Shown: positions 1 to 56,647 of the stretch, one piece after another
How positions within the stretch are numbered: the first letter of the stretch is position 1
Layout: each line of letters starts with the position of its first letter
Source of the DNA: a bacterium
GTDB lineage: Bacteria; Myxococcota_A; Bradymonadia; UBA7976; UBA1532
Assembly (NCBI GenBank): GCA_030426085.1
Contig: JAUHYW010000073.1
Location: 1-56,647 of the forward strand
DNA length: 56,647 nucleotides
Direction of reading: 5' to 3'
The notes under the pieces: model-generated
The model's database searches: none
What the model was told of the DNA's origin: nothing
The model's input: only the letters and a program-made list of their open reading frames with translations
Position numbers and translations under genes: made by a program

Positions 1-318
1 CGCCCAGCTTGTTCAAGCTCACCGACAGGTCCCGCCGGAGCTGCGCGTCGGCCGGGTCGCCCTCCACCAGCGCCCTCCGGATGTCCAGGCTCTCCTGGTA
101 TGCCTTCCGCGCCCCCTCCAGGTCGCCCGCCCGCTGCACCACGTCGCCCAGCTTGTTCAAGCTCACCGACAGGTCCCGCCGGAGCTGCGCGTCGGCCGGG
201 TCGGCCTCCACCAGCGCCCTGAAGATGTCCAGGCTCTCCTGGTATGCCTTCCGCGCCCCCTCCAGGTCGCCCGCCCGCTGCACCACGTCGCCCAGCTTGT
301 TCAAGCTCACCGACAGGT
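1..318 (-). repeat. 144-bp in-frame tandem repeats coding TPR units
   Basis: Units start at 1, 145 and 289, a period of exactly 144 bp (48 codons). The first two differ at only a handful of bases. The third diverges after about 30 bases, at the start of the array as transcribed. They continue beyond the left edge. Near identity at the DNA level indicates recent expansion by unequal recombination, as seen in fast-evolving sensor proteins. Confidence 0.9.
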
Positions 319-2650
319 CGCGCTGAGATCCGAGGGCATCCAACCGTGCGAGTCGGCGCGACAGCGCAACCGCTTGCTCGCACTCGGCGCGGGCCACCGC
401 CAGCTTCTCCTGGCCCAGCGCGGTCTCGCAGCGGGTCCCGTGCACCGTCATCCGGCTGCGCAGCACCCCCGACCCCTCGGCGTCGGCCGCCATCAGCACG
501 TCCAGCAGGCGCGCGCTCTCGTCGAGCAGCGTGCGCCGCACCGCGTGGCCGCCGGGCACGCCGCGCAAGTCGCTCTCGGCCGTCGTCTGAATCAGCATCG
601 CGACCTCGACCGCGTTGCCGATGGCCACCTCGGCCTGCGCCCTCGCCGCCTCGGCCTGCTGCCACTGCACCGCCGCGACCACCGCCACCGCCGCCGCGAC
701 CACCGCCAGCCCGGCCGCGATCTGCGCCCGGCGCCTCAGCGCCCGCTTCTTGCTCTCCTCCTCGGCCACCAGCCGGGCCACCTCGGCCTCGGCCGCCGCC
801 ATGAACGCCGCCACCTCGTCGGGCACGCCCGCCGCCAGATCCCGCCGCTGCCGCTCATCGAGCTCGTCCCCCCGCAGCCACTGCACCCGGGCCGCCGTCT
901 TCGGCAGCCAGTCGGCGCTGCGCCCCCGCTCGACCCACTGCCGGGCCGCCGCCGCCCGATCGACCCGGCGCTCCAGCACCGCCCGATCGCGCTCGATGGC
1001 CGCCGCCAGCCAGCCCCAGGCCGACAGCAGCGCCTCGTGGATCAGCTCGACCCGGGTCGCGTCGCCCCCGCCGCCGATGGTCACCAGCCGCACCGCGCCC
1101 GCCGGGCCGGGGCCGGCGCCCGAGAGGTGCCGCAGCGCGCGCTCGACGTCGGCCTCGTCGCCGGCGTCGGCGTCGCGCGCCGCCTGCACCAGCGCCGCGC
1201 GATCCATCGGCGCCCGAGTGTCGGCCGCGCCCCGCCCCGGGCGCACCAGCCGCAGCAGGATGCGCTCGGCCAGCGGGCGGTCGGCCGCGGGCAGCGCCGC
1301 GATACACCGATCGGCGCTCGCGCTCAGGGCCCCGCTCACCCCGCCCAGCGCGTCGTAGTCCTCCAGGCTCGGGGCCGGCGCCCGGGGCGACTCGCCGTCG
1401 GCCTCGACCCGGCGCCACAGCGCGTGGGCCACGTGGGCCACCAGCGGCAGCACCGCGCCGTCGTCCCGCCCGTCGCCGCCGATCCGCTGGCGGTCGAGCG
1501 CGTCGCGCACGATGCGCCGGGGCAGCGCCGGATCGGGCCACTCGATCTGCGACGGGGCCAGCGGCGCCTCGAGCGCGGCGCGCAGGTCGTCCTCTTTCAT
1601 CGCCATCAGCAGGTGCTGCGCGGCGTAGAGCCCGCACCGATCGGCCAGGGCCGGCATGCGGGCGATGCGGGGGGCGTAGTCGCTGCGCAGGGTCGTGATG
1701 AGCCGCAGCCCGCCCTCGGGCAGCGCGGCGGCCAGCAGCGCGTCGAGGCGGGCCAGCTCGGCGGGGCGCTCGGCGTCGGGGCGCAGAGCCTCTTCGAATT
1801 GATCGACCAGCAGCGCCAGCGGCGCGGGCGCGCGCTCGGCCAGCCACCACGCCAGCGCCCGGGGATCGCCCTCGGCCAGCTCGCCGTGCAGCGCCTCGAC
1901 CGCCTCGGGCTCGCCGCCCGGGATCAGCGCCCGGGCCAGCCCCCGCAGCGGGGACAGGCCGGGCCGGATGATCGCGAGGGTGTGCTTCACGAAGCCGCGC
2001 CGCCCGTCGCGCAGCAGCGGCAGCACGCCGGCCCGGGCCAGCGACGACTTGCCGTGCCCGCTCGCGCCCTCGATGCGCAGCCAGGGCTTCACCCGCAGGG
2101 CCTCGACGCAGCGGTCGATGTCGGCGCCCCGCCCGCCGAAGCCGGCCGCCTGCTCGACGGCGAACGGCCGCAGCCCGGGGAACGGGTTGCCGCCGGGCCA
2201 CTGCACGCCGCCGGGGTAGTGGGCCTCGGCTCGGGCTTCGGGCAGGCCCAGCGCGGCGGCCAGCCGGCGGATCGCGCCCGCCTGATCGGTCTGGATGAAC
2301 GACAGCCGCTTGAGCGGGCCGATGATCGCCGGCAGGTCGTCGCGGGGCTCGGTGATGACGGGGATGAGGGTGAGGTCCGCGGTGTGGCAGCGGTGGATGG
2401 CGGCCCGGAGCACGCCGAGGAACGACGGCTCGGCCAGCGCCCGGGGGGTCAGGAGCGCCAGGATCCGCGGCGCGTGCAGCGAGGTCTCGGCGAACCGCAC
2501 CGCGTCGCCGCCGTAGTCGAGGCCCACCGCGGCGCTGCGGGGGGCGAAGCCCAGCTCTTCGATCCGCCGGTGCAGCCAGCGGGGCCAGGCCTCCTCGCCC
2601 TCGGCGTGCAGGAGGGCGACGGTCGCGTCGGCGGGCGGGGTCGAGGTCAT
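1..2650 (-). CDS. TIR-STAND ATPase-TPR protein, 3' end cut by window edge
   Basis: About 883 codons are visible; the C-terminus lies outside the window. Residues ~5-150 read as a TIR-like domain (ILALLTPRALAEP, then LIPVITEP). A P-loop (EGASGHGKSSLA, about residue 191) and a Walker B (LLVDQFEEAL, about residue 276) mark a STAND/NACHT-type ATPase. One hydrophobic segment lies at about 637-660. From about residue 758 there are 48-residue TPR units of the type DLSVSLNKLGDV. Such proteins are sensors that oligomerise when ligand binds the repeats, and many act in phage defence or signalling. The Glu expected in NADase TIR domains is not evident (FLGVLRAAI in its place), so this TIR may be a protein-protein adaptor. 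The ATG at 2650 gives the full TIR strand order. The organism-level role is unknown. Confidence 0.8.
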   Translation of the reverse strand, partial: MTSTPPADATVALLHAEGEEAWPRWLHRRIEELGFAPRSAAVGLDYGGDAVRFAETSLHAPRILALLTPRALAEPSFLGVLRAAIHRCHTADLTLIPVITEPRDDLPAIIGPLKRLSFIQTDQAGAIRRLAAALGLPEARAEAHYPGGVQWPGGNPFPGLRPFAVEQAAGFGGRGADIDRCVEALRVKPWLRIEGASGHGKSSLARAGVLPLLRDGRRGFVKHTLAIIRPGLSPLRGLARALIPGGEPEAVEALHGELAEGDPRALAWWLAERAPAPLALLVDQFEEALRPDAERPAELARLDALLAAALPEGGLRLITTLRSDYAPRIARMPALADRCGLYAAQHLLMAMKEDDLRAALEAPLAPSQIEWPDPALPRRIVRDALDRQRIGGDGRDDGAVLPLVAHVAHALWRRVEADGESPRAPAPSLEDYDALGGVSGALSASADRCIAALPAADRPLAERILLRLVRPGRGAADTRAPMDRAALVQAARDADAGDEADVERALRHLSGAGPGPAGAVRLVTIGGGGDATRVELIHEALLSAWGWLAAAIERDRAVLERRVDRAAAARQWVERGRSADWLPKTAARVQWLRGDELDERQRRDLAAGVPDEVAAFMAAAEAEVARLVAEEESKKRALRRRAQIAAGLAVVAAAVAVVAAVQWQQAEAARAQAEVAIGNAVEVAMLIQTTAESDLRGVPGGHAVRRTLLDESARLLDVLMAADAEGSGVLRSRMTVHGTRCETALGQEKLAVARAECEQAVALSRRLARLDALGSQRDLSVSLNKLGDVVQRAGDLEGARKAYQESLDIFRALVEADPADAQLRRDLSVSLNKLGDVVQRAGDLEGARKAYQESLDIRRALVEGDPADAQLRRDLSVSLNKLG

Positions 2651-2841
2651 GGTCGGGGGATATCACGGGGGCGCCCGCCGGGGGATGACACAGGTATTAC
2701 AGCCATGTCCGGTCGCGGTACAGCGGCGCCCGAGGCCGGCGCAGGCACCCGGGTTTTGATTGAACGACCGTCGATCGGGTCCCGGACCTCGGCGGCGTTC
2801 ATTCGTTCCAACCAGAGAAGCGTCACGCATCACAAGTGAGT

Positions 2842-3330
2842 GAGAGCGTTCGAATTCGATCGGGGTCCAGGAGGCGCCTGGTTTTTATTCGTTCGAATTC
2901 GGGCGGGGTCCCGGGGGGCGAACAGCGATCGTTCGTTCGAATTCGGGCGGGTCCGGGAGGCGCTCGGCCGTCGTTCGTTCGAACTGGCTGAGGGTCTTTC
3001 ATCCTACGCCAGTTAGAAGGATCGAATTCGGGCGGGGGTCCGAGAGGCGACCGGCGATCGTTCGTTCGAACTGGCTGTGGGTCTCTCATCCTGAGTCAGT
3101 CATAACGATCGAAATCGAGGGGGTCCGAGAGGCGGCCGGCGATCGTACGTTCGAACGGGTCGAGGGTCTGGCATCACACTTCAGTTGGAAAGACCGGATT
3201 CGGGCAGGGTTCGGCGAGCGCCGGGCGATCGATCTTTCGAATTTCGGGGGGTCTGGGGGCTGATCGGCGGTCGATCGATATAACTCAGTGAAGGTCTGCC
3301 ATCACAATCTGGTTCGAGCGGCCGGACGCG
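2842..3330. repeat. degenerate array of alternating ~43-bp A and B units
   Basis: The region 2651-3585 has no convincing gene. In it, A units (TTCGAATTCGGGCGGGGTCC plus a GAGGCG...GGCGATCG tail) start near 2848, 2890, 2935 and 3021. B units (TTCGAACTGGCTGAGGGTC plus TCATCC...) start near 2978 and 3065. More decayed A/B pairs follow to about 3330, with a combined period of 85-87 bp. The clearest B unit carries a 7-bp inverted repeat, AACTGGC...GCCAGTT. TTCGAA and GATCGATC palindromes recur. The array is not CRISPR, because there are no constant repeats with unique spacers. Confidence 0.7.
2867..2886 (+). terminator. short GC hairpin with T-run inside repeat array
   Basis: CCAGG (2867-2871), a 5-nt loop and CCTGG (2877-2881) are followed by TTTTTATT. 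This has the form of a Rho-independent terminator on the plus strand, although no plus-strand gene is seen upstream. It may be an accident of the repeat unit. Confidence 0.3.
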
Positions 3331-3585
3331 AGCCGGGCTCGGGGGGTGATCGGCGCCCGATCGCTCGAGCGCAGACCGGGCGCGGGGGGTGATCGGCGGT
3401 CGGTCGCTCGAGTCGCATGAAGGCGCGCGGTGCGATCTGATTCGAAGCGGCGCGCGCCCGCCGACTCCGGAGGGTCGACAGCGGTCGTGCGCTCGGCCGG
3501 CGGCGAGATCTCGCGGGCCATCGGCGGTCACCCGATGGGGGGTGCTCGGAGCAGGGCAGCCGGCTCCGGGGGCCTGGGGGTGTCA

Positions 3586-3614
3586 TTGACCTGACGCCCG
3601 CCCGGCGCTACCTT
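3586..3614 (+). promoter_or_regulatory. vegetative promoter for lipoprotein-protease operon
   Basis: TTGACC at 3586-3591, a 17-bp spacer and TACCTT at 3609-3614. This places the start of transcription about 40 bp before the ATG at 3660. The -10 has the TAnnnT form also seen at other putative promoters in this window. Confidence 0.5.
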
Positions 3615-3659
3615 CGAGGCAGGGTACGGCGCCGGGCAGCGCCCGGCGGGAGGTGCGCG

Positions 3660-4472
3660 ATGAGATACGGCGGCTTCGCGGCCCTGTGCGCGGCGCTCGC
3701 CCTGCTCGGGTGCGGGGGCGAGGACGGCGGCTCCGGATCGGGCGACCCCGAGCGCTACGAGAGCCGATACAACGGGGTCATGCTCTTCAACACCACCGGC
3801 CTCGACGCCTTCTTCAGCTTCAACTGGCTCCACCACGGCGCCACCTTCGGCTTCATCAACCACCCCCTCGACGACGACCTCCAGCCGCTGCCCGCCTATC
3901 GGGAGCTGGTCATCAACACCGGCACACCCAGCGTCTTCCGGGTCTGGCCCGCTCCGCAATCGGGCGCCCTCCAGATCCGGTGGGGCGTGTCGGCCGAGAC
4001 GCCGTTCGAGGCCCGCACGCTCTTCACCGACGACGTCCTGCCCGCGCGCCTGCGCTTCGACGAGTACACGATCGACGACACCGGCGCCCGGCGTCACGCG
4101 CCCGGCCGGCAGTGGGAGGGCGAGGCCGAGTGGGAGGTCTTCGCCGCCGATCTGGTCACCGGCGCCCTGTGGGCCCGCTTCGACGGCACGCTGTGGCCGG
4201 TCGACGGCGAGGGCGAGCCGCGTCGGCTGCGCACCGAGCTGGTCGCGGTCATGATCGCCTGGGATTGCGTATGGGAAGTCGAGTCGGGGGTGCCGACCAT
4301 CGACAAGCGGCTCACGGCTTCGGCCCCGCCCGGCCGAGCCGACGCGTGCTCCGACCTTTGGGAGCAGATGAAGGCGACCCCGCCCCACCCCGACGCGCCA
4401 CCGGTGCCGCCCTTCGCCACCCGCTTCAACCACGTGCCCCCCCGCTGGCCCGGCCTGGACCGCGACCTGTGA
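3660..4472 (+). CDS. lipoprotein of unknown function, coupled to protease
   Basis: 270 aa. It starts with a short type II signal peptide ending in LALLGCGGEDGG, so Cys is lipidated and the Gly/Asp/Ser stretch is a tether. The mature part has many aromatic residues and looks beta-rich (FNTTGLDAFFSFNWLHHG; DCVWEVESGVPT). I do not recognise a family. A GGAGG lies just upstream of the ATG. Its stop overlaps the GTG start of the metalloprotease by four bases (GTGA, 4469-4472), so the two are translationally coupled. It may be a substrate, inhibitor or targeting partner of the protease; this is inference from the coupling only. The stretch near residue 200 (AVMIAWDCVWEVES) has no recognisable catalytic motif. 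Confidence 0.8.
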   Translation: MRYGGFAALCAALALLGCGGEDGGSGSGDPERYESRYNGVMLFNTTGLDAFFSFNWLHHGATFGFINHPLDDDLQPLPAYRELVINTGTPSVFRVWPAPQSGALQIRWGVSAETPFEARTLFTDDVLPARLRFDEYTIDDTGARRHAPGRQWEGEAEWEVFAADLVTGALWARFDGTLWPVDGEGEPRRLRTELVAVMIAWDCVWEVESGVPTIDKRLTASAPPGRADACSDLWEQMKATPPHPDAPPVPPFATRFNHVPPRWPGLDRDL

Positions 4473-5659
4473 GGGTGGCCGGGTGGACCGGGCTCCTGCT
4501 GCTGATCCTGCTCCCGGGCGGCCCGGCCGCGGCCTACGAGTACCACCACTGCATGGGCCACGCGACGCGCTGGGCGTCCAACCCTCAGCTCGAGATCGAC
4601 GCCTGCACGGTCACCGGCGAGCAGCTCAGCGCGGTCCGCAACATGCTCTGGAGCTGGAACGACATCGGCGGCACCGACCTCCAGATCCGGCATGTGGAGC
4701 GCGGCCGCTGCGGCGCCCGGGTGGGCGATGGGCAGAATACGATCACGATCGTGCCGGCGGCCGCCATCGACGGCGCCCTCGGCTTGACCATGAGGCGCTA
4801 CGCCGGTTTCTGCGGCGGGCCGCTGGCCTTCATGGCGAGCGATCGCATCATCGAGGCCGACGTCCTGATCCGGCGATTTTCGGGGCACGAAGAGCCGCCC
4901 TCCAACTGCCCCGCCGGCAATCCGATCGCGCAGTTGTGGACCCGGCGCCCGTGCTGCGAGGCGTGGAGCGGCACCACCTTCCGGGCGACGGTGCTGCACG
5001 AGCTGGGGCACTTCCTCGGGTTGAACCACGAGGACGACACCCTGGCGGTCATGATGTCGACCCAGGGCGAGGCCCGCTACTGCGCCGAGCGGCCGTGGGG
5101 CCCGATGCCGGACGACATCGCCGGCGTCCGCCGGCTCTATGGTCGCAACCGCGACGCCATCCGCGAGCTGAGCGCGGTCAGTCAGCGGCACATCGGCCCG
5201 GATCTGCTCTTTGGTGTAGGGCAGCGGCCGACTGATCGGGCGCTGGGTCGCATGCCCCCCGGGCTGGCCGCCCCGCTGCGCGCCGAGTCGCTGCCCCAGC
5301 CGGACGAACTCGACCGCGAGGGCTGCCCGGGCCAGCTCGTCCCGGTGCAGTACGCCGTCGCCAACCGGGGCACCCTCACCGGCCGCTACCGGGTCCTGTG
5401 GTGGGCCTCTGCCGACCGCCACCTCTCGCCGGACGACGTCCTGCTCGGCACCACCCCCTGGCGAGGCATCAGCCGGGAGCTGATCTCCACCGCCTACGAC
5501 ACCGTCCCGATCAGCCAGCGCCTCCCGCCGGACCGCGCCCACCGCCTGCTGTACAGCATCGAGCCGGCGTGGGGCTGGGGCGTCGAGCGGCGGACCGGCG
5601 ATCAGATCGGCGTCCTGCCCGGCACCCTCACCCGGCTGAGCCCCGACGCCTGCCGCTGA
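4469..5659 (+). CDS. secreted matrixin-type zinc metalloprotease
   Basis: 396 aa from the GTG at 4469. The hydrophobic signal segment (GLLLLILLPGGPAAA) shows it is exported. The zinc site HELGHFLGLNH places ligands at His177, His181 and His187 and the catalytic base at Glu178. It is followed by a Met-turn (VMMSTQG) and the matrixin closing motif DDIAGVRRLYG. Eight or more Cys residues suggest disulfides outside the cytoplasm. The last ~150 residues form an extra domain of unknown function with a beta-like pattern. There is no clear Cys-switch propeptide, so control of activity may differ from animal MMPs. It overlaps the upstream lipoprotein gene by 4 bp. It probably cleaves extracellular proteins. 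Confidence 0.88.
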   Translation: MRVAGWTGLLLLILLPGGPAAAYEYHHCMGHATRWASNPQLEIDACTVTGEQLSAVRNMLWSWNDIGGTDLQIRHVERGRCGARVGDGQNTITIVPAAAIDGALGLTMRRYAGFCGGPLAFMASDRIIEADVLIRRFSGHEEPPSNCPAGNPIAQLWTRRPCCEAWSGTTFRATVLHELGHFLGLNHEDDTLAVMMSTQGEARYCAERPWGPMPDDIAGVRRLYGRNRDAIRELSAVSQRHIGPDLLFGVGQRPTDRALGRMPPGLAAPLRAESLPQPDELDREGCPGQLVPVQYAVANRGTLTGRYRVLWWASADRHLSPDDVLLGTTPWRGISRELISTAYDTVPISQRLPPDRAHRLLYSIEPAWGWGVERRTGDQIGVLPGTLTRLSPDACR

Positions 5660-5745
5660 CCGCGGCCATCGGCCGCCGACGCTCGGCTTCGGCGTGGACT
5701 CCGAGGCGCTGTTCGAGTGGGCCGGCGCCTCGATACGGACCGGGC

Positions 5746-5762
5746 CCCCGCGCTCCGCGGGG
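5746..5762 (+). terminator. GC-rich hairpin downstream of protease gene
   Basis: CCCCGCG, CTC loop, CGCGGGG: a perfect 7-bp stem 87 bp after the protease stop codon. There is no T-tract, so it is either a weak terminator or an mRNA 3'-end stabiliser. Confidence 0.35.
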
Positions 5763-5840
5763 CGGATCTCAGGCGAGATAAGTTGAGCCGGAGGCCCGAG
5801 TCGGGGCAAAAGGGGGCACAACCGAATCTGGAGACGCAGC

Positions 5841-6512
5841 ATGCGCAGCTCGATGAGACGACTGACGGTATCGATCCCCCTGGCGGCCCTGCTCGCCCTG
5901 ACCCTGGCGGCCTGCGGCGGCGAAGGCGGCGGCGGCGACGGCAACGGGGGCAGCGGCGGGTCCGACGGCAACGACGGGGGCATGGGCGGCAGCGGCGGCA
6001 CCGGCGGGGGCAACCCGGCGGGCATGGCCACCGGCGAGGGCCCGTGCGGGGCGGCCGAGGATTGCGCCGGCGATGTCTGCGTGGCCCTCATCGACGGGGA
6101 CAACCCCCCGATCTACTGCTCCGAGCAGTGCCCCGACGGCGCCTGCCCCGACGGCTTCTACTGTGACGACCAGACCTTCTCCCTCGCCGGCCTGAGCTTC
6201 TGCCGCTTCGGCGCCACCGAGCCGGAGATGCCCGAGACCCCGGCCGAGCCGCCCCGCCTGCCCTGCCGGGAGGACGCCGACTGCGAGGATGGCCTCGTCT
6301 GCGGCACCTTCATGGGCGAGCGGGACTGCACCATCCCCTGCGCGATGGAGGACGACTGCACGCCGCCGTCGCTCGGCGGCATCACCCTCGATCTGGCCAC
6401 CTGCGGGCAGGACGAGGGCGAGGATCGCATGATCTGCGTGCCCGACACCGACTGCTACCCCGACCCGATCGCCGCCGGCTGCGTGCAGGGCTTCCCCGGC
6501 CCCGGGTTCTGA
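5841..6512 (+). CDS. Gly-rich, Cys-rich lipoprotein
   Basis: 223 aa. The signal peptide ends with a clear lipobox (TLAACGGEG). A flexible ~40-residue Gly/Asp/Ser/Asn tether follows (GGSGGSDGNDGGMGGSGG). The rest holds two Cys-rich modules of the type CGAAEDCAGDVCVALIDG and CREDADCEDGLVCGTFMG, each followed by a CS/CTIPC-like stretch. These resemble the small disulfide-knot modules common in Myxococcota surface proteins; I cannot name a family. Met-5 (5853) is an alternative start with the same lipobox. Likely anchored on the outer side of a membrane, ligand unknown. Confidence 0.8.
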   Translation: MRSSMRRLTVSIPLAALLALTLAACGGEGGGGDGNGGSGGSDGNDGGMGGSGGTGGGNPAGMATGEGPCGAAEDCAGDVCVALIDGDNPPIYCSEQCPDGACPDGFYCDDQTFSLAGLSFCRFGATEPEMPETPAEPPRLPCREDADCEDGLVCGTFMGERDCTIPCAMEDDCTPPSLGGITLDLATCGQDEGEDRMICVPDTDCYPDPIAAGCVQGFPGPGF

Positions 6513-6520
6513 TCCCATCG

Positions 6521-6550
6521 GGCCCGGCCCGGCCCGGCCCGGCCCGGCCC
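6521..6550. repeat. GGCCC x6 simple repeat
   Basis: Six perfect GGCCC pentamers begin 9 bp after the stop codon of the preceding lipoprotein gene. They are likely prone to slippage. A role in termination is possible but unsupported. Confidence 0.85.
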
Positions 6551-6580
6551 GACCCGAAAGCCGACACCGTCAAACGGAGA

Positions 6581-6609
6581 TTGCTTCGTGGGTCGGGGTT
6601 GGCTAGCCT
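6581..6609 (+). promoter_or_regulatory. possible promoter for small gene at 6646
   Basis: TTGCTT at 6581-6586, a 17-bp spacer and TAGCCT at 6604-6609. The -35 is poor, but the spacing and the TAnnnT -10 fit the other promoters here. Confidence 0.35.
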
Positions 6610-6645
6610 CATCGACCGGCACCCACGGCGACGAGGCAACCCCCG

Positions 6646-6984
6646 ATGGACCGAGACGAGTTCGAATGGCTCCGGGACCACCCGGGGAAGCGGATTCGGG
6701 GCGATCTCGTGCTGCGCCGCAGCGGCGGCCGGTATCAGGGGTCGGTCGAGATCGAGGGGGCCGATCGACCGATGACGCTGCACGCGCGCTTCGTGCCCGA
6801 TCGGGACGATCTCATCAGCTTCCAGCGACCGGACATTGAAGCTGACCAGGGATCGCGCAGACCGATTCGCCGAGGACAAGGCGCGAGACGCAGACGCTGC
6901 CGGGGGCAACGGCAAGTCGAGCAACGCCGTCATCGGCGAATCGGGCCAGCGAGCACGGTCAGATTCAGTGTCTGGTTGCTGTAG
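6646..6984 (+). pseudogene. small gene interrupted by a palindromic repeat element
   Basis: The frame encodes 112 residues. The first ~64 (MDRDEFEWLRDHPGKRIRGD through DDLISFQRPDIEA) have ordinary composition for a compact acidic beta-rich protein. From about 6845 the translation turns into Arg-rich sequence. This change coincides with an inverted-repeat element at 6862-6944, and the frame then stops at 6984. I infer that the original 3' end was replaced when the element was inserted or recombined. No clear ribosome binding site precedes the ATG. The family is not recognised. It could still be expressed as a short protein with a basic tail. Confidence 0.5.
6862..6944. repeat. 83-bp inverted-repeat element
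   Basis: CCGATTCGCCGA (6862-6873) and its perfect complement TCGGCGAATCGG (6933-6944) flank a GC-rich core with GGCAAGTCGAGCAACGCCG. The form matches the short interspersed palindromes found in many copies in GC-rich proteobacterial genomes. Its copy number in this genome cannot be seen from one window. Confidence 0.65.
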
Positions 6985-7115
6985 ACGTGGTCGTCGCCGG
7001 GGTGGGTCCGATCTGCCGGCTCGACATCCGCGGCGCGCGCCACCGGGGCGCCGGGCGGACGCACAAGCACAGCCTGCGCGGCCGGACCTGCCCCGTCTCG
7101 AACCTGCCTCACGCC

Positions 7116-7140
7116 GTCGAGCGCCCCGAGTGCGCTCGAC
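7116..7140. repeat. 9-bp perfect hairpin
   Basis: GTCGAGCGC, a 7-nt loop and GCGCTCGAC. It lies between the two larger inverted-repeat elements in the gene-free stretch 6985-7465. Confidence 0.6.
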
Positions 7141-7209
7141 TGGATCTCGACGACGCCCTCGGTCACTTCTGTGGCATGGCCCGCATCACACACGACGGCG
7201 GCATCAGGA

Positions 7210-7440
7210 CCCGGCAAGAAACAACTCGGGGCTGCGGCCGCCATCTCGACCCCCATTCGCCGCTTACCTCCTCGCGCACTTCCTCGACGCACCTCCTGGT
7301 GCGCTCGCCCTTTCGGGCTACGCGCCGGGCCTACGCCCCGTCGGGTCGCGGGCTTGGCCCCCTTCGTCGTGCGCTGCGGGGGCGCTGGCGACTGGGGGCC
7401 GACCTGGCGCCCTCGCCTGGCCGAGTTGTTTCTTGCCGGG
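7210..7440. repeat. 231-bp MITE-like element with 20-bp terminal inverted repeats
   Basis: CCCGGCAAGAAACAACTCGG (7210-7229) is the exact reverse complement of 7421-7440. The interior has no gene. It contains GC-rich palindromic strings such as GGGCTACGCGCCGGGCCTACGCCCCG. The right end lies 25 bp before the DUF1828-like start codon, so the element supplies that gene's upstream region. No target-site duplication is obvious. A non-autonomous transposable or REP-type element is the simplest reading. Confidence 0.6.
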
Positions 7441-7465
7441 CCCTCGCGCTGGACGAGGAGGGCGG

Positions 7466-8230
7466 ATGACGTCGGCCTCCGATCCCCTGCTCGCCATCAT
7501 CGAAGGCGCCCGGCTGGTCCGGGCGGTCGACCGGGTGCGCCGGGGGCACCTGCGCATCGAGACCCCGTTCTGCCTGCCCGACAACAGCTTCGTCGATGTC
7601 TACCTGCCGCGGGCCGAGGGCGACGGGCCGGGCGCGCTGACCGACTTCGGGGCGACGGTCGACTGGCTGCGCTCGGCCGGCGTCGAGCTGCGGGGCCGGC
7701 GGCGGGACATCTTGAAGGGCACCCTCGACGCGCTGGACGTCGAGTTCGAAGGCGAGGCGCTGCGGGCCCGGTTCGACGCGCCGCAGGCGCTGCCCGACGC
7801 CATCGTGCGGCTGGGGCAGGCGTGCAGCCGGGTGGCCGATCTGATCTTCACCCGCCGGGCGCGCCGGCCGTCGTCGTTCCGGGAGGACGTGGGTATCTTC
7901 CTCGAGACGCTGCCGATCCGGGTCGAGGCGAAGCGCACGCTGAAGGGCGCCCGGGGGCCGGTGGTCGTCGACTTCGTGGCCTTCGGGGGCGGGCGCGACT
8001 CGGCGATCCTCACCCTGACGTCGCGCAGCCGGGGGCACGCGGTGAACGCCGCCAAGGCCGTCTTCGCCAAGTGGTACGACCTGCGCGGGCGCGACGAGCA
8101 GCGGTTGACCGTCTTCGACGATCGCTTCGAGGTCTACGAGCGGGGCGATCTCGATCGCCTGGGCGACGTGTCGCTGGTGCTGCCCGCCAGCGCCCGGGGC
8201 CGCCTGCGCGAGCGGCTCATGGCCGCCTGA
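7466..8230 (+). CDS. DUF1828-like protein
   Basis: 254 aa from the ATG at 7466, with GAGGAGGGC just upstream. The N-terminal half (ETPFCLPDNSFVDVYLP, then GALTDFGATVDWLRSAGVEL) matches the pattern of DUF1828, where a TPF...D...IYL strand pair is followed by a LTDDG-like turn. The C-terminal half (VVVDFVAFGG...ILTLTSRSRG...AKAVFAKWYDLRG) resembles the DUF1829 region usually fused to it. The molecular role of this family is unknown. It has no membrane segment and is probably cytoplasmic. Its 3' end overlaps the convergent thiolase-TIR gene by 14 bp. The neighbourhood of repeats and TIR genes suggests an accessory island. The longer upstream frame through the 231-bp element is not used. Confidence 0.65.
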   Translation: MTSASDPLLAIIEGARLVRAVDRVRRGHLRIETPFCLPDNSFVDVYLPRAEGDGPGALTDFGATVDWLRSAGVELRGRRRDILKGTLDALDVEFEGEALRARFDAPQALPDAIVRLGQACSRVADLIFTRRARRPSSFREDVGIFLETLPIRVEAKRTLKGARGPVVVDFVAFGGGRDSAILTLTSRSRGHAVNAAKAVFAKWYDLRGRDEQRLTVFDDRFEVYERGDLDRLGDVSLVLPASARGRLRERLMAA

Positions 8231-11200
8231 CGCCGCCGGGCTCGGTCAGGATGGCTTCGAGCGCCGCGATCGACGCCTCGACGTCGGCCGGATCGTCCAG
8301 CGCGATGGGCCGCCCCTTCCACAGCCCGCCTTGCATCAGCGGCCACGCGTCGGGGCGGGCGCCGGGCAGCGCCACCGGCAGCAGGCGCACCCCGGCGGCG
8401 ACCATCCGGGCGATGCGCTGGCGCACGGCGGTGCTCTTCCAGCCGGTGGTGTCGGGGCCCACCAGCAGCAGCGCGACCCGGGCCTCGGCCTCGCGGGCGG
8501 CGATCTGGCCCTGCCAGAAGTCGCCCGCTTCGAGCGGCTCGTCGCCCCACATGGGGTATCCGGCGCGGCCCAGCGCGGCGACCAGGGCCCCGGCGGCGTC
8601 GCGGTCCCGGGCGCTGTAGCACACCACGCCGACCCGGTCGTCGCGGGCGTCGAACGGGCGCACCGCGCGCAAGGTGGGGTGGCGCATGCCGCCCTCGGGG
8701 CGCCAGCAGATGTGATAGAAGGCGCGGTCTTCGAGCCGGGCGTGATCGACGACGAAGCCGTCCAGGCCGCCGACCTCGCTCCAGCGGGTGTCGGCCCAGT
8801 GGGCCAGCTCGACGTCGGTTGCCTTCAGGTCCGATCCCGATCGCACCAGCGCAATGCCATGGCCCGCGCCCCGCTCGCCGCCCGCGCCGGGGTCGTGGCG
8901 CATGCCCCGCCGCAGGAAGTGGGGGGCGCCGGTCATCACCAGCCGGGCCTCGACCGGCCCCGATCCGGCGACGCCGAGGTACGCCCCCCGGCGCACGATG
9001 GGCATGCCCTCGGTGCTGACGTCGACCACCACCCGCAGGGGCACGCCCCGCCGCAGGCAGGCGTCGTAGACGTCGCGGGCGAAGCGCAGCACCTGGGGCC
9101 ACAGCTCGGCGCCGAGGCGGGTCGACATGGCCGGCGGGCGGCGGCGGGCGATGGCGGCGTAGGTGTCGCCCAGCCGGCTGAGGTGCAGGTCGGATCCACC
9201 GAGCCAGCCCCGGGCCCGCGAGATGGCCTCTTCGACGGTGTCGAACAGCCGGGCGAGCTCGACCGGCGGGCGGTCGCCGGCCCGCCACAGGTCGAACTCG
9301 ACGTAGCCGGTCAGCTCGTCGGCCGGGGGGGCGTCGGCCCGCACCCCGCACAGGATCTCGAGCGCCTCGGCGATGGTCCACCGGTCGGGGTCGGGGGCGT
9401 ACATCAGGGTCTGGGTGAGGCGGCGCAGCCACTCGGTGGGCGGGCGGCCCGAGGCGGCGAGGGCGTCGAGCAGGCGCTCGGTGGTCTCGAAGATGGGGGC
9501 CCAGCTCGCTCGGCCCATGGGGCCGGCCCGCAGCACGCGCACGAGGTCGGCCACCCGGTCGGCCTCGGCCGGGGGCAGCGTCAGCAGCGGGGTCCGGTCG
9601 TCGCCCGCGGGGGCCCCGTACCACGGCGGGATCAGCTCGGGGTGGGCCGCCGAGATGTCGGATCCGATGTGGCCCAGCGCGTCGGGCGGGCCGCCGTGCA
9701 GCTCGACGAGCGCGCCGACCGGGATCGACTCATCGGGCAGCAGGCACAGGCCGTGGGGCGTGCTCAGCGCCGATCCGCCGCCGTCGACCAGCGCGGCCGG
9801 CGGGCGCAGGGCGGCGAAGACCCGCCGACGCACCCGACGGCGCTCGGCGGCGTCGGCGTCCCGCCCGGCCAGCGCGGCGACCGCGGCGTCGATGGCGGTC
9901 TCGACGGCCTGCCGGCTGGTGGACAAGGCGCCGTACAGCAGCCGCTGCTTGCCCCGGGGCAGGCTGCGCTCGACCCCGTCGACGGTGAACGGGGGCATCG
10001 CCCACCCATCGAGGAAGCCATCGGGCAGGGGCAGCGCGACCGATCGCAGGTCGAGCCGGGTGCGGCCGACGACGACCCCCACCCCGCCGACGCCGCGGGC
10101 CTCGGCCAGCGCGGCGCAGCGGGCGCGGAACCAGGCGGTGCGGGCGGCGGCCCAGTCGGTCTTGCCTTCGAACGTCCACGGCGCGGCCTCGGGGCCGTCG
10201 GAGCGGCGGGCGTCGGCGGGCAGCGCGTAGCTGCGATCGAGCGCAAACGGCGGCGGGATGCGGCCCTCGCGCACGGGCACCGACTCGAGCAGGCTGGCGA
10301 CGACGTGGGTCATCGGGCCGCCGACCGAGGTGGTCAGGCAGTGGATCGGGATGGCGCTGCGGGTGTGGTCGGGGTGCCGCGAGGGGGCCTCGACCCGGGG
10401 CGGCAGGTAGGCTTCGGGCCGGGTGAGCACGTGGAACGCCTTGGCGATCTGCACCATGCCCGAGGCGGCCATCGCGTGGCCGAAGGCCGTCAGCCCGCCG
10501 TAGGGGTTCGACCAGTACGAGCCGGCGCGCTCGATGGCGTCGGCGGCGTCGAAGCCGAGCGCGGTCAGGAACCCCAGCTCGATGCTGGGGAAGGCGTCGT
10601 GCAGGATGGCGAAGGCGCTGCCCCGCAGGAAGTCGACGTGGGCCCCGACCGCCCGCCGCAGGAAGACGAGCGACTGGCGCATCGCCTTGAAGAACATCAG
10701 CGGCTCGGGGCGCCGGGTGAGCACCGGGTCGTCGTTGCCCTCCCCCACCCCGAGGACCCGCACCAGCCGCCGGTGCCCGCCGGCGATGAGCGCCGAGACG
10801 ACGGCCTCGTCGGTGGTCAGCACGACCGCGCAGGCCCCGTTGCACGCGTGGGCGATGTGCGCGTCGTGCAGCCAGCGGGCGAGCGGGCGGCCGGTCGTCG
10901 CGGTGGCGTCGGCGTCGCGGCGCATGGCGGCGGGGTACTCGGACGCGAGGCGCAGCTTGCTGGCGGCGAGGCGCGCGGCCAGTTCGGCCGGATCCTGGGG
11001 CCCCTGCCCCACGCCCGGCGCGCCGCCGCTGCGCTCGCACAGCCGGGCCCAGAAGGCGTCGAGCAGCAGGTCGCCGACGGGGATCATGCGCAGGCCGAGC
11101 TGGCGCTCGGAGACCTCGATGACCTGGGCCACCGTCTCGATGGCGGCCGCGCCCCGGGGCATGATCTGTCCGGCGACGAGCAGCGCGGTGGTGGGCTCGG

Positions 11201-11597
11201 GCACCCCTTGCAGCAGCCGCACGCCCGAGGCGAAGAGGGCCGCGCCGCCGTCGGAGGATCCCAGTTCGAAGCGGGTGACGCAGTGGTCGGGCAGGTCGAG
11301 CGCCCGCTGGAGCAGCCCGGTGAGGTTCATCGCGTCTTCGGGCAGGCGCAGGTCGGATCCCGCCGCGTCGGAGGCCGGGCCCCGGATGGGCATGGTCGTC
11401 AGCAGCAGGTGGTCGATGTGCGCCTGGCGCCGGGCCCGATCGGGCAGCGCGTCGAGGGCCCGCCGGGCGGCGTTCTGCATGAGCGGCAGCAGCGGCGGCG
11501 GGGTCGGGCCCCGGGTGCGGTCGAACGCCGACTCGACCCGCTCGGGGCCGGGCGGCGCGGAGTACTCGGCGGCGACGATGTAGATCGGGCGGGGCAT
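8217..11597 (-). CDS. thiolase-fold / cyclase-homology / TIR fusion protein
   Basis: 1126 aa. Residues 1-~480 follow a thiolase (SCP2-thiolase-like) fold: IYIVAAEYSAPP at the start, a VTRFELGSSDGGAALFASG helix, and NPYGGLTAFGHAMAASG with His374. The usual nucleophilic Cys after FEL is Gly113/Ser114, and the C-terminal Cys region reads TSVGG, so it is probably not catalytic. Residues ~760-890 resemble a class III nucleotide cyclase homology domain: YVEFDL (Asp769), LGDTYA (Asp811), VAGSGPVEARLVM. The two metal Asp residues are present, but the Asn/Arg pair looks altered. Residues ~985-1110 are TIR-like (RVGVVCYSARD; LLLVGPDTTGW; LLPVALPG) without the usual Glu. The start has GGGAGG upstream. 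No family with this order is known to me. Confidence 0.72.
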   Translation of the reverse strand: MPRPIYIVAAEYSAPPGPERVESAFDRTRGPTPPPLLPLMQNAARRALDALPDRARRQAHIDHLLLTTMPIRGPASDAAGSDLRLPEDAMNLTGLLQRALDLPDHCVTRFELGSSDGGAALFASGVRLLQGVPEPTTALLVAGQIMPRGAAAIETVAQVIEVSERQLGLRMIPVGDLLLDAFWARLCERSGGAPGVGQGPQDPAELAARLAASKLRLASEYPAAMRRDADATATTGRPLARWLHDAHIAHACNGACAVVLTTDEAVVSALIAGGHRRLVRVLGVGEGNDDPVLTRRPEPLMFFKAMRQSLVFLRRAVGAHVDFLRGSAFAILHDAFPSIELGFLTALGFDAADAIERAGSYWSNPYGGLTAFGHAMAASGMVQIAKAFHVLTRPEAYLPPRVEAPSRHPDHTRSAIPIHCLTTSVGGPMTHVVASLLESVPVREGRIPPPFALDRSYALPADARRSDGPEAAPWTFEGKTDWAAARTAWFRARCAALAEARGVGGVGVVVGRTRLDLRSVALPLPDGFLDGWAMPPFTVDGVERSLPRGKQRLLYGALSTSRQAVETAIDAAVAALAGRDADAAERRRVRRRVFAALRPPAALVDGGGSALSTPHGLCLLPDESIPVGALVELHGGPPDALGHIGSDISAAHPELIPPWYGAPAGDDRTPLLTLPPAEADRVADLVRVLRAGPMGRASWAPIFETTERLLDALAASGRPPTEWLRRLTQTLMYAPDPDRWTIAEALEILCGVRADAPPADELTGYVEFDLWRAGDRPPVELARLFDTVEEAISRARGWLGGSDLHLSRLGDTYAAIARRRPPAMSTRLGAELWPQVLRFARDVYDACLRRGVPLRVVVDVSTEGMPIVRRGAYLGVAGSGPVEARLVMTGAPHFLRRGMRHDPGAGGERGAGHGIALVRSGSDLKATDVELAHWADTRWSEVGGLDGFVVDHARLEDRAFYHICWRPEGGMRHPTLRAVRPFDARDDRVGVVCYSARDRDAAGALVAALGRAGYPMWGDEPLEAGDFWQGQIAAREAEARVALLLVGPDTTGWKSTAVRQRIARMVAAGVRLLPVALPGARPDAWPLMQGGLWKGRPIALDDPADVEASIAALEAILTEPGGVRRP

Positions 11598-11618
11598 GCG
11601 GCCTCCCGGGTCGTCGGC

Positions 11619-11647
11619 AGCGTCCGCCAGCCGACGCGGCGCGTCAA
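11619..11647 (-). promoter_or_regulatory. promoter for thiolase-TIR fusion gene
   Basis: On the minus strand: TTGACG (11647-11642), a 17-bp spacer and GACGCT (11624-11619), about 20 bp before the start codon. It lies in the 130-bp divergent region shared with the TIR gene at 11728. Confidence 0.4.
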
Positions 11648-11727
11648 GCGCGGCGTCGCACGAGCGGCGTTGCATGGGCGGCGCGCATGGGTCATGGTGA
11701 TGGCATCGATGGGTGCAGGGAGCGGGT

Positions 11728-13212
11728 ATGTCATCGATCGTGGCGGCGATCGCCGAGGCAGATGCGGTCGACCGGGCCTTCCTCGACGCGCTGGGTGAAG
11801 CCGAGGTGCTGCGGCTGCACCCGATGCAGACCCGGACCTTCACCTTCGAGCAGGCCCGGCGGGTGGTCGGGGTCTATCTGGGGTCGGGCTGGCACCTCGA
11901 GGATCCCGACTGGCTGGCGATGTTCCGCCCGAAGTGGGTCTGCGGGCGGGGCTGGACGCCGGCGCGGGTCGCCGTGGTGGCCCGGTTGACCGACGCGCCG
12001 CTGTACGGGCTGGATGTCGACACGCCGTGGGATCTGCTGGAGGACGACGCGATCCGGGCCCGGCTGGTCGACTGGCTGGCCGATCGGCTGCCCGAGGCCC
12101 GCCGCAAGCGGGTGACCGGGTCGCTGAGCCCGGTCGCGCGGCGGTCACCCGGTCTGGGCGACCTCGAACCGTCGCGCACGCTGAGCGATTCCCCGCTCCG
12201 CTCGCCCGCGCGGCTGCCAGACTACCCCCGGGATGACCTCAGAGTTTCAGCCCCCGCGATGCGCCCGCTCTCGCCACGCCCCATGCCGTGCGCCCCGCCA
12301 CCCCCCATGCCGTGCGCCCCGCCACCCCCCATGCCGTGCGCCCCGCCACCCCCCATGCCGTACGCCCCGCCCCGCCGCCCCCTGCCGCCCCCGGCGGAGC
12401 CCGAGCCGGTGCGCCTCGACGCCTCGGCCCCGGCCGTCGCCCGCCCGGGCGATGTCTTCCTGGCCCGCTTCGCCGCCTGCGCCCCGGCCGACTTCGACGC
12501 GATCCGCCCCTACCTCGATCGCCCCGATGGCCGAGCCCCGCACGAGCTGCTGCCGACCCCCACCCGCTGGCGGCGCGGGGCGCGTATCTCGGTCACCTGC
12601 CACGGCCCCGGCCTGCACTGCGCCGAGGCGACCCGGGTGCAGCGGTGGGACGGTGAGCCGCTCTTCCTCGACTTCGAGGTGGCCGTCGAGCCCCGGACCG
12701 GCGGCCCGCAGCCCCGCTCGGCCCGGCTGGGCTTCGACGTCGCGGTCGAGGGGGTCGTGCTCAACAAGCTGCGGCTGAAGGTGGCGCTGCGCGGCGAGCC
12801 CGACGGCCGGCGGGTCGGGGCAACGGCCCGGGCGCCGACGACCGCCTTCGCCTCGCACGCCCGCCTCGATCAGCCGCGGGTGGCCGACTGCTGCACCGCC
12901 CTCGAGCGCCACGCGGGGCTGGACATCTTCGTCGACTGCCTCGATCTGCGGCCCGGCGAGCGTTGGTGGCGGCGGCTGGTGAGCGAGATCGACGACCGCG
13001 AGCTGTTCCTGCTGTTCTGGTCGGATCACGCGGCGGCCTCGCCCAACGTCGAGCGCGAGTGGCGCCACGCCTTCACCCGCAAGGCCCGCGAGGCGATCGA
13101 GATCCACCCCCTGGCGCCGTGGCCCAAGCTGAGCGTCCCCCCCGAGTTCGCCGAGGTGCACGTCGCCAGCCGGTATCAGGTGCTGCGGGCGGCGGGGCTC
13201 GATCAGGCCTGA
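11728..13212 (+). CDS. TIR-domain protein with Pro-rich linker and beta domain
   Basis: 494 aa from the ATG at 11728 (GGGAG upstream; a GTG 15 bp earlier is less likely). Residues 1-~140 form an unrecognised domain (FTFEQARRVVGVYLGSGWHL). Residues ~185-225 are a Pro-rich linker with PMPCAPPP repeats. Residues ~245-350 are a beta domain (VFLARFAACAPADFDAIRPYL; LFLDFEVAV; GFDVAVEGV) of the kind often paired with TIR in bacterial conflict proteins. Residues ~370-494 are a TIR_2 domain: TAFASHARLD, FVDCLDLRPGERWW, LFLLFWSD and NVEREW with Glu444, the position of the catalytic Glu of NADase TIRs. It is divergent from, and 130 bp away from, the thiolase-TIR gene. It is likely an NAD-cleaving or signal-making effector. 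Confidence 0.8.
   Translation: MSSIVAAIAEADAVDRAFLDALGEAEVLRLHPMQTRTFTFEQARRVVGVYLGSGWHLEDPDWLAMFRPKWVCGRGWTPARVAVVARLTDAPLYGLDVDTPWDLLEDDAIRARLVDWLADRLPEARRKRVTGSLSPVARRSPGLGDLEPSRTLSDSPLRSPARLPDYPRDDLRVSAPAMRPLSPRPMPCAPPPPMPCAPPPPMPCAPPPPMPYAPPRRPLPPPAEPEPVRLDASAPAVARPGDVFLARFAACAPADFDAIRPYLDRPDGRAPHELLPTPTRWRRGARISVTCHGPGLHCAEATRVQRWDGEPLFLDFEVAVEPRTGGPQPRSARLGFDVAVEGVVLNKLRLKVALRGEPDGRRVGATARAPTTAFASHARLDQPRVADCCTALERHAGLDIFVDCLDLRPGERWWRRLVSEIDDRELFLLFWSDHAAASPNVEREWRHAFTRKAREAIEIHPLAPWPKLSVPPEFAEVHVASRYQVLRAAGLDQA
12281..12371 (+). repeat. 24-bp tandem repeat, 3 perfect copies plus one partial
   Basis: The units at 12281, 12305 and 12329 are identical. The fourth (12353-12371) has one substitution (Cys to Tyr codon). 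Each unit encodes PMPCAPPP, so copy-number changes alter linker length without a frameshift. Confidence 0.95.
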
Positions 13213-13241
13213 ATCGGCGCCCCGCCGTGGCCCGTCCGCGG

Positions 13242-13247
13242 TATGAT
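13242..13247 (+). promoter_or_regulatory. -10-like element before GOGAT-like gene
   Basis: TATGAT, a 5/6 match to the -10 consensus, sits 30 bp before the ATG at 13277. No good -35 is visible, so only the -10 is claimed. Confidence 0.3.
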
Positions 13248-13276
13248 GCGCCGCCAACGCTCCGGAGCCGCGCCGT

Positions 13277-14803
13277 ATGGGGACCTTCGCCGTCATTCTG
13301 CTCGTCGCCCTGATCCTGCTCGCCGTCTACGATCTGGTGCAGACGAAGCACGCGATCCTGCGCAACTATCCCATCCTGGGGCACCTGCGCTATCTGCTCG
13401 AAGCCTTCGGGCCCGAGCTGCGGCAGTACATCGTCACCGACAACGACGAGGAGCGGCCCTTCAGCCGCGATCAGCGGCGGTGGGTCTACGCCTCGTCGAA
13501 GCAGCAGAACAACTACTTCGGCTTCGGCACGGACAACCGCTACGAGGCCGAGAACAGCTACCTGATCATCAAGCAGAGCGCGTTCCCGCTCGAGGATCCC
13601 GGGCCGGGCACGCCGGGCGGGCATCACCTGCATCACATCCCGTGCGCCAAGGTGCTCGGGGCGTGGCGCGGGCGGCCGAAGGCGTTCCGGCCGCGGTCGA
13701 TCATCAACGTGTCGGCGATGAGCTACGGGTCGCTGAGCGCGGCGGCGGTGCGGGCCATCAACCAGGGCTGCGGCATCGCCGACTGCCTGCACAACACCGG
13801 CGAGGGCGGCATCTCGAGCCACCACCTGTGCGGCGGGGGGCTGGTCTGGCAGCTCGGCACGGGCTACTTCGGCGCCCGGGACGACGACGGCGGCTTCGAC
13901 ATCGATCGCTTCGAGCGGGCGTGCTCGACGGCGCCGGTGCACGCGGTCGAGGTGAAGCTGAGCCAGGGGGCCAAGCCGGGGCGCGGGGGCGTGCTGCCGG
14001 CGGCCAAGGTCACCGCCGAGATCAGCGCGATCCGGGGCATCCCCCAGGGGCGGGACTGCATCAGCCCGGCGGGCCACACGGCGTTCGGCGACGTGGACGG
14101 CCTCATCGACTTCGTCGAGCGGCTGGCGTCGGTGACCGGGCTGCCGGTGGGCATCAAGTCGGCGGTGGGCGAGCAGTCGTTCTGGGAGACCCTGGCCCGG
14201 CGCATGGCCGAGCGGCAGGAGGGCCCGGACTACATCGCGATCGACGGCGGCGAGGGCGGCACCGGCGCGGCGCCGCTGGTGTTCAGCGATCACGTCTCGC
14301 TGCCGTTTCTGCAAGGCTTCCCCCGGGTGTACGCCGCGTTCGCCCGCAACGACCTGCACCACCACGTCGTCTTCGTGGGCGCCGGGCGGCTGGGCTTCCC
14401 CGAGAAGGCGCTGCACGCGATCGCGCTGGGCTGCGACATGGTCGCGGTGGCCCGGGAGGCGATGCTCGCCATCGGCTGCATCCAGGCCCAGAAGTGCCAC
14501 ACCGGGCACTGCCCGACGGGGGTGGCGACCCAGAGCAAGTGGCTGATGCGGGGGCTCGATCCGACGCACAAGGCGGCCCGGTTCGCCAACTACATCACGG
14601 CCTTCCGCAAAGAGCTTCTGTGGCTGGCCCACGCCTGCGGGCAGCCCCACCCGGCGCTGGTGCCGGCGACCCACATCGAGCTGATGCAGCACGGCGCGAC
14701 CGGGCCCGACCCGCTGGACGCGGCGGGCTACGACCGGACGTGGCGCCGGCTGGCGTCGGCCGACGAGGACGCCATCCGGGCGATCATGGGCGGCGAGGGG
14801 TGA
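13277..14803 (+). CDS. FMN-binding glutamate synthase family protein, membrane-anchored
   Basis: 508 aa. Residues 5-22 form one N-terminal membrane helix (FAVILLVALILLAVYDL). The rest is the FMN/TIM-barrel synthase domain of glutamate synthase: SIINVSAMSYGSLSAAAV, HNTGEGGIS, KLSQGAKPGRGG, YIAIDGGEGGTGAAP and FVGAGRLGFPEKA. The 3Fe-4S cysteines are present in CIQAQKCHTGHCPTG. It lacks the N-terminal glutaminase and the C-terminal GXGXG beta-helix of full GltB. Stand-alone proteins of this type are common and their reaction is not settled; some are annotated as glutamate synthase-related. There is no gltD-like partner nearby. It lies 64 bp after the TIR gene and converges on the next gene 7 bp away. 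Confidence 0.9.
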   Translation: MGTFAVILLVALILLAVYDLVQTKHAILRNYPILGHLRYLLEAFGPELRQYIVTDNDEERPFSRDQRRWVYASSKQQNNYFGFGTDNRYEAENSYLIIKQSAFPLEDPGPGTPGGHHLHHIPCAKVLGAWRGRPKAFRPRSIINVSAMSYGSLSAAAVRAINQGCGIADCLHNTGEGGISSHHLCGGGLVWQLGTGYFGARDDDGGFDIDRFERACSTAPVHAVEVKLSQGAKPGRGGVLPAAKVTAEISAIRGIPQGRDCISPAGHTAFGDVDGLIDFVERLASVTGLPVGIKSAVGEQSFWETLARRMAERQEGPDYIAIDGGEGGTGAAPLVFSDHVSLPFLQGFPRVYAAFARNDLHHHVVFVGAGRLGFPEKALHAIALGCDMVAVAREAMLAIGCIQAQKCHTGHCPTGVATQSKWLMRGLDPTHKAARFANYITAFRKELLWLAHACGQPHPALVPATHIELMQHGATGPDPLDAAGYDRTWRRLASADEDAIRAIMGGEG

Positions 14804-14810
14804 GCGCCGC

Positions 14811-17120
14811 TCAGCGCCCGGGCGGCGCGCCGAGGCCCCGGTAGCGGATGGTCGTGTCGTAGGTCCCCTGCCCGTTCGGCACCATGTGGGCCACCGCGAC
14901 GGCGAGGCCGTCGGCCGGGTCGACGGCGACGGCGCACCGGCTCAGGCCGCCCGGCGCCGGGATCGAGGCGGCTCGGGCCCAGCCGTCGGGGCCCAGGCGG
15001 GCGGTCCAGAAGGCGCCGACGCGCCAGTAGCACAGGACCGGCCAGCCCTCATCGTCGAGCTCGAGGTCGAAGCCTTCGAACTGGCCCCCGACGACGGCCG
15101 GATCGACCGTGTCGAGGATCCACCGCCCGTTGCTCCGGCGGGCGATGCGCAGGATGGCGTCCGGCTCCCGGGCGTAGGCGATCACCGGCCCCCGGGGCCC
15201 GACCCGCAGCCCGCCGATGAGCGCCGCCCCTTCGCCGATGGGCTCGACGAGGCGGCCGGCGAACTCGACGCCCCGCCGCCAGGTGACCGCCCCGCCGAGA
15301 TCGGGCTGGTAGGCGAAGTGCGCGGTGCCGTCGGCGTCGAGCGCGTGCACGACGAAGCCGTTGATGAACGGGTCGATCACCTCGACCCCGACGCCGGTCC
15401 AGCGATAGCGGGAGATCGATCGGTTCACCGGGTTGTCCAGCGAGATCCCGATCTGGGCTTCGATCACGCCGTCGAGGTCGACGGCGGCGGTCGAGAAGTT
15501 CCACAGCGCGCCGCCGATGTTGGCCGGGATGGTCGCCTGCTGGTCGCCGTCCGGCCCCCGGATCACGATGCCCCCGCCGAGCCGGGGCGTGCCCTCGTTG
15601 GCGCTGTAGCCGAAGCCGAGCACCCAGCGCCCGTCGTCGAGCGGGACGATCCCCACCCGCATCGAGTCCCACGCGCGGGCGCGGATGTCGACGCCGTCGA
15701 AGTCCCATCCGGCGGGCTGGGGCTGGCCGGTGGTGAGGCGGATTTCGCGGTCGCTCTCGATGACCCCCACCATGAGGATCGGCGCGCCGTCCCGATCGAA
15801 GGCCAGATCGACGTCGACCGGGGGGAACGGGCCGCCCCGCAAGCTCTGCCCCACGAAGGCGAGCGGGGCGTTGTCGATGTACGCGGTGCACGCCCCGTCG
15901 ACGCGCGCGTAGCCCTCTTCGCAGGCGGCCGCCACGCAGGTGTCGCCAGCGCAGGCGGTCCCGTCGACGCCGTCCACCGGGCACGGCGCGCAGGCGTCGC
16001 CACAGGCCCGGGCGTCGGGGCCGCAGTCGAGCACGCACCGCCCCGCCTCGCACGAGGCGCCGGCATCACACGGGCGGTCGCAGCCGCCGCAGTGGGCCGC
16101 GTCGCCGGAGGGGTCGACGCAGCGGTCACCGCACAGCCGCTCGGCGGGCGCGCACGGCGCGAGGCACTCACCGCCGACGCAGCGCGGGATCCCGCCGCCG
16201 CCGTCGGGGCAGGCGATGTCGCATCCCCCGCAGTGGGCCACGTCGCTCGATGAGTCGACGCAGACCCCGTCGCACGCCTCGCCGCCCCCGGGGCACAGCC
16301 CGCCGCATGTGCCGCCGACGCAGGCCGGCGATCCGCCCTCGATCGCCGGGCAGACGACGCCGCAGTCGCCGCAGTGCGCCGGGTCGTCGGCCACGTCGAC
16401 GCACACCGCGCCGCACAGCCGGGCCCCGCCGGGGCAGGCCCCGCCGCACGCGCCGTCGACGCAGGTGGCTTCGCCCTCGCCGATCGCCGGGCAGACGACC
16501 CCGCAGCCGCCGCAGTTGAGCGTGTCGCCCAGCAGGTCGGCGCAGGATCCGTCGCACGCCCCGCCGCCGACGCAGAAGAGCGTGAGCGGCAGCGAGCCGA
16601 CGCCTTCGAGGCCGGCCTGATCGAAGAAGCGGCCCCACAGCACCCGCTGCTGCTCGCCGAAGAACTCGATGGGCGCGGCCCGGTGCAGCGCCGGCCAGTC
16701 GACCGTGACCCGGAAGGTGCCCGGCCCGGTGGCTTCGAACGCGCCCAGCGATCGGCCCTCGGGGGTCTCGAGCACCCCGCCGATGACGTCGTCGACGCCG
16801 TCCTCGTCGGTGACGACCGCCGAGATGGTCAGCGCCTCGCCCTCGGTGAGCCGGTCGGTGTCGCCCTGCAAGCTGAGGATGCGCGGCGCCCCGGGCTGGG
16901 CGGGCGGCACGTCGGGCGGGGGGCCGTCGCCCGGATCGCCGCCGTCGGGCGCGCCGTCCATCGCGCCGCCGTCCATCGCGCCGCCGTCCGTCGCGCTGCC
17001 GTCCGTCGCGCCGTCGCCTTCGATCCGTCCGTCGGAGCGGGGGTCGCCGCCCCCGCCCCCGCCGGCCGGCACGCACCCGACCAACGCCATCGCCAGGGGC
17101 CACCCGATCCATCCGCGCAC
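14811..17120 (-). CDS. Cys-repeat lipoprotein with beta-propeller-like C-terminus
   Basis: 769 aa from a GTG at 17120, chosen because GGAGGTGACC precedes it and it begins a proper lipobox signal (PLAMALVGCVPAGGG). A long Gly/Asp/Ala tether follows. An Ig-like region (ILSLQGDTDRLTEGEALTIS) lies at about 85-170. Residues ~185-390 hold five units of the form CGGxCPGGxxLCGxxCVDxxxDxAHCGGCxxxCP, each with eight or so Cys. The last ~350 residues are beta-rich with repeated short strands (GWDFDGVDIRARAWD; GFDLELDDEGWPVLCYW), like a propeller. Such Cys-repeat surface proteins are typical of Myxococcota and related groups. Likely cell-surface adhesion or binding; ligand unknown. Confidence 0.82.
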   Translation of the reverse strand: MRGWIGWPLAMALVGCVPAGGGGGGDPRSDGRIEGDGATDGSATDGGAMDGGAMDGAPDGGDPGDGPPPDVPPAQPGAPRILSLQGDTDRLTEGEALTISAVVTDEDGVDDVIGGVLETPEGRSLGAFEATGPGTFRVTVDWPALHRAAPIEFFGEQQRVLWGRFFDQAGLEGVGSLPLTLFCVGGGACDGSCADLLGDTLNCGGCGVVCPAIGEGEATCVDGACGGACPGGARLCGAVCVDVADDPAHCGDCGVVCPAIEGGSPACVGGTCGGLCPGGGEACDGVCVDSSSDVAHCGGCDIACPDGGGGIPRCVGGECLAPCAPAERLCGDRCVDPSGDAAHCGGCDRPCDAGASCEAGRCVLDCGPDARACGDACAPCPVDGVDGTACAGDTCVAAACEEGYARVDGACTAYIDNAPLAFVGQSLRGGPFPPVDVDLAFDRDGAPILMVGVIESDREIRLTTGQPQPAGWDFDGVDIRARAWDSMRVGIVPLDDGRWVLGFGYSANEGTPRLGGGIVIRGPDGDQQATIPANIGGALWNFSTAAVDLDGVIEAQIGISLDNPVNRSISRYRWTGVGVEVIDPFINGFVVHALDADGTAHFAYQPDLGGAVTWRRGVEFAGRLVEPIGEGAALIGGLRVGPRGPVIAYAREPDAILRIARRSNGRWILDTVDPAVVGGQFEGFDLELDDEGWPVLCYWRVGAFWTARLGPDGWARAASIPAPGGLSRCAVAVDPADGLAVAVAHMVPNGQGTYDTTIRYRGLGAPPGR

Positions 17121-17251
17121 GGTCACCTCCGTCGGTCGGAGCAGGCGCGCACCATGCACCGAAGCGGCGGCCGCGGGCAATGTGTCATCGCGGCCCTTGC
17201 CCGGCGGACGGCGAGGGCCGATCATCGGGCGAGCGACCCTTGGAGGCCCCC

Positions 17252-17671
17252 ATGTCCGGTGACGACTTCTCCTTCGACGACATCGTCTCTGCCACCAGCG
17301 TCAAGGAGGCCGCCGAGGCGGCCGAAGAGGCGCAGATCCGCGCGTCGGAGCGGGCGACGCGGGCCCGGGAGATGGACAGCCCGCCGCCTGCCGAGAGCGG
17401 CGACGACGGCATCGAGCGCGAGCGCAAGCGCTACGCGGCTGATCCCCGGGACAACATCATGGGCCTCAAGGTGGGCGACGCGATCGTGTTCGAGGACAGC
17501 GGCGAGGACCTCGACGGGCGCTGGATCATCGCCAAGGTCGAGGGCAGCGTCGACGACGGGGACGAGCGGGCCCTGGTGGCGAGCCGGGACGGCAAGAGCC
17601 CGCCCTTCGCCCGCATCCCCGAGGACGTGCTGCGCGAGGAGCTGGGCCTGGGCCGGTTGAAGATCGGATGA
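17252..17671 (+). CDS. small acidic soluble protein, unknown
   Basis: 139 aa from the ATG at 17252, preceded by TTGGAGG. The first ~60 residues are charged and probably helical or disordered (KEAAEAAEEAQIRASERATR). The C-terminal ~80 form a compact, beta-containing domain (LKVGDAIVFEDSGEDLDGRW, then IAKVEGSV). I do not recognise a family. Its stop overlaps the rhomboid ATG by four bases (ATGA, 17668-17671), so the two are translationally coupled. A regulator or adaptor of the protease is possible but not shown. Confidence 0.75.
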   Translation: MSGDDFSFDDIVSATSVKEAAEAAEEAQIRASERATRAREMDSPPPAESGDDGIERERKRYAADPRDNIMGLKVGDAIVFEDSGEDLDGRWIIAKVEGSVDDGDERALVASRDGKSPPFARIPEDVLREELGLGRLKIG

Positions 17672-18816
17672 CCGACGAGTCTGCCAGGGCGCTGCGGGGC
17701 AGCCCGGCGACCTGGATCGTGGGCGCGGCGATCGGGCTGCTCTTCGGCTTGCAGGTGCTGTGGGGCGGGCCCGGTTCGGAGCCGCTGCTGGCCCGGATGG
17801 GCGCGCTGCACGGGCCGTCGGTGCTCGAGGGGCAGCTCTGGCGGCTGGCCTCGGGCGCGCTGCTGCACACCGGGGCGGCCCACCTCGCCACCAACCTCGT
17901 CGTGCTGATCGCGGTCGGGCGCCCGGTCGAGCGCCTGCTGGGCACCGCCCGCTGGCTGCTGCTGTTCGTGGGCTCGATCCTCGGGGGGTCGGTGGCGAGC
18001 CTCATCGCCGCGCCCGAGCTGGCGGTGGGCGCCTCGGGCGGCCTGCTGGGGCTGCTGGCGGGGGCCGTCGTCCTGGCCTTCACCCGCTCGGACGGGCTGC
18101 CCGATCGCACCCGGCTGCTGCTGCGCTGGGGCACGCTGCTGGCGCTGGGGGTCACCGTGGCGCAGTCCTTCCAGCCGGGGGTCGACATGGCGGCCCACCT
18201 CGGCGGGGCGGTGGCCGGCGGGCTGATCGTGGCCGCGCCGCCGATGCGCCCGCCCACCCTCGGCGCGCCGCCCTCGGAGGAGCAGCGCATCGGGGCCGCC
18301 TTCGCCGCGATCGTGCTGACGCTGGCCCCCCTGCTGGGGGTCTTCGCCGGGCGGGGCTGGGCGGTGATGGATCCCCCGACGTTGTCCCCTCGCCCGTTCG
18401 CCGAGGTCACCGTGCCGCTGCCCGATCTGCCGCCCCGGGGCGCGCTGCGCACGACCGAGGGCGCGGTGAGCGGGCTGTTCGGCGGGGTCGAAGACACCGC
18501 GATCGTGAGCCTGGCCGCGGTCGAGAGCCGGGATCCGGCCGCCGCTCGACAGGGCGTCGGCGAGCTGGCGATCCGCTGGCGCGATCAGAGCCCCGAGTCC
18601 GGGTTCACCCCCCGCGAGGCGCCCCGGGTGACGACCGATCCGACGATGGTCGTGGCCGCGTTCGATGGGCCCGACGGGCAGGCCCTCGAGGTCGCGGTGG
18701 TCGCGGTGGGCGCCCGTCAGGTGCGGATCGACGTGGCGCCGCGGCCGGGGCACGTCCGGCAGTGGCGGGGCGTCGCCGAGCGCATGGCCGCCGGGGTGGA
18801 CCCGCAGGCCGAGTGA
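17668..18816 (+). CDS. rhomboid-family intramembrane serine protease
   Basis: 382 aa. Six or so hydrophobic segments occupy residues ~12-245. The catalytic Ser123 is in GASGG and the partner His177 in DMAAHLGG, the standard dyad. HTGAAHLATNLVVL supplies the His and Asn of the oxyanion region. A seventh hydrophobic segment (IVLTLAPLLGVFAGRGW) precedes a soluble C-terminal extension of ~130 residues, from about 260 to the end, with beta-like strands (VAVVAVGARQVRIDV). That extension is not part of the usual rhomboid core. Rhomboids cut transmembrane segments within the inner membrane; the substrate is unknown here. It is coupled to the upstream small acidic protein gene. Confidence 0.9.
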   Translation: MTDESARALRGSPATWIVGAAIGLLFGLQVLWGGPGSEPLLARMGALHGPSVLEGQLWRLASGALLHTGAAHLATNLVVLIAVGRPVERLLGTARWLLLFVGSILGGSVASLIAAPELAVGASGGLLGLLAGAVVLAFTRSDGLPDRTRLLLRWGTLLALGVTVAQSFQPGVDMAAHLGGAVAGGLIVAAPPMRPPTLGAPPSEEQRIGAAFAAIVLTLAPLLGVFAGRGWAVMDPPTLSPRPFAEVTVPLPDLPPRGALRTTEGAVSGLFGGVEDTAIVSLAAVESRDPAAARQGVGELAIRWRDQSPESGFTPREAPRVTTDPTMVVAAFDGPDGQALEVAVVAVGARQVRIDVAPRPGHVRQWRGVAERMAAGVDPQAE

Positions 18817-18885
18817 TGCGTCGCGTCGCGCGCATCTTGCGTGATCCCGGCCCCTGCTGGTTCCATCTCCCGAAGGAGGTGTGCC

Positions 18886-22275
<3,390 letters not shown>

Positions 22276-22276
22276 C

Positions 22277-22990
22277 TCAGCGCAGCGCGGCGAAGACGGC
22301 GAGGCCAGCGCCCATGAACAGCGCGCCCAGCTCGAGGCGGCGGGTGGCCGCCTCTTCGATGCGCCGGCGGATGCCTCGCCCGAGCAGGTTCCCGGCGGTG
22401 ATGGCCGCGGCGAGCCCCAAGGCGGCGCCGATGGTGTGCAGCCCCACGAGGCCGTCGAGGCCGTAGCCGGTGAAGCGGCCGAGGTGCATGCCGACCGCGA
22501 TGACCGCCCCGGTGCCGATGTAGGCCGATCCGCTGAGCCCGGCGGCGAGCAGCAGCGGGGCGACGAGCACGCCCCCGCCCCCCGCGCCGGCGGTGAACAG
22601 GCCGATGATGACGCCGGCCGGGAGCATCGCCTTGGGGTGGGGGGTGAAGCTCAGCGCGCCCACGCTGCGCAGGAGCGCCAGGCCGACCATGACCCCCATC
22701 GCGCCGTAGAGCACGCCGGCGGGCACCGCGTCGACGAACACGCCGCCGATGATGCTCGCCGGCAGCGCCCCGACCAGGATGGCGCCCGCCGTGCGCCAGT
22801 CGATGCCCCGGCGGAAGAGGGTCGCCCGGTGGGCGTTGCCGATGAGCAGGGCCGGCGCGGTGGTGGCCAGCGCCCGCCAGGGATCCCACAGGATGGAGAG
22901 GCCGAGCAGCAGGACCGTGCCGCCGCCGACGCCGGCGACGGTGGTGAGGACGCCGGCGAAGAGGCCGAGAGCGAGGGCGATGGCGAGCAT
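22277..22990 (-). CDS. TauE/SafE-family membrane permease
   Basis: 237 aa from the ATG at 22990 with GGGGAGG upstream. The protein is almost entirely hydrophobic with about 7-8 helices. It has the internal duplication of the family: GLFAGVLTTVAGVGGGTVLL in the first half and GLFTAGAGGGGVLVAPLLL in the second. Family members are thought to export sulfite, sulfoacetate or other organic anions across the inner membrane, and several are unassigned. It is divergent from a LysR gene 171 bp away, which probably controls it, as is common for this family. Its stop is one base from that of the convergent MopE-like gene. Confidence 0.88.
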   Translation of the reverse strand: MLAIALALGLFAGVLTTVAGVGGGTVLLLGLSILWDPWRALATTAPALLIGNAHRATLFRRGIDWRTAGAILVGALPASIIGGVFVDAVPAGVLYGAMGVMVGLALLRSVGALSFTPHPKAMLPAGVIIGLFTAGAGGGGVLVAPLLLAAGLSGSAYIGTGAVIAVGMHLGRFTGYGLDGLVGLHTIGAALGLAAAITAGNLLGRGIRRRIEEAATRRLELGALFMGAGLAVFAALR

Positions 22991-23108
22991 GGGGCCTCCC
23001 CGGGCGGAGCGGTGCCATACGGGCTGACTCCCAATGGGACCCGGATGGCGTCGGATGACTGAGATGACTGGCTGCGAGCGCACTGTCGCATCCGGGCCGT
23101 CCCCGGTC

Positions 23109-23150
23109 CAATCGATTGTTTTGAAGGTGACCATCAGCAATGCCGATGGT
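23109..23150. promoter_or_regulatory. LysR operator candidates between permease and regulator
   Basis: A perfect palindrome, CAATCGATTG (23109-23118), and an interrupted palindrome, ACCATC-N9-GATGGT (23130-23150), lie in the divergent region. The second is 11 bp before the LysR start codon, a position suited to autorepression. Confidence 0.5.
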
Positions 23151-23161
23151 AGATCGGGGGG

Positions 23162-24001
23162 ATGCACGACGAGCTGCGCCACTTCCTGCTGGTGATCGAG
23201 CACGGCACGCTGACCGCCGCCGCCCGCCGGGCCCACCTGAGCCAGCCGGCGCTGACGGCCTCGATCCAGCGGCTCGAGGCGGCCTTCGAGGCGAAGCTGC
23301 TGCATCGGGGGCGGCGCGGCGCCGAGGCGACGGCGGCCGGGCGGGCCCTGATGCCCCACGCCCGGGCGGCGCTGGCGGCGGTGGACGACGGGCGGCGGGC
23401 GGTGGCCGAGGTCGAGGGCCTCGACGGTGGCGAAGTGCGGCTGGGCGGCGGGGCCACGGCGTGCACCTACCTGCTGCCGGATGTGCTCGCCCGCTTCCGC
23501 GCCCGCCATCCGCGGGTTCGACTGTCGCTGCGCGAGGGCTACCCCGATGGCTTGCGGGCGCAGCTCGAGGCCGGCGCGCTGGACATGGCGGTGGTCACCG
23601 GCGACGACGGCGAGACCTGGTTGCAGGACACCCTGATCCTCGTCGGCGCGCCGGAGGTCGACCCCACCGACGCGCCCTTCGTGACCCTGACCCGCGGCTC
23701 GTCGACCCGGCGGCTGCTCGACCGGCACTTCCCCGGGGCCTCGATCGCGATGGAGTTGGGGGGGATCTCGGCGGTCAAGGGCAACGTGCGGGCGGGTATC
23801 GGGGTGGCCCTGATCAGCGCCTCGGCGGTGCGCCACGATCTGGCGATCGGACGCCTCGTGCGGGTCCCCCACCCGGCCACGCCGATCCGGCGCCGGGTCG
23901 CGCTCCTGCACCGGGGCCTCGACCGGCTCGCCCCCGCCGCCGCCGCTCTTCGGGAGATGCTGCTGGCCACCCCCGACCCCGTGAATGGAGCCGGCCGATG
24001 A
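23162..24001 (+). CDS. LysR-family transcriptional regulator
   Basis: 279 aa. The winged-helix domain covers residues 1-60 (FLLVIEHGTLTAAARRAHLS, then QPALTASIQRLE), and a periplasmic-binding-like effector domain covers ~85-270. It is slightly shorter than the usual ~300 aa, with a compact effector part. The divergent TauE/SafE permease gene is the likely target, and palindromes sit between them. Its stop overlaps the start of the next membrane protein gene (ATGA), so the two form an operon. The effector is unknown; an organic sulfur compound would fit the permease family. Confidence 0.92.
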   Translation: MHDELRHFLLVIEHGTLTAAARRAHLSQPALTASIQRLEAAFEAKLLHRGRRGAEATAAGRALMPHARAALAAVDDGRRAVAEVEGLDGGEVRLGGGATACTYLLPDVLARFRARHPRVRLSLREGYPDGLRAQLEAGALDMAVVTGDDGETWLQDTLILVGAPEVDPTDAPFVTLTRGSSTRRLLDRHFPGASIAMELGGISAVKGNVRAGIGVALISASAVRHDLAIGRLVRVPHPATPIRRRVALLHRGLDRLAPAAAALREMLLATPDPVNGAGR

Positions 24002-24618
24002 CGCAGGGACGGGCCCGGACGGGGCAGCACCCCGTGCATAGCGATCGCGAGCGGGTGGTGGGGGTGCTGCTGCGCCCGCGGGCGACGTTCGCCCGGTTGG
24101 CGGCTCATCCCAGACCGTGGTTCGCCCTCGCCTGCGCCCTGGTGCTGGGGCTCTTCTGGTCGGGGCTCGCCGCGGGGCTGGCCGCGCAGGGGCACGCACC
24201 GAGCATGACCCGGGGGCTGCCGGTCGCCCCCGATCGGTACTACGCGACGGCCGCGCTGTATCTCACGCCGCTGTGGATCGGGCTCACGCTGCTGACCGCG
24301 GCGACGGCCCACGGCGCGGCGCGGGCGCTGGGCGGGCGCGGGCGCTGGGCGGCGAGCCTGAGCACCATCGGCCCGGCCTACGCGCTGCCGTTGATGGCGC
24401 TGTGGCTGCTGCCGGACGTGCTGACGTGGCTGATCGCCGGCCACGACGCGCTGGGCGCGACCGTGCGGATCGCGGCCCCAGCGGCGGCGCTGATGGTCAC
24501 GGTGCGGGTGGTGCAGGCCGTGCGCGCGGCGCACGGCCTGGGTCTGGGGCGGGGGCTCGCCGCCGCGCTGGTGGCGGCGCTGGCTCAGGCGGGTCCGCTG
24601 GCGCTGCTGGTGCGCTGA
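23998..24618 (+). CDS. Yip1-like small membrane protein
   Basis: 206 aa with about five hydrophobic helices. The first ~35 residues are polar and contain VLLRPRATFARLAAHPRPW, the short motif preceding the membrane part in Yip1-domain proteins. The helices follow (LTAATAHGAARALGG; YALPLMALWLLPDVLTWL). The function of bacterial Yip1-like proteins is unclear. Coupled to the LysR gene by a 4-bp overlap, though the functional link to it is not obvious. Confidence 0.6.
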   Translation: MTQGRARTGQHPVHSDRERVVGVLLRPRATFARLAAHPRPWFALACALVLGLFWSGLAAGLAAQGHAPSMTRGLPVAPDRYYATAALYLTPLWIGLTLLTAATAHGAARALGGRGRWAASLSTIGPAYALPLMALWLLPDVLTWLIAGHDALGATVRIAAPAAALMVTVRVVQAVRAAHGLGLGRGLAAALVAALAQAGPLALLVR

Positions 24619-24638
24619 GCGGATCGGCCGAGGGCGGG

Positions 24639-24666
24639 GTCAGAGGTCAGAGGTCAGAGGTCAGAG
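24639..24666. repeat. 7-bp GTCAGAG repeat, 4 copies
   Basis: Four perfect tandem copies lie in the 59-bp convergent gap between the Yip1-like gene and sucD. Slippage-prone; no function is visible. Confidence 0.9.
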
Positions 24667-24677
24667 CGGCGACGGGA

Positions 24678-25547
24678 TCAGAGCAGCGAGGCGAGCGCGC
24701 TGCCCATGTCGGCCGGGGTGTCGGCGACCTTGATGCCGGCGGCCTGCATCGCGGCGATCTTGTCCGCCGCGGTGCCCTTGCCCCCGCTGATGATCGCCCC
24801 GGCGTGCCCCATCCGGCGCCCCGGAGGCGCGGTGGTGCCGGCGATGAAGCCGGCCACCGGCTTCTTCATGTTGGCCTCGATCCACGCGGCGGCCTGCTCT
24901 TCGGCGTTGCCCCCGATCTCGCCGATCATGATGACCGCGTCGGTGTCGGGGTCGTCATTGAAGGCTTCGAGCACGTCGATGAAGTTGGTGCCGTTGACCG
25001 GATCCCCGCCGATGCCGACGCAGGTGCTCTGGCCGATGCCGAGCGCGGTGAGCTGGCCCACCGCCTCGTAGGTCAGCGTGCCCGAGCGGCTGACGACGCC
25101 GACCCGGCCCGGCAGGTGGATGTGACCGGGCATGATGCCGATCTTGCACTTGCCGGGGCTGATCACGCCGGGGCAGTTGGGCCCCACCAGCCGCGAGCCG
25201 CTGCCCTTCAGCGCGGCCTTGACCTCGACCATGTCGAGCACCGGGATGCCCTCGGTGATCGCGATGATCAGCTCGACCCCGGCCGCGATGGCCTCGAGGA
25301 TCGCGTCGGCCGCGAACGGCGGCGGCACGTAGACCACCGAGGCGTTGGCCCCGGTCTCGGCGACCGCCTGCGCGACCGTGTTGAAGACGGGCACCTTCTC
25401 CTCGAAGGTCTGCCCGCCCTTGCCCGGGGTGACCCCGGCCACCAGATCGGTGCCGTAGGCCATCATCTGCTTGCAGTGGAAGCTGCCGGTCGAGCCGGTG
25501 ATGCCCTGGCAGAGCAGCTTGGTGTTCTCGTCGACCCAGATCGCCAT
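24678..25547 (-). CDS. sucD: succinyl-CoA ligase alpha subunit
   Basis: 289 aa, the normal length. The enzyme converts succinyl-CoA, NDP and phosphate to succinate, CoA and NTP in the TCA cycle. It has the CoA-binding Rossmann part ([14 protein letters not shown]), the signature [11 protein letters not shown] and the phosphohistidine loop [16 protein letters not shown]. It is third in the minus-strand order icd-sucC-sucD, 10 bp after sucC, with GGGGGA before the ATG. It acts as a heterodimer or heterotetramer with SucC in the cytoplasm. Confidence 0.97.
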
Positions 25548-25557
25548 GACTGTCCCC

Positions 25558-26724
<1,167 letters not shown>

Positions 26725-26788
26725 CTGAAATGCCTGCCCCGGGCCGCCGCGCCCCTGACGGAGGGCGGCGGCGCCGGATGTCTCGGGA

Positions 26789-28027
26789 TCACATGTGCGA
26801 GATGATGTCGCTGCCGAACTCGCTGCACTTGCGCAGGGTGGCGCCTTCCATCTGCCGCTCGAAGTCGTAGGTGACGGTGCCGGCCTTGATGGCCCCCTCG
26901 ACGCCCTTGACGATGAGGTCGGCGGCCTCGTTCCAGCCGAGGTGGCGCAACATCATCTCGCCCGACAGGATGACCGAGCCGGGGTTGACCTTGTCCTGGC
27001 CGGCGTACTTCGGCGCCGTGCCGTGGGTCGCCTCGAAGATGGCGTGGCCGGTGTCGTAGTTGATGTTGCCGCCGGGGGCGATGCCGATGCCGCCGACGCA
27101 GGCGGCGAGGGCATCGCTGATGTAGTCCCCGTTGAGGTTCATCGTCGCGATGACCGAGTACTCGGCGGGGCGGGTCAGGATCTGCTGGAGGAAGGCGTCG
27201 GCGATGACGTCCTTGATGACGATCTCCTCGCCGGTCTTGGGCGACTTCAGCTTGCACCACGGCCCGCCGCCGAACTCCTCGGCCCCGAAGTGCACCTTGG
27301 CGGTCTGGTAGCCCCAGTCCCGGAAGGCGCCCTCGGTGAACTTCATGATGTTGCCCTTGTGCACCAGCGTCACCGAGTCGCGCTCGTTGTCGATGGCGTA
27401 CTGGATCGCCGCCCGCACCAGGCGCTCGGTGCCCTCGCGGCTGATGGGCTTGATGCCGAAGCCGGTCGTCTCGGGGAAGCGCACCTTGGCGAAGCTCTCG
27501 CCGAAGTGCTCTTTCATGAGCCCGGCGAACTTCGCGGCGGCCTCGGTGCCCTCCTGGAATTCGATGCCGGCGTAGATGTCCTCCGAGTTCTCCCGGAAGA
27601 TCACCATGTCGGTCAGATCGGGCCGCTTGACCGGGCTGGGCACGCCCTCGAACCAGCGCACGGGGCGCAGGCAGGTGTAGAGGTCGAGCTTCTGGCGCAG
27701 GGCCACGTTGAGCGAGCGGATGCCGCCGCCGACCGGGGTGGTCAGCGGGCCCTTGATGCCCACGAGCAGCTCGCGGAACCCGTCGAGGGTGGCCTCGGGC
27801 AGCCACTCACCGGTCTCGTCGTAGGCCTTCTGGCCAGCGAGCACCTCGCGCCACACGATCTTGCGATCGCCGCCGTAGGCCTTCTCGACCGCGGCGTCGA
27901 AGACCCGCACCGCGGCGGCCCAGATGTCGGGCCCGATGCCGTCGCCTTCGATGAAGGGCACGATGGGGTGATCGGGCACCTGGAGGGTGCCGTTCGCGTC
28001 GAGGGTGATCGTCTCGCCGTTGCTCAT
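26789..28027 (-). CDS. icd: isocitrate dehydrogenase, NADP-type
   Basis: 412 aa from the ATG at 28027 with GAGGAGAACC before it. It oxidises and decarboxylates isocitrate to 2-oxoglutarate. It belongs to the homodimeric bacterial type: [10 protein letters not shown]-like N-terminus ([14 protein letters not shown]), substrate loop [15 protein letters not shown] with the regulatory Ser, [16 protein letters not shown], and [12 protein letters not shown]. The ENSEDIYAG loop is the phosphorylation site in E. coli, but no icd kinase is seen here. First gene of icd-sucC-sucD, so three consecutive TCA functions are grouped. Confidence 0.97.
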
Positions 28028-28066
28028 GGTTCTCCTCGGGGCTCTGGGGGCGGAGGGTCGGGGTTC

Positions 28067-28093
28067 ATTACATCGCCCGTCGCCGGTGATCAA
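28067..28093 (-). promoter_or_regulatory. icd: possible icd promoter
   Basis: Minus strand: TTGATC (28093-28088) and TGTAAT (28072-28067), 5/6 to the -10 consensus, with a short 15-bp spacer. About 40 bp before the icd start codon. Confidence 0.35.
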
Positions 28094-28173
28094 GCACGGT
28101 GTGGCGGACTTGCGCGGGGGGGCCGGCGGGCGCACGATGCGAGCAGGTCGACGGCCCCGACGCGAGGAGTCCG

Positions 28174-30075
28174 GTGCAGCCCGACGAGCCCGATCCGGTC
28201 GATGCCCGGCGCAGCCTGCGGGGCAAGGTGCTCGTCCTGTTGCTCGCCATCGGCCTCGGCCCGCTGCTGATCGCCGGCGGGGTCAACATCAACCGGGCGG
28301 TCGAGAAGGGCAAAGTGTCGGAGCGGCAGCGGCTGGCCCAGGCGGCGCGGTTCGCGGCCGTCTCGGTGACCGATCTCTTCGCCCGGGGCCTGGAGGATGT
28401 GCGGCTGCTCGCCCGGCGGTTCCCGGTCGAGTCGTTCGACTTCGCCGCCGCCGAGCGGGCCCTCGATCGAGGCAGCCGGCTGGCCGCCCTCGAGCAGTGG
28501 CGCGACGCCCCGCTCATCTCGCGGCTGGTCCAGGAGTTCGCGACGCTGTTCGTGGCCCTCGACGACGGCCGCGTCGTCTACACCACCCCGTTCAGCAACC
28601 ACCCGCTCATCGACATGGCCGAGCGGCCGTGGTTCGAGGCCCTCGCCGACCGCGGCGGGTTGGCCCCCGGCCCCCTGCCCCCGCTCACGAGCAAGGCCGA
28701 TCCGGGGGTGGTGGTCTTCGCGCCGCTGCTGCACCGGGACGGCCGGGCGGCGGGCTACCTCGGCGCGGTGATCGCCAGCGACGTGCTCGCCGACATCCTC
28801 GCCCGGGCCGAGGACGGGCTGGCCGACTCCGGGTCGCGCACGATGGTGGCGATCATCGGGCCCGACGGGCACATCGCGGCCCACTCCGACGCCAGCCGGG
28901 TGGGCAGCCCGCTGGAGGGCGAGCTGTGGAGCGACCGGGCCCCCGGCACCCGGGAGCTGATGCTGGGCAGCGTGCCGGTGGTGGCCTCGTGGGGCGATGT
29001 GGGGCGGGCCGGCTGGAAGGTGGTCATCGTCACCCACCGAGACGACGCCTACCGCTACGTCTACGGCCTCATCTGGCTGCTGATGGTCGTGATCGTGCTG
29101 ACCTTCGTGCTGGTGCTGCTGATGGCCGACTACTCGGCCCGGCGGCTGCTCGAGCCGATCCACGAGCTCGAGCAGGGGGCCCAGATGATCGGCGCCGGCT
29201 CGCTCGACTATCGCATCGAGCTCGACACCCACAACCGGGACGAGCTGGGCCGGCTGGCCCACAGCTTCAACGCGATGGGCGAGAGCGTGCAGCGCAGCCG
29301 GCAGCAGCTCGAGACGTACGGCCGCAGCCTCGAGACCGCCCGCAAGGAACTGGACGCCATCGTCTACGGCATCACCCACGACCTGAAGAAGTCGCTGCGG
29401 GGCATCGAGGCCTTCGCCAGCTTCCTCGGCGAGGACTACGCCGACGATCTCGACGAGGACGGGCTCGAGATGCTGGGCTCGATCGCGGTCAACGTGGATC
29501 GCATCAACCAGCTCGCCGACGATCTCATCGGGCTCGTCGAGCACGAGCGCGAGCCGGGTCAGCCGACGAGCTTCGAAGCGCAGGCGCTGCTCGAAGAGGT
29601 GCGCGAGCGGGTCCTCGAGCGCCACCGGGGCGAGGTGGTGCTCGAAGGCGAGATGCCGACGATCACCGGTGATCGGGCCCGGCTGATGCTCGTCTTCGAC
29701 AACCTCATCGACAACGGGCTCAAGTTCAACCGCTCGGCCGAACCGCGAGTGGTCGTGCGGTGCCACGACGGCATGCTGACGTGGCGCTTCGACGTCACCG
29801 ACAACGGGATCGGCATCGAACCCCGGTTCCACGACCGGATCTTCGAGCTGTTCGCCCGCCTCAACCAGCAGGACGAGTTCGCCGGCAACGGCACCGGGCT
29901 CAACCTCGCCCGGCGCATCGTCGAGGAGCACCGGGGGCAGCTCGCCGTCGGCGCCCACCCCGACGGGGGCTGCGTCTTCACCGTGACCCTGCCCAAAGAG
30001 AGCGAGGCGCTCACCGAGCCCAGCCTCGCCGCGTGGCGCCTGCCCGGCGAGAGCGGAGACGTCGACCTGATGTGA
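28174..30075 (+). CDS. membrane sensor histidine kinase (Cache-HAMP-HisKA)
   Basis: 633 aa from a GTG at 28174 with GAGGAG upstream. Helix 1 is at ~19-37 and helix 2 at ~295-320, with a ~255-residue periplasmic sensor between them that resembles a double Cache domain ([20 protein letters not shown]). A HAMP follows ([20 protein letters not shown]). The phosphoacceptor is His402 in [13 protein letters not shown]. The ATPase part has [21 protein letters not shown] and [18 protein letters not shown]. No response regulator gene is adjacent, so it is an orphan kinase. The DUF-like form 'ITHDLKKSL' is typical of kinases with phytochrome-like cores. The ligand is unknown. Confidence 0.92.
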
Positions 30076-30146
30076 CGACCGGCGGGTTGTGCTATACGTC
30101 CGCGGTCAATCATCCGTCCCCGGATGCCCGCACGGAGGTCACCTCG

Positions 30147-30890
30147 ATGGGTCTCTTCGACATCTTCAGCAGCAAGCCGACGCCCAAGAAGATCGACAAG
30201 ATCACCAAGCGCATGCTCAACGAGCATCATCAACAACAGGTGCGACAGGAGGCGATCGAAGAGCTGATCGCCTTCGGCACCGACTACGCGATCCTGGCCC
30301 TGGTCAAGCGGCTGGGCACCAACTTCCGCGACACGATCAAGAACGAGCAGGAGAAGCGCTACATCGACCAGGTGCTCGTCGAGCACTTCGGCCAGCGCTC
30401 GGTCGTGCCGCTCGAGCAGTACGTGCGCAGCGAGCAGACCATCTCGGCCGCGATCCGCACGCTGGCCAAGCTCGTGGACGACGAGCGGGTCGTGACGGTG
30501 TGCGTCGAGACGCTCGGGGGCTACCCACCCAACGACCACCGCTCGATCGACCCCAAGCTTCAGCTCGTCGACGCGCTCGCCGACTACGAGGACGAGCGGG
30601 TGGTCCCGGCGGTGATGCCCCACGCGCTCGACCACGACGACGACATCCGGGTGAAGGCGATCGGCCTGCTCGAAGCCCGGATCGACAAGGACCACCCGCT
30701 GTACGACGAGGTCGTCGAGACCTTGATCAAGGTGCTGAAGGACGCCCTCGCCAGCGGGCGCATCGTGCGCCGAGCGGCCCGCGCCCTCGGCGCGCTGGGC
30801 GTCGACCTGTCCGATCGTCGGGAGGAGCTGGACGAGTTCGTGCCCGACGGATACAGCATCGGCGAGGACGGGCGGCTCTCGGGGCAGTAG
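30147..30890 (+). CDS. HEAT/armadillo-like repeat protein
   Basis: 247 aa from the ATG at 30147 with GGAGGT upstream. Helical pairs run through the protein, for example RQEAIEELIAFGTDYAILAL, then YIDQVLVEHFG, AIRTLAKLVDDERVVTVCVE, and DDIRVKAIGLLEARI, a pattern of HEAT-type repeats. It is soluble and acidic. Proteins of this kind act as scaffolds, and related ones occur beside cytochrome or kinase genes in other bacteria. It lies 71 bp after the histidine kinase gene and may be co-transcribed. No catalytic motif is visible. Confidence 0.8.
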   Translation: MGLFDIFSSKPTPKKIDKITKRMLNEHHQQQVRQEAIEELIAFGTDYAILALVKRLGTNFRDTIKNEQEKRYIDQVLVEHFGQRSVVPLEQYVRSEQTISAAIRTLAKLVDDERVVTVCVETLGGYPPNDHRSIDPKLQLVDALADYEDERVVPAVMPHALDHDDDIRVKAIGLLEARIDKDHPLYDEVVETLIKVLKDALASGRIVRRAARALGALGVDLSDRREELDEFVPDGYSIGEDGRLSGQ

Positions 30891-30910
30891 CCCTTCGCCC
30901 GTCGAGCAGC

Positions 30911-30929
30911 CGCCCGGGACCTTCGGGCG
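30911..30929. terminator. hairpin between convergent HEAT and HD genes
   Basis: CGCCCG, 7-nt loop, CGGGCG, in the 110-bp convergent gap 30891-31000. More GC-rich inverted strings follow. There is no T-tract. Confidence 0.4.
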
Positions 30930-31000
30930 CGGCTCCGGGCCTTCGAGCGACAGCTCCCGGCTCGCGACGGTGTACTTTCCCCGGGTGCTGCTGGGATCCC

Positions 31001-32326
31001 CTACCCCCGCGTCGGCGCCGCGGAGCCCTTGCCCGACGGCGGATCGGGCAGCATCGCGCTCACGATCTTGCGGGCGGCGCGCGTCTGATCCGGTCGCACG
31101 TAGACCCGGACGAGCTGCGTCGGTTGCTCGTAGCGCTCGTAGATCCGGGCGTAGTTCTCGATCGGCGCCGCCGCCCCCACCGCCCGATCGAAGACGTAGA
31201 TCGGGATCGGCGCCCGCCCCTCGCCATAGAACTTCGAGAGCTGCCCCTGATCGCGGCAGATGAAGTGCTCGACCCCGGCCTCGGCGAGCGCCATCCCGAT
31301 CTCGTCCGGCGCGGACACGGTCGGGGTCCAGCCCACCTCCAGCACCCGCCGGAAAGGCGCCCGCCGCGCGATCCAGCGAGCCCAGCGATTGCTCGACCGG
31401 CGCAGCGTGCTCCAGAGCGTCACGTCGTCTACGGTGGCATAGGCGTCGGCGTCGGCCGGCAGCCGGAACTCACCCGGCGCCTCGGTGAAATAGCGCAGGA
31501 GCATCGAGTCGAAGCCCACCGACAGGTGGTGGTAGTAGACGCTGACGAACATGTGATAGCGGCTGAGCAGGAAGTCCTCGAAGGCGAAGACCGCCCGGTG
31601 GGACAACGCCATCACGGCCTGATCGTCAACCACCCGGAAGTCCATGTTCTCCAGCAGCCACGACATGTCGAACTTGCCGTAGCTGACGCCGGCGAAGACC
31701 GAGTCCCGCTGGAGATAGTCCATGCGGTCGGCGTCCATCTCGCCGCTGACCATCTGATGCAGGACCGGGTAGTAGTCCACCCCCGCGTACACGAGGCCGC
31801 CCGCCCGCTCGGGGAAGAGCCCGGTCAGCACATGGGCCACGTCGAGCGGCTCGATGTCTCGCGGCGCGAAGCGGTCGCGCAGGGTCGCGCCGAGCGCCGA
31901 GTGCAGCAGCAGCTTGAGCGTGTAGTCCTCGTGCGTCGCCTGGCTGTCCCCCTCCGCTTCCGAATAGCACGGCAGCCCCAGCGCCCGCCGGGGCGGCATG
32001 GCCGACTCGCTGGCGTGGGACGCCGGCGGGTGACCGATGTCGTGGAGCAGGGCGGCGAGGCGCACGAGCTGGCGCAGCCGCGCCCGCGCGCTGGGATCCA
32101 GCTTCGGCGCCTCGAGCGGGAAGACCGCATCGAACATGCGGCTCGCGACCTCCATCGCGCCGATGCTGTGGGCGTACCGGGTGTGCGTGGCGCCAGGGAA
32201 CGCCTGATCGGCGAAGCCGAGCTGCTTGATGCCGCGCAGCCGCTGGAACACGGGGTGATCGACGACCGCCATCTCGTCGGCCGACAGGCGAATGCTGCCG
32301 TGGATGGGATCGCGGATGCGGATCAT
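31001..32326 (-). CDS. HD-domain nucleoside phosphohydrolase
   Basis: 441 aa. It opens with IRDPIHGSIRL and has the HD metal site: HTRYAHSIGAMEVA (His), LLHDIGHPPASHASE (HD plus further His) and DADRMDYLQRDS (Asp). This arrangement is that of the SAMHD1/dGTPase-like HD phosphohydrolases, which hydrolyse dNTPs or related phosphates. The substrate is not given by the sequence. The C-terminal third (~300-441) is more variable. Its ATG overlaps the miaB stop by four bases (32323-32326), so it is the second gene of an operon. Some relatives act in phage defence by depleting dNTPs. Confidence 0.9.
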   Translation of the reverse strand: MIRIRDPIHGSIRLSADEMAVVDHPVFQRLRGIKQLGFADQAFPGATHTRYAHSIGAMEVASRMFDAVFPLEAPKLDPSARARLRQLVRLAALLHDIGHPPASHASESAMPPRRALGLPCYSEAEGDSQATHEDYTLKLLLHSALGATLRDRFAPRDIEPLDVAHVLTGLFPERAGGLVYAGVDYYPVLHQMVSGEMDADRMDYLQRDSVFAGVSYGKFDMSWLLENMDFRVVDDQAVMALSHRAVFAFEDFLLSRYHMFVSVYYHHLSVGFDSMLLRYFTEAPGEFRLPADADAYATVDDVTLWSTLRRSSNRWARWIARRAPFRRVLEVGWTPTVSAPDEIGMALAEAGVEHFICRDQGQLSKFYGEGRAPIPIYVFDRAVGAAAPIENYARIYERYEQPTQLVRVYVRPDQTRAARKIVSAMLPDPPSGKGSAAPTRG

Positions 32327-33639
32327 GCGCCGATGGTCTCGCCGAACAGCGTGTGGCTCGTCCCGCCCACGATGCGCGCCGGCACGAGGTCGCCCGGCTC
32401 GAGCCCCTCCCCAGGCAGGATCGTCGTGCGGAAGCAGCTCGTCCGCCCCACGACCTGCTGGGGATCCCGCCGGCTCGGCCCTTGCACCAGGACGTCGGCT
32501 GTCCGCCCGATCATCCGGGTATTGCGGATCTTCGAGATCCCCTCCTGGACCGCGATCAGCCGCTTGAGCCGATCCTTCTTGACCTCGAGCGGGATGTCGT
32601 CCGCCCGTCGGCGCGCGGCGAACGTGCCCTCCCGCTCGCTGTAGTGAAACATGAAGGCGAAGTCGAACTGCACCGCGCGCACCAGATCCAGGGTGCGCTG
32701 GAAGTCGTCCTCCGTCTCACCCGGATAGCCGACGATGATGTCGGTGCTCAGCGCGTGATCCGGCAGGATCCGGCGCACCCGGCCGATCAGATCGAGGAAC
32801 CCCTCGGCGGTGTAGCCCCGCTTCATGTCCTTGAGCACGCGGGTGCTGCCGCTCTGCACCGGCAAGTGGATATGCCGCCCCACCCGGGGCAGCTCGGCGA
32901 GCGTGTGCAGCAGGCGATCGGAGAAGTCGTTGGGGTACGGCGAGGTGTAGCGGATGCGATGCAGCCCCTCGACGTCGTGGACCAGCCGGAGCAGGTCGGC
33001 GAAGTCGTGGCCCCGCTCGTAGTAGCTCGACACCGTCTGTCCGAGCAGGGTGATCTCGCGGAACCCGTCCGAGGCCATGCCGCGCGCCTGCTCGACGACC
33101 TCGGCCGGTGCCATGCTGCGCTCCCGGCCCCGCACGAACGGCACGATGCAGAACGTGCAGAACTTGTCGCAGCCCCGCTGGATCGAGATCCACCCGCTGA
33201 CGCCCGGCACCCGGTCGACGTGCACGTCGCGGTAGGTCTCGCGCTTGTCCAGCCGCACGTCGACCTGGACGTCGGCCGCGGGATCATCCGCCGCGTCGAT
33301 GAGCTGGGGCAGCCGCCGGTAGGCGTCGGGTCCGATGACCAGATCGACGTGGGGCGCGCGCTCCACGAGCGACTCCCGCAGCCGCTCGGCCATGCAGCCG
33401 GCGACCCCCAGCACGACCTCGGGTCGGCGCTCTTTGAGCGCCTTGAACCACCCCAGGCGGCCGAACACCCGCTCCTCCGCCCGCTCGCGCACGGCGCAGG
33501 TGTTGAGGAGCACGACGTCGGCCTCGTCCGCCGAGTCGGCGACCGCGTAACCGCGGTGCCGCAGCAGGCCGAACATCAGCTCGGTGTCGGCCTCGTTCAT
33601 CTGACATCCATAGGTTTCGATGAAGACCCGGCGAGTCAT
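32323..33639 (-). CDS. miaB: tRNA-2-methylthio-N6-isopentenyladenosine synthase
   Basis: 438 aa from the ATG at 33639. A radical-SAM methylthiotransferase that adds a methylthio group at C2 of i6A37 in tRNAs reading UNN codons. N-terminal cluster Cys at IETYGCQMN, NTCAVRE and AGCMAE. The radical-SAM motif is CDKFCTFC. A C-terminal TRAM domain ends the protein (VLVQGPSRRD...VPARIVGG). The motif order distinguishes it from RimO and MtaB, whose N-terminal and cluster spacing differ. Translationally coupled to the HD phosphohydrolase gene. Promoter seen at 33671-33699. Confidence 0.95.
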   Translation of the reverse strand: MTRRVFIETYGCQMNEADTELMFGLLRHRGYAVADSADEADVVLLNTCAVRERAEERVFGRLGWFKALKERRPEVVLGVAGCMAERLRESLVERAPHVDLVIGPDAYRRLPQLIDAADDPAADVQVDVRLDKRETYRDVHVDRVPGVSGWISIQRGCDKFCTFCIVPFVRGRERSMAPAEVVEQARGMASDGFREITLLGQTVSSYYERGHDFADLLRLVHDVEGLHRIRYTSPYPNDFSDRLLHTLAELPRVGRHIHLPVQSGSTRVLKDMKRGYTAEGFLDLIGRVRRILPDHALSTDIIVGYPGETEDDFQRTLDLVRAVQFDFAFMFHYSEREGTFAARRRADDIPLEVKKDRLKRLIAVQEGISKIRNTRMIGRTADVLVQGPSRRDPQQVVGRTSCFRTTILPGEGLEPGDLVPARIVGGTSHTLFGETIGA

Positions 33640-33670
33640 CGGGGTGCTCCGGCGTGCGAAATGACCGCAG

Positions 33671-33699
33671 ACCGTATCCATCGCCTCGATCCGCGTCAA
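33671..33699 (-). promoter_or_regulatory. miaB: vegetative promoter of miaB-HD operon
   Basis: Minus strand: TTGACG (33699-33694), 17-bp spacer, TACGGT (33676-33671), about 32 bp before the miaB start codon. A TAnnnT -10, as at 3609 and 44979. Confidence 0.5.
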
Positions 33700-33747
33700 G
33701 GGTGGGGCGAACGCGTCACGGACTGGCACATCGTGCAGCGGTTCGTC

Positions 33748-35433
33748 ATGATGGCCTCGATGAAATCTCAAGCCCGCGCCGATCGGCTCACCCTGCTCGT
33801 CGCCCACATCAAGGAGATGCTCGCTGGCGAGGACTCGAGCGCGCTGTTCGACGGGCTCCTCATCGGGGTCGTCGAGCACAGCGCCGCCGAGCGGGGGTTC
33901 GTCCTGTTCAGCGAGAGCGGTCGCCCGACCATCCGCGCCGCGCGCGCGCTCGACCAGGCGGTCGCGCGGTCCGAGCCCTTTCGCCGGGTGCGCCGCATCG
34001 CCGACTACGTGCTGCGCAGCGGTGAGCCATTCCTGACCGCCTCGCTGAAGGACGACTCCCGCTTCCGCGAAGACGAGGCGCACTTCGAGCCCGATCGGGC
34101 GGTGATGGTCCTGCCGCTGCGCACCAGCGAGCGGCCGGTCGGCGTGATCTATGTCGACCGGGCGAGCGCGCAAGGGGGCTTCGACACCATCGATCGCGCG
34201 GTGCTCCAGGACATGGCCGACATCGCCGGCATCGCGATAGAGGCCCGATACCGGGTGCGCCAGCTCCGGGCCAATCGGGACGAGCTGCGGCTGGCGAACA
34301 TGACGCTGGAGCGCATGGCCAACTCGCTCCAGGAGGACGTCGCCGCGAAGTCGGTCGAGCTGTCGCGGTTCGAGCGGGATCTGGACTCCAAGAACCGCGC
34401 GCTGCGGTCGACCTACACGTTCAAGAACATCGTCGGGCGCAGCCCGCAGATGCACCGGGTCTTCGACATCCTCAACCAGGTGATGGACTACCCGGTCCCG
34501 GTCCTGATCACCGGGGAGAGCGGCACTGGCAAAGAGCTGATCGCCCGGGCCCTGCATCACGGCGGCGCCCGGACCGACGAGCCGTTCATGGCCATCAACT
34601 GCGCCGCCATCCCCGAGAACCTGCTGGAGAGCGAGCTCTTCGGCTACAAGCGAGGCGCCTTCACCGGCGCCAACGCCGCCAAGGAAGGCCTGTTCATCGC
34701 CGCCCGCAAAGGCACGGTCTTCCTCGACGAGTTGGGCGAGATGCCGCTCAACATCCAGGCCAAGCTCCTGCGTGTGCTCCAGGAGCGTGAGGTCCGCCCG
34801 ATCGGGGGGCGCGACGCCGAGCCCGTCGAGGCCCGGATCATCGCGGCGACCAACCGGGATCTGAAGGCCGAGGTCGGCGGCGGCCGCTTCCGCGAAGACC
34901 TCTACTATCGCCTCAACGTGGTCGAGGTCCGGGTCCCGCCCTTGCGCGAGCGCGTCGAAGACATCCCCGCCCTCGCCCGCCACTTTCTGCGGCGGCTCAC
35001 CGAGGACGTGGGGCTGCCGCTCAAGCGGCTGAGCGAAGACGCGCTTCAACGCCTCGTCCGGGCGAGCTGGCCGGGCAACGTTCGGCAGTTGGAGAACGCG
35101 ATCAAGTCCAGCGCTCTGCTCTCGCGCGGCACCGTGATCGGATCCGAGGAGTTGCGGCTGCCCGACGAGTCCATCGCGCCGCCCCGGGCCGAGCCCGAAG
35201 AGGCGCCTGCATACGAAGCGCCGCGCCCCCTCGACGCCACCACGACCCTGCCCGCGGGCCGCATCCGCAACAAGGCCGAGTGGGAGGCCCACGAACGAGA
35301 GCGCATCCTCGCGGCCCTCGTCCGCTGTGGCTGGAACAAGACCAGGGCGGCCAAGGAGCTGAAGGTCTCCCGCCGCAATCTCTACCGCAAGATCGAGCGC
35401 TATGGCATCGAGGGGTCGAACGGCGATGGCTGA
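33748..35433 (+). CDS. sigma-54-dependent activator with GAF domain
   Basis: 561 aa; starts at 33748, 33751 or 33760 are all possible (MMASMK), and no strong ribosome site separates them. Residues ~20-170 form a GAF domain (RGFVLFSESGRPTIRAARAL; MVLPLRTSERPVGVIYVDR). A coiled stretch links to the AAA+ domain with Walker A GESGTGKE and the sigma-54 contact loop GAFTGA (303-308), and the core ends with NVRQLENAI. A Fis-type HTH (NKTRAAKELKVSRRNLYRKI) is at the C-terminus. It lacks a receiver domain, so small-molecule or cyclic-nucleotide sensing by GAF is likely. It may act on the sigma-54 site at 38238, 3 kb away; this is inference. The Fis-like HTH would bind enhancer-like sites. Confidence 0.95.
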   Translation: MMASMKSQARADRLTLLVAHIKEMLAGEDSSALFDGLLIGVVEHSAAERGFVLFSESGRPTIRAARALDQAVARSEPFRRVRRIADYVLRSGEPFLTASLKDDSRFREDEAHFEPDRAVMVLPLRTSERPVGVIYVDRASAQGGFDTIDRAVLQDMADIAGIAIEARYRVRQLRANRDELRLANMTLERMANSLQEDVAAKSVELSRFERDLDSKNRALRSTYTFKNIVGRSPQMHRVFDILNQVMDYPVPVLITGESGTGKELIARALHHGGARTDEPFMAINCAAIPENLLESELFGYKRGAFTGANAAKEGLFIAARKGTVFLDELGEMPLNIQAKLLRVLQEREVRPIGGRDAEPVEARIIAATNRDLKAEVGGGRFREDLYYRLNVVEVRVPPLRERVEDIPALARHFLRRLTEDVGLPLKRLSEDALQRLVRASWPGNVRQLENAIKSSALLSRGTVIGSEELRLPDESIAPPRAEPEEAPAYEAPRPLDATTTLPAGRIRNKAEWEAHERERILAALVRCGWNKTRAAKELKVSRRNLYRKIERYGIEGSNGDG

Positions 35434-35475
35434 CCAGAGCGGGCCACCCGGCCTTCGTCCACCGGCGTGGCGAGC

Positions 35476-36444
35476 ATGAAGACCCTCGTCACCGGAGCCA
35501 CGGGCTTCATCGGCCGACATGTCTGCCGGCACCTGACCCGGCAGGGGCTGCACGTCCGGGTGCTCGTACGCCCGTCGACGCCGGCTCGGCGTATGGAGCG
35601 TCTGGGCGAGGTCGAGGTGGTCACCGGCGACGTGACCGTACCTCGCACGCTCAACGGAGCCCTCGACGAGATCGACGCCGTCGTGCACCTCGCCGGGGTG
35701 ACGGCCGCCGCCCGGGCATCGACCTATCGCCGGGTCAACGCCGAGGGCACCCGCGCCCTGGTGAGGGCGTGCGCGGCGAGCGGTGTCGGGCGCATCGTCT
35801 TCTTGAGCAGCCTCGCGGCTCAGGGGCCCTCCAGCCCCGGACGGCCCCATATCGACCCGGGCTCCGAGTCGCCGGTCAACGCCTATGGGCGAAGCAAGCT
35901 CGAGGCCGAGCGGCATCTGCTCGACGCATCGAGCGCGGTCTCGGCGACAGCCCTCCGGCCGGGGATCGTCTATGGCCCGTACGATCCGGAGCTGGCCGCA
36001 TGGGCCTGGCTGGCGCAGCGCCGGCTGCTGCCCGTGATCGAGGGCGTCGAACTGTCGTTCTTGCATGTCGACGACCTCTGTCGGCTCGTCGCCCGGCTGG
36101 TGACGAGCGCGGCGCCCTTCGGGCCTTACTTCGTCGGTGAGGGCGAGCCCCGCCCCATGGCGGACATCGCCGATCGGTTCGAACGGGCGTTGGGTCGGGG
36201 GTGGGCGGTGCGGCTCCCGCTGTCGGCCCGGGCGCTGGCCCTGGCCGCGCCGTCCATCGAGCGCGCGAGCGCGCTCGTCGGGGCCGGATCGCTCGCTGCG
36301 CGCACGCTGCGCGAGCTGTCTGGTGGAGGCTGGGCCTGCCGCGCCGATCGACTCGTCACGGATATCGGCTTCACGCCGGAGATCCCGTTCGACGTGGGCC
36401 TGCCCCGAACCATCGAATGGTATCGGCGGCACCGGTGGATCTGA
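35476..36444 (+). CDS. NAD-dependent epimerase/dehydratase (extended SDR)
   Basis: 322 aa from the ATG at 35476 (a GTG at 35467 is less likely). The Rossmann motif is VTGATGFIGRHVCRHL. The active site has the Ser in FLSSLAAQGP and Tyr/Lys in NAYGRSKLEAE. The C-terminal substrate lobe is of the usual size (FLHVDDLCRLVARLV). Members act on nucleotide sugars, sterols or flavonoid-like substrates; the substrate is unknown. The gene begins 42 bp after the activator and is probably in the same transcript. No sugar-biosynthesis genes lie near it. Confidence 0.9.
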   Translation: MKTLVTGATGFIGRHVCRHLTRQGLHVRVLVRPSTPARRMERLGEVEVVTGDVTVPRTLNGALDEIDAVVHLAGVTAAARASTYRRVNAEGTRALVRACAASGVGRIVFLSSLAAQGPSSPGRPHIDPGSESPVNAYGRSKLEAERHLLDASSAVSATALRPGIVYGPYDPELAAWAWLAQRRLLPVIEGVELSFLHVDDLCRLVARLVTSAAPFGPYFVGEGEPRPMADIADRFERALGRGWAVRLPLSARALALAAPSIERASALVGAGSLAARTLRELSGGGWACRADRLVTDIGFTPEIPFDVGLPRTIEWYRRHRWI

Positions 36445-36483
36445 CCCGCGTGGATCAGGCCGCGCGATGCCGCCGACCCGGGG

Positions 36484-36909
36484 TCAGTCGGCCGGTCGTA
36501 TCGTCATCAGGTAGGGCACCGCCGCGCCGTCCTTCGCGCTGACCCGAATGCGGTGTTTGGCCGCCTCGGTCACCCGATAGCGCACGACGACGCGGCCGTC
36601 GGCTCGGGTCGCCTTGCCCTGGGGCTTGCGGCTGCGCGGGGGGTAGAAGCCCACGTCCACCGCCGCTTCGTCCCCGGCCTCGACGACGACCTCGACCGTC
36701 GTGCCCGCCTCGAGCTTCACGTAGTACCAGTCGACGTCGCCCCCGCACACCCGGGCCTCGACCGGCTTGCCGCGGGTGCTCTTCGCCCGTCCGCGGGCGT
36801 CGTTCGGCTCGTACCGGTCGACGCCGCAGGCGGCCTCGACCGCCGCCTCGGCCATCGTCGGGGCCATGCCGAGCGTCACCGCGAACATCCAGATCACCAG
36901 AACCTGCAT
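36484..36909 (-). CDS. secreted PPC-domain protein
   Basis: 141 aa with GGAGGTG upstream. Residues 1-22 form a signal peptide ending in AEA. The rest (CGVDRYEPNDARGRAKS, then DWYYVKLEAGTTVEVVVEA) reads as a bacterial pre-peptidase C-terminal (PPC) domain, a beta-sandwich found attached to exported proteases. Here it is free-standing, with a Cys pair (C28 and C55 by reading) that may form a disulfide. Located in the periplasm or outside the cell. The downstream neighbour on the same strand is not co-transcribed; upstream lgt is 151 bp away. Confidence 0.75.
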   Translation of the reverse strand: MQVLVIWMFAVTLGMAPTMAEAAVEAACGVDRYEPNDARGRAKSTRGKPVEARVCGGDVDWYYVKLEAGTTVEVVVEAGDEAAVDVGFYPPRSRKPQGKATRADGRVVVRYRVTEAAKHRIRVSAKDGAAVPYLMTIRPAD

Positions 36910-37060
36910 CGTACACCTCCTCGGTTGTCGTTGTCGCAGGTGACCCGACGAAGAGCGAAGGGCGTGCCAGAGCAGGTTAGCTTTGATTTCAGGGGCTTAC
37001 GGCGCAGCCGATAGGTGGGCGGGCGTCCAGTGCGTCCAATGTGTCCGGAATCTGGACGGG

Positions 37061-37972
37061 TCAGTCGGCCGGCTCGGGGGCCGGCCGAGGGGTCTGCTCT
37101 TTGTCCCGCAGCGCCTTCACGACCCCCAGGGCGCCGACGATGATGAAGGGGATCGACAGATACTGGCCCATCGTCAGCAAGGACTCCCGGGCCTCGAGCG
37201 ACTGGAACGCCTTGAAGAACTCGACGAGGAAGCGACCGGTGAAATAGACCCCGATGAAGAGGAAGCCCAGCAGGCCCAGCGGCCGCTTCTCGCCGTAATA
37301 CCGATCGACGAAGAACAACATCAGGAACACCGTGGTCCCCAGCGCCGCCTCGTAGAGCTGGCTCGGGTGACGCCACGGGACCTGCGCGAAGCTGACGCAC
37401 TGCTCCTGAATGAAGCCGCAGACATCGGCCGACACCTGCCCGCATTGCTCGGGGCACGGGACGAGCTGATCCCGATCGTGCCGGGGGAACTTCACCTTGA
37501 ACGGCCCGTCGCTGACCCGCCCCACGATCTCGGAGTTCATGAAGTTGCCGAACCGGATCAACGTGGCGCCCACGGCCGCCGACATCGAGAAGCGGTCGAG
37601 CACTTCTCGGATCGGCATCTTCTCGGTCCGGGCGAAGTAGACGAGCACCGCGATGAGGGCGATCGTCGAGCCGTGACTGGCGAGCCCGCCTTCCCAGAAG
37701 TACAGAATGCGGATGGGATCCTTGAGGTAGCGCTCCGGCTCGTAGAAGAGGCAGTGGCCGAGCCGGGCCCCGGCGATGACGGCGATGACCCCCATCGTGA
37801 GGAAGCGATCGGCCTGCTTGCGGGTGTGCCCGCCGCGCAGCATCTGCCACTGCCAGACGTAGAAGCCGCCCATCAAGGTGAGGGCATACAGTACACCGTA
37901 GTAGCGGATCCCCCGACCACCGAGGAAGTCGGGCAGATGAAAGAGCACCGGATCGATGTTCCAGACGAACAC
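37061..37972 (-). CDS. lgt: prolipoprotein diacylglyceryl transferase
   Basis: 303 aa from a GTG at 37972, with GGAGG four bases before it. This inner-membrane enzyme moves diacylglycerol from phosphatidylglycerol to the lipobox Cys of prolipoproteins. Seven hydrophobic helices; key motifs are GGLASHGSTIA, LIRFGNFMNSEIVGR and HPSQLYEA. The middle periplasmic loop is longer than in E. coli and Cys-rich (LVPCPEQCGQVSADVCGFIQ). It serves the six lipoproteins predicted in the window. No lsp or lnt gene is in view. Confidence 0.95.
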   Translation of the reverse strand: MFVWNIDPVLFHLPDFLGGRGIRYYGVLYALTLMGGFYVWQWQMLRGGHTRKQADRFLTMGVIAVIAGARLGHCLFYEPERYLKDPIRILYFWEGGLASHGSTIALIAVLVYFARTEKMPIREVLDRFSMSAAVGATLIRFGNFMNSEIVGRVSDGPFKVKFPRHDRDQLVPCPEQCGQVSADVCGFIQEQCVSFAQVPWRHPSQLYEAALGTTVFLMLFFVDRYYGEKRPLGLLGFLFIGVYFTGRFLVEFFKAFQSLEARESLLTMGQYLSIPFIIVGALGVVKALRDKEQTPRPAPEPAD

Positions 37973-38329
37973 GGGGCCTCCAGCCGTGGATTGAGGCGCG
38001 CAGCATGTCACAGGTCGGGGGCAAAAGGGAGATCGCCGAGCCACGGGTGAGCCGACGGCGACCCCCGATCGGTGGCGCGCGGGCCTGGGGAGAGGCCGCC
38101 GGGCGGTCCGCGGCCCGCCGGATGAGGTCGGCCGACCCGGGGTCGCCGGACCCCACCCCGGGGCCTGCGACGCGGCGTGTATTTCCGGGAATACCCGCCG
38201 TCGTGGGGAAAAGGCCCTTCCATCGGCGGCGGATTGCTGGCATGTTCGATGCTAGGCATGGGAGAGCAGTGCGCGGTCGCTACGCGGGAGTTCCGCGGCC
38301 GCTAATCTTGAATCGCGGGGGAGGACGCC
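37973..38329. other. gene-free region before cytochrome gene
   Basis: 357 bp without a convincing gene; short frames here have shadow-like composition. It holds a sigma-54 promoter-like site at 38238 and a short GGGAATACCC palindrome near 38184-38195. Confidence 0.6.
38238..38253 (+). promoter_or_regulatory. sigma-54 (-24/-12) promoter
   Basis: TGGCATGTTCGATGCT matches TGGCACGN4TTGCW at 10 of its 12 specified positions, with the GG and GC elements at the right spacing. It lies about 75 bp before the cytochrome start codon. A GAF/sigma-54 activator gene is 3 kb away. Confidence 0.6.
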
Positions 38330-41300
38330 ATGGTCCATCGCCAGTTTGCGCGGGGAGTACGACTGTCAGTCGGGCTCTCTGCGCTGCTCTTCATCGGCGG
38401 ATGCTCTGAAGAGCCGGTAGAATTCGAAGAAGACGTCGGCGTACCAGACGCCGCACCACCTGATGTCTACCTGCCCGACGCAGAGCCGGTCGGCAGCCAG
38501 GGATGTGAGGAGTACAGCTTCCGCGGCACGGTGTGGAACTGCGACCAGCTCGACCGCTGCAACGAGACGGACTTCACGTACCGTCTCGCGTGCTGCGAGT
38601 GCGACCCCCGGTACTGCCAGGAGGATCCGCAGAACCCGTGCCCCGGCGGCGAGGGTGAGGGCGAAGGCGAGGGTGAGGGCGAAGGTGAGGGCGAGCCGCC
38701 GCCGCAGAACGCCGAGAGCTGCATGGCCTGCCACAACGGCGCCAACCAGCGCAACGACTACAGCGGCGCCGGCATCGGCAACCCCCACCCCTTCCCCGGG
38801 GCGGCCTCGATCCCCTGCACCGGCTGCCACGGCGGCAACGGCCAGGGCGCGGGCAAGGGCGGCAGCCACGTGGCGCCGCCGCCGGAGATCGGCGACCGGA
38901 ACTATCAGGCCAACAACGACAAGGCCTTCTTCAACCGGGTGACCCTCGCCGGCATCGACCGGCTCGGGCCCGACCCCTACCCCGGCCAGAACGGCGCCCA
39001 GCACAGCAACCTGGACTACCTCGAGTTCGTCAACCCCGGCGATCTGCGGGTCGTCTCGGCCGGCCGCGGCTGCGGCCAGCAGGGTTGCCACTTCGACGAG
39101 CACGCCCAGTGGGTGCCCCGGTCGGTCCTCGCGACCACCACCGGCCTCTTCTCGGCCACCCGCTTCCTGGTGGGTGTCGACAACCGGATCCCCGAGTACC
39201 GGGGTGACCTCGACAGCAGCGACACCCTGGCGGACTCCTCGCCGCGGGCGGTCGACAACCCGGGCTACAACGCGGCCAACGCCTCGATGGGTGAGGTCGG
39301 TCGGCTCGTCGAGCAGCCCGAGCTCGCGCAGTTCAACGGCCCGATGCGGGACAACGCGAACTACATCGCCGCCAACCTGAACAACCACATCATCGACGCC
39401 AACCTCGATCCCCAGCGGCCCAACCGGGTCCGGGCCGCCAGCCCGCTCGAGACGCTGATCGACGAGCAGGTCAACATCACCTGCGGCAACTGCCACCTGT
39501 GGAGCGCCGGCGACAACAACCGCTACGCCGACTTCCGCTCCTCGGGCTGCACCGCCTGCCACATGGAGTACAGCTACGACGGCCGTCACCGGGGCTACGA
39601 CCCGAACGTGCCCCGGGACGAGCCGGCCGATCCCGATCAGATCGCCGCTGGCGAGCGGGCCCACGTCGAGGCCCACCAGATCCGGAACGTGGCCAAGATC
39701 CTGCCCAACGGCGCCTTCGTGCGCGGCATCAGCGACCGGGCCTGCGTCGGCTGCCACCAGGGCAGCAACCGGACGGTCCTGCAGTTCTGGGGCATCCGCC
39801 TCGACCAGAACCAGGATCTGGTCAACGAGTTCCAGTACCCGGCCAACCCGGACGACTTCGAGAACACGGCCCAGGATCAGCGGCTGTACAACCCGGCGGT
39901 GCAGAACAACACCTTCAACGGGCGCAACGCCGACCAGTACATCCTGATCGAGGACTACGACGCCGACGGCCGCGACGATACGCCGCCCGACCTGCACTAC
40001 GAGGCCGGCCTGGGCTGCATCGACTGCCACGGCAGCCGTGACCTGCACGGCGGCACCGAGGGCGATCCGTCGTCCGGCGAGATCCGCAGCCGCCAGGATC
40101 AGGCGACCGCGGTTCAGTGCGAGTCGTGCCACGGCGAGGTGGGCTCGTTCGCCGCCACCGGCCCCTGCACCACCTACACCGGCGATCAGGCCGAGTGTGT
40201 GCTCGATTCGCGGGGCAACCCGCTGCGGCACGTGGTCAAGGACGCCGGCGGCCACTACTGGCTGACCAGCCGGGTCACCGGGCAGCGCCACTACGTGCCC
40301 CAGACCCGGGACGTCACGATCCTCTCGCAGCGGACCCACCCGATCACGTCGAACGCCCTCTACAGCCCGAAGGCGTCGTACGCGATGGGCCGGACCGACG
40401 GCAACCAGCAGACCGGGACCGGGCCGATCCAGACCGACCCGAACCTGTACTCCGACAACTTCAGCCACCTCGATGTCATGGACTGCGCGTCGTGTCACTC
40501 GTCGTGGACGAACAACTGCATCGGCTGTCACCTGGCGAACGAGTACAACGCCAACCCGGCGGACTACTTCTTCAGCAACCTCACCGGTGAGCGCATCCTG
40601 CTCGACGAGACGGCTGCCGACTTCGTCTACCAGAGCCCGGTCATGCAGTACCTCGGGGTCAACAGCCGGGGGATGATCACCAAGATCTCCCCGGCCGAGA
40701 AGGTCTTCTGGCGCTTCGTGGACTTCCAGGGCAACACGTCGGACGTCTTCGCGTTCTCCGACCGGCTGGGTGAAGGCAACAACCCGGCCCTCGGCGGTCG
40801 CAACGACTTCCCGGCCCTGAGCATGAACCAGATGATGCCGCACTCGATCCGGGCCGCCGTCACCGGCGAGTTCGAGGGTCCGACCTACTGCGTCGGCTGC
40901 CACGTCAACGTCGACATGATCAACAACGCGGATGTCATCGCGCAGTACGAGGCGTTCGTCGCCGCGTACGACAACCAGGACTTCGCGAACATCGACTTCA
41001 ACGTGCTGCAGACCGAGATCGGCCTCAACACTGGCAACCAGAACAACACGCCGTTCTTCGTCCGCATGATGTCGGGCCTGGGCACCGGGTTGTTCCTGTT
41101 CGACCAGTTCGGCTGCCCGGTCAACCCGCTCGACGCGAACGCGGACCGCCAGAACTGCAACAACGCGGCGCCGGCCGACACGTTCGCCGACCAGGTGAAC
41201 AACGTGGCCTACGATCTGGACCGCATCGTCGAGTTCAACGGTATCCCGAACTCGTCGAACGCTCACCCGCGGCTCCGGCTGCAGGGTGCGCAGCGCAGCG

Positions 41301-41452
41301 GGGCGACCAACGGGACGATGGCCGGTCCGCTCGGCTCCACGTCGCTGCAGCGGCTGATCGGGGCGGACGACATCAACAACGCCCTCATCCTGGACTCGTA
41401 CATCGACGCCGACGGGAACGCCCAGGGCGACGCGGCCGAATACATCCAGTAG
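38330..41452 (+). CDS. multihaem c-type cytochrome lipoprotein, ~11 haems
   Basis: 1040 aa. Signal peptide with lipobox FIGGCSEE; GGGGGAGGACG precedes the ATG. An acidic linker of nine Gly-Glu repeats (GEGEGEGEGE, ~107-124) connects to the haem part. I count ten CXXCH sites (CMACH, CTGCH, CGNCH, CTACH, CVGCH, CIDCH, CESCH, CASCH, CIGCH, CVGCH) plus one CX4CH (CGQQGCH). Some distal His ligands are likely elsewhere. The sites are spread over residues ~125-870; the last ~170 residues have none. Large lipidated multihaem cytochromes carry electrons across or outside the outer membrane. The paired CXXCH signature and size fit extracellular electron transfer or a surface reductase; substrate unknown. 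Confidence 0.9.
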   Translation: MVHRQFARGVRLSVGLSALLFIGGCSEEPVEFEEDVGVPDAAPPDVYLPDAEPVGSQGCEEYSFRGTVWNCDQLDRCNETDFTYRLACCECDPRYCQEDPQNPCPGGEGEGEGEGEGEGEGEPPPQNAESCMACHNGANQRNDYSGAGIGNPHPFPGAASIPCTGCHGGNGQGAGKGGSHVAPPPEIGDRNYQANNDKAFFNRVTLAGIDRLGPDPYPGQNGAQHSNLDYLEFVNPGDLRVVSAGRGCGQQGCHFDEHAQWVPRSVLATTTGLFSATRFLVGVDNRIPEYRGDLDSSDTLADSSPRAVDNPGYNAANASMGEVGRLVEQPELAQFNGPMRDNANYIAANLNNHIIDANLDPQRPNRVRAASPLETLIDEQVNITCGNCHLWSAGDNNRYADFRSSGCTACHMEYSYDGRHRGYDPNVPRDEPADPDQIAAGERAHVEAHQIRNVAKILPNGAFVRGISDRACVGCHQGSNRTVLQFWGIRLDQNQDLVNEFQYPANPDDFENTAQDQRLYNPAVQNNTFNGRNADQYILIEDYDADGRDDTPPDLHYEAGLGCIDCHGSRDLHGGTEGDPSSGEIRSRQDQATAVQCESCHGEVGSFAATGPCTTYTGDQAECVLDSRGNPLRHVVKDAGGHYWLTSRVTGQRHYVPQTRDVTILSQRTHPITSNALYSPKASYAMGRTDGNQQTGTGPIQTDPNLYSDNFSHLDVMDCASCHSSWTNNCIGCHLANEYNANPADYFFSNLTGERILLDETAADFVYQSPVMQYLGVNSRGMITKISPAEKVFWRFVDFQGNTSDVFAFSDRLGEGNNPALGGRNDFPALSMNQMMPHSIRAAVTGEFEGPTYCVGCHVNVDMINNADVIAQYEAFVAAYDNQDFANIDFNVLQTEIGLNTGNQNNTPFFVRMMSGLGTGLFLFDQFGCPVNPLDANADRQNCNNAAPADTFADQVNNVAYDLDRIVEFNGIPNSSNAHPRLRLQGAQRSGATNGTMAGPLGSTSLQRLIGADDINNALILDSYIDADGNAQGDAAEYIQ
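38648..38697 (+). repeat. GGCGAG/GGTGAG low-complexity repeat coding Gly-Glu linker
   Basis: Hexamer units (GGTGAG, GGCGAA, GGCGAG) in register give the alternating Gly-Glu linker. The DNA is close enough to perfect for slippage in steps of two residues. Confidence 0.85.
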
Positions 41453-41463
41453 TCGGTCGACCC

Positions 41464-41495
41464 GATCGCGGTCCGGTGAAAGCCGGGCCGCGATC
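41464..41495 (+). terminator. two-part hairpin after cytochrome gene
   Basis: GATCGCGG...CCGCGATC forms an 8-bp outer stem, with CCGG...CCGG inside. No T-tract. It may stop or attenuate read-through into the companion lipoprotein 33 bp downstream, or protect the mRNA end. Confidence 0.5.
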
Positions 41496-41527
41496 CCCTC
41501 CCCATCCGGGCCGTTCGTGAGGTTGCA

Positions 41528-42541
41528 ATGACCCTCCGATCGCTCAGCCCCCTCTCCTACGTCATCACCGCAGTCATCGGCTTGCCCGGTTGTGACCAGG
41601 ATCCCATCTACATCGGGCCCGAGATGCTGGCCCCCGACCAGTTCGTCGATCGGCCCGGCGCGGGCGGATCGGGCGGGACCGGGGGCGAGATACCCGAGCC
41701 CCCGGTCGATCAGGGGCCAGGCGGATCGGGTGGAGCCGGTGGGCAGGGCGGGGGCATGGTCGAGCCGATGCCGGATCCCGCGCTGTTCAACGAGACCGTC
41801 GTGACGGTGCTCTATGGCGCGTGCGGGGGTCCGGCGTGCCATGTCAGCCCGTCTCTGGGTCCGAACCCTGACGACGCGCTCTTCCGACTGGTGGACGCGG
41901 CGCCCGACACGCTCGATCCCGATCAGCAGACGCTGAACTTCCACGAGGTGCTGAGCTTCGTATCGTTCGACGCGCCGACGGACAGCCCGCTGCTGGTCTG
42001 GCACCCTCAGGGTCACCAGGGCTACATCATCCCCCAGAGCGCGACCTACAACCGCATCCTCGAGTGGATCGAGGACGCGATCGCCCCGCCCGAGCCGGAG
42101 GGTCCCGGCGGTATGGGGGGTATGGGTGGCATGGGCGGCATGGGCGGCATGGGCGGTGGGCAGGTGCCGTGCGAAGGGATCCCGCCACCCGGCTCACCCG
42201 GCGGCCGCTCCCAGGGCTATCGGGATGCCTTCGAGGCCGAGGTCGATGGCGAGAGCATCAACGACATGCTCGTCGAGTCGTGCGGCGAGCAGGGTGCGTG
42301 CCACGGGACCCAGGGTGCGGCGGGCGGCTACTGGCTGCTGGCCGATCTCGAAGACCCGTGCGCGATCCAGTGGAACTATCTGGTGAGCCAGTGGTTCATC
42401 GACCCGCTCCTGCCCGACGCGTCGCTGTTGTTGAGCAAGCCCCGCGAGCGCAATCACGGGGGCGCGGTGGTCTTCCGCGGCCGCGACGATGCCCGGCACG
42501 TACGCCTGCTGCTGTGGATCGAAAACGAGTTCATCCGCTGA
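41528..42541 (+). CDS. Gly-rich lipoprotein with two CXnCH motifs
   Basis: 337 aa. The signal lipobox is GLPGCDQD. Gly-rich linkers (GAGGSGGTGGEIPEP; GGMGGMGGMGGMGG at ~195) separate two modules. Each module has a Cys-rich haem-like motif: CGGPACH (CX4CH) and CGEQGACH (CX5CH). These are longer than the classical CXXCH, but similar CX4CH sites occur in myxobacterial proteins. Whether they bind haem is uncertain. It follows the multihaem cytochrome and probably acts with it as an extracellular partner. Converges on rny, with two hairpins in the gap. Confidence 0.78.
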   Translation: MTLRSLSPLSYVITAVIGLPGCDQDPIYIGPEMLAPDQFVDRPGAGGSGGTGGEIPEPPVDQGPGGSGGAGGQGGGMVEPMPDPALFNETVVTVLYGACGGPACHVSPSLGPNPDDALFRLVDAAPDTLDPDQQTLNFHEVLSFVSFDAPTDSPLLVWHPQGHQGYIIPQSATYNRILEWIEDAIAPPEPEGPGGMGGMGGMGGMGGMGGGQVPCEGIPPPGSPGGRSQGYRDAFEAEVDGESINDMLVESCGEQGACHGTQGAAGGYWLLADLEDPCAIQWNYLVSQWFIDPLLPDASLLLSKPRERNHGGAVVFRGRDDARHVRLLLWIENEFIR

Positions 42542-42548
42542 GCCCGAA

Positions 42549-42590
42549 GCAGGGCCTCCCCTGCCCCGAGCGGCCGGATAGACCGCTCGG
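42549..42590. terminator. two GC hairpins between convergent genes
   Basis: GCAGGG-CCTC-CCCTGC (42549-42564) and CCGAGCGG-N9-CCGCTCGG (42566-42590). Symmetric and without T-tracts; suited to act on both strands. Confidence 0.5.
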
Positions 42591-42626
42591 CGCACACCCC
42601 GACTCCCAGCGTCGTCGGCCCGCCCT

Positions 42627-44162
42627 TCAGCGGGCGTACTGCACCGCCCGGGTGCTGCGGATGACGACGACCCGCACATCGCCCGGCGAGCTGAGTTCGC
42701 GCTCGATGCGGCGGGCGATGTCTCGCGAGAGCAGATCGGCGTCGCGATCCGAGAGGCGGGCGTTGTCGACCATCACCCGGATCTCGGAGCCCGACTGAAG
42801 CGCGAAGACCCGGTCGACGCCCCCGAACTCGGACGCCAACGCCTCGAGATCCTCCAAGCGCTTGATCGACGCGGCGAGGTGCTCACTGCGAGCGCCCGGC
42901 CGGGAGGCCGACAGCGCGTTGGCCGCTGCGACGATGTGATCGAGCACCGTCTGCTGCCTGCTCGGATCCCGGTGGGCCAGGACGGCCTGCACCACCGCCT
43001 TGCTCTCGCCATGCTTGCGGCAGAGCGCGGCGCCGACCTCGGCGTGGTCGCCCTCGGCCTCGTGATCGACCGCCTTGCCGATGTCGTGCAGCAGGCCGGC
43101 GCGCACCGCCGGCTTCGGCTTGAGGCCCAGCTCGGCGGCGATCATGCCCGCCAGGGCGCCGACCTCGATGCTGTGTCGCAGCACGTTCTGGGCGAAGCTG
43201 GTCACGTAGTGCAGGCGACCCAGCGTCTTGATCAGCTCGGGGTTGAGGCCGGACACCTCCAGCTCGAGCGCGGCCTCTTCGCCGTGGCGCCGCACGACCT
43301 GCTGCATCTCGTCCCGGGTCCGGTTGATGACCTCTTCGATGCGCGCCGGGTGCACCCTGCCGTCGGCCAGCAGCTTCTCCATGGCCAGGGCGCCGACTTC
43401 CCGCCGCACCGGGTCGAAGGCGCTGATCATCACCGCATCGGGCGTCTCGTCGATGACGACGTCGCACCCGCTCGCCGCCTCGAAGGCGCGGATGTTGCGC
43501 CCCTCGCGGCCGATGATGCGCCCCTTCATGTCTTCGGCGGGCAGCGCCACCGCGCGCACGGTGCGATCGGAGACGTGCTCGCTCGCGAAGCGCTGGATCG
43601 CGGCGCTGAGCACCATGCGCGCGCGCTCCTCGGCCAGCTCGCGGGCCTCCTGCTCGATCGCCCGGACCCGCTCGACGCTGGCCCGGCGGGCGTCCTCCCC
43701 GACCTCTTCCATCAGGAGCTCGCGGGCCTCTTGCTGCGACAGGCCGGCGACGGCCTCCAGCCGCTCGCGTTGCTCGGCGACCGCCTCCTCGGCGACCTTC
43801 TCCTGCTCCTCGAGCTTGCGCTCGCGGCGGCCGAGGTCCTTCTCCCGACGTCCGAGCTTGCGCTCCTGCTTGCCCAGCTCGCCGTCGCGGCTGTCGACGG
43901 CCTGCTCCCGCTTGCGCAGCTTCTCTTCGCGCGCTTTCAGCTCGCTCCGGCGGGCCTCGGCCTCGCTCTCGGCTTCGCTCGCCAGAGCGTCGTACTCGGC
44001 TCGGGCGGCCTCTTCGGCCTCACGGCGGGCCGCGGCGAGCGCGTCCGCCGACTCTCGGCGGACGCGCTCGATCTCCTCGCTCGGATCCTCACGTCGGGCC
44101 AGCATCTGGCCGATGATGACGCCGAGCACGACGCCGACCAGGCCCGCGATGGCATACTCCAT
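42627..44162 (-). CDS. rny: ribonuclease Y
   Basis: 511 aa from the ATG at 44162. A single N-terminal membrane helix (YAIAGLVGVVLGVIIGQML) anchors it to the inner membrane. A long charged coiled coil (~25-200) follows. A KH domain (GRIIGREGRNIRAFEAASG) and an HD domain (LLHDIGKAVDHEAEGDHAEVG) make the catalytic part. RNase Y starts mRNA turnover by endonucleolytic cuts, and it is typical of Firmicutes and many deltaproteobacteria. Its start overlaps the stop of the upstream 5-formyl-THF cyclo-ligase gene by one base (TGATG). Confidence 0.95.
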   Translation of the reverse strand: MEYAIAGLVGVVLGVIIGQMLARREDPSEEIERVRRESADALAAARREAEEAARAEYDALASEAESEAEARRSELKAREEKLRKREQAVDSRDGELGKQERKLGRREKDLGRRERKLEEQEKVAEEAVAEQRERLEAVAGLSQQEARELLMEEVGEDARRASVERVRAIEQEARELAEERARMVLSAAIQRFASEHVSDRTVRAVALPAEDMKGRIIGREGRNIRAFEAASGCDVVIDETPDAVMISAFDPVRREVGALAMEKLLADGRVHPARIEEVINRTRDEMQQVVRRHGEEAALELEVSGLNPELIKTLGRLHYVTSFAQNVLRHSIEVGALAGMIAAELGLKPKPAVRAGLLHDIGKAVDHEAEGDHAEVGAALCRKHGESKAVVQAVLAHRDPSRQQTVLDHIVAAANALSASRPGARSEHLAASIKRLEDLEALASEFGGVDRVFALQSGSEIRVMVDNARLSDRDADLLSRDIARRIERELSSPGDVRVVVIRSTRAVQYAR

Positions 44163-44809
44163 CAGACTTGGGACTCCTCGATGGCAAAGACATGGATCCC
44201 GCGCTCGGTGATCAGCGCCTCGACGGGCTGATCCCAGGACGCGCGAGTCAGCCGCGGCACCCGCTGACACTCGAAAGCGAGCCCGACGGGGGCGGCCGGG
44301 GTGAGGGCCAGCGTGCGATCGTAGTGCCCGCCGCCCAGCCCCAGCCGGACGCCGCGCGCATCGAACGCCACACCGGGCACGAGAATCAGATCGTCGGCGT
44401 CGAGCCGACGGCGGGGGCCGATGGGGATCGGCAGCCCGCGAGGCCCGATCCGCCACGCCTCGGCGTCGATCCAGGCCAGGGGCCCGTCGGCGTCGACCGC
44501 GGCGAAGAGCACCCGCTTGCCGGCGGCGCGGGCAGCGTGCTCGATCGCCCGGGTGCCCACCTCGCCGTCGAACGCGCGGTACAGGCCCACCCGAGGTGCT
44601 TCGGCGAAGCGTGGCAGCGCTCGAACGTGCTGGGTGATGACCGCCTCGGCCCGGCCCCGAACGGGGTCGACGAGAGCCCGACGGCGGGCGCGCATCTCGC
44701 GGCGAAGGCGGGCGCGGTCGGGGTGAGGGTCGCTCGAGTCGGTTGGCCGGGTCTCTGTCTCCGGCCTACGCCCGGCCGGCCCCCGACCCGTGCGTCGAGC
44801 GGGCGTCAT
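44162..44809 (-). CDS. 5-formyltetrahydrofolate cyclo-ligase
   Basis: 215 aa from the ATG at 44809; a GTG 12 bp earlier is possible but would leave a very short leader from the promoter at 44840. The enzyme uses ATP to make 5,10-methenyl-THF from 5-formyl-THF. The signature is GVAFDARGVRLGLGGGHYDR. The first ~30 residues are a low-conservation basic tail (TPARRTGRGPAGRRPETETR). The gene is coupled to rny (TGATG). This order, folate enzyme then RNase Y, is seen in other Myxococcota, though I cannot check it here. Confidence 0.9.
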   Translation of the reverse strand: MTPARRTGRGPAGRRPETETRPTDSSDPHPDRARLRREMRARRRALVDPVRGRAEAVITQHVRALPRFAEAPRVGLYRAFDGEVGTRAIEHAARAAGKRVLFAAVDADGPLAWIDAEAWRIGPRGLPIPIGPRRRLDADDLILVPGVAFDARGVRLGLGGGHYDRTLALTPAAPVGLAFECQRVPRLTRASWDQPVEALITERGIHVFAIEESQV

Positions 44810-44839
44810 CGGCTTCTTCACGGGGTTTGAACGGGGCGG

Positions 44840-44869
44840 AGCCTAACCCGCGCACGCGCGGGGTGTCAA
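44840..44869 (-). promoter_or_regulatory. promoter of folate ligase-rny operon with palindromic spacer
   Basis: Minus strand: TTGACA (44869-44864), an 18-bp spacer holding CCCGCGCGTGCGCGGG, and TAGGCT (44845-44840). The near-perfect palindrome between -35 and -10 could be an operator. Confidence 0.5.
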
Positions 44870-44954
44870 TGCAAAACCATTCGTCGTTTCAGGTGTTTCC
44901 GCGACTCGGGCCGCCCCCCGGCGCCGCTCTGTCGGCCGGTGGGTCTCGTCGCGC

Positions 44955-44984
44955 TTGACAGGCACGGCGGCTCTCGGATACACC
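44955..44984 (+). promoter_or_regulatory. tRNA promoter
   Basis: TTGACA, 18-bp spacer, TACACC at 44979-44984. The start of transcription would be about 15 bp before the tRNA-Lys gene. Confidence 0.6.
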
Positions 44985-45005
44985 CTCCAACGCCGTCGAA
45001 CCCGA

Positions 45006-45078
45006 GGGCTGTTAGCTCAATTGGTAGAGCAGCGGACTTTTAATCCGACGGTTCTGGGTTCGAATCCCAGGCGGCCCA
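45006..45078 (+). tRNA. tRNA-Lys (TTT)
   Basis: 73 nt cloverleaf. Acceptor GGGCTGT pairs with GCGGCCC, the anticodon loop is CTTTTAA (anticodon TTT), and the T arm is GGTTCGAATCC. CCA is not encoded, so it must be added. Eight bases separate it from tRNA-Glu, so the two are co-transcribed. Confidence 0.97.
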
Positions 45079-45086
45079 CATTGCGA

Positions 45087-45161
45087 GTCCCCATCGTCTA
45101 GTCTGGCCCAGGACACCGGCCTTTCAAGCCGGCGACGCGGGTTCAAATCCCGCTGGGGACG
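45087..45161 (+). tRNA. tRNA-Glu (TTC)
   Basis: 75 nt. Acceptor GTCCCCA pairs with TGGGGAC, the anticodon loop is CTTTCAA (anticodon TTC), T arm GGTTCAAATCC, discriminator G. CCA is not encoded. Confidence 0.97.
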
Positions 45162-45167
45162 CCCCAT

Positions 45168-45207
45168 CGACCCCGAGGTGCGAGAGCGCCTCGGGGTCGT
45201 CTCTTTT
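45168..45207 (+). terminator. intrinsic terminator after tRNA pair
   Basis: A perfect 11-bp stem, CGACCCCGAGG with CCTCGGGGTCG, with a 10-nt loop, followed by TCTCTTTT. The clearest Rho-independent terminator in the window. Confidence 0.9.
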
Positions 45208-45272
45208 CGAAGGGCTGGTGGGCTGGGAGATACCGGCCGGGCAGCGGGTTGCGCGCCCAGCCAGCGCGCGGT

Positions 45273-46661
45273 TCACATGTTGCGGGGCCGGCCGTCGACC
45301 GCGAGCGCGGCCTCCTTGACCACCTCGGCCAGCGTCGGGTGGGCGTGGCAGCTCCGGGCGATGTCCTCGGCGCTCGCGCCGAACTCGATCGCGACCGCCG
45401 CCTCGGCGATCAGGTCGCCGGCTCGGGGGCCGATGATGTGCACCCCCAGCACCCGGTCGGTCTCGGCGTGGGCCAGGATCTTGACGAAGCCGTCGGTGCT
45501 GTTCAGCGCCCGGGCCCGTCCGTTGGCCTTGAACGGGAAGCGGCCCTTGCGGAACTCGACCCCGTCGGCCTTCAGCTCCTCTTCGGTCCGGCCCACGCTG
45601 GCGATCTCGGGGTGGGTGTAGACCACGTTGGGGATGGCGTCGTAGTTGACGTGGCCATAGCCGGTGGCCAGGTACTCGACGCAGGCGACGCCCTCTTCCT
45701 CGGCCTTGTGGGCCAGCATCGGGCCGGCGATGACGTCACCGATGGCGTAGATGCCCTCGACGTCGGTCTCGAAGTGCTCGCCGACGGGGATCCGGCCTCG
45801 CTTGTCGGTCTCGATGCCGACGTTCTCCAGGCCGAGGCCCTCGGTGTTCGGCCGGCGGCCGACCGCCAGCAACACCCGATCGCAGGTGATGGGCTCGCCG
45901 CCCTCGTACTCGACGACGCACTGATCGCCGTCGACCCGGGCGCCGGTCACCCGGACCCCGGTCCGGATGTCCATGCCCTGCTTCTCGAAGATCGTCTTCG
46001 CCTCTTTGGCCAGATCCCCGTCGACCCCGGCCAGGACCCGGTCGAGGTACTCCAGCACGGTCACCCGGGCGCCGAGGCGGGACCACACCGACCCCAGCTC
46101 GAGGCCGATGACGCCGGCGCCGATGATGACGAGGTGATCGGGCACCTCGCCGTAGTCCAGCGCCTGGGTGCTACCGCCGATGCGATCCCAGTCCAGCTCG
46201 ACGCCGGGCAGGGTCGCGACCGAGCTGCCGGTCGCGACGAGGATGTGCTTCGCGGTCAGCTCGGTGGTCTCGTCGTCGGCCACCACGCTGACCTTGCCCT
46301 CGCCGTCGATGCGGCCGGTGCCGGTGTAGCGGGTGATCTTGTTCTTGCGAAACAGGTAGCCGATGCCGTCGGTGAGCCCCTTGACGATGCCGTCCTTGCG
46401 CTCGAGCATCTTGCTCAGATCCAGCTCGACGGTGGCCTTGATACCGTGCTCGTCGAAGCCGTGCTGCGCCTCGTGGAAGCGCTCGCTCGACTCGAGCAGG
46501 GCCTTCGAGGGGATGCAGCCCACCCGGAGGCAGGTCCCCCCGAGCGCCGGCTCCTTCTCGATGCAGGCGGTCTTCATGCCGAGCTGGGCGGCGCGGATGG
46601 CGGCGGTGTAGCCCCCGGGGCCCGAGCCGATGACGATCAGGTCGTAGGTGTGCTCGCTCAT
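45273..46661 (-). CDS. lpdA: dihydrolipoyl dehydrogenase
   Basis: 462 aa, the normal length. E3 component that reoxidises the lipoyl arm and makes NADH. FAD site VIGSGPGGYTAAIRAAQLG, redox pair CLRVGC (GGTCLRVGCIPSKALL) and the C-terminal His-Glu (HAHPTLAEVVKEAALA). Third gene of sucA-sucB-lpdA, one base after sucB stops. It may also serve pyruvate dehydrogenase, as in other bacteria with a single E3. Confidence 0.97.
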   Translation of the reverse strand: MSEHTYDLIVIGSGPGGYTAAIRAAQLGMKTACIEKEPALGGTCLRVGCIPSKALLESSERFHEAQHGFDEHGIKATVELDLSKMLERKDGIVKGLTDGIGYLFRKNKITRYTGTGRIDGEGKVSVVADDETTELTAKHILVATGSSVATLPGVELDWDRIGGSTQALDYGEVPDHLVIIGAGVIGLELGSVWSRLGARVTVLEYLDRVLAGVDGDLAKEAKTIFEKQGMDIRTGVRVTGARVDGDQCVVEYEGGEPITCDRVLLAVGRRPNTEGLGLENVGIETDKRGRIPVGEHFETDVEGIYAIGDVIAGPMLAHKAEEEGVACVEYLATGYGHVNYDAIPNVVYTHPEIASVGRTEEELKADGVEFRKGRFPFKANGRARALNSTDGFVKILAHAETDRVLGVHIIGPRAGDLIAEAAVAIEFGASAEDIARSCHAHPTLAEVVKEAALAVDGRPRNM

Positions 46662-46662
46662 C

Positions 46663-47916
46663 TCAGACCTCCAGCAGCATGCGCACCGGGGACTCGACGA
46701 GCTCCTTGATGCGCCGGAGGAAGGTCACCGCCTCCCGCCCGTCGACGATGCGGTGGTCGTAGGTCAGCGCGACGTACATCATCGGGCGGATGACGACCTG
46801 ACCGTCCACCGCCACCGGACGCTCCTGGATGCCGTGCATGCCGAGGATGCCGCTCTGCGGGGGGTTGATGATCGGGGTCGACAGCAGCGACCCGTAGACC
46901 CCGCCGTTGGTGATGCTGAAGGTACCCCCGGTCAGCTCATCGAGCTTGAGCTTGTTGTCCCGGGCCCGGCGGCCGAGGTCGTTTATGGTCTGCTCGACCT
47001 CGGCGAAGCTCAGCCGCTCGGCGTTGCGGATGACCGGGACCACCAGCCCCCGCCCGCCGCCGACGGCGACCCCGATGTCGAAGTAGTGGTGATAGACGAT
47101 CTCTTCGCCGTCGATACGGGCGTTGACCGCCGGGAACTGCTTGAGCGCCTCGACGACCGCCTTGACGAAGAAAGACATGAAGCCGAGCTTGATGTCGTAG
47201 CGCTCGATGAACGCCTCGCGGTGGACCTTGCGCAGATCCATCACCGCCGACATGTCGATCTCGTTGAACGTCGTCAGCAGCGCGGCGGTTTGCTGGGCCT
47301 CGACCAGCCGCCGGGCGACCGTGCGCCGCAGCGGGCTCATGCGGACCCGCTCCTCGGTGCGCTCGCCGACGGGGACCGGGGCGGGCGCGGGCGCGCCGCC
47401 GGACGCCTTGCGGGCGGGCTGGGCCTTGGAGGCCTCGGCCTTGCGCGCCCCGGCCTCCTCGACGTGGCGCAGCACGTCCTCCTTGAGCAGCCGTCCCCCG
47501 GGGCCGGTGGCCTTCACGGCGCCGGCCTCGAGCCCGTGCTCGGCGAGCAGCCGGCGGGCGGCGGGGGTGACCCGGGGCGCGCTCGATCCGCCCTCCCCGC
47601 CCTGGACCGCGTCCTCGCCGCCGTCGCCCTCGGAGTCGTCCGCAGCGTCGGCGTCGCGCGCGCCGCCGGCCGGCCGTTCGCCCTCTTCGAGGCGGCCGAG
47701 CACCTCCCCGACCTTCGCCGTGTCGCCGGCGCCGATGAGGATCTCGGCGATGGTGCCCGACTTGGGGGCCGGGACCTCGAGGTTGACCTTGTCGCTCTCG
47801 ACGACGACGACCGGCTGGTCCTCCTCGACGTAGTCGCCCTGTTCGACGAGCCACTCGCCGATCACGACCTCGGTGACGGATTCGCCGACCGACGGCACTT
47901 TCAGGTCGATGGACAT
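46663..47916 (-). CDS. sucB: 2-oxoglutarate dehydrogenase E2, succinyltransferase
   Basis: 417 aa. An N-terminal lipoyl domain with the modified Lys in [15 protein letters not shown], then an Ala/Glu/Gly linker, a peripheral-subunit binding domain ([20 protein letters not shown]) and a catalytic core ([17 protein letters not shown] with His and Asp). It transfers succinyl from lipoyl to CoA and forms the core of the complex. The single lipoyl domain and the motifs fit SucB better than a pyruvate E2. Encoded between sucA and lpdA. Confidence 0.95.
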
Positions 47917-47971
47917 CTATCGCTCCTTGGGGGCCGGGCGGGGGCGCCGCCCGTGGTGCGGGTATACGGGA

Positions 47972-50776
<2,805 letters not shown>

Positions 50777-50820
50777 GTCGGCGCTACTCCATCCATCTCG
50801 TCGCGCGACGCCCCGGCACG

Positions 50821-50877
50821 GTCCCGGCCGGTCCGCGCGTCGTGCGGGATTGTGTCGCACCGGCCGGGACATGTCGA
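50821..50877 (-). promoter_or_regulatory. sucA: sucA promoter overlapping a perfect inverted repeat
   Basis: Minus strand: TCGACA (50877-50872), exactly 17 bp, CACAAT (50854-50849). GTCCCGGCCGGT (50821-50832) and its perfect complement (50859-50870) form half-sites 38 bp apart, one inside the spacer and one in the leader. A dimeric or tetrameric repressor could bind both. Confidence 0.55.
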
Positions 50878-50984
50878 GGGGGTAGGCGGGACGGACGCCA
50901 TCGGCCGGCGGCGGCGCGATTGTGGCGCGCCCCGGCGGGGGTTGATAGCGTCTCGAACCGGCGACGGCACCACGGAGGCCCCGG

Positions 50985-51872
50985 TTGACACGGCACGTCC
51001 GCGCGTTCGTCCGCAATCGAGGGGACGCCCTGCTCGAGCGGCTGGACGAGCAGCCCTTCGAAGGCGCCGACTGGACCATCGCCAGCCACGGGGCCGTCAT
51101 CCGGGTGCAAGGCGAGCACGACGCGCTGTTCGAGCGGCTGGTGGTGGTGCTGCCCCGGCCGGGCGACGCCCCGCCCGAGCGCTTCCGCCCGTGGGCCGAG
51201 ACCCGCCTGGCGCAGCTCGGCTGGTACCTGGAGACGTGCAACACCGGCAAGCAGGTCAGCACCGCCAGCCACGACGCCAGCGTGGTCTCGGTCCTGATGC
51301 TGCGGGCGGGCCGCGACCCCAACGATCCGGCGACCGAGCTGCCCGAGCCGACCCATGTGCCCGCGCTGCTGCGGGACTTCGTGCTCAACCTCGAGCGCTA
51401 CGTGCACGCCCTCGGCGACGAGACGCTGCGCTACGTGCGGGCCCTGCGGCTGTATCGGGTGCCGCGCCACAACCGCCCCGACGAGTTCGTGCTGGGCGTC
51501 GACGTGCTGCCGACGGTCATCGGGCTGGCCGAGCCGACGGTCGACATCTCGCCGCTGACGCTCGTCCGGGGGGTGATCGGCGAGCTGGCCGAGCTGCTCG
51601 ACCAGCGCCGGGAAGAGACCGCCGCCGCCCTGAGCCCGCTGCGCTTCGGGGAGTGGCGGCGGGGGCGCCGGCGGGTGATCCGGATCGGGCGGGTGGTCGA
51701 GGGGTTGGATGGCATCTGCGCCCTGATAGACGCCGAGCGGGTGCCGCTGGCCGTGGTGCGCGAAGAGCTGGACGCGCTGCGGCCGAAAGAGCGCGACTGG
51801 CGGAAGCCGCTGCTCCAGGCGCTGTTCGTCGTGGCGCTCGCGCTGGGCGCCATCTGGATGTGGATGCAGTAG
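50985..51872 (+). CDS. tail-anchored protein of unknown function
   Basis: 295 aa from a TTG at 50985 with GGAGG seven bases upstream. The bases at this start also spell TTGACA, so a -35 element is an alternative reading and the real start could be downstream. The soluble part has a mixed alpha/beta pattern (LLERLDEQPFEGADWTIASH, then VIRVQGEHDALFERLVVVL). It ends with a hydrophobic segment after basic residues (LLQALFVVALALGAIWMWMQ), as in a C-terminally anchored protein. No family recognised. Divergent from sucA, 208 bp apart. Confidence 0.65.
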   Translation: MTRHVRAFVRNRGDALLERLDEQPFEGADWTIASHGAVIRVQGEHDALFERLVVVLPRPGDAPPERFRPWAETRLAQLGWYLETCNTGKQVSTASHDASVVSVLMLRAGRDPNDPATELPEPTHVPALLRDFVLNLERYVHALGDETLRYVRALRLYRVPRHNRPDEFVLGVDVLPTVIGLAEPTVDISPLTLVRGVIGELAELLDQRREETAAALSPLRFGEWRRGRRRVIRIGRVVEGLDGICALIDAERVPLAVVREELDALRPKERDWRKPLLQALFVVALALGAIWMWMQ

Positions 51873-51899
51873 CGCCGCGAGGCCCGGCGCGCAGCTCCC

Positions 51900-52793
51900 C
51901 TACCCCAGCCGCTCCGCCGTCTCGACCAGATGGCTCAGCAGCGCGTCCGCCGCCGCCGAGCGCTGCCGGCCCAGCGGCGCCAGGGCCCACATCGGCGCCG
52001 AGTCGGGCAGCGCGCCCCGCAGCACCTCGACCAGCCGCTCCGACTCCAGCGCCGCCCGGCAGGTCAGGTGCAGCAACGGCGCGATCCCCAGGCCGTCGAC
52101 CGCCGCCTTGCGGGCCGTCGCGAGGCTGTTGGCCCGCAGCCGGTTGCGCATCTGGACCCGCACGTACGCCCGATCACCGCGCACCCGCCGGATGGCGTTG
52201 GGGGCCCACGGATCCATGCAGATGCCGTCGTGGTCGGCCAGATCCTCGACCCGCTCGGGCGTGCCCCGCTCAGCCAGATAGCGCGGGCTCGCCGCCAGCA
52301 GGATGCGGGAGTCGAACAGCATGTGAGCGGTGTACAGATCGGTGTCCGGCGGCGGCCCCCCGCGCAGGGCGATGTCGATCTGCTCCGAGATGAGGTCGAC
52401 CTTCTCCAGGGTGTGGGTCAGCACGAGGTCGACGTTGGGGTGGTCGCGCATGAAGCCCGACAGCAGCGTCCAGATGACGCCCCCGTCATCCGGCGGCGCG
52501 GTCACCCGCAGCAGGCCCGAGGGCGCCGCGCGGGTGGCGGTCATCGCCCGCACGCCCTCGGTCAGCGCCTCCGAGATGCCGCCGGTGTGGGCGTAGAGCC
52601 GGCGCCCGGCCTCGCTGAGCCCCACCCGGCGGGTCGTGCGGTTGAGCAGCTTGAAGCCCAGCCGCTTCTCGAGCCGGGCCACCCGCCGGCTGACCGCCGA
52701 TCCGGGCAGGCCCAGGGTGCGCCCGGCGGCCGCGAAGCCGTTGGCCTCGACCACCGCGTTGAAGACGGCCACGTCGTTCAGATCGATGTCCAT
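51900..52793 (-). CDS. LysR-family transcriptional regulator
   Basis: 297 aa. The winged helix covers residues 1-60 (VFNAVVEANGFAAAGRTLGL, then SAVSRRVARLEKRLG), with a two-lobed effector domain of normal length. The motifs are those of the AaeR/DmlR-like group that often represses or activates a neighbouring gene. Divergent from an SRPBCC gene with 117 bp between; a TGAT-N11-ATCA site lies there. The effector is unknown. It converges with the tail-anchored gene 27 bp away. Confidence 0.93.
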   Translation of the reverse strand: MDIDLNDVAVFNAVVEANGFAAAGRTLGLPGSAVSRRVARLEKRLGFKLLNRTTRRVGLSEAGRRLYAHTGGISEALTEGVRAMTATRAAPSGLLRVTAPPDDGGVIWTLLSGFMRDHPNVDLVLTHTLEKVDLISEQIDIALRGGPPPDTDLYTAHMLFDSRILLAASPRYLAERGTPERVEDLADHDGICMDPWAPNAIRRVRGDRAYVRVQMRNRLRANSLATARKAAVDGLGIAPLLHLTCRAALESERLVEVLRGALPDSAPMWALAPLGRQRSAAADALLSHLVETAERLG

Positions 52794-52798
52794 CGGAT

Positions 52799-52817
52799 TG
52801 ATGCCAGATCGATATCA
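52799..52817. promoter_or_regulatory. LysR box
   Basis: TGAT-N11-ATCA, the T-N11-A form of LysR operators, 5 bp before the LysR start codon and 94 bp before the SRPBCC start codon. Confidence 0.6.
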
Positions 52818-52910
52818 GAGTCGTGTGGATTCGCAGTCTACCGGGCGCCGGGTGGCAATCGTAGAGTCCCCCTGCACCGAACGACACCGACCGACACCGG
52901 GAGCGACGAG

Positions 52911-53366
52911 ATGACCGACGGCAAGGCCCAGAAGACCCGCAGCCTGTTCCGCCTCGAATACAGCGTGGCCACCGAGATCGACGCCCCGCCCGAGCGGGTG
53001 TGGGCGCTCATCACCGACGCCGCCGCCCTGGCCCGGTGGAACTCGACCATCACCTCGGTCGAAGGGACCATCGCCGAGGGCGAGCGCATCGCGCTCAAGG
53101 TCGCCATCGCGCCGAAGCGCACCTTCAAGCTCGAGGTCAGCGACATGCAGCCCGCCCGGGGCATGGTCTGGTCCGACGGCTTCTTCCCCATGTTCCGCGG
53201 GGTGCGCACCTACCGCCTCGAAGACCTCGGCGGGCGCACCCGCTTCTCGATGAGCGAGGTCTTCACCGGGCTGATGCTGCCCATGATCGCCGGCAGCCTG
53301 CCCGACTTCGGCCCCGACTTCGAAGCGTGGGCCGCCGACCTCAAGCGGGAGGCCGAGCAGGGCTGA
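52911..53366 (+). CDS. SRPBCC-family ligand-binding protein
   Basis: 151 aa. START/SRPBCC fold: SVATEIDAPPERVWALITDA at the first strand-helix, IALKVAIAPKRTFKLEVSDM, and the C-terminal helix SLPDFGPDFEAWAADLKREA. These helix-grip proteins bind hydrophobic ligands; some are polyketide cyclases, others stress proteins. It lies in the cytoplasm. Divergent from, and probably regulated by, the adjacent LysR protein. Confidence 0.88.
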   Translation: MTDGKAQKTRSLFRLEYSVATEIDAPPERVWALITDAAALARWNSTITSVEGTIAEGERIALKVAIAPKRTFKLEVSDMQPARGMVWSDGFFPMFRGVRTYRLEDLGGRTRFSMSEVFTGLMLPMIAGSLPDFGPDFEAWAADLKREAEQG

Positions 53367-53441
53367 CCCCCCGCGCGCCGCCCGAACCACCGCGCCGCAC
53401 CGGCGCACCCCCGATGACCCTCGACGTTGGAGCCCGACGCC

Positions 53442-53852
53442 ATGCCCGAGATCCGCCACGGCACCCCCGACAACCCCTGGACCCTGACCACCCCCTCCGG
53501 CCGCTCGACCTATCAGGCGTGGCGCGACCCGAGCCTCGACCCGCCGGCGCTCGTGGTGCAGGTCGGCCGCACGCAGCTCCGCTACGACCTGCGCTGCGTC
53601 GAGGAGCTGCGCGCGATGCTCGTCGAGCGCGGCGACTGGGTGCCGCTCGGATCGAAGGACGAAGGCAAGCCCGCCGCCGAGGGCACCGTCGAGGCGTGGG
53701 GCCGCTCGGCGGACAACCCCCGGGGCGGCTGGTACGGGCTGAAGAAGGGCCTGCGCGGCCGGTTCGCCAACTACGTGCCCCCGGTGCTCGAGCTGCTCGG
53801 GCTCGCCGAGGTCGAGCACAAGGCGCGCAACAACCGGATGCGCGCGATCTGA
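53442..53852 (+). CDS. DUF6855-like protein
   Basis: 136 aa from the ATG at 53442. The sequence has GTPDNPWTLTTPSG at the start, then GDWVPLGSKDEGKPAAEGTV, EAWGRSADNPRGGWYGLKKG, and VEHKARNNRM near the end. I recognise this pattern from uncharacterised, highly conserved soluble proteins (DUF6855 as far as I can tell). The strong conservation of Trp/Gly residues suggests an enzyme or a nucleic-acid-binding part, but no reaction is known. It ends four bases before the convergent yceI-like gene. Confidence 0.7.
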   Translation: MPEIRHGTPDNPWTLTTPSGRSTYQAWRDPSLDPPALVVQVGRTQLRYDLRCVEELRAMLVERGDWVPLGSKDEGKPAAEGTVEAWGRSADNPRGGWYGLKKGLRGRFANYVPPVLELLGLAEVEHKARNNRMRAI

Positions 53853-53856
53853 CCGC

Positions 53857-54501
53857 CTACTGCCCCGCCACCAGCCGCAGGATCAGATCGATCTTCTCCT
53901 GGTTCTTCACCGCGCCGAGCACCGCCGAGTACGGCTCGAAGCCGAACTGAGCGTGGGTGATGCGCAGCTTGCCCTCGCCCTCGAAGCCGCCCGCCGACAG
54001 CTTCGCGGTGACCGGCAGCGACACCCGCCGGGTCTTGCCCCGGATGGTCAGATCACCCTCCACCGCGAACGCCCCCGCCCCCGTCGCCTTCACCGCCGTC
54101 GAGACGAAGCGGATCGTCGGGTAGCGCTTCGCGTCGAGCTGATCCTCGTCGCGCATGTGCTCCTCGATGGTCGCCCGGTCGTCGGCGTCGATCTCGTCGG
54201 TCAGCCCGTACTGATGCCGCAGGCGGGGGTCGTCGGCCCGCAGTGAGGCCACCGGCACGGTGACCTCGACCGAGAAGGCCGTCGGCGCCTCGGGATCGAA
54301 GGTGACGCTGCCGGTCATCGCCGAGGCCGCGATCACATGATTGTGGGCCAGCCCCGACGCGACCCCGGCCTTGTACAGCCGGGCGTGCAGCGCGCTGCGC
54401 GACGGGTCGAGCTTCAGGGTCGCCGGGGCGGCGTCGGCCGCGGGGGCGAAGACGAAGAGCGGAGCGCTCAGGAACAGGGCGAGCGCGAACATCGGGCGCA
54501 T
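53857..54501 (-). CDS. YceI-family periplasmic lipid-binding protein
   Basis: 214 aa from the ATG at 54501 with GAGGAGG upstream. Signal peptide (MFALALFLSAPLFVFAPAAD-A). The mature part is the lipocalin-like YceI barrel: LKLDPSRSALHARLYKAGVA, GLAHNHVIAASAMTGSVTFD, YPTIRFVSTAVKATG, GDLTIRGKTRRVSLPV and AQFGFEPYSAVLGAVKN. Members bind polyisoprenoids such as ubiquinone precursors, or act in acid/osmotic stress. It is periplasmic. Confidence 0.93.
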   Translation of the reverse strand: MRPMFALALFLSAPLFVFAPAADAAPATLKLDPSRSALHARLYKAGVASGLAHNHVIAASAMTGSVTFDPEAPTAFSVEVTVPVASLRADDPRLRHQYGLTDEIDADDRATIEEHMRDEDQLDAKRYPTIRFVSTAVKATGAGAFAVEGDLTIRGKTRRVSLPVTAKLSAGGFEGEGKLRITHAQFGFEPYSAVLGAVKNQEKIDLILRLVAGQ

Positions 54502-54587
54502 GGAACCTCCTCGGGGGCCGGAGCGACGACGATAACAGGATTCGGGTGCCGGACCGACGGTCACCGCCCACCGGCCGCGCTGCACCG

Positions 54588-54616
54588 ATGACTCCCTGCG
54601 CGCAGCGGACTATGAT
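54588..54616 (+). promoter_or_regulatory. promoter for TldE-like gene
   Basis: ATGACT (54588-54593), 17-bp spacer, TATGAT (54611-54616), about 65 bp before the ATG at 54683. Confidence 0.5.
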
Positions 54617-54682
54617 ACGGTCCGGCGCTGGCGCCCGACCCCGAACCGACCTGCTCCGCCCGAACCCGTGGAGGCCCTGCCG

Positions 54683-56098
54683 ATGCCCGACGCGCCCGAC
54701 GGCCGCAACGCCCTCCAGCTCAGCGAAGAGATCGAGCAGCTCGCGCAGCGGGTCGGCCGGTTTCTGGCCGACGTGCGGGCGGACGTCGACGACGTCGAGA
54801 TCTGGATCTGCCGCACGAGCCGCTGGGGCTGGCGCATCGACGACCACCACCTCGAGCCCGACGTGCAGCCGGCCGCCGACCGGGTCGCCATCCGGGTCTT
54901 CCGCGACGGACGCATCGGCAGCAGCGCCGGCGAGGCGTTCGACGAGAGCGCGTGGCACGCCGGGGTCGAGTCCGCCGTCGGGCGCCTCGAGCCGAGCCCG
55001 CTCGCCCCGCCGCTGACCCCCCGGGCCCGCCGCCCGGGGCCGATGACCTTCGACGCCGACCTCGCCGACCTGCTGGCCCAGCCCCGCGAGCTGCGCCGGG
55101 TGGGGCACGCCCTGCACGACAACCTGTGGCACGAGGCCTCCCGCATCAGCGGGGTGAAGCGCTACACCGGGCACGTCACCTACCGCGCCCGGCGCTACCT
55201 CGTCGGCACCCGCAACGGGGTCGTCGCCTCGCTGCACGGCGCGCTGGGGGCCCGGGTCGAGCTCAACGGCATCTACGGCGACGTCTTCCAGCAGACCCAC
55301 GCCCCCGAGTCGATGCTGCCGCTGGCCCTGCTCGGGGCGCGCACCTGGCGCACCATGCCCCGGGAGCGCATCAGCCCCGCCGACCTGGGGCTCGTCGGCC
55401 GCAGCCCGGTCGTCTTCCACCCCCGGCTGCTCGAGAAGCTCGTCCGGGCGCTCAGCGGCCCGATCTTCCTCGCCGGCGAGACGCCGCCCACCTTCGCCGA
55501 GGGCGAGGTCATCGCCGCGCCGGCGGTCACCCTGGTCGACGACTCGGGGCTCGACGGCCTCACCACCAGCCGGGCCTTCGACGACGAGGGCGTGCCCACC
55601 CGGCGCACGCCGATGATGGTCCGGGGCCGGCTGACCCAGCGGGTGCACAGCCGCACGCTCGAGCCCGACCCCGGGGTGACGATCGGCAACCGCTGGCGCA
55701 GCCCGGCCACCGGCCTCGGCCCCCACGAGCGCGGGCCGGGCCTCGGGTTCAGCAGCCTGCTCATGGAGCGGGGCGACGTGGGCTTCCACGACATGGTCGC
55801 CGCCGTCGACCGGACCATCCTGGTGCACGAGATCGAAGACTTCGACCTGCTCGACCCCGACAGCAGCCACTTCGCGTTCACCGTGCGCTGGGGGGTCAGC
55901 CTCGAGCGGGGCGGCGAGAGCCGGCTGCTCGCGCCGGGGCAGTGGCGCATCGAGGGCCACCTGTTCGGCCTGCCCGGCCAGCCGGCGGGCGTCTTCGACG
56001 ACGTCGTGCTCAGCCGCGAGCTGCACGACACCGGATCCGCCATCTTCCCCTACTGCATGGCCTTCGCCCGCATCGCCGGACCCGACGAGGCCCGCTGA
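54683..56098 (+). CDS. TldD/TldE (PmbA)-family protein
   Basis: 471 aa from the ATG at 54683, with GTGGAGG eight bases upstream. The C-terminal part carries family signatures: VVFHPRLLEKLVRALSGPIF, LTTSRAFDDEGVPTRRTPMM, and the barrel-closing GLGFSSLLMERGDV region. There is no HEXXXH, so it resembles the non-catalytic TldE/PmbA subunit. TldE works with TldD, a metalloprotease that processes peptides such as microcin B17 or aids maturation of gyrase inhibitors; no tldD is in the window. The N-terminal ~120 residues are divergent from standard TldE. Confidence 0.75.
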   Translation: MPDAPDGRNALQLSEEIEQLAQRVGRFLADVRADVDDVEIWICRTSRWGWRIDDHHLEPDVQPAADRVAIRVFRDGRIGSSAGEAFDESAWHAGVESAVGRLEPSPLAPPLTPRARRPGPMTFDADLADLLAQPRELRRVGHALHDNLWHEASRISGVKRYTGHVTYRARRYLVGTRNGVVASLHGALGARVELNGIYGDVFQQTHAPESMLPLALLGARTWRTMPRERISPADLGLVGRSPVVFHPRLLEKLVRALSGPIFLAGETPPTFAEGEVIAAPAVTLVDDSGLDGLTTSRAFDDEGVPTRRTPMMVRGRLTQRVHSRTLEPDPGVTIGNRWRSPATGLGPHERGPGLGFSSLLMERGDVGFHDMVAAVDRTILVHEIEDFDLLDPDSSHFAFTVRWGVSLERGGESRLLAPGQWRIEGHLFGLPGQPAGVFDDVVLSRELHDTGSAIFPYCMAFARIAGPDEAR

Positions 56099-56104
56099 CC
56101 CCGC

Positions 56105-56647
56105 TCACCCGACCGCCTCGGCCCGGGCCAGCGCCCGCTGCGCGCGCTCGACCGCGTCGACGATGCCCCGCTCGGCCCGCTCGACGACCCACGCTCCAGC
56201 CCCCGCCGCCAGCCGCTCGGCCTCGTCCACCGCCGCCAGCGCCACGTCGGCGTCGGCCCGGGCCTGCTGCGCCGCGTCGGTCGCCTGCTGAGCCAGCCCC
56301 CGAATCTCGGCCATACGCTCGGGGATGAGCCCCACCGCCTCGATCACCCGATCCTGATCCCGAGACAGCGTCTCGGCCCCGATCCGGTGCCGGCGGGCCT
56401 CGGCCACCGCCCGGCTCGCCACGAAGCGCCGCTCCTCGTCCGGGGCCGACTCCAGATCGGACGCGCTCAGCCCCCCGGCGAGCGCCGCCGCCGCCTGAGC
56501 CCGAGCCACCGCCTTGCCCGCGTCACCCACCGCGTTCTTCAGGGCCTTGGTCGCCTGCCGGGCCCGGTTGTGAGCCTCCCGCCCCCGGCGGGCGGCGGCC
56601 GACGCGATCCGGGCCTCGCGATCGGCCCCCCGGCTGGCCGCGGCCAC
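56105..56647 (-). CDS. C-terminal part of an Ala/Arg-rich coiled-coil protein, 5' end outside window
   Basis: At least 180 codons to the stop at 56105. The composition (ALKNAVGDAGKAVARAQAAA, AQQATDAAQQARADADVALA) predicts one long helical coiled coil. No domain can be named. It resembles colicin-like or structural coiled-coil proteins only in composition. The gene continues beyond the right edge, so start and full domain content are unknown. Confidence 0.6.
   Translation of the reverse strand: MAAASRGADREARIASAAARRGREAHNRARQATKALKNAVGDAGKAVARAQAAAALAGGLSASDLESAPDEERRFVASRAVAEARRHRIGAETLSRDQDRVIEAVGLIPERMAEIRGLAQQATDAAQQARADADVALAAVDEAERLAAGAGAWVVERAERGIVDAVERAQRALARAEAVG

Follow-up and report, generated by a model that had tools for sequence, protein, structure and literature searches.

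A predicted sigma-54 promoter and an upstream dyad before an 11-haem lipoprotein gene of an uncultured myxococcote

How is the gene for a large multihaem lipoprotein switched on in an uncultured member of the Myxococcota, and which other genes might share its control? The gene lies in a stretch of 56,647 nucleotides (contig JAUHYW010000073.1 of assembly GCA_030426085.1), which we refer to as the window. A preliminary description of this DNA had placed a sigma-54 promoter directly before the gene and an activator gene further upstream, and had suggested regulated surface electron transfer. The features that bear on this question are as follows.

33748..35433, forward strand: GAF-type sigma-54 activator with GAF, sigma-54 activation and Fis-type HTH domains; candidate activator for the promoter at 38238
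37061..37963, reverse strand: lgt, prolipoprotein diacylglyceryl transferase, divergent neighbour
38124..38139, no strand assigned: imperfect second dyad (10/12), overlapping the first by 1 base
38139..38154, no strand assigned: perfect dyad GGGGTC-N4-GACCCC, predicted activator-binding site from its recurrence and pairing statistics
38238..38253, forward strand: sigma-54 -24/-12 promoter element TGGCATGTTCGATGCT, 9/11 bases, exact GG-N10-GC spacing
38264..38264, forward strand: predicted transcript start, from the spacing to the -12 element only
38330..41452, forward strand: 11-haem lipoprotein (10 CXXCH and 1 CX4CH), 1040 aa, lipobox Cys at residue 25
41528..42541, forward strand: second gene, a lipoprotein with two CX4-5CH motifs, 75 nt after the cytochrome gene

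Judged from sequence, it is likely that positions 38238-38253 are a working sigma-54 promoter for the genes at 38330-42541, opened by a dyad-bound activator and part of a cell-surface programme. Sigma-54 RNA polymerase would bind 38238-38253 and stay closed until a sigma-54 activator on the 38139-38154 dyad, about 117 bp upstream, opened the promoter with ATP, and the cytochrome would belong to a regulated programme at the cell surface. Sequence statistics support the promoter, the dyad, the pairing of the two and their conservation; the binding of the proteins, the activation and a product that serves as an outer-membrane electron carrier are what we infer.

The promoter element and its conservation

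The sigma-54 consensus used for scoring was TGGCAC-N5-TTGCW. The element TGGCATGTTCGATGCT lies 76 nt upstream of the start of the 11-haem lipoprotein gene and is the sole match to TGGCAYN5WTGCW within the whole window, and the strong -24/-12 match noted earlier was indeed borne out, with 9 of 11 bases and exact spacing. This strict pattern, which was modelled on the window's own site, has 22 matches in the 10.1-Mb genome compared to 3 in a reversed control, suggesting that most of the matches in the genome, if not each one, are likely real. The genome also encodes rpoN (PF04552, E 1.1e-65). Because of the spacing to the -12 element, the transcript is expected to start near 38264. No sigma-70-like site was found, which we counted in favour of a sigma-54 promoter, and the 5' leaders of the window and of the related genome G001 folded no better than shuffled sequences.

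The element is conserved before orthologous genes. A sigma-54 site of at least 9/11 was found upstream of 10 of the 11 orthologous loci in a close Myxococcota group (L060-L063, L065, L066, L068, L069, L077, L133 and L134, with the paralogue L064 left out), compared to 1/11 in the reversed control. The exception is L134 in G056, where the best site scores 7/11 at most, and in G001 the site stands at the same distance from the gene start as in the window. Among remoter Myxococcota-type loci, the best site scores 8/11 in L070, L071, L073 and L135 and 9/11 in L127, L130 and L138. A wider scan returned 198 relatives, of which 80, mostly labelled planctomycete, were kept, and the upstream scan covered 79 of these loci (L067 has no upstream DNA); the reversed control over all 79 reached a score of 9 in 8 cases. 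A good site is mostly absent upstream of the Planctomycetota homologues, with L080 carrying an 11/11 site without a dyad. Sigma-54-like sites at three gammaproteobacterial loci (L072, L074 and L075) were dropped because they appear inside coding repeats. Since a site precedes 10 of the 11 orthologous loci and a conserved dyad lies at the position expected of an enhancer, sigma-54 control of the cytochrome gene is well supported by these comparisons.

The gene that follows the cytochrome gene is also retained, with a homologue after the cytochrome in 8 of the 11 close orthologous loci. It had no Pfam match. Its two CX4-5CH motifs, putative haem sites, are kept in 9 of 10 copies of the gene; in the tenth (C112) one of them is CXXCH.

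A 16-bp dyad paired with sigma-54 sites

The dyad GGGGTC-N4-GACCCC at 38139-38154 is a new element of this analysis. Its centre stands some 117 bp before the predicted transcript start, within the 80-150 bp where the preliminary description had proposed looking for an activator-binding site, and it recurs before orthologues. By statistical association it is a candidate upstream activator-binding site, while the link from this dyad to the activator encoded at 33748 is weak. Another palindrome, GTATTTCCGGGAATAC (38179-38194), was dropped as an enhancer because it is absent from G001.

Perfect dyads number 13 in the window's own genome, compared to 0 in the reversed control, and 93 copies were found across 57 genomes (in 31 of them), compared to 16 in the control. 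Upstream of cytochrome genes, in the 160 bp before the sigma-54 site, a dyad of at least 10/12 was found in 11 of the 14 regions tested (the window, ten close-group loci, L070, L073 and L135). The dyad is just 9/12 in L066, L068 and L133, the last no better than chance (0.18). The distance from dyad to -24 element is variable, from 47 to 158 bp. Near both the end of contig C45 and the start of contig C171 in G000, the window's own genome, two dyads lie 552 bp apart, and these pairs may be one region assembled twice.

The dyad had been spotted by eye in the upstream regions of cytochrome genes and, as the strict sigma-54 pattern was modelled on the window's site, the weight of the argument rests on tests at other genes. 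Pairing was analysed for 63 of the 93 perfect dyads, from 13 genomes, and 25 of the 63 have a sigma-54 match of at least 9/11 at 30-170 bp. Counted as oriented windows, such a site is present in 25/126 compared to 9/820 control windows (p 3e-16), and at a threshold of at least 10/11 in 11/126 compared to 1/820. When the window's own copy was removed, 24 of 62 dyads were still paired. A dyad of at least 10/12 lies no more than 220 bp upstream of 5 of the 22 strict sigma-54 sites in the own genome, a count taken without a control. The combined pattern of dyad and sigma-54 site gave 29 matches in 22 genomes compared to 5 in the control, several of them unlike promoters.

The genes that follow the paired sites are mostly predicted lipoprotein or secreted-protein genes. 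A lipoprotein-like open reading frame lies downstream of 14 of the 25 paired promoters, compared to 215 of 4960 positions drawn at random from those loci. Together with the pairing, this excess suggests that the promoter is a member of a predicted sigma-54 enhancer regulon, most of whose products are surface proteins, and that the cytochrome would be part of a cell-surface programme. Among the products of genes near the pairs are VanY-like lipoproteins (of three, one scores over the Pfam cut-off and two have SLH domains), TSP3-repeat lipoproteins, trypsin-like peptidases, a C10 peptidase, an Flp pilin and a sigma-54 activator that we call FHA-like; a sigma-70-family (ECF-like) factor lies near a pair whose dyad is 10/12, and several of the products had no Pfam match. 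Genes of the ornithine decarboxylase, deoxyhypusine synthase and arginase families lie 3' of one pair (L153, 6067-9278), and an arrangement like it occurs in G001 at L246.

We offer, tentatively, a wider reading, in which one sigma-54 activator acting through GGGGTC-N4-GACCCC would run a surface programme across several uncultured Myxococcota families. The programme would comprise the 11-haem lipoprotein with anchored peptidases, VanY-like lipoproteins, Flp pilin and polyamine synthesis, and surface electron transfer would then belong to contact behaviour, for instance attachment or predation, and not to ordinary respiration. What began as a single motif match becomes a testable regulon with an enhancer, a spacing and a list of targets.

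Which protein reads the dyad

Could the dyad serve something other than this promoter? It might be the site of a different regulator, or serve the divergent lgt, and stand before the promoter by coincidence. Such a reading would account for the remaining 38 of the 63 perfect dyads, which have no strong sigma-54 match nearby, and an 8/11 sigma-54-like site (CGGCTCACCCGTGGCT, reverse strand) does lie 84 bp from the 38139-38154 dyad on its lgt side, though it may be a chance match. We consider this explanation improbable, given that dyads are strongly paired with sigma-54 sites and that an 11/12 dyad stands before the cytochrome gene of L070 and L073 too, two loci with no lgt detected nearby.

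If the dyad is the enhancer of a sigma-54 promoter, the question becomes which activator binds it. The preliminary description had named the GAF-type protein encoded at 33748-35433, which would bind upstream and switch the promoter on. That protein was confirmed as a genuine sigma-54 activator, matching PF00158 and HTH_8 and with GAFTGA visible in its translation, so its sigma-54 activation and Fis-type HTH domains are intact. Its gene stands in a block of miaB, activator, epimerase and a small gene, followed in some cases by lgt, and keeps synteny with the cytochrome gene in G001 and G003 as in the window. In Desulfovibrio, sigma-54 activators often adjoin their target genes (PMC4641369), which made the earlier choice a reasonable one. 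Across 13 genomes of the family, at least two perfect dyads occur in 8 of the 10 with the activator and in 0 of the 3 without it, a weak correlation (p 0.035); G004, G005 and G011, as well as the f7 genomes, run counter to it. G005 has an orthologue of the activator (46% identity) and yet neither a cytochrome match nor a perfect dyad, whereas no full-length orthologue was found in G004 and G011, which nevertheless carry three dyad/sigma-54 promoters; these three are incomplete MAGs (81-89%). Four further dyad-bearing genomes (G048, G053, G054 and G056) have no clear full-length orthologue (the best are 37-38% identical or partial), the activator gene of G006 lies about 96 kb from the cytochrome, and there is no dyad with up to two mismatches near 33.7 kb. 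While the regulation by sigma-54 held up, the assignment of the 33748 protein as the regulator was not established; sequence ties it weakly to the promoter, and we regard it as a doubtful candidate.

We lean slightly towards another of the more than 50 sigma-54 activators of the genome as the reader of the dyad, either the FHA-like protein of contig C40, a response-regulator type seen in G012, or one of five types common to G000, G004, G006 and G009 by reciprocal best hits, a comparison that covered part of each genome's activators. Two dyads and a 10/11 sigma-54 site lie upstream of the FHA-like activator gene (L155, 7901-9442), an arrangement in which self-regulation is possible; the name is descriptive, as no FHA model matched the protein. 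None of the relatives searched has a clear orthologue of it (46% at best), whereas the dyad is widespread. The response-regulator-type gene adjoins a dyad promoter in G012 and has orthologues 62-70% identical in six further genomes, but its association with dyads is no better than that of the GAF type (p 0.10).

The cytochrome family and comparison with known systems

The count of about 11 haems given in the preliminary description proved right, since the single CX4CH, the third haem motif (residues 248-254), aligns with CXXCH in 18 of 33 aligned members. It is CX4CH in the other 15, all Myxococcota-type sequences, and 11 haem motifs are present in 33/33. A further eleven histidines are kept in 30 or more of the 33, and a twelfth in 28; the eleven would be enough for bis-histidine ligation. 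Pfam gave c3, c7 and c554-type matches. No PDB relative was found by profile, and a predicted model (mean pLDDT 66, pTM 0.64) matched no PDB fold at E 0.001.

A match to the cytochrome was found in 30 of the 95 genomes searched, the own genome included, with more than 700 bits in 14, and the family is distributed among Myxococcota, Planctomycetota and some Gammaproteobacteria. The analysis points to an 11-haem lipoprotein family with no description among the top-ranked literature matches, which is not proof that there is none. G000 carries four more near-full-length copies (C112, C65, C114 and C79), 56-74% identical and without the dyad/sigma-54 pair: in C112 a 9/11 site stands without a good dyad, and C65 and C79 have dyads of 10/12 but no good site.

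Is the product a surface conduit? Its lipobox, its 11 haem motifs and the 11 conserved free histidines make a role in surface electron transfer plausible. Of the regulated surface electron transfer proposed at the outset, the sigma-54 part is well supported and the surface role plausible. Alternatively, the cytochrome could face inwards and act as a redox enzyme or a store of electrons, for instance in oxyanion reduction. Its best NCBIfam match is ExtM (NF040943), from a selenite/tellurite reduction operon, scoring 65.7 bits where the cut-off is 800; no other open reading frame in the window has at least two CXXCH motifs, and no porin was identified in the part of the genome searched for porins. 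The lipobox and the pairing of the dyad with predicted lipoprotein genes speak against this alternative, as do the many planctomycete homologues that adjoin a flavin/4Fe-4S oxidoreductase and a 20-23-haem cytochrome, and we hold it to be unlikely. These neighbours are nearly all at planctomycete-type loci: an oxidoreductase-type gene lies at 26 of 59 loci and a haem-rich gene at 30 of 59, with 20-23 CXXCH in the four haem-rich proteins examined (Pfam was run on L079 and L108). The planctomycete arrangement, seen for example at L079 (2845-12679), suggests a new electron-transfer operon.

Compared with known systems, the cytochrome resembles MtrC/UndA-type proteins in being a lipoprotein with about 10-11 haems and predicted electron transfer; UndA itself has 11 haems. 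It differs in that its MtrC-MtrF domain match (20.2 bits) falls below the cut-off of 30, in the lack of a PDB relative by profile, and in that no porin partner was identified. Its likeness to ExtM is partial, confined to residues 552-804 and far below the cut-off.

The promoter resembles those with NtrC-, NifA- and NorR-type enhancers in its GG-N10-GC element, a dyad about 117 bp upstream, an rpoN gene and many activators. It differs from them in the dyad itself and in that the cognate activator is only a candidate. To our knowledge, GGGGTC-N4-GACCCC matches no enhancer described so far. Its letters were not found in PMC4641369, and none of the top-ranked literature matches was evidently about it. 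In PMC3162934, sigma-54 is described as governing the bacterial exterior, with lipoproteins and other functions of the exterior enriched among its targets, and the word "cytochrome" is absent from the main text. The predicted regulon is similar to this picture in its lipoprotein-rich targets, and differs from it in being a specific, dyad-linked regulon of uncultured Myxococcota that includes a multihaem cytochrome.
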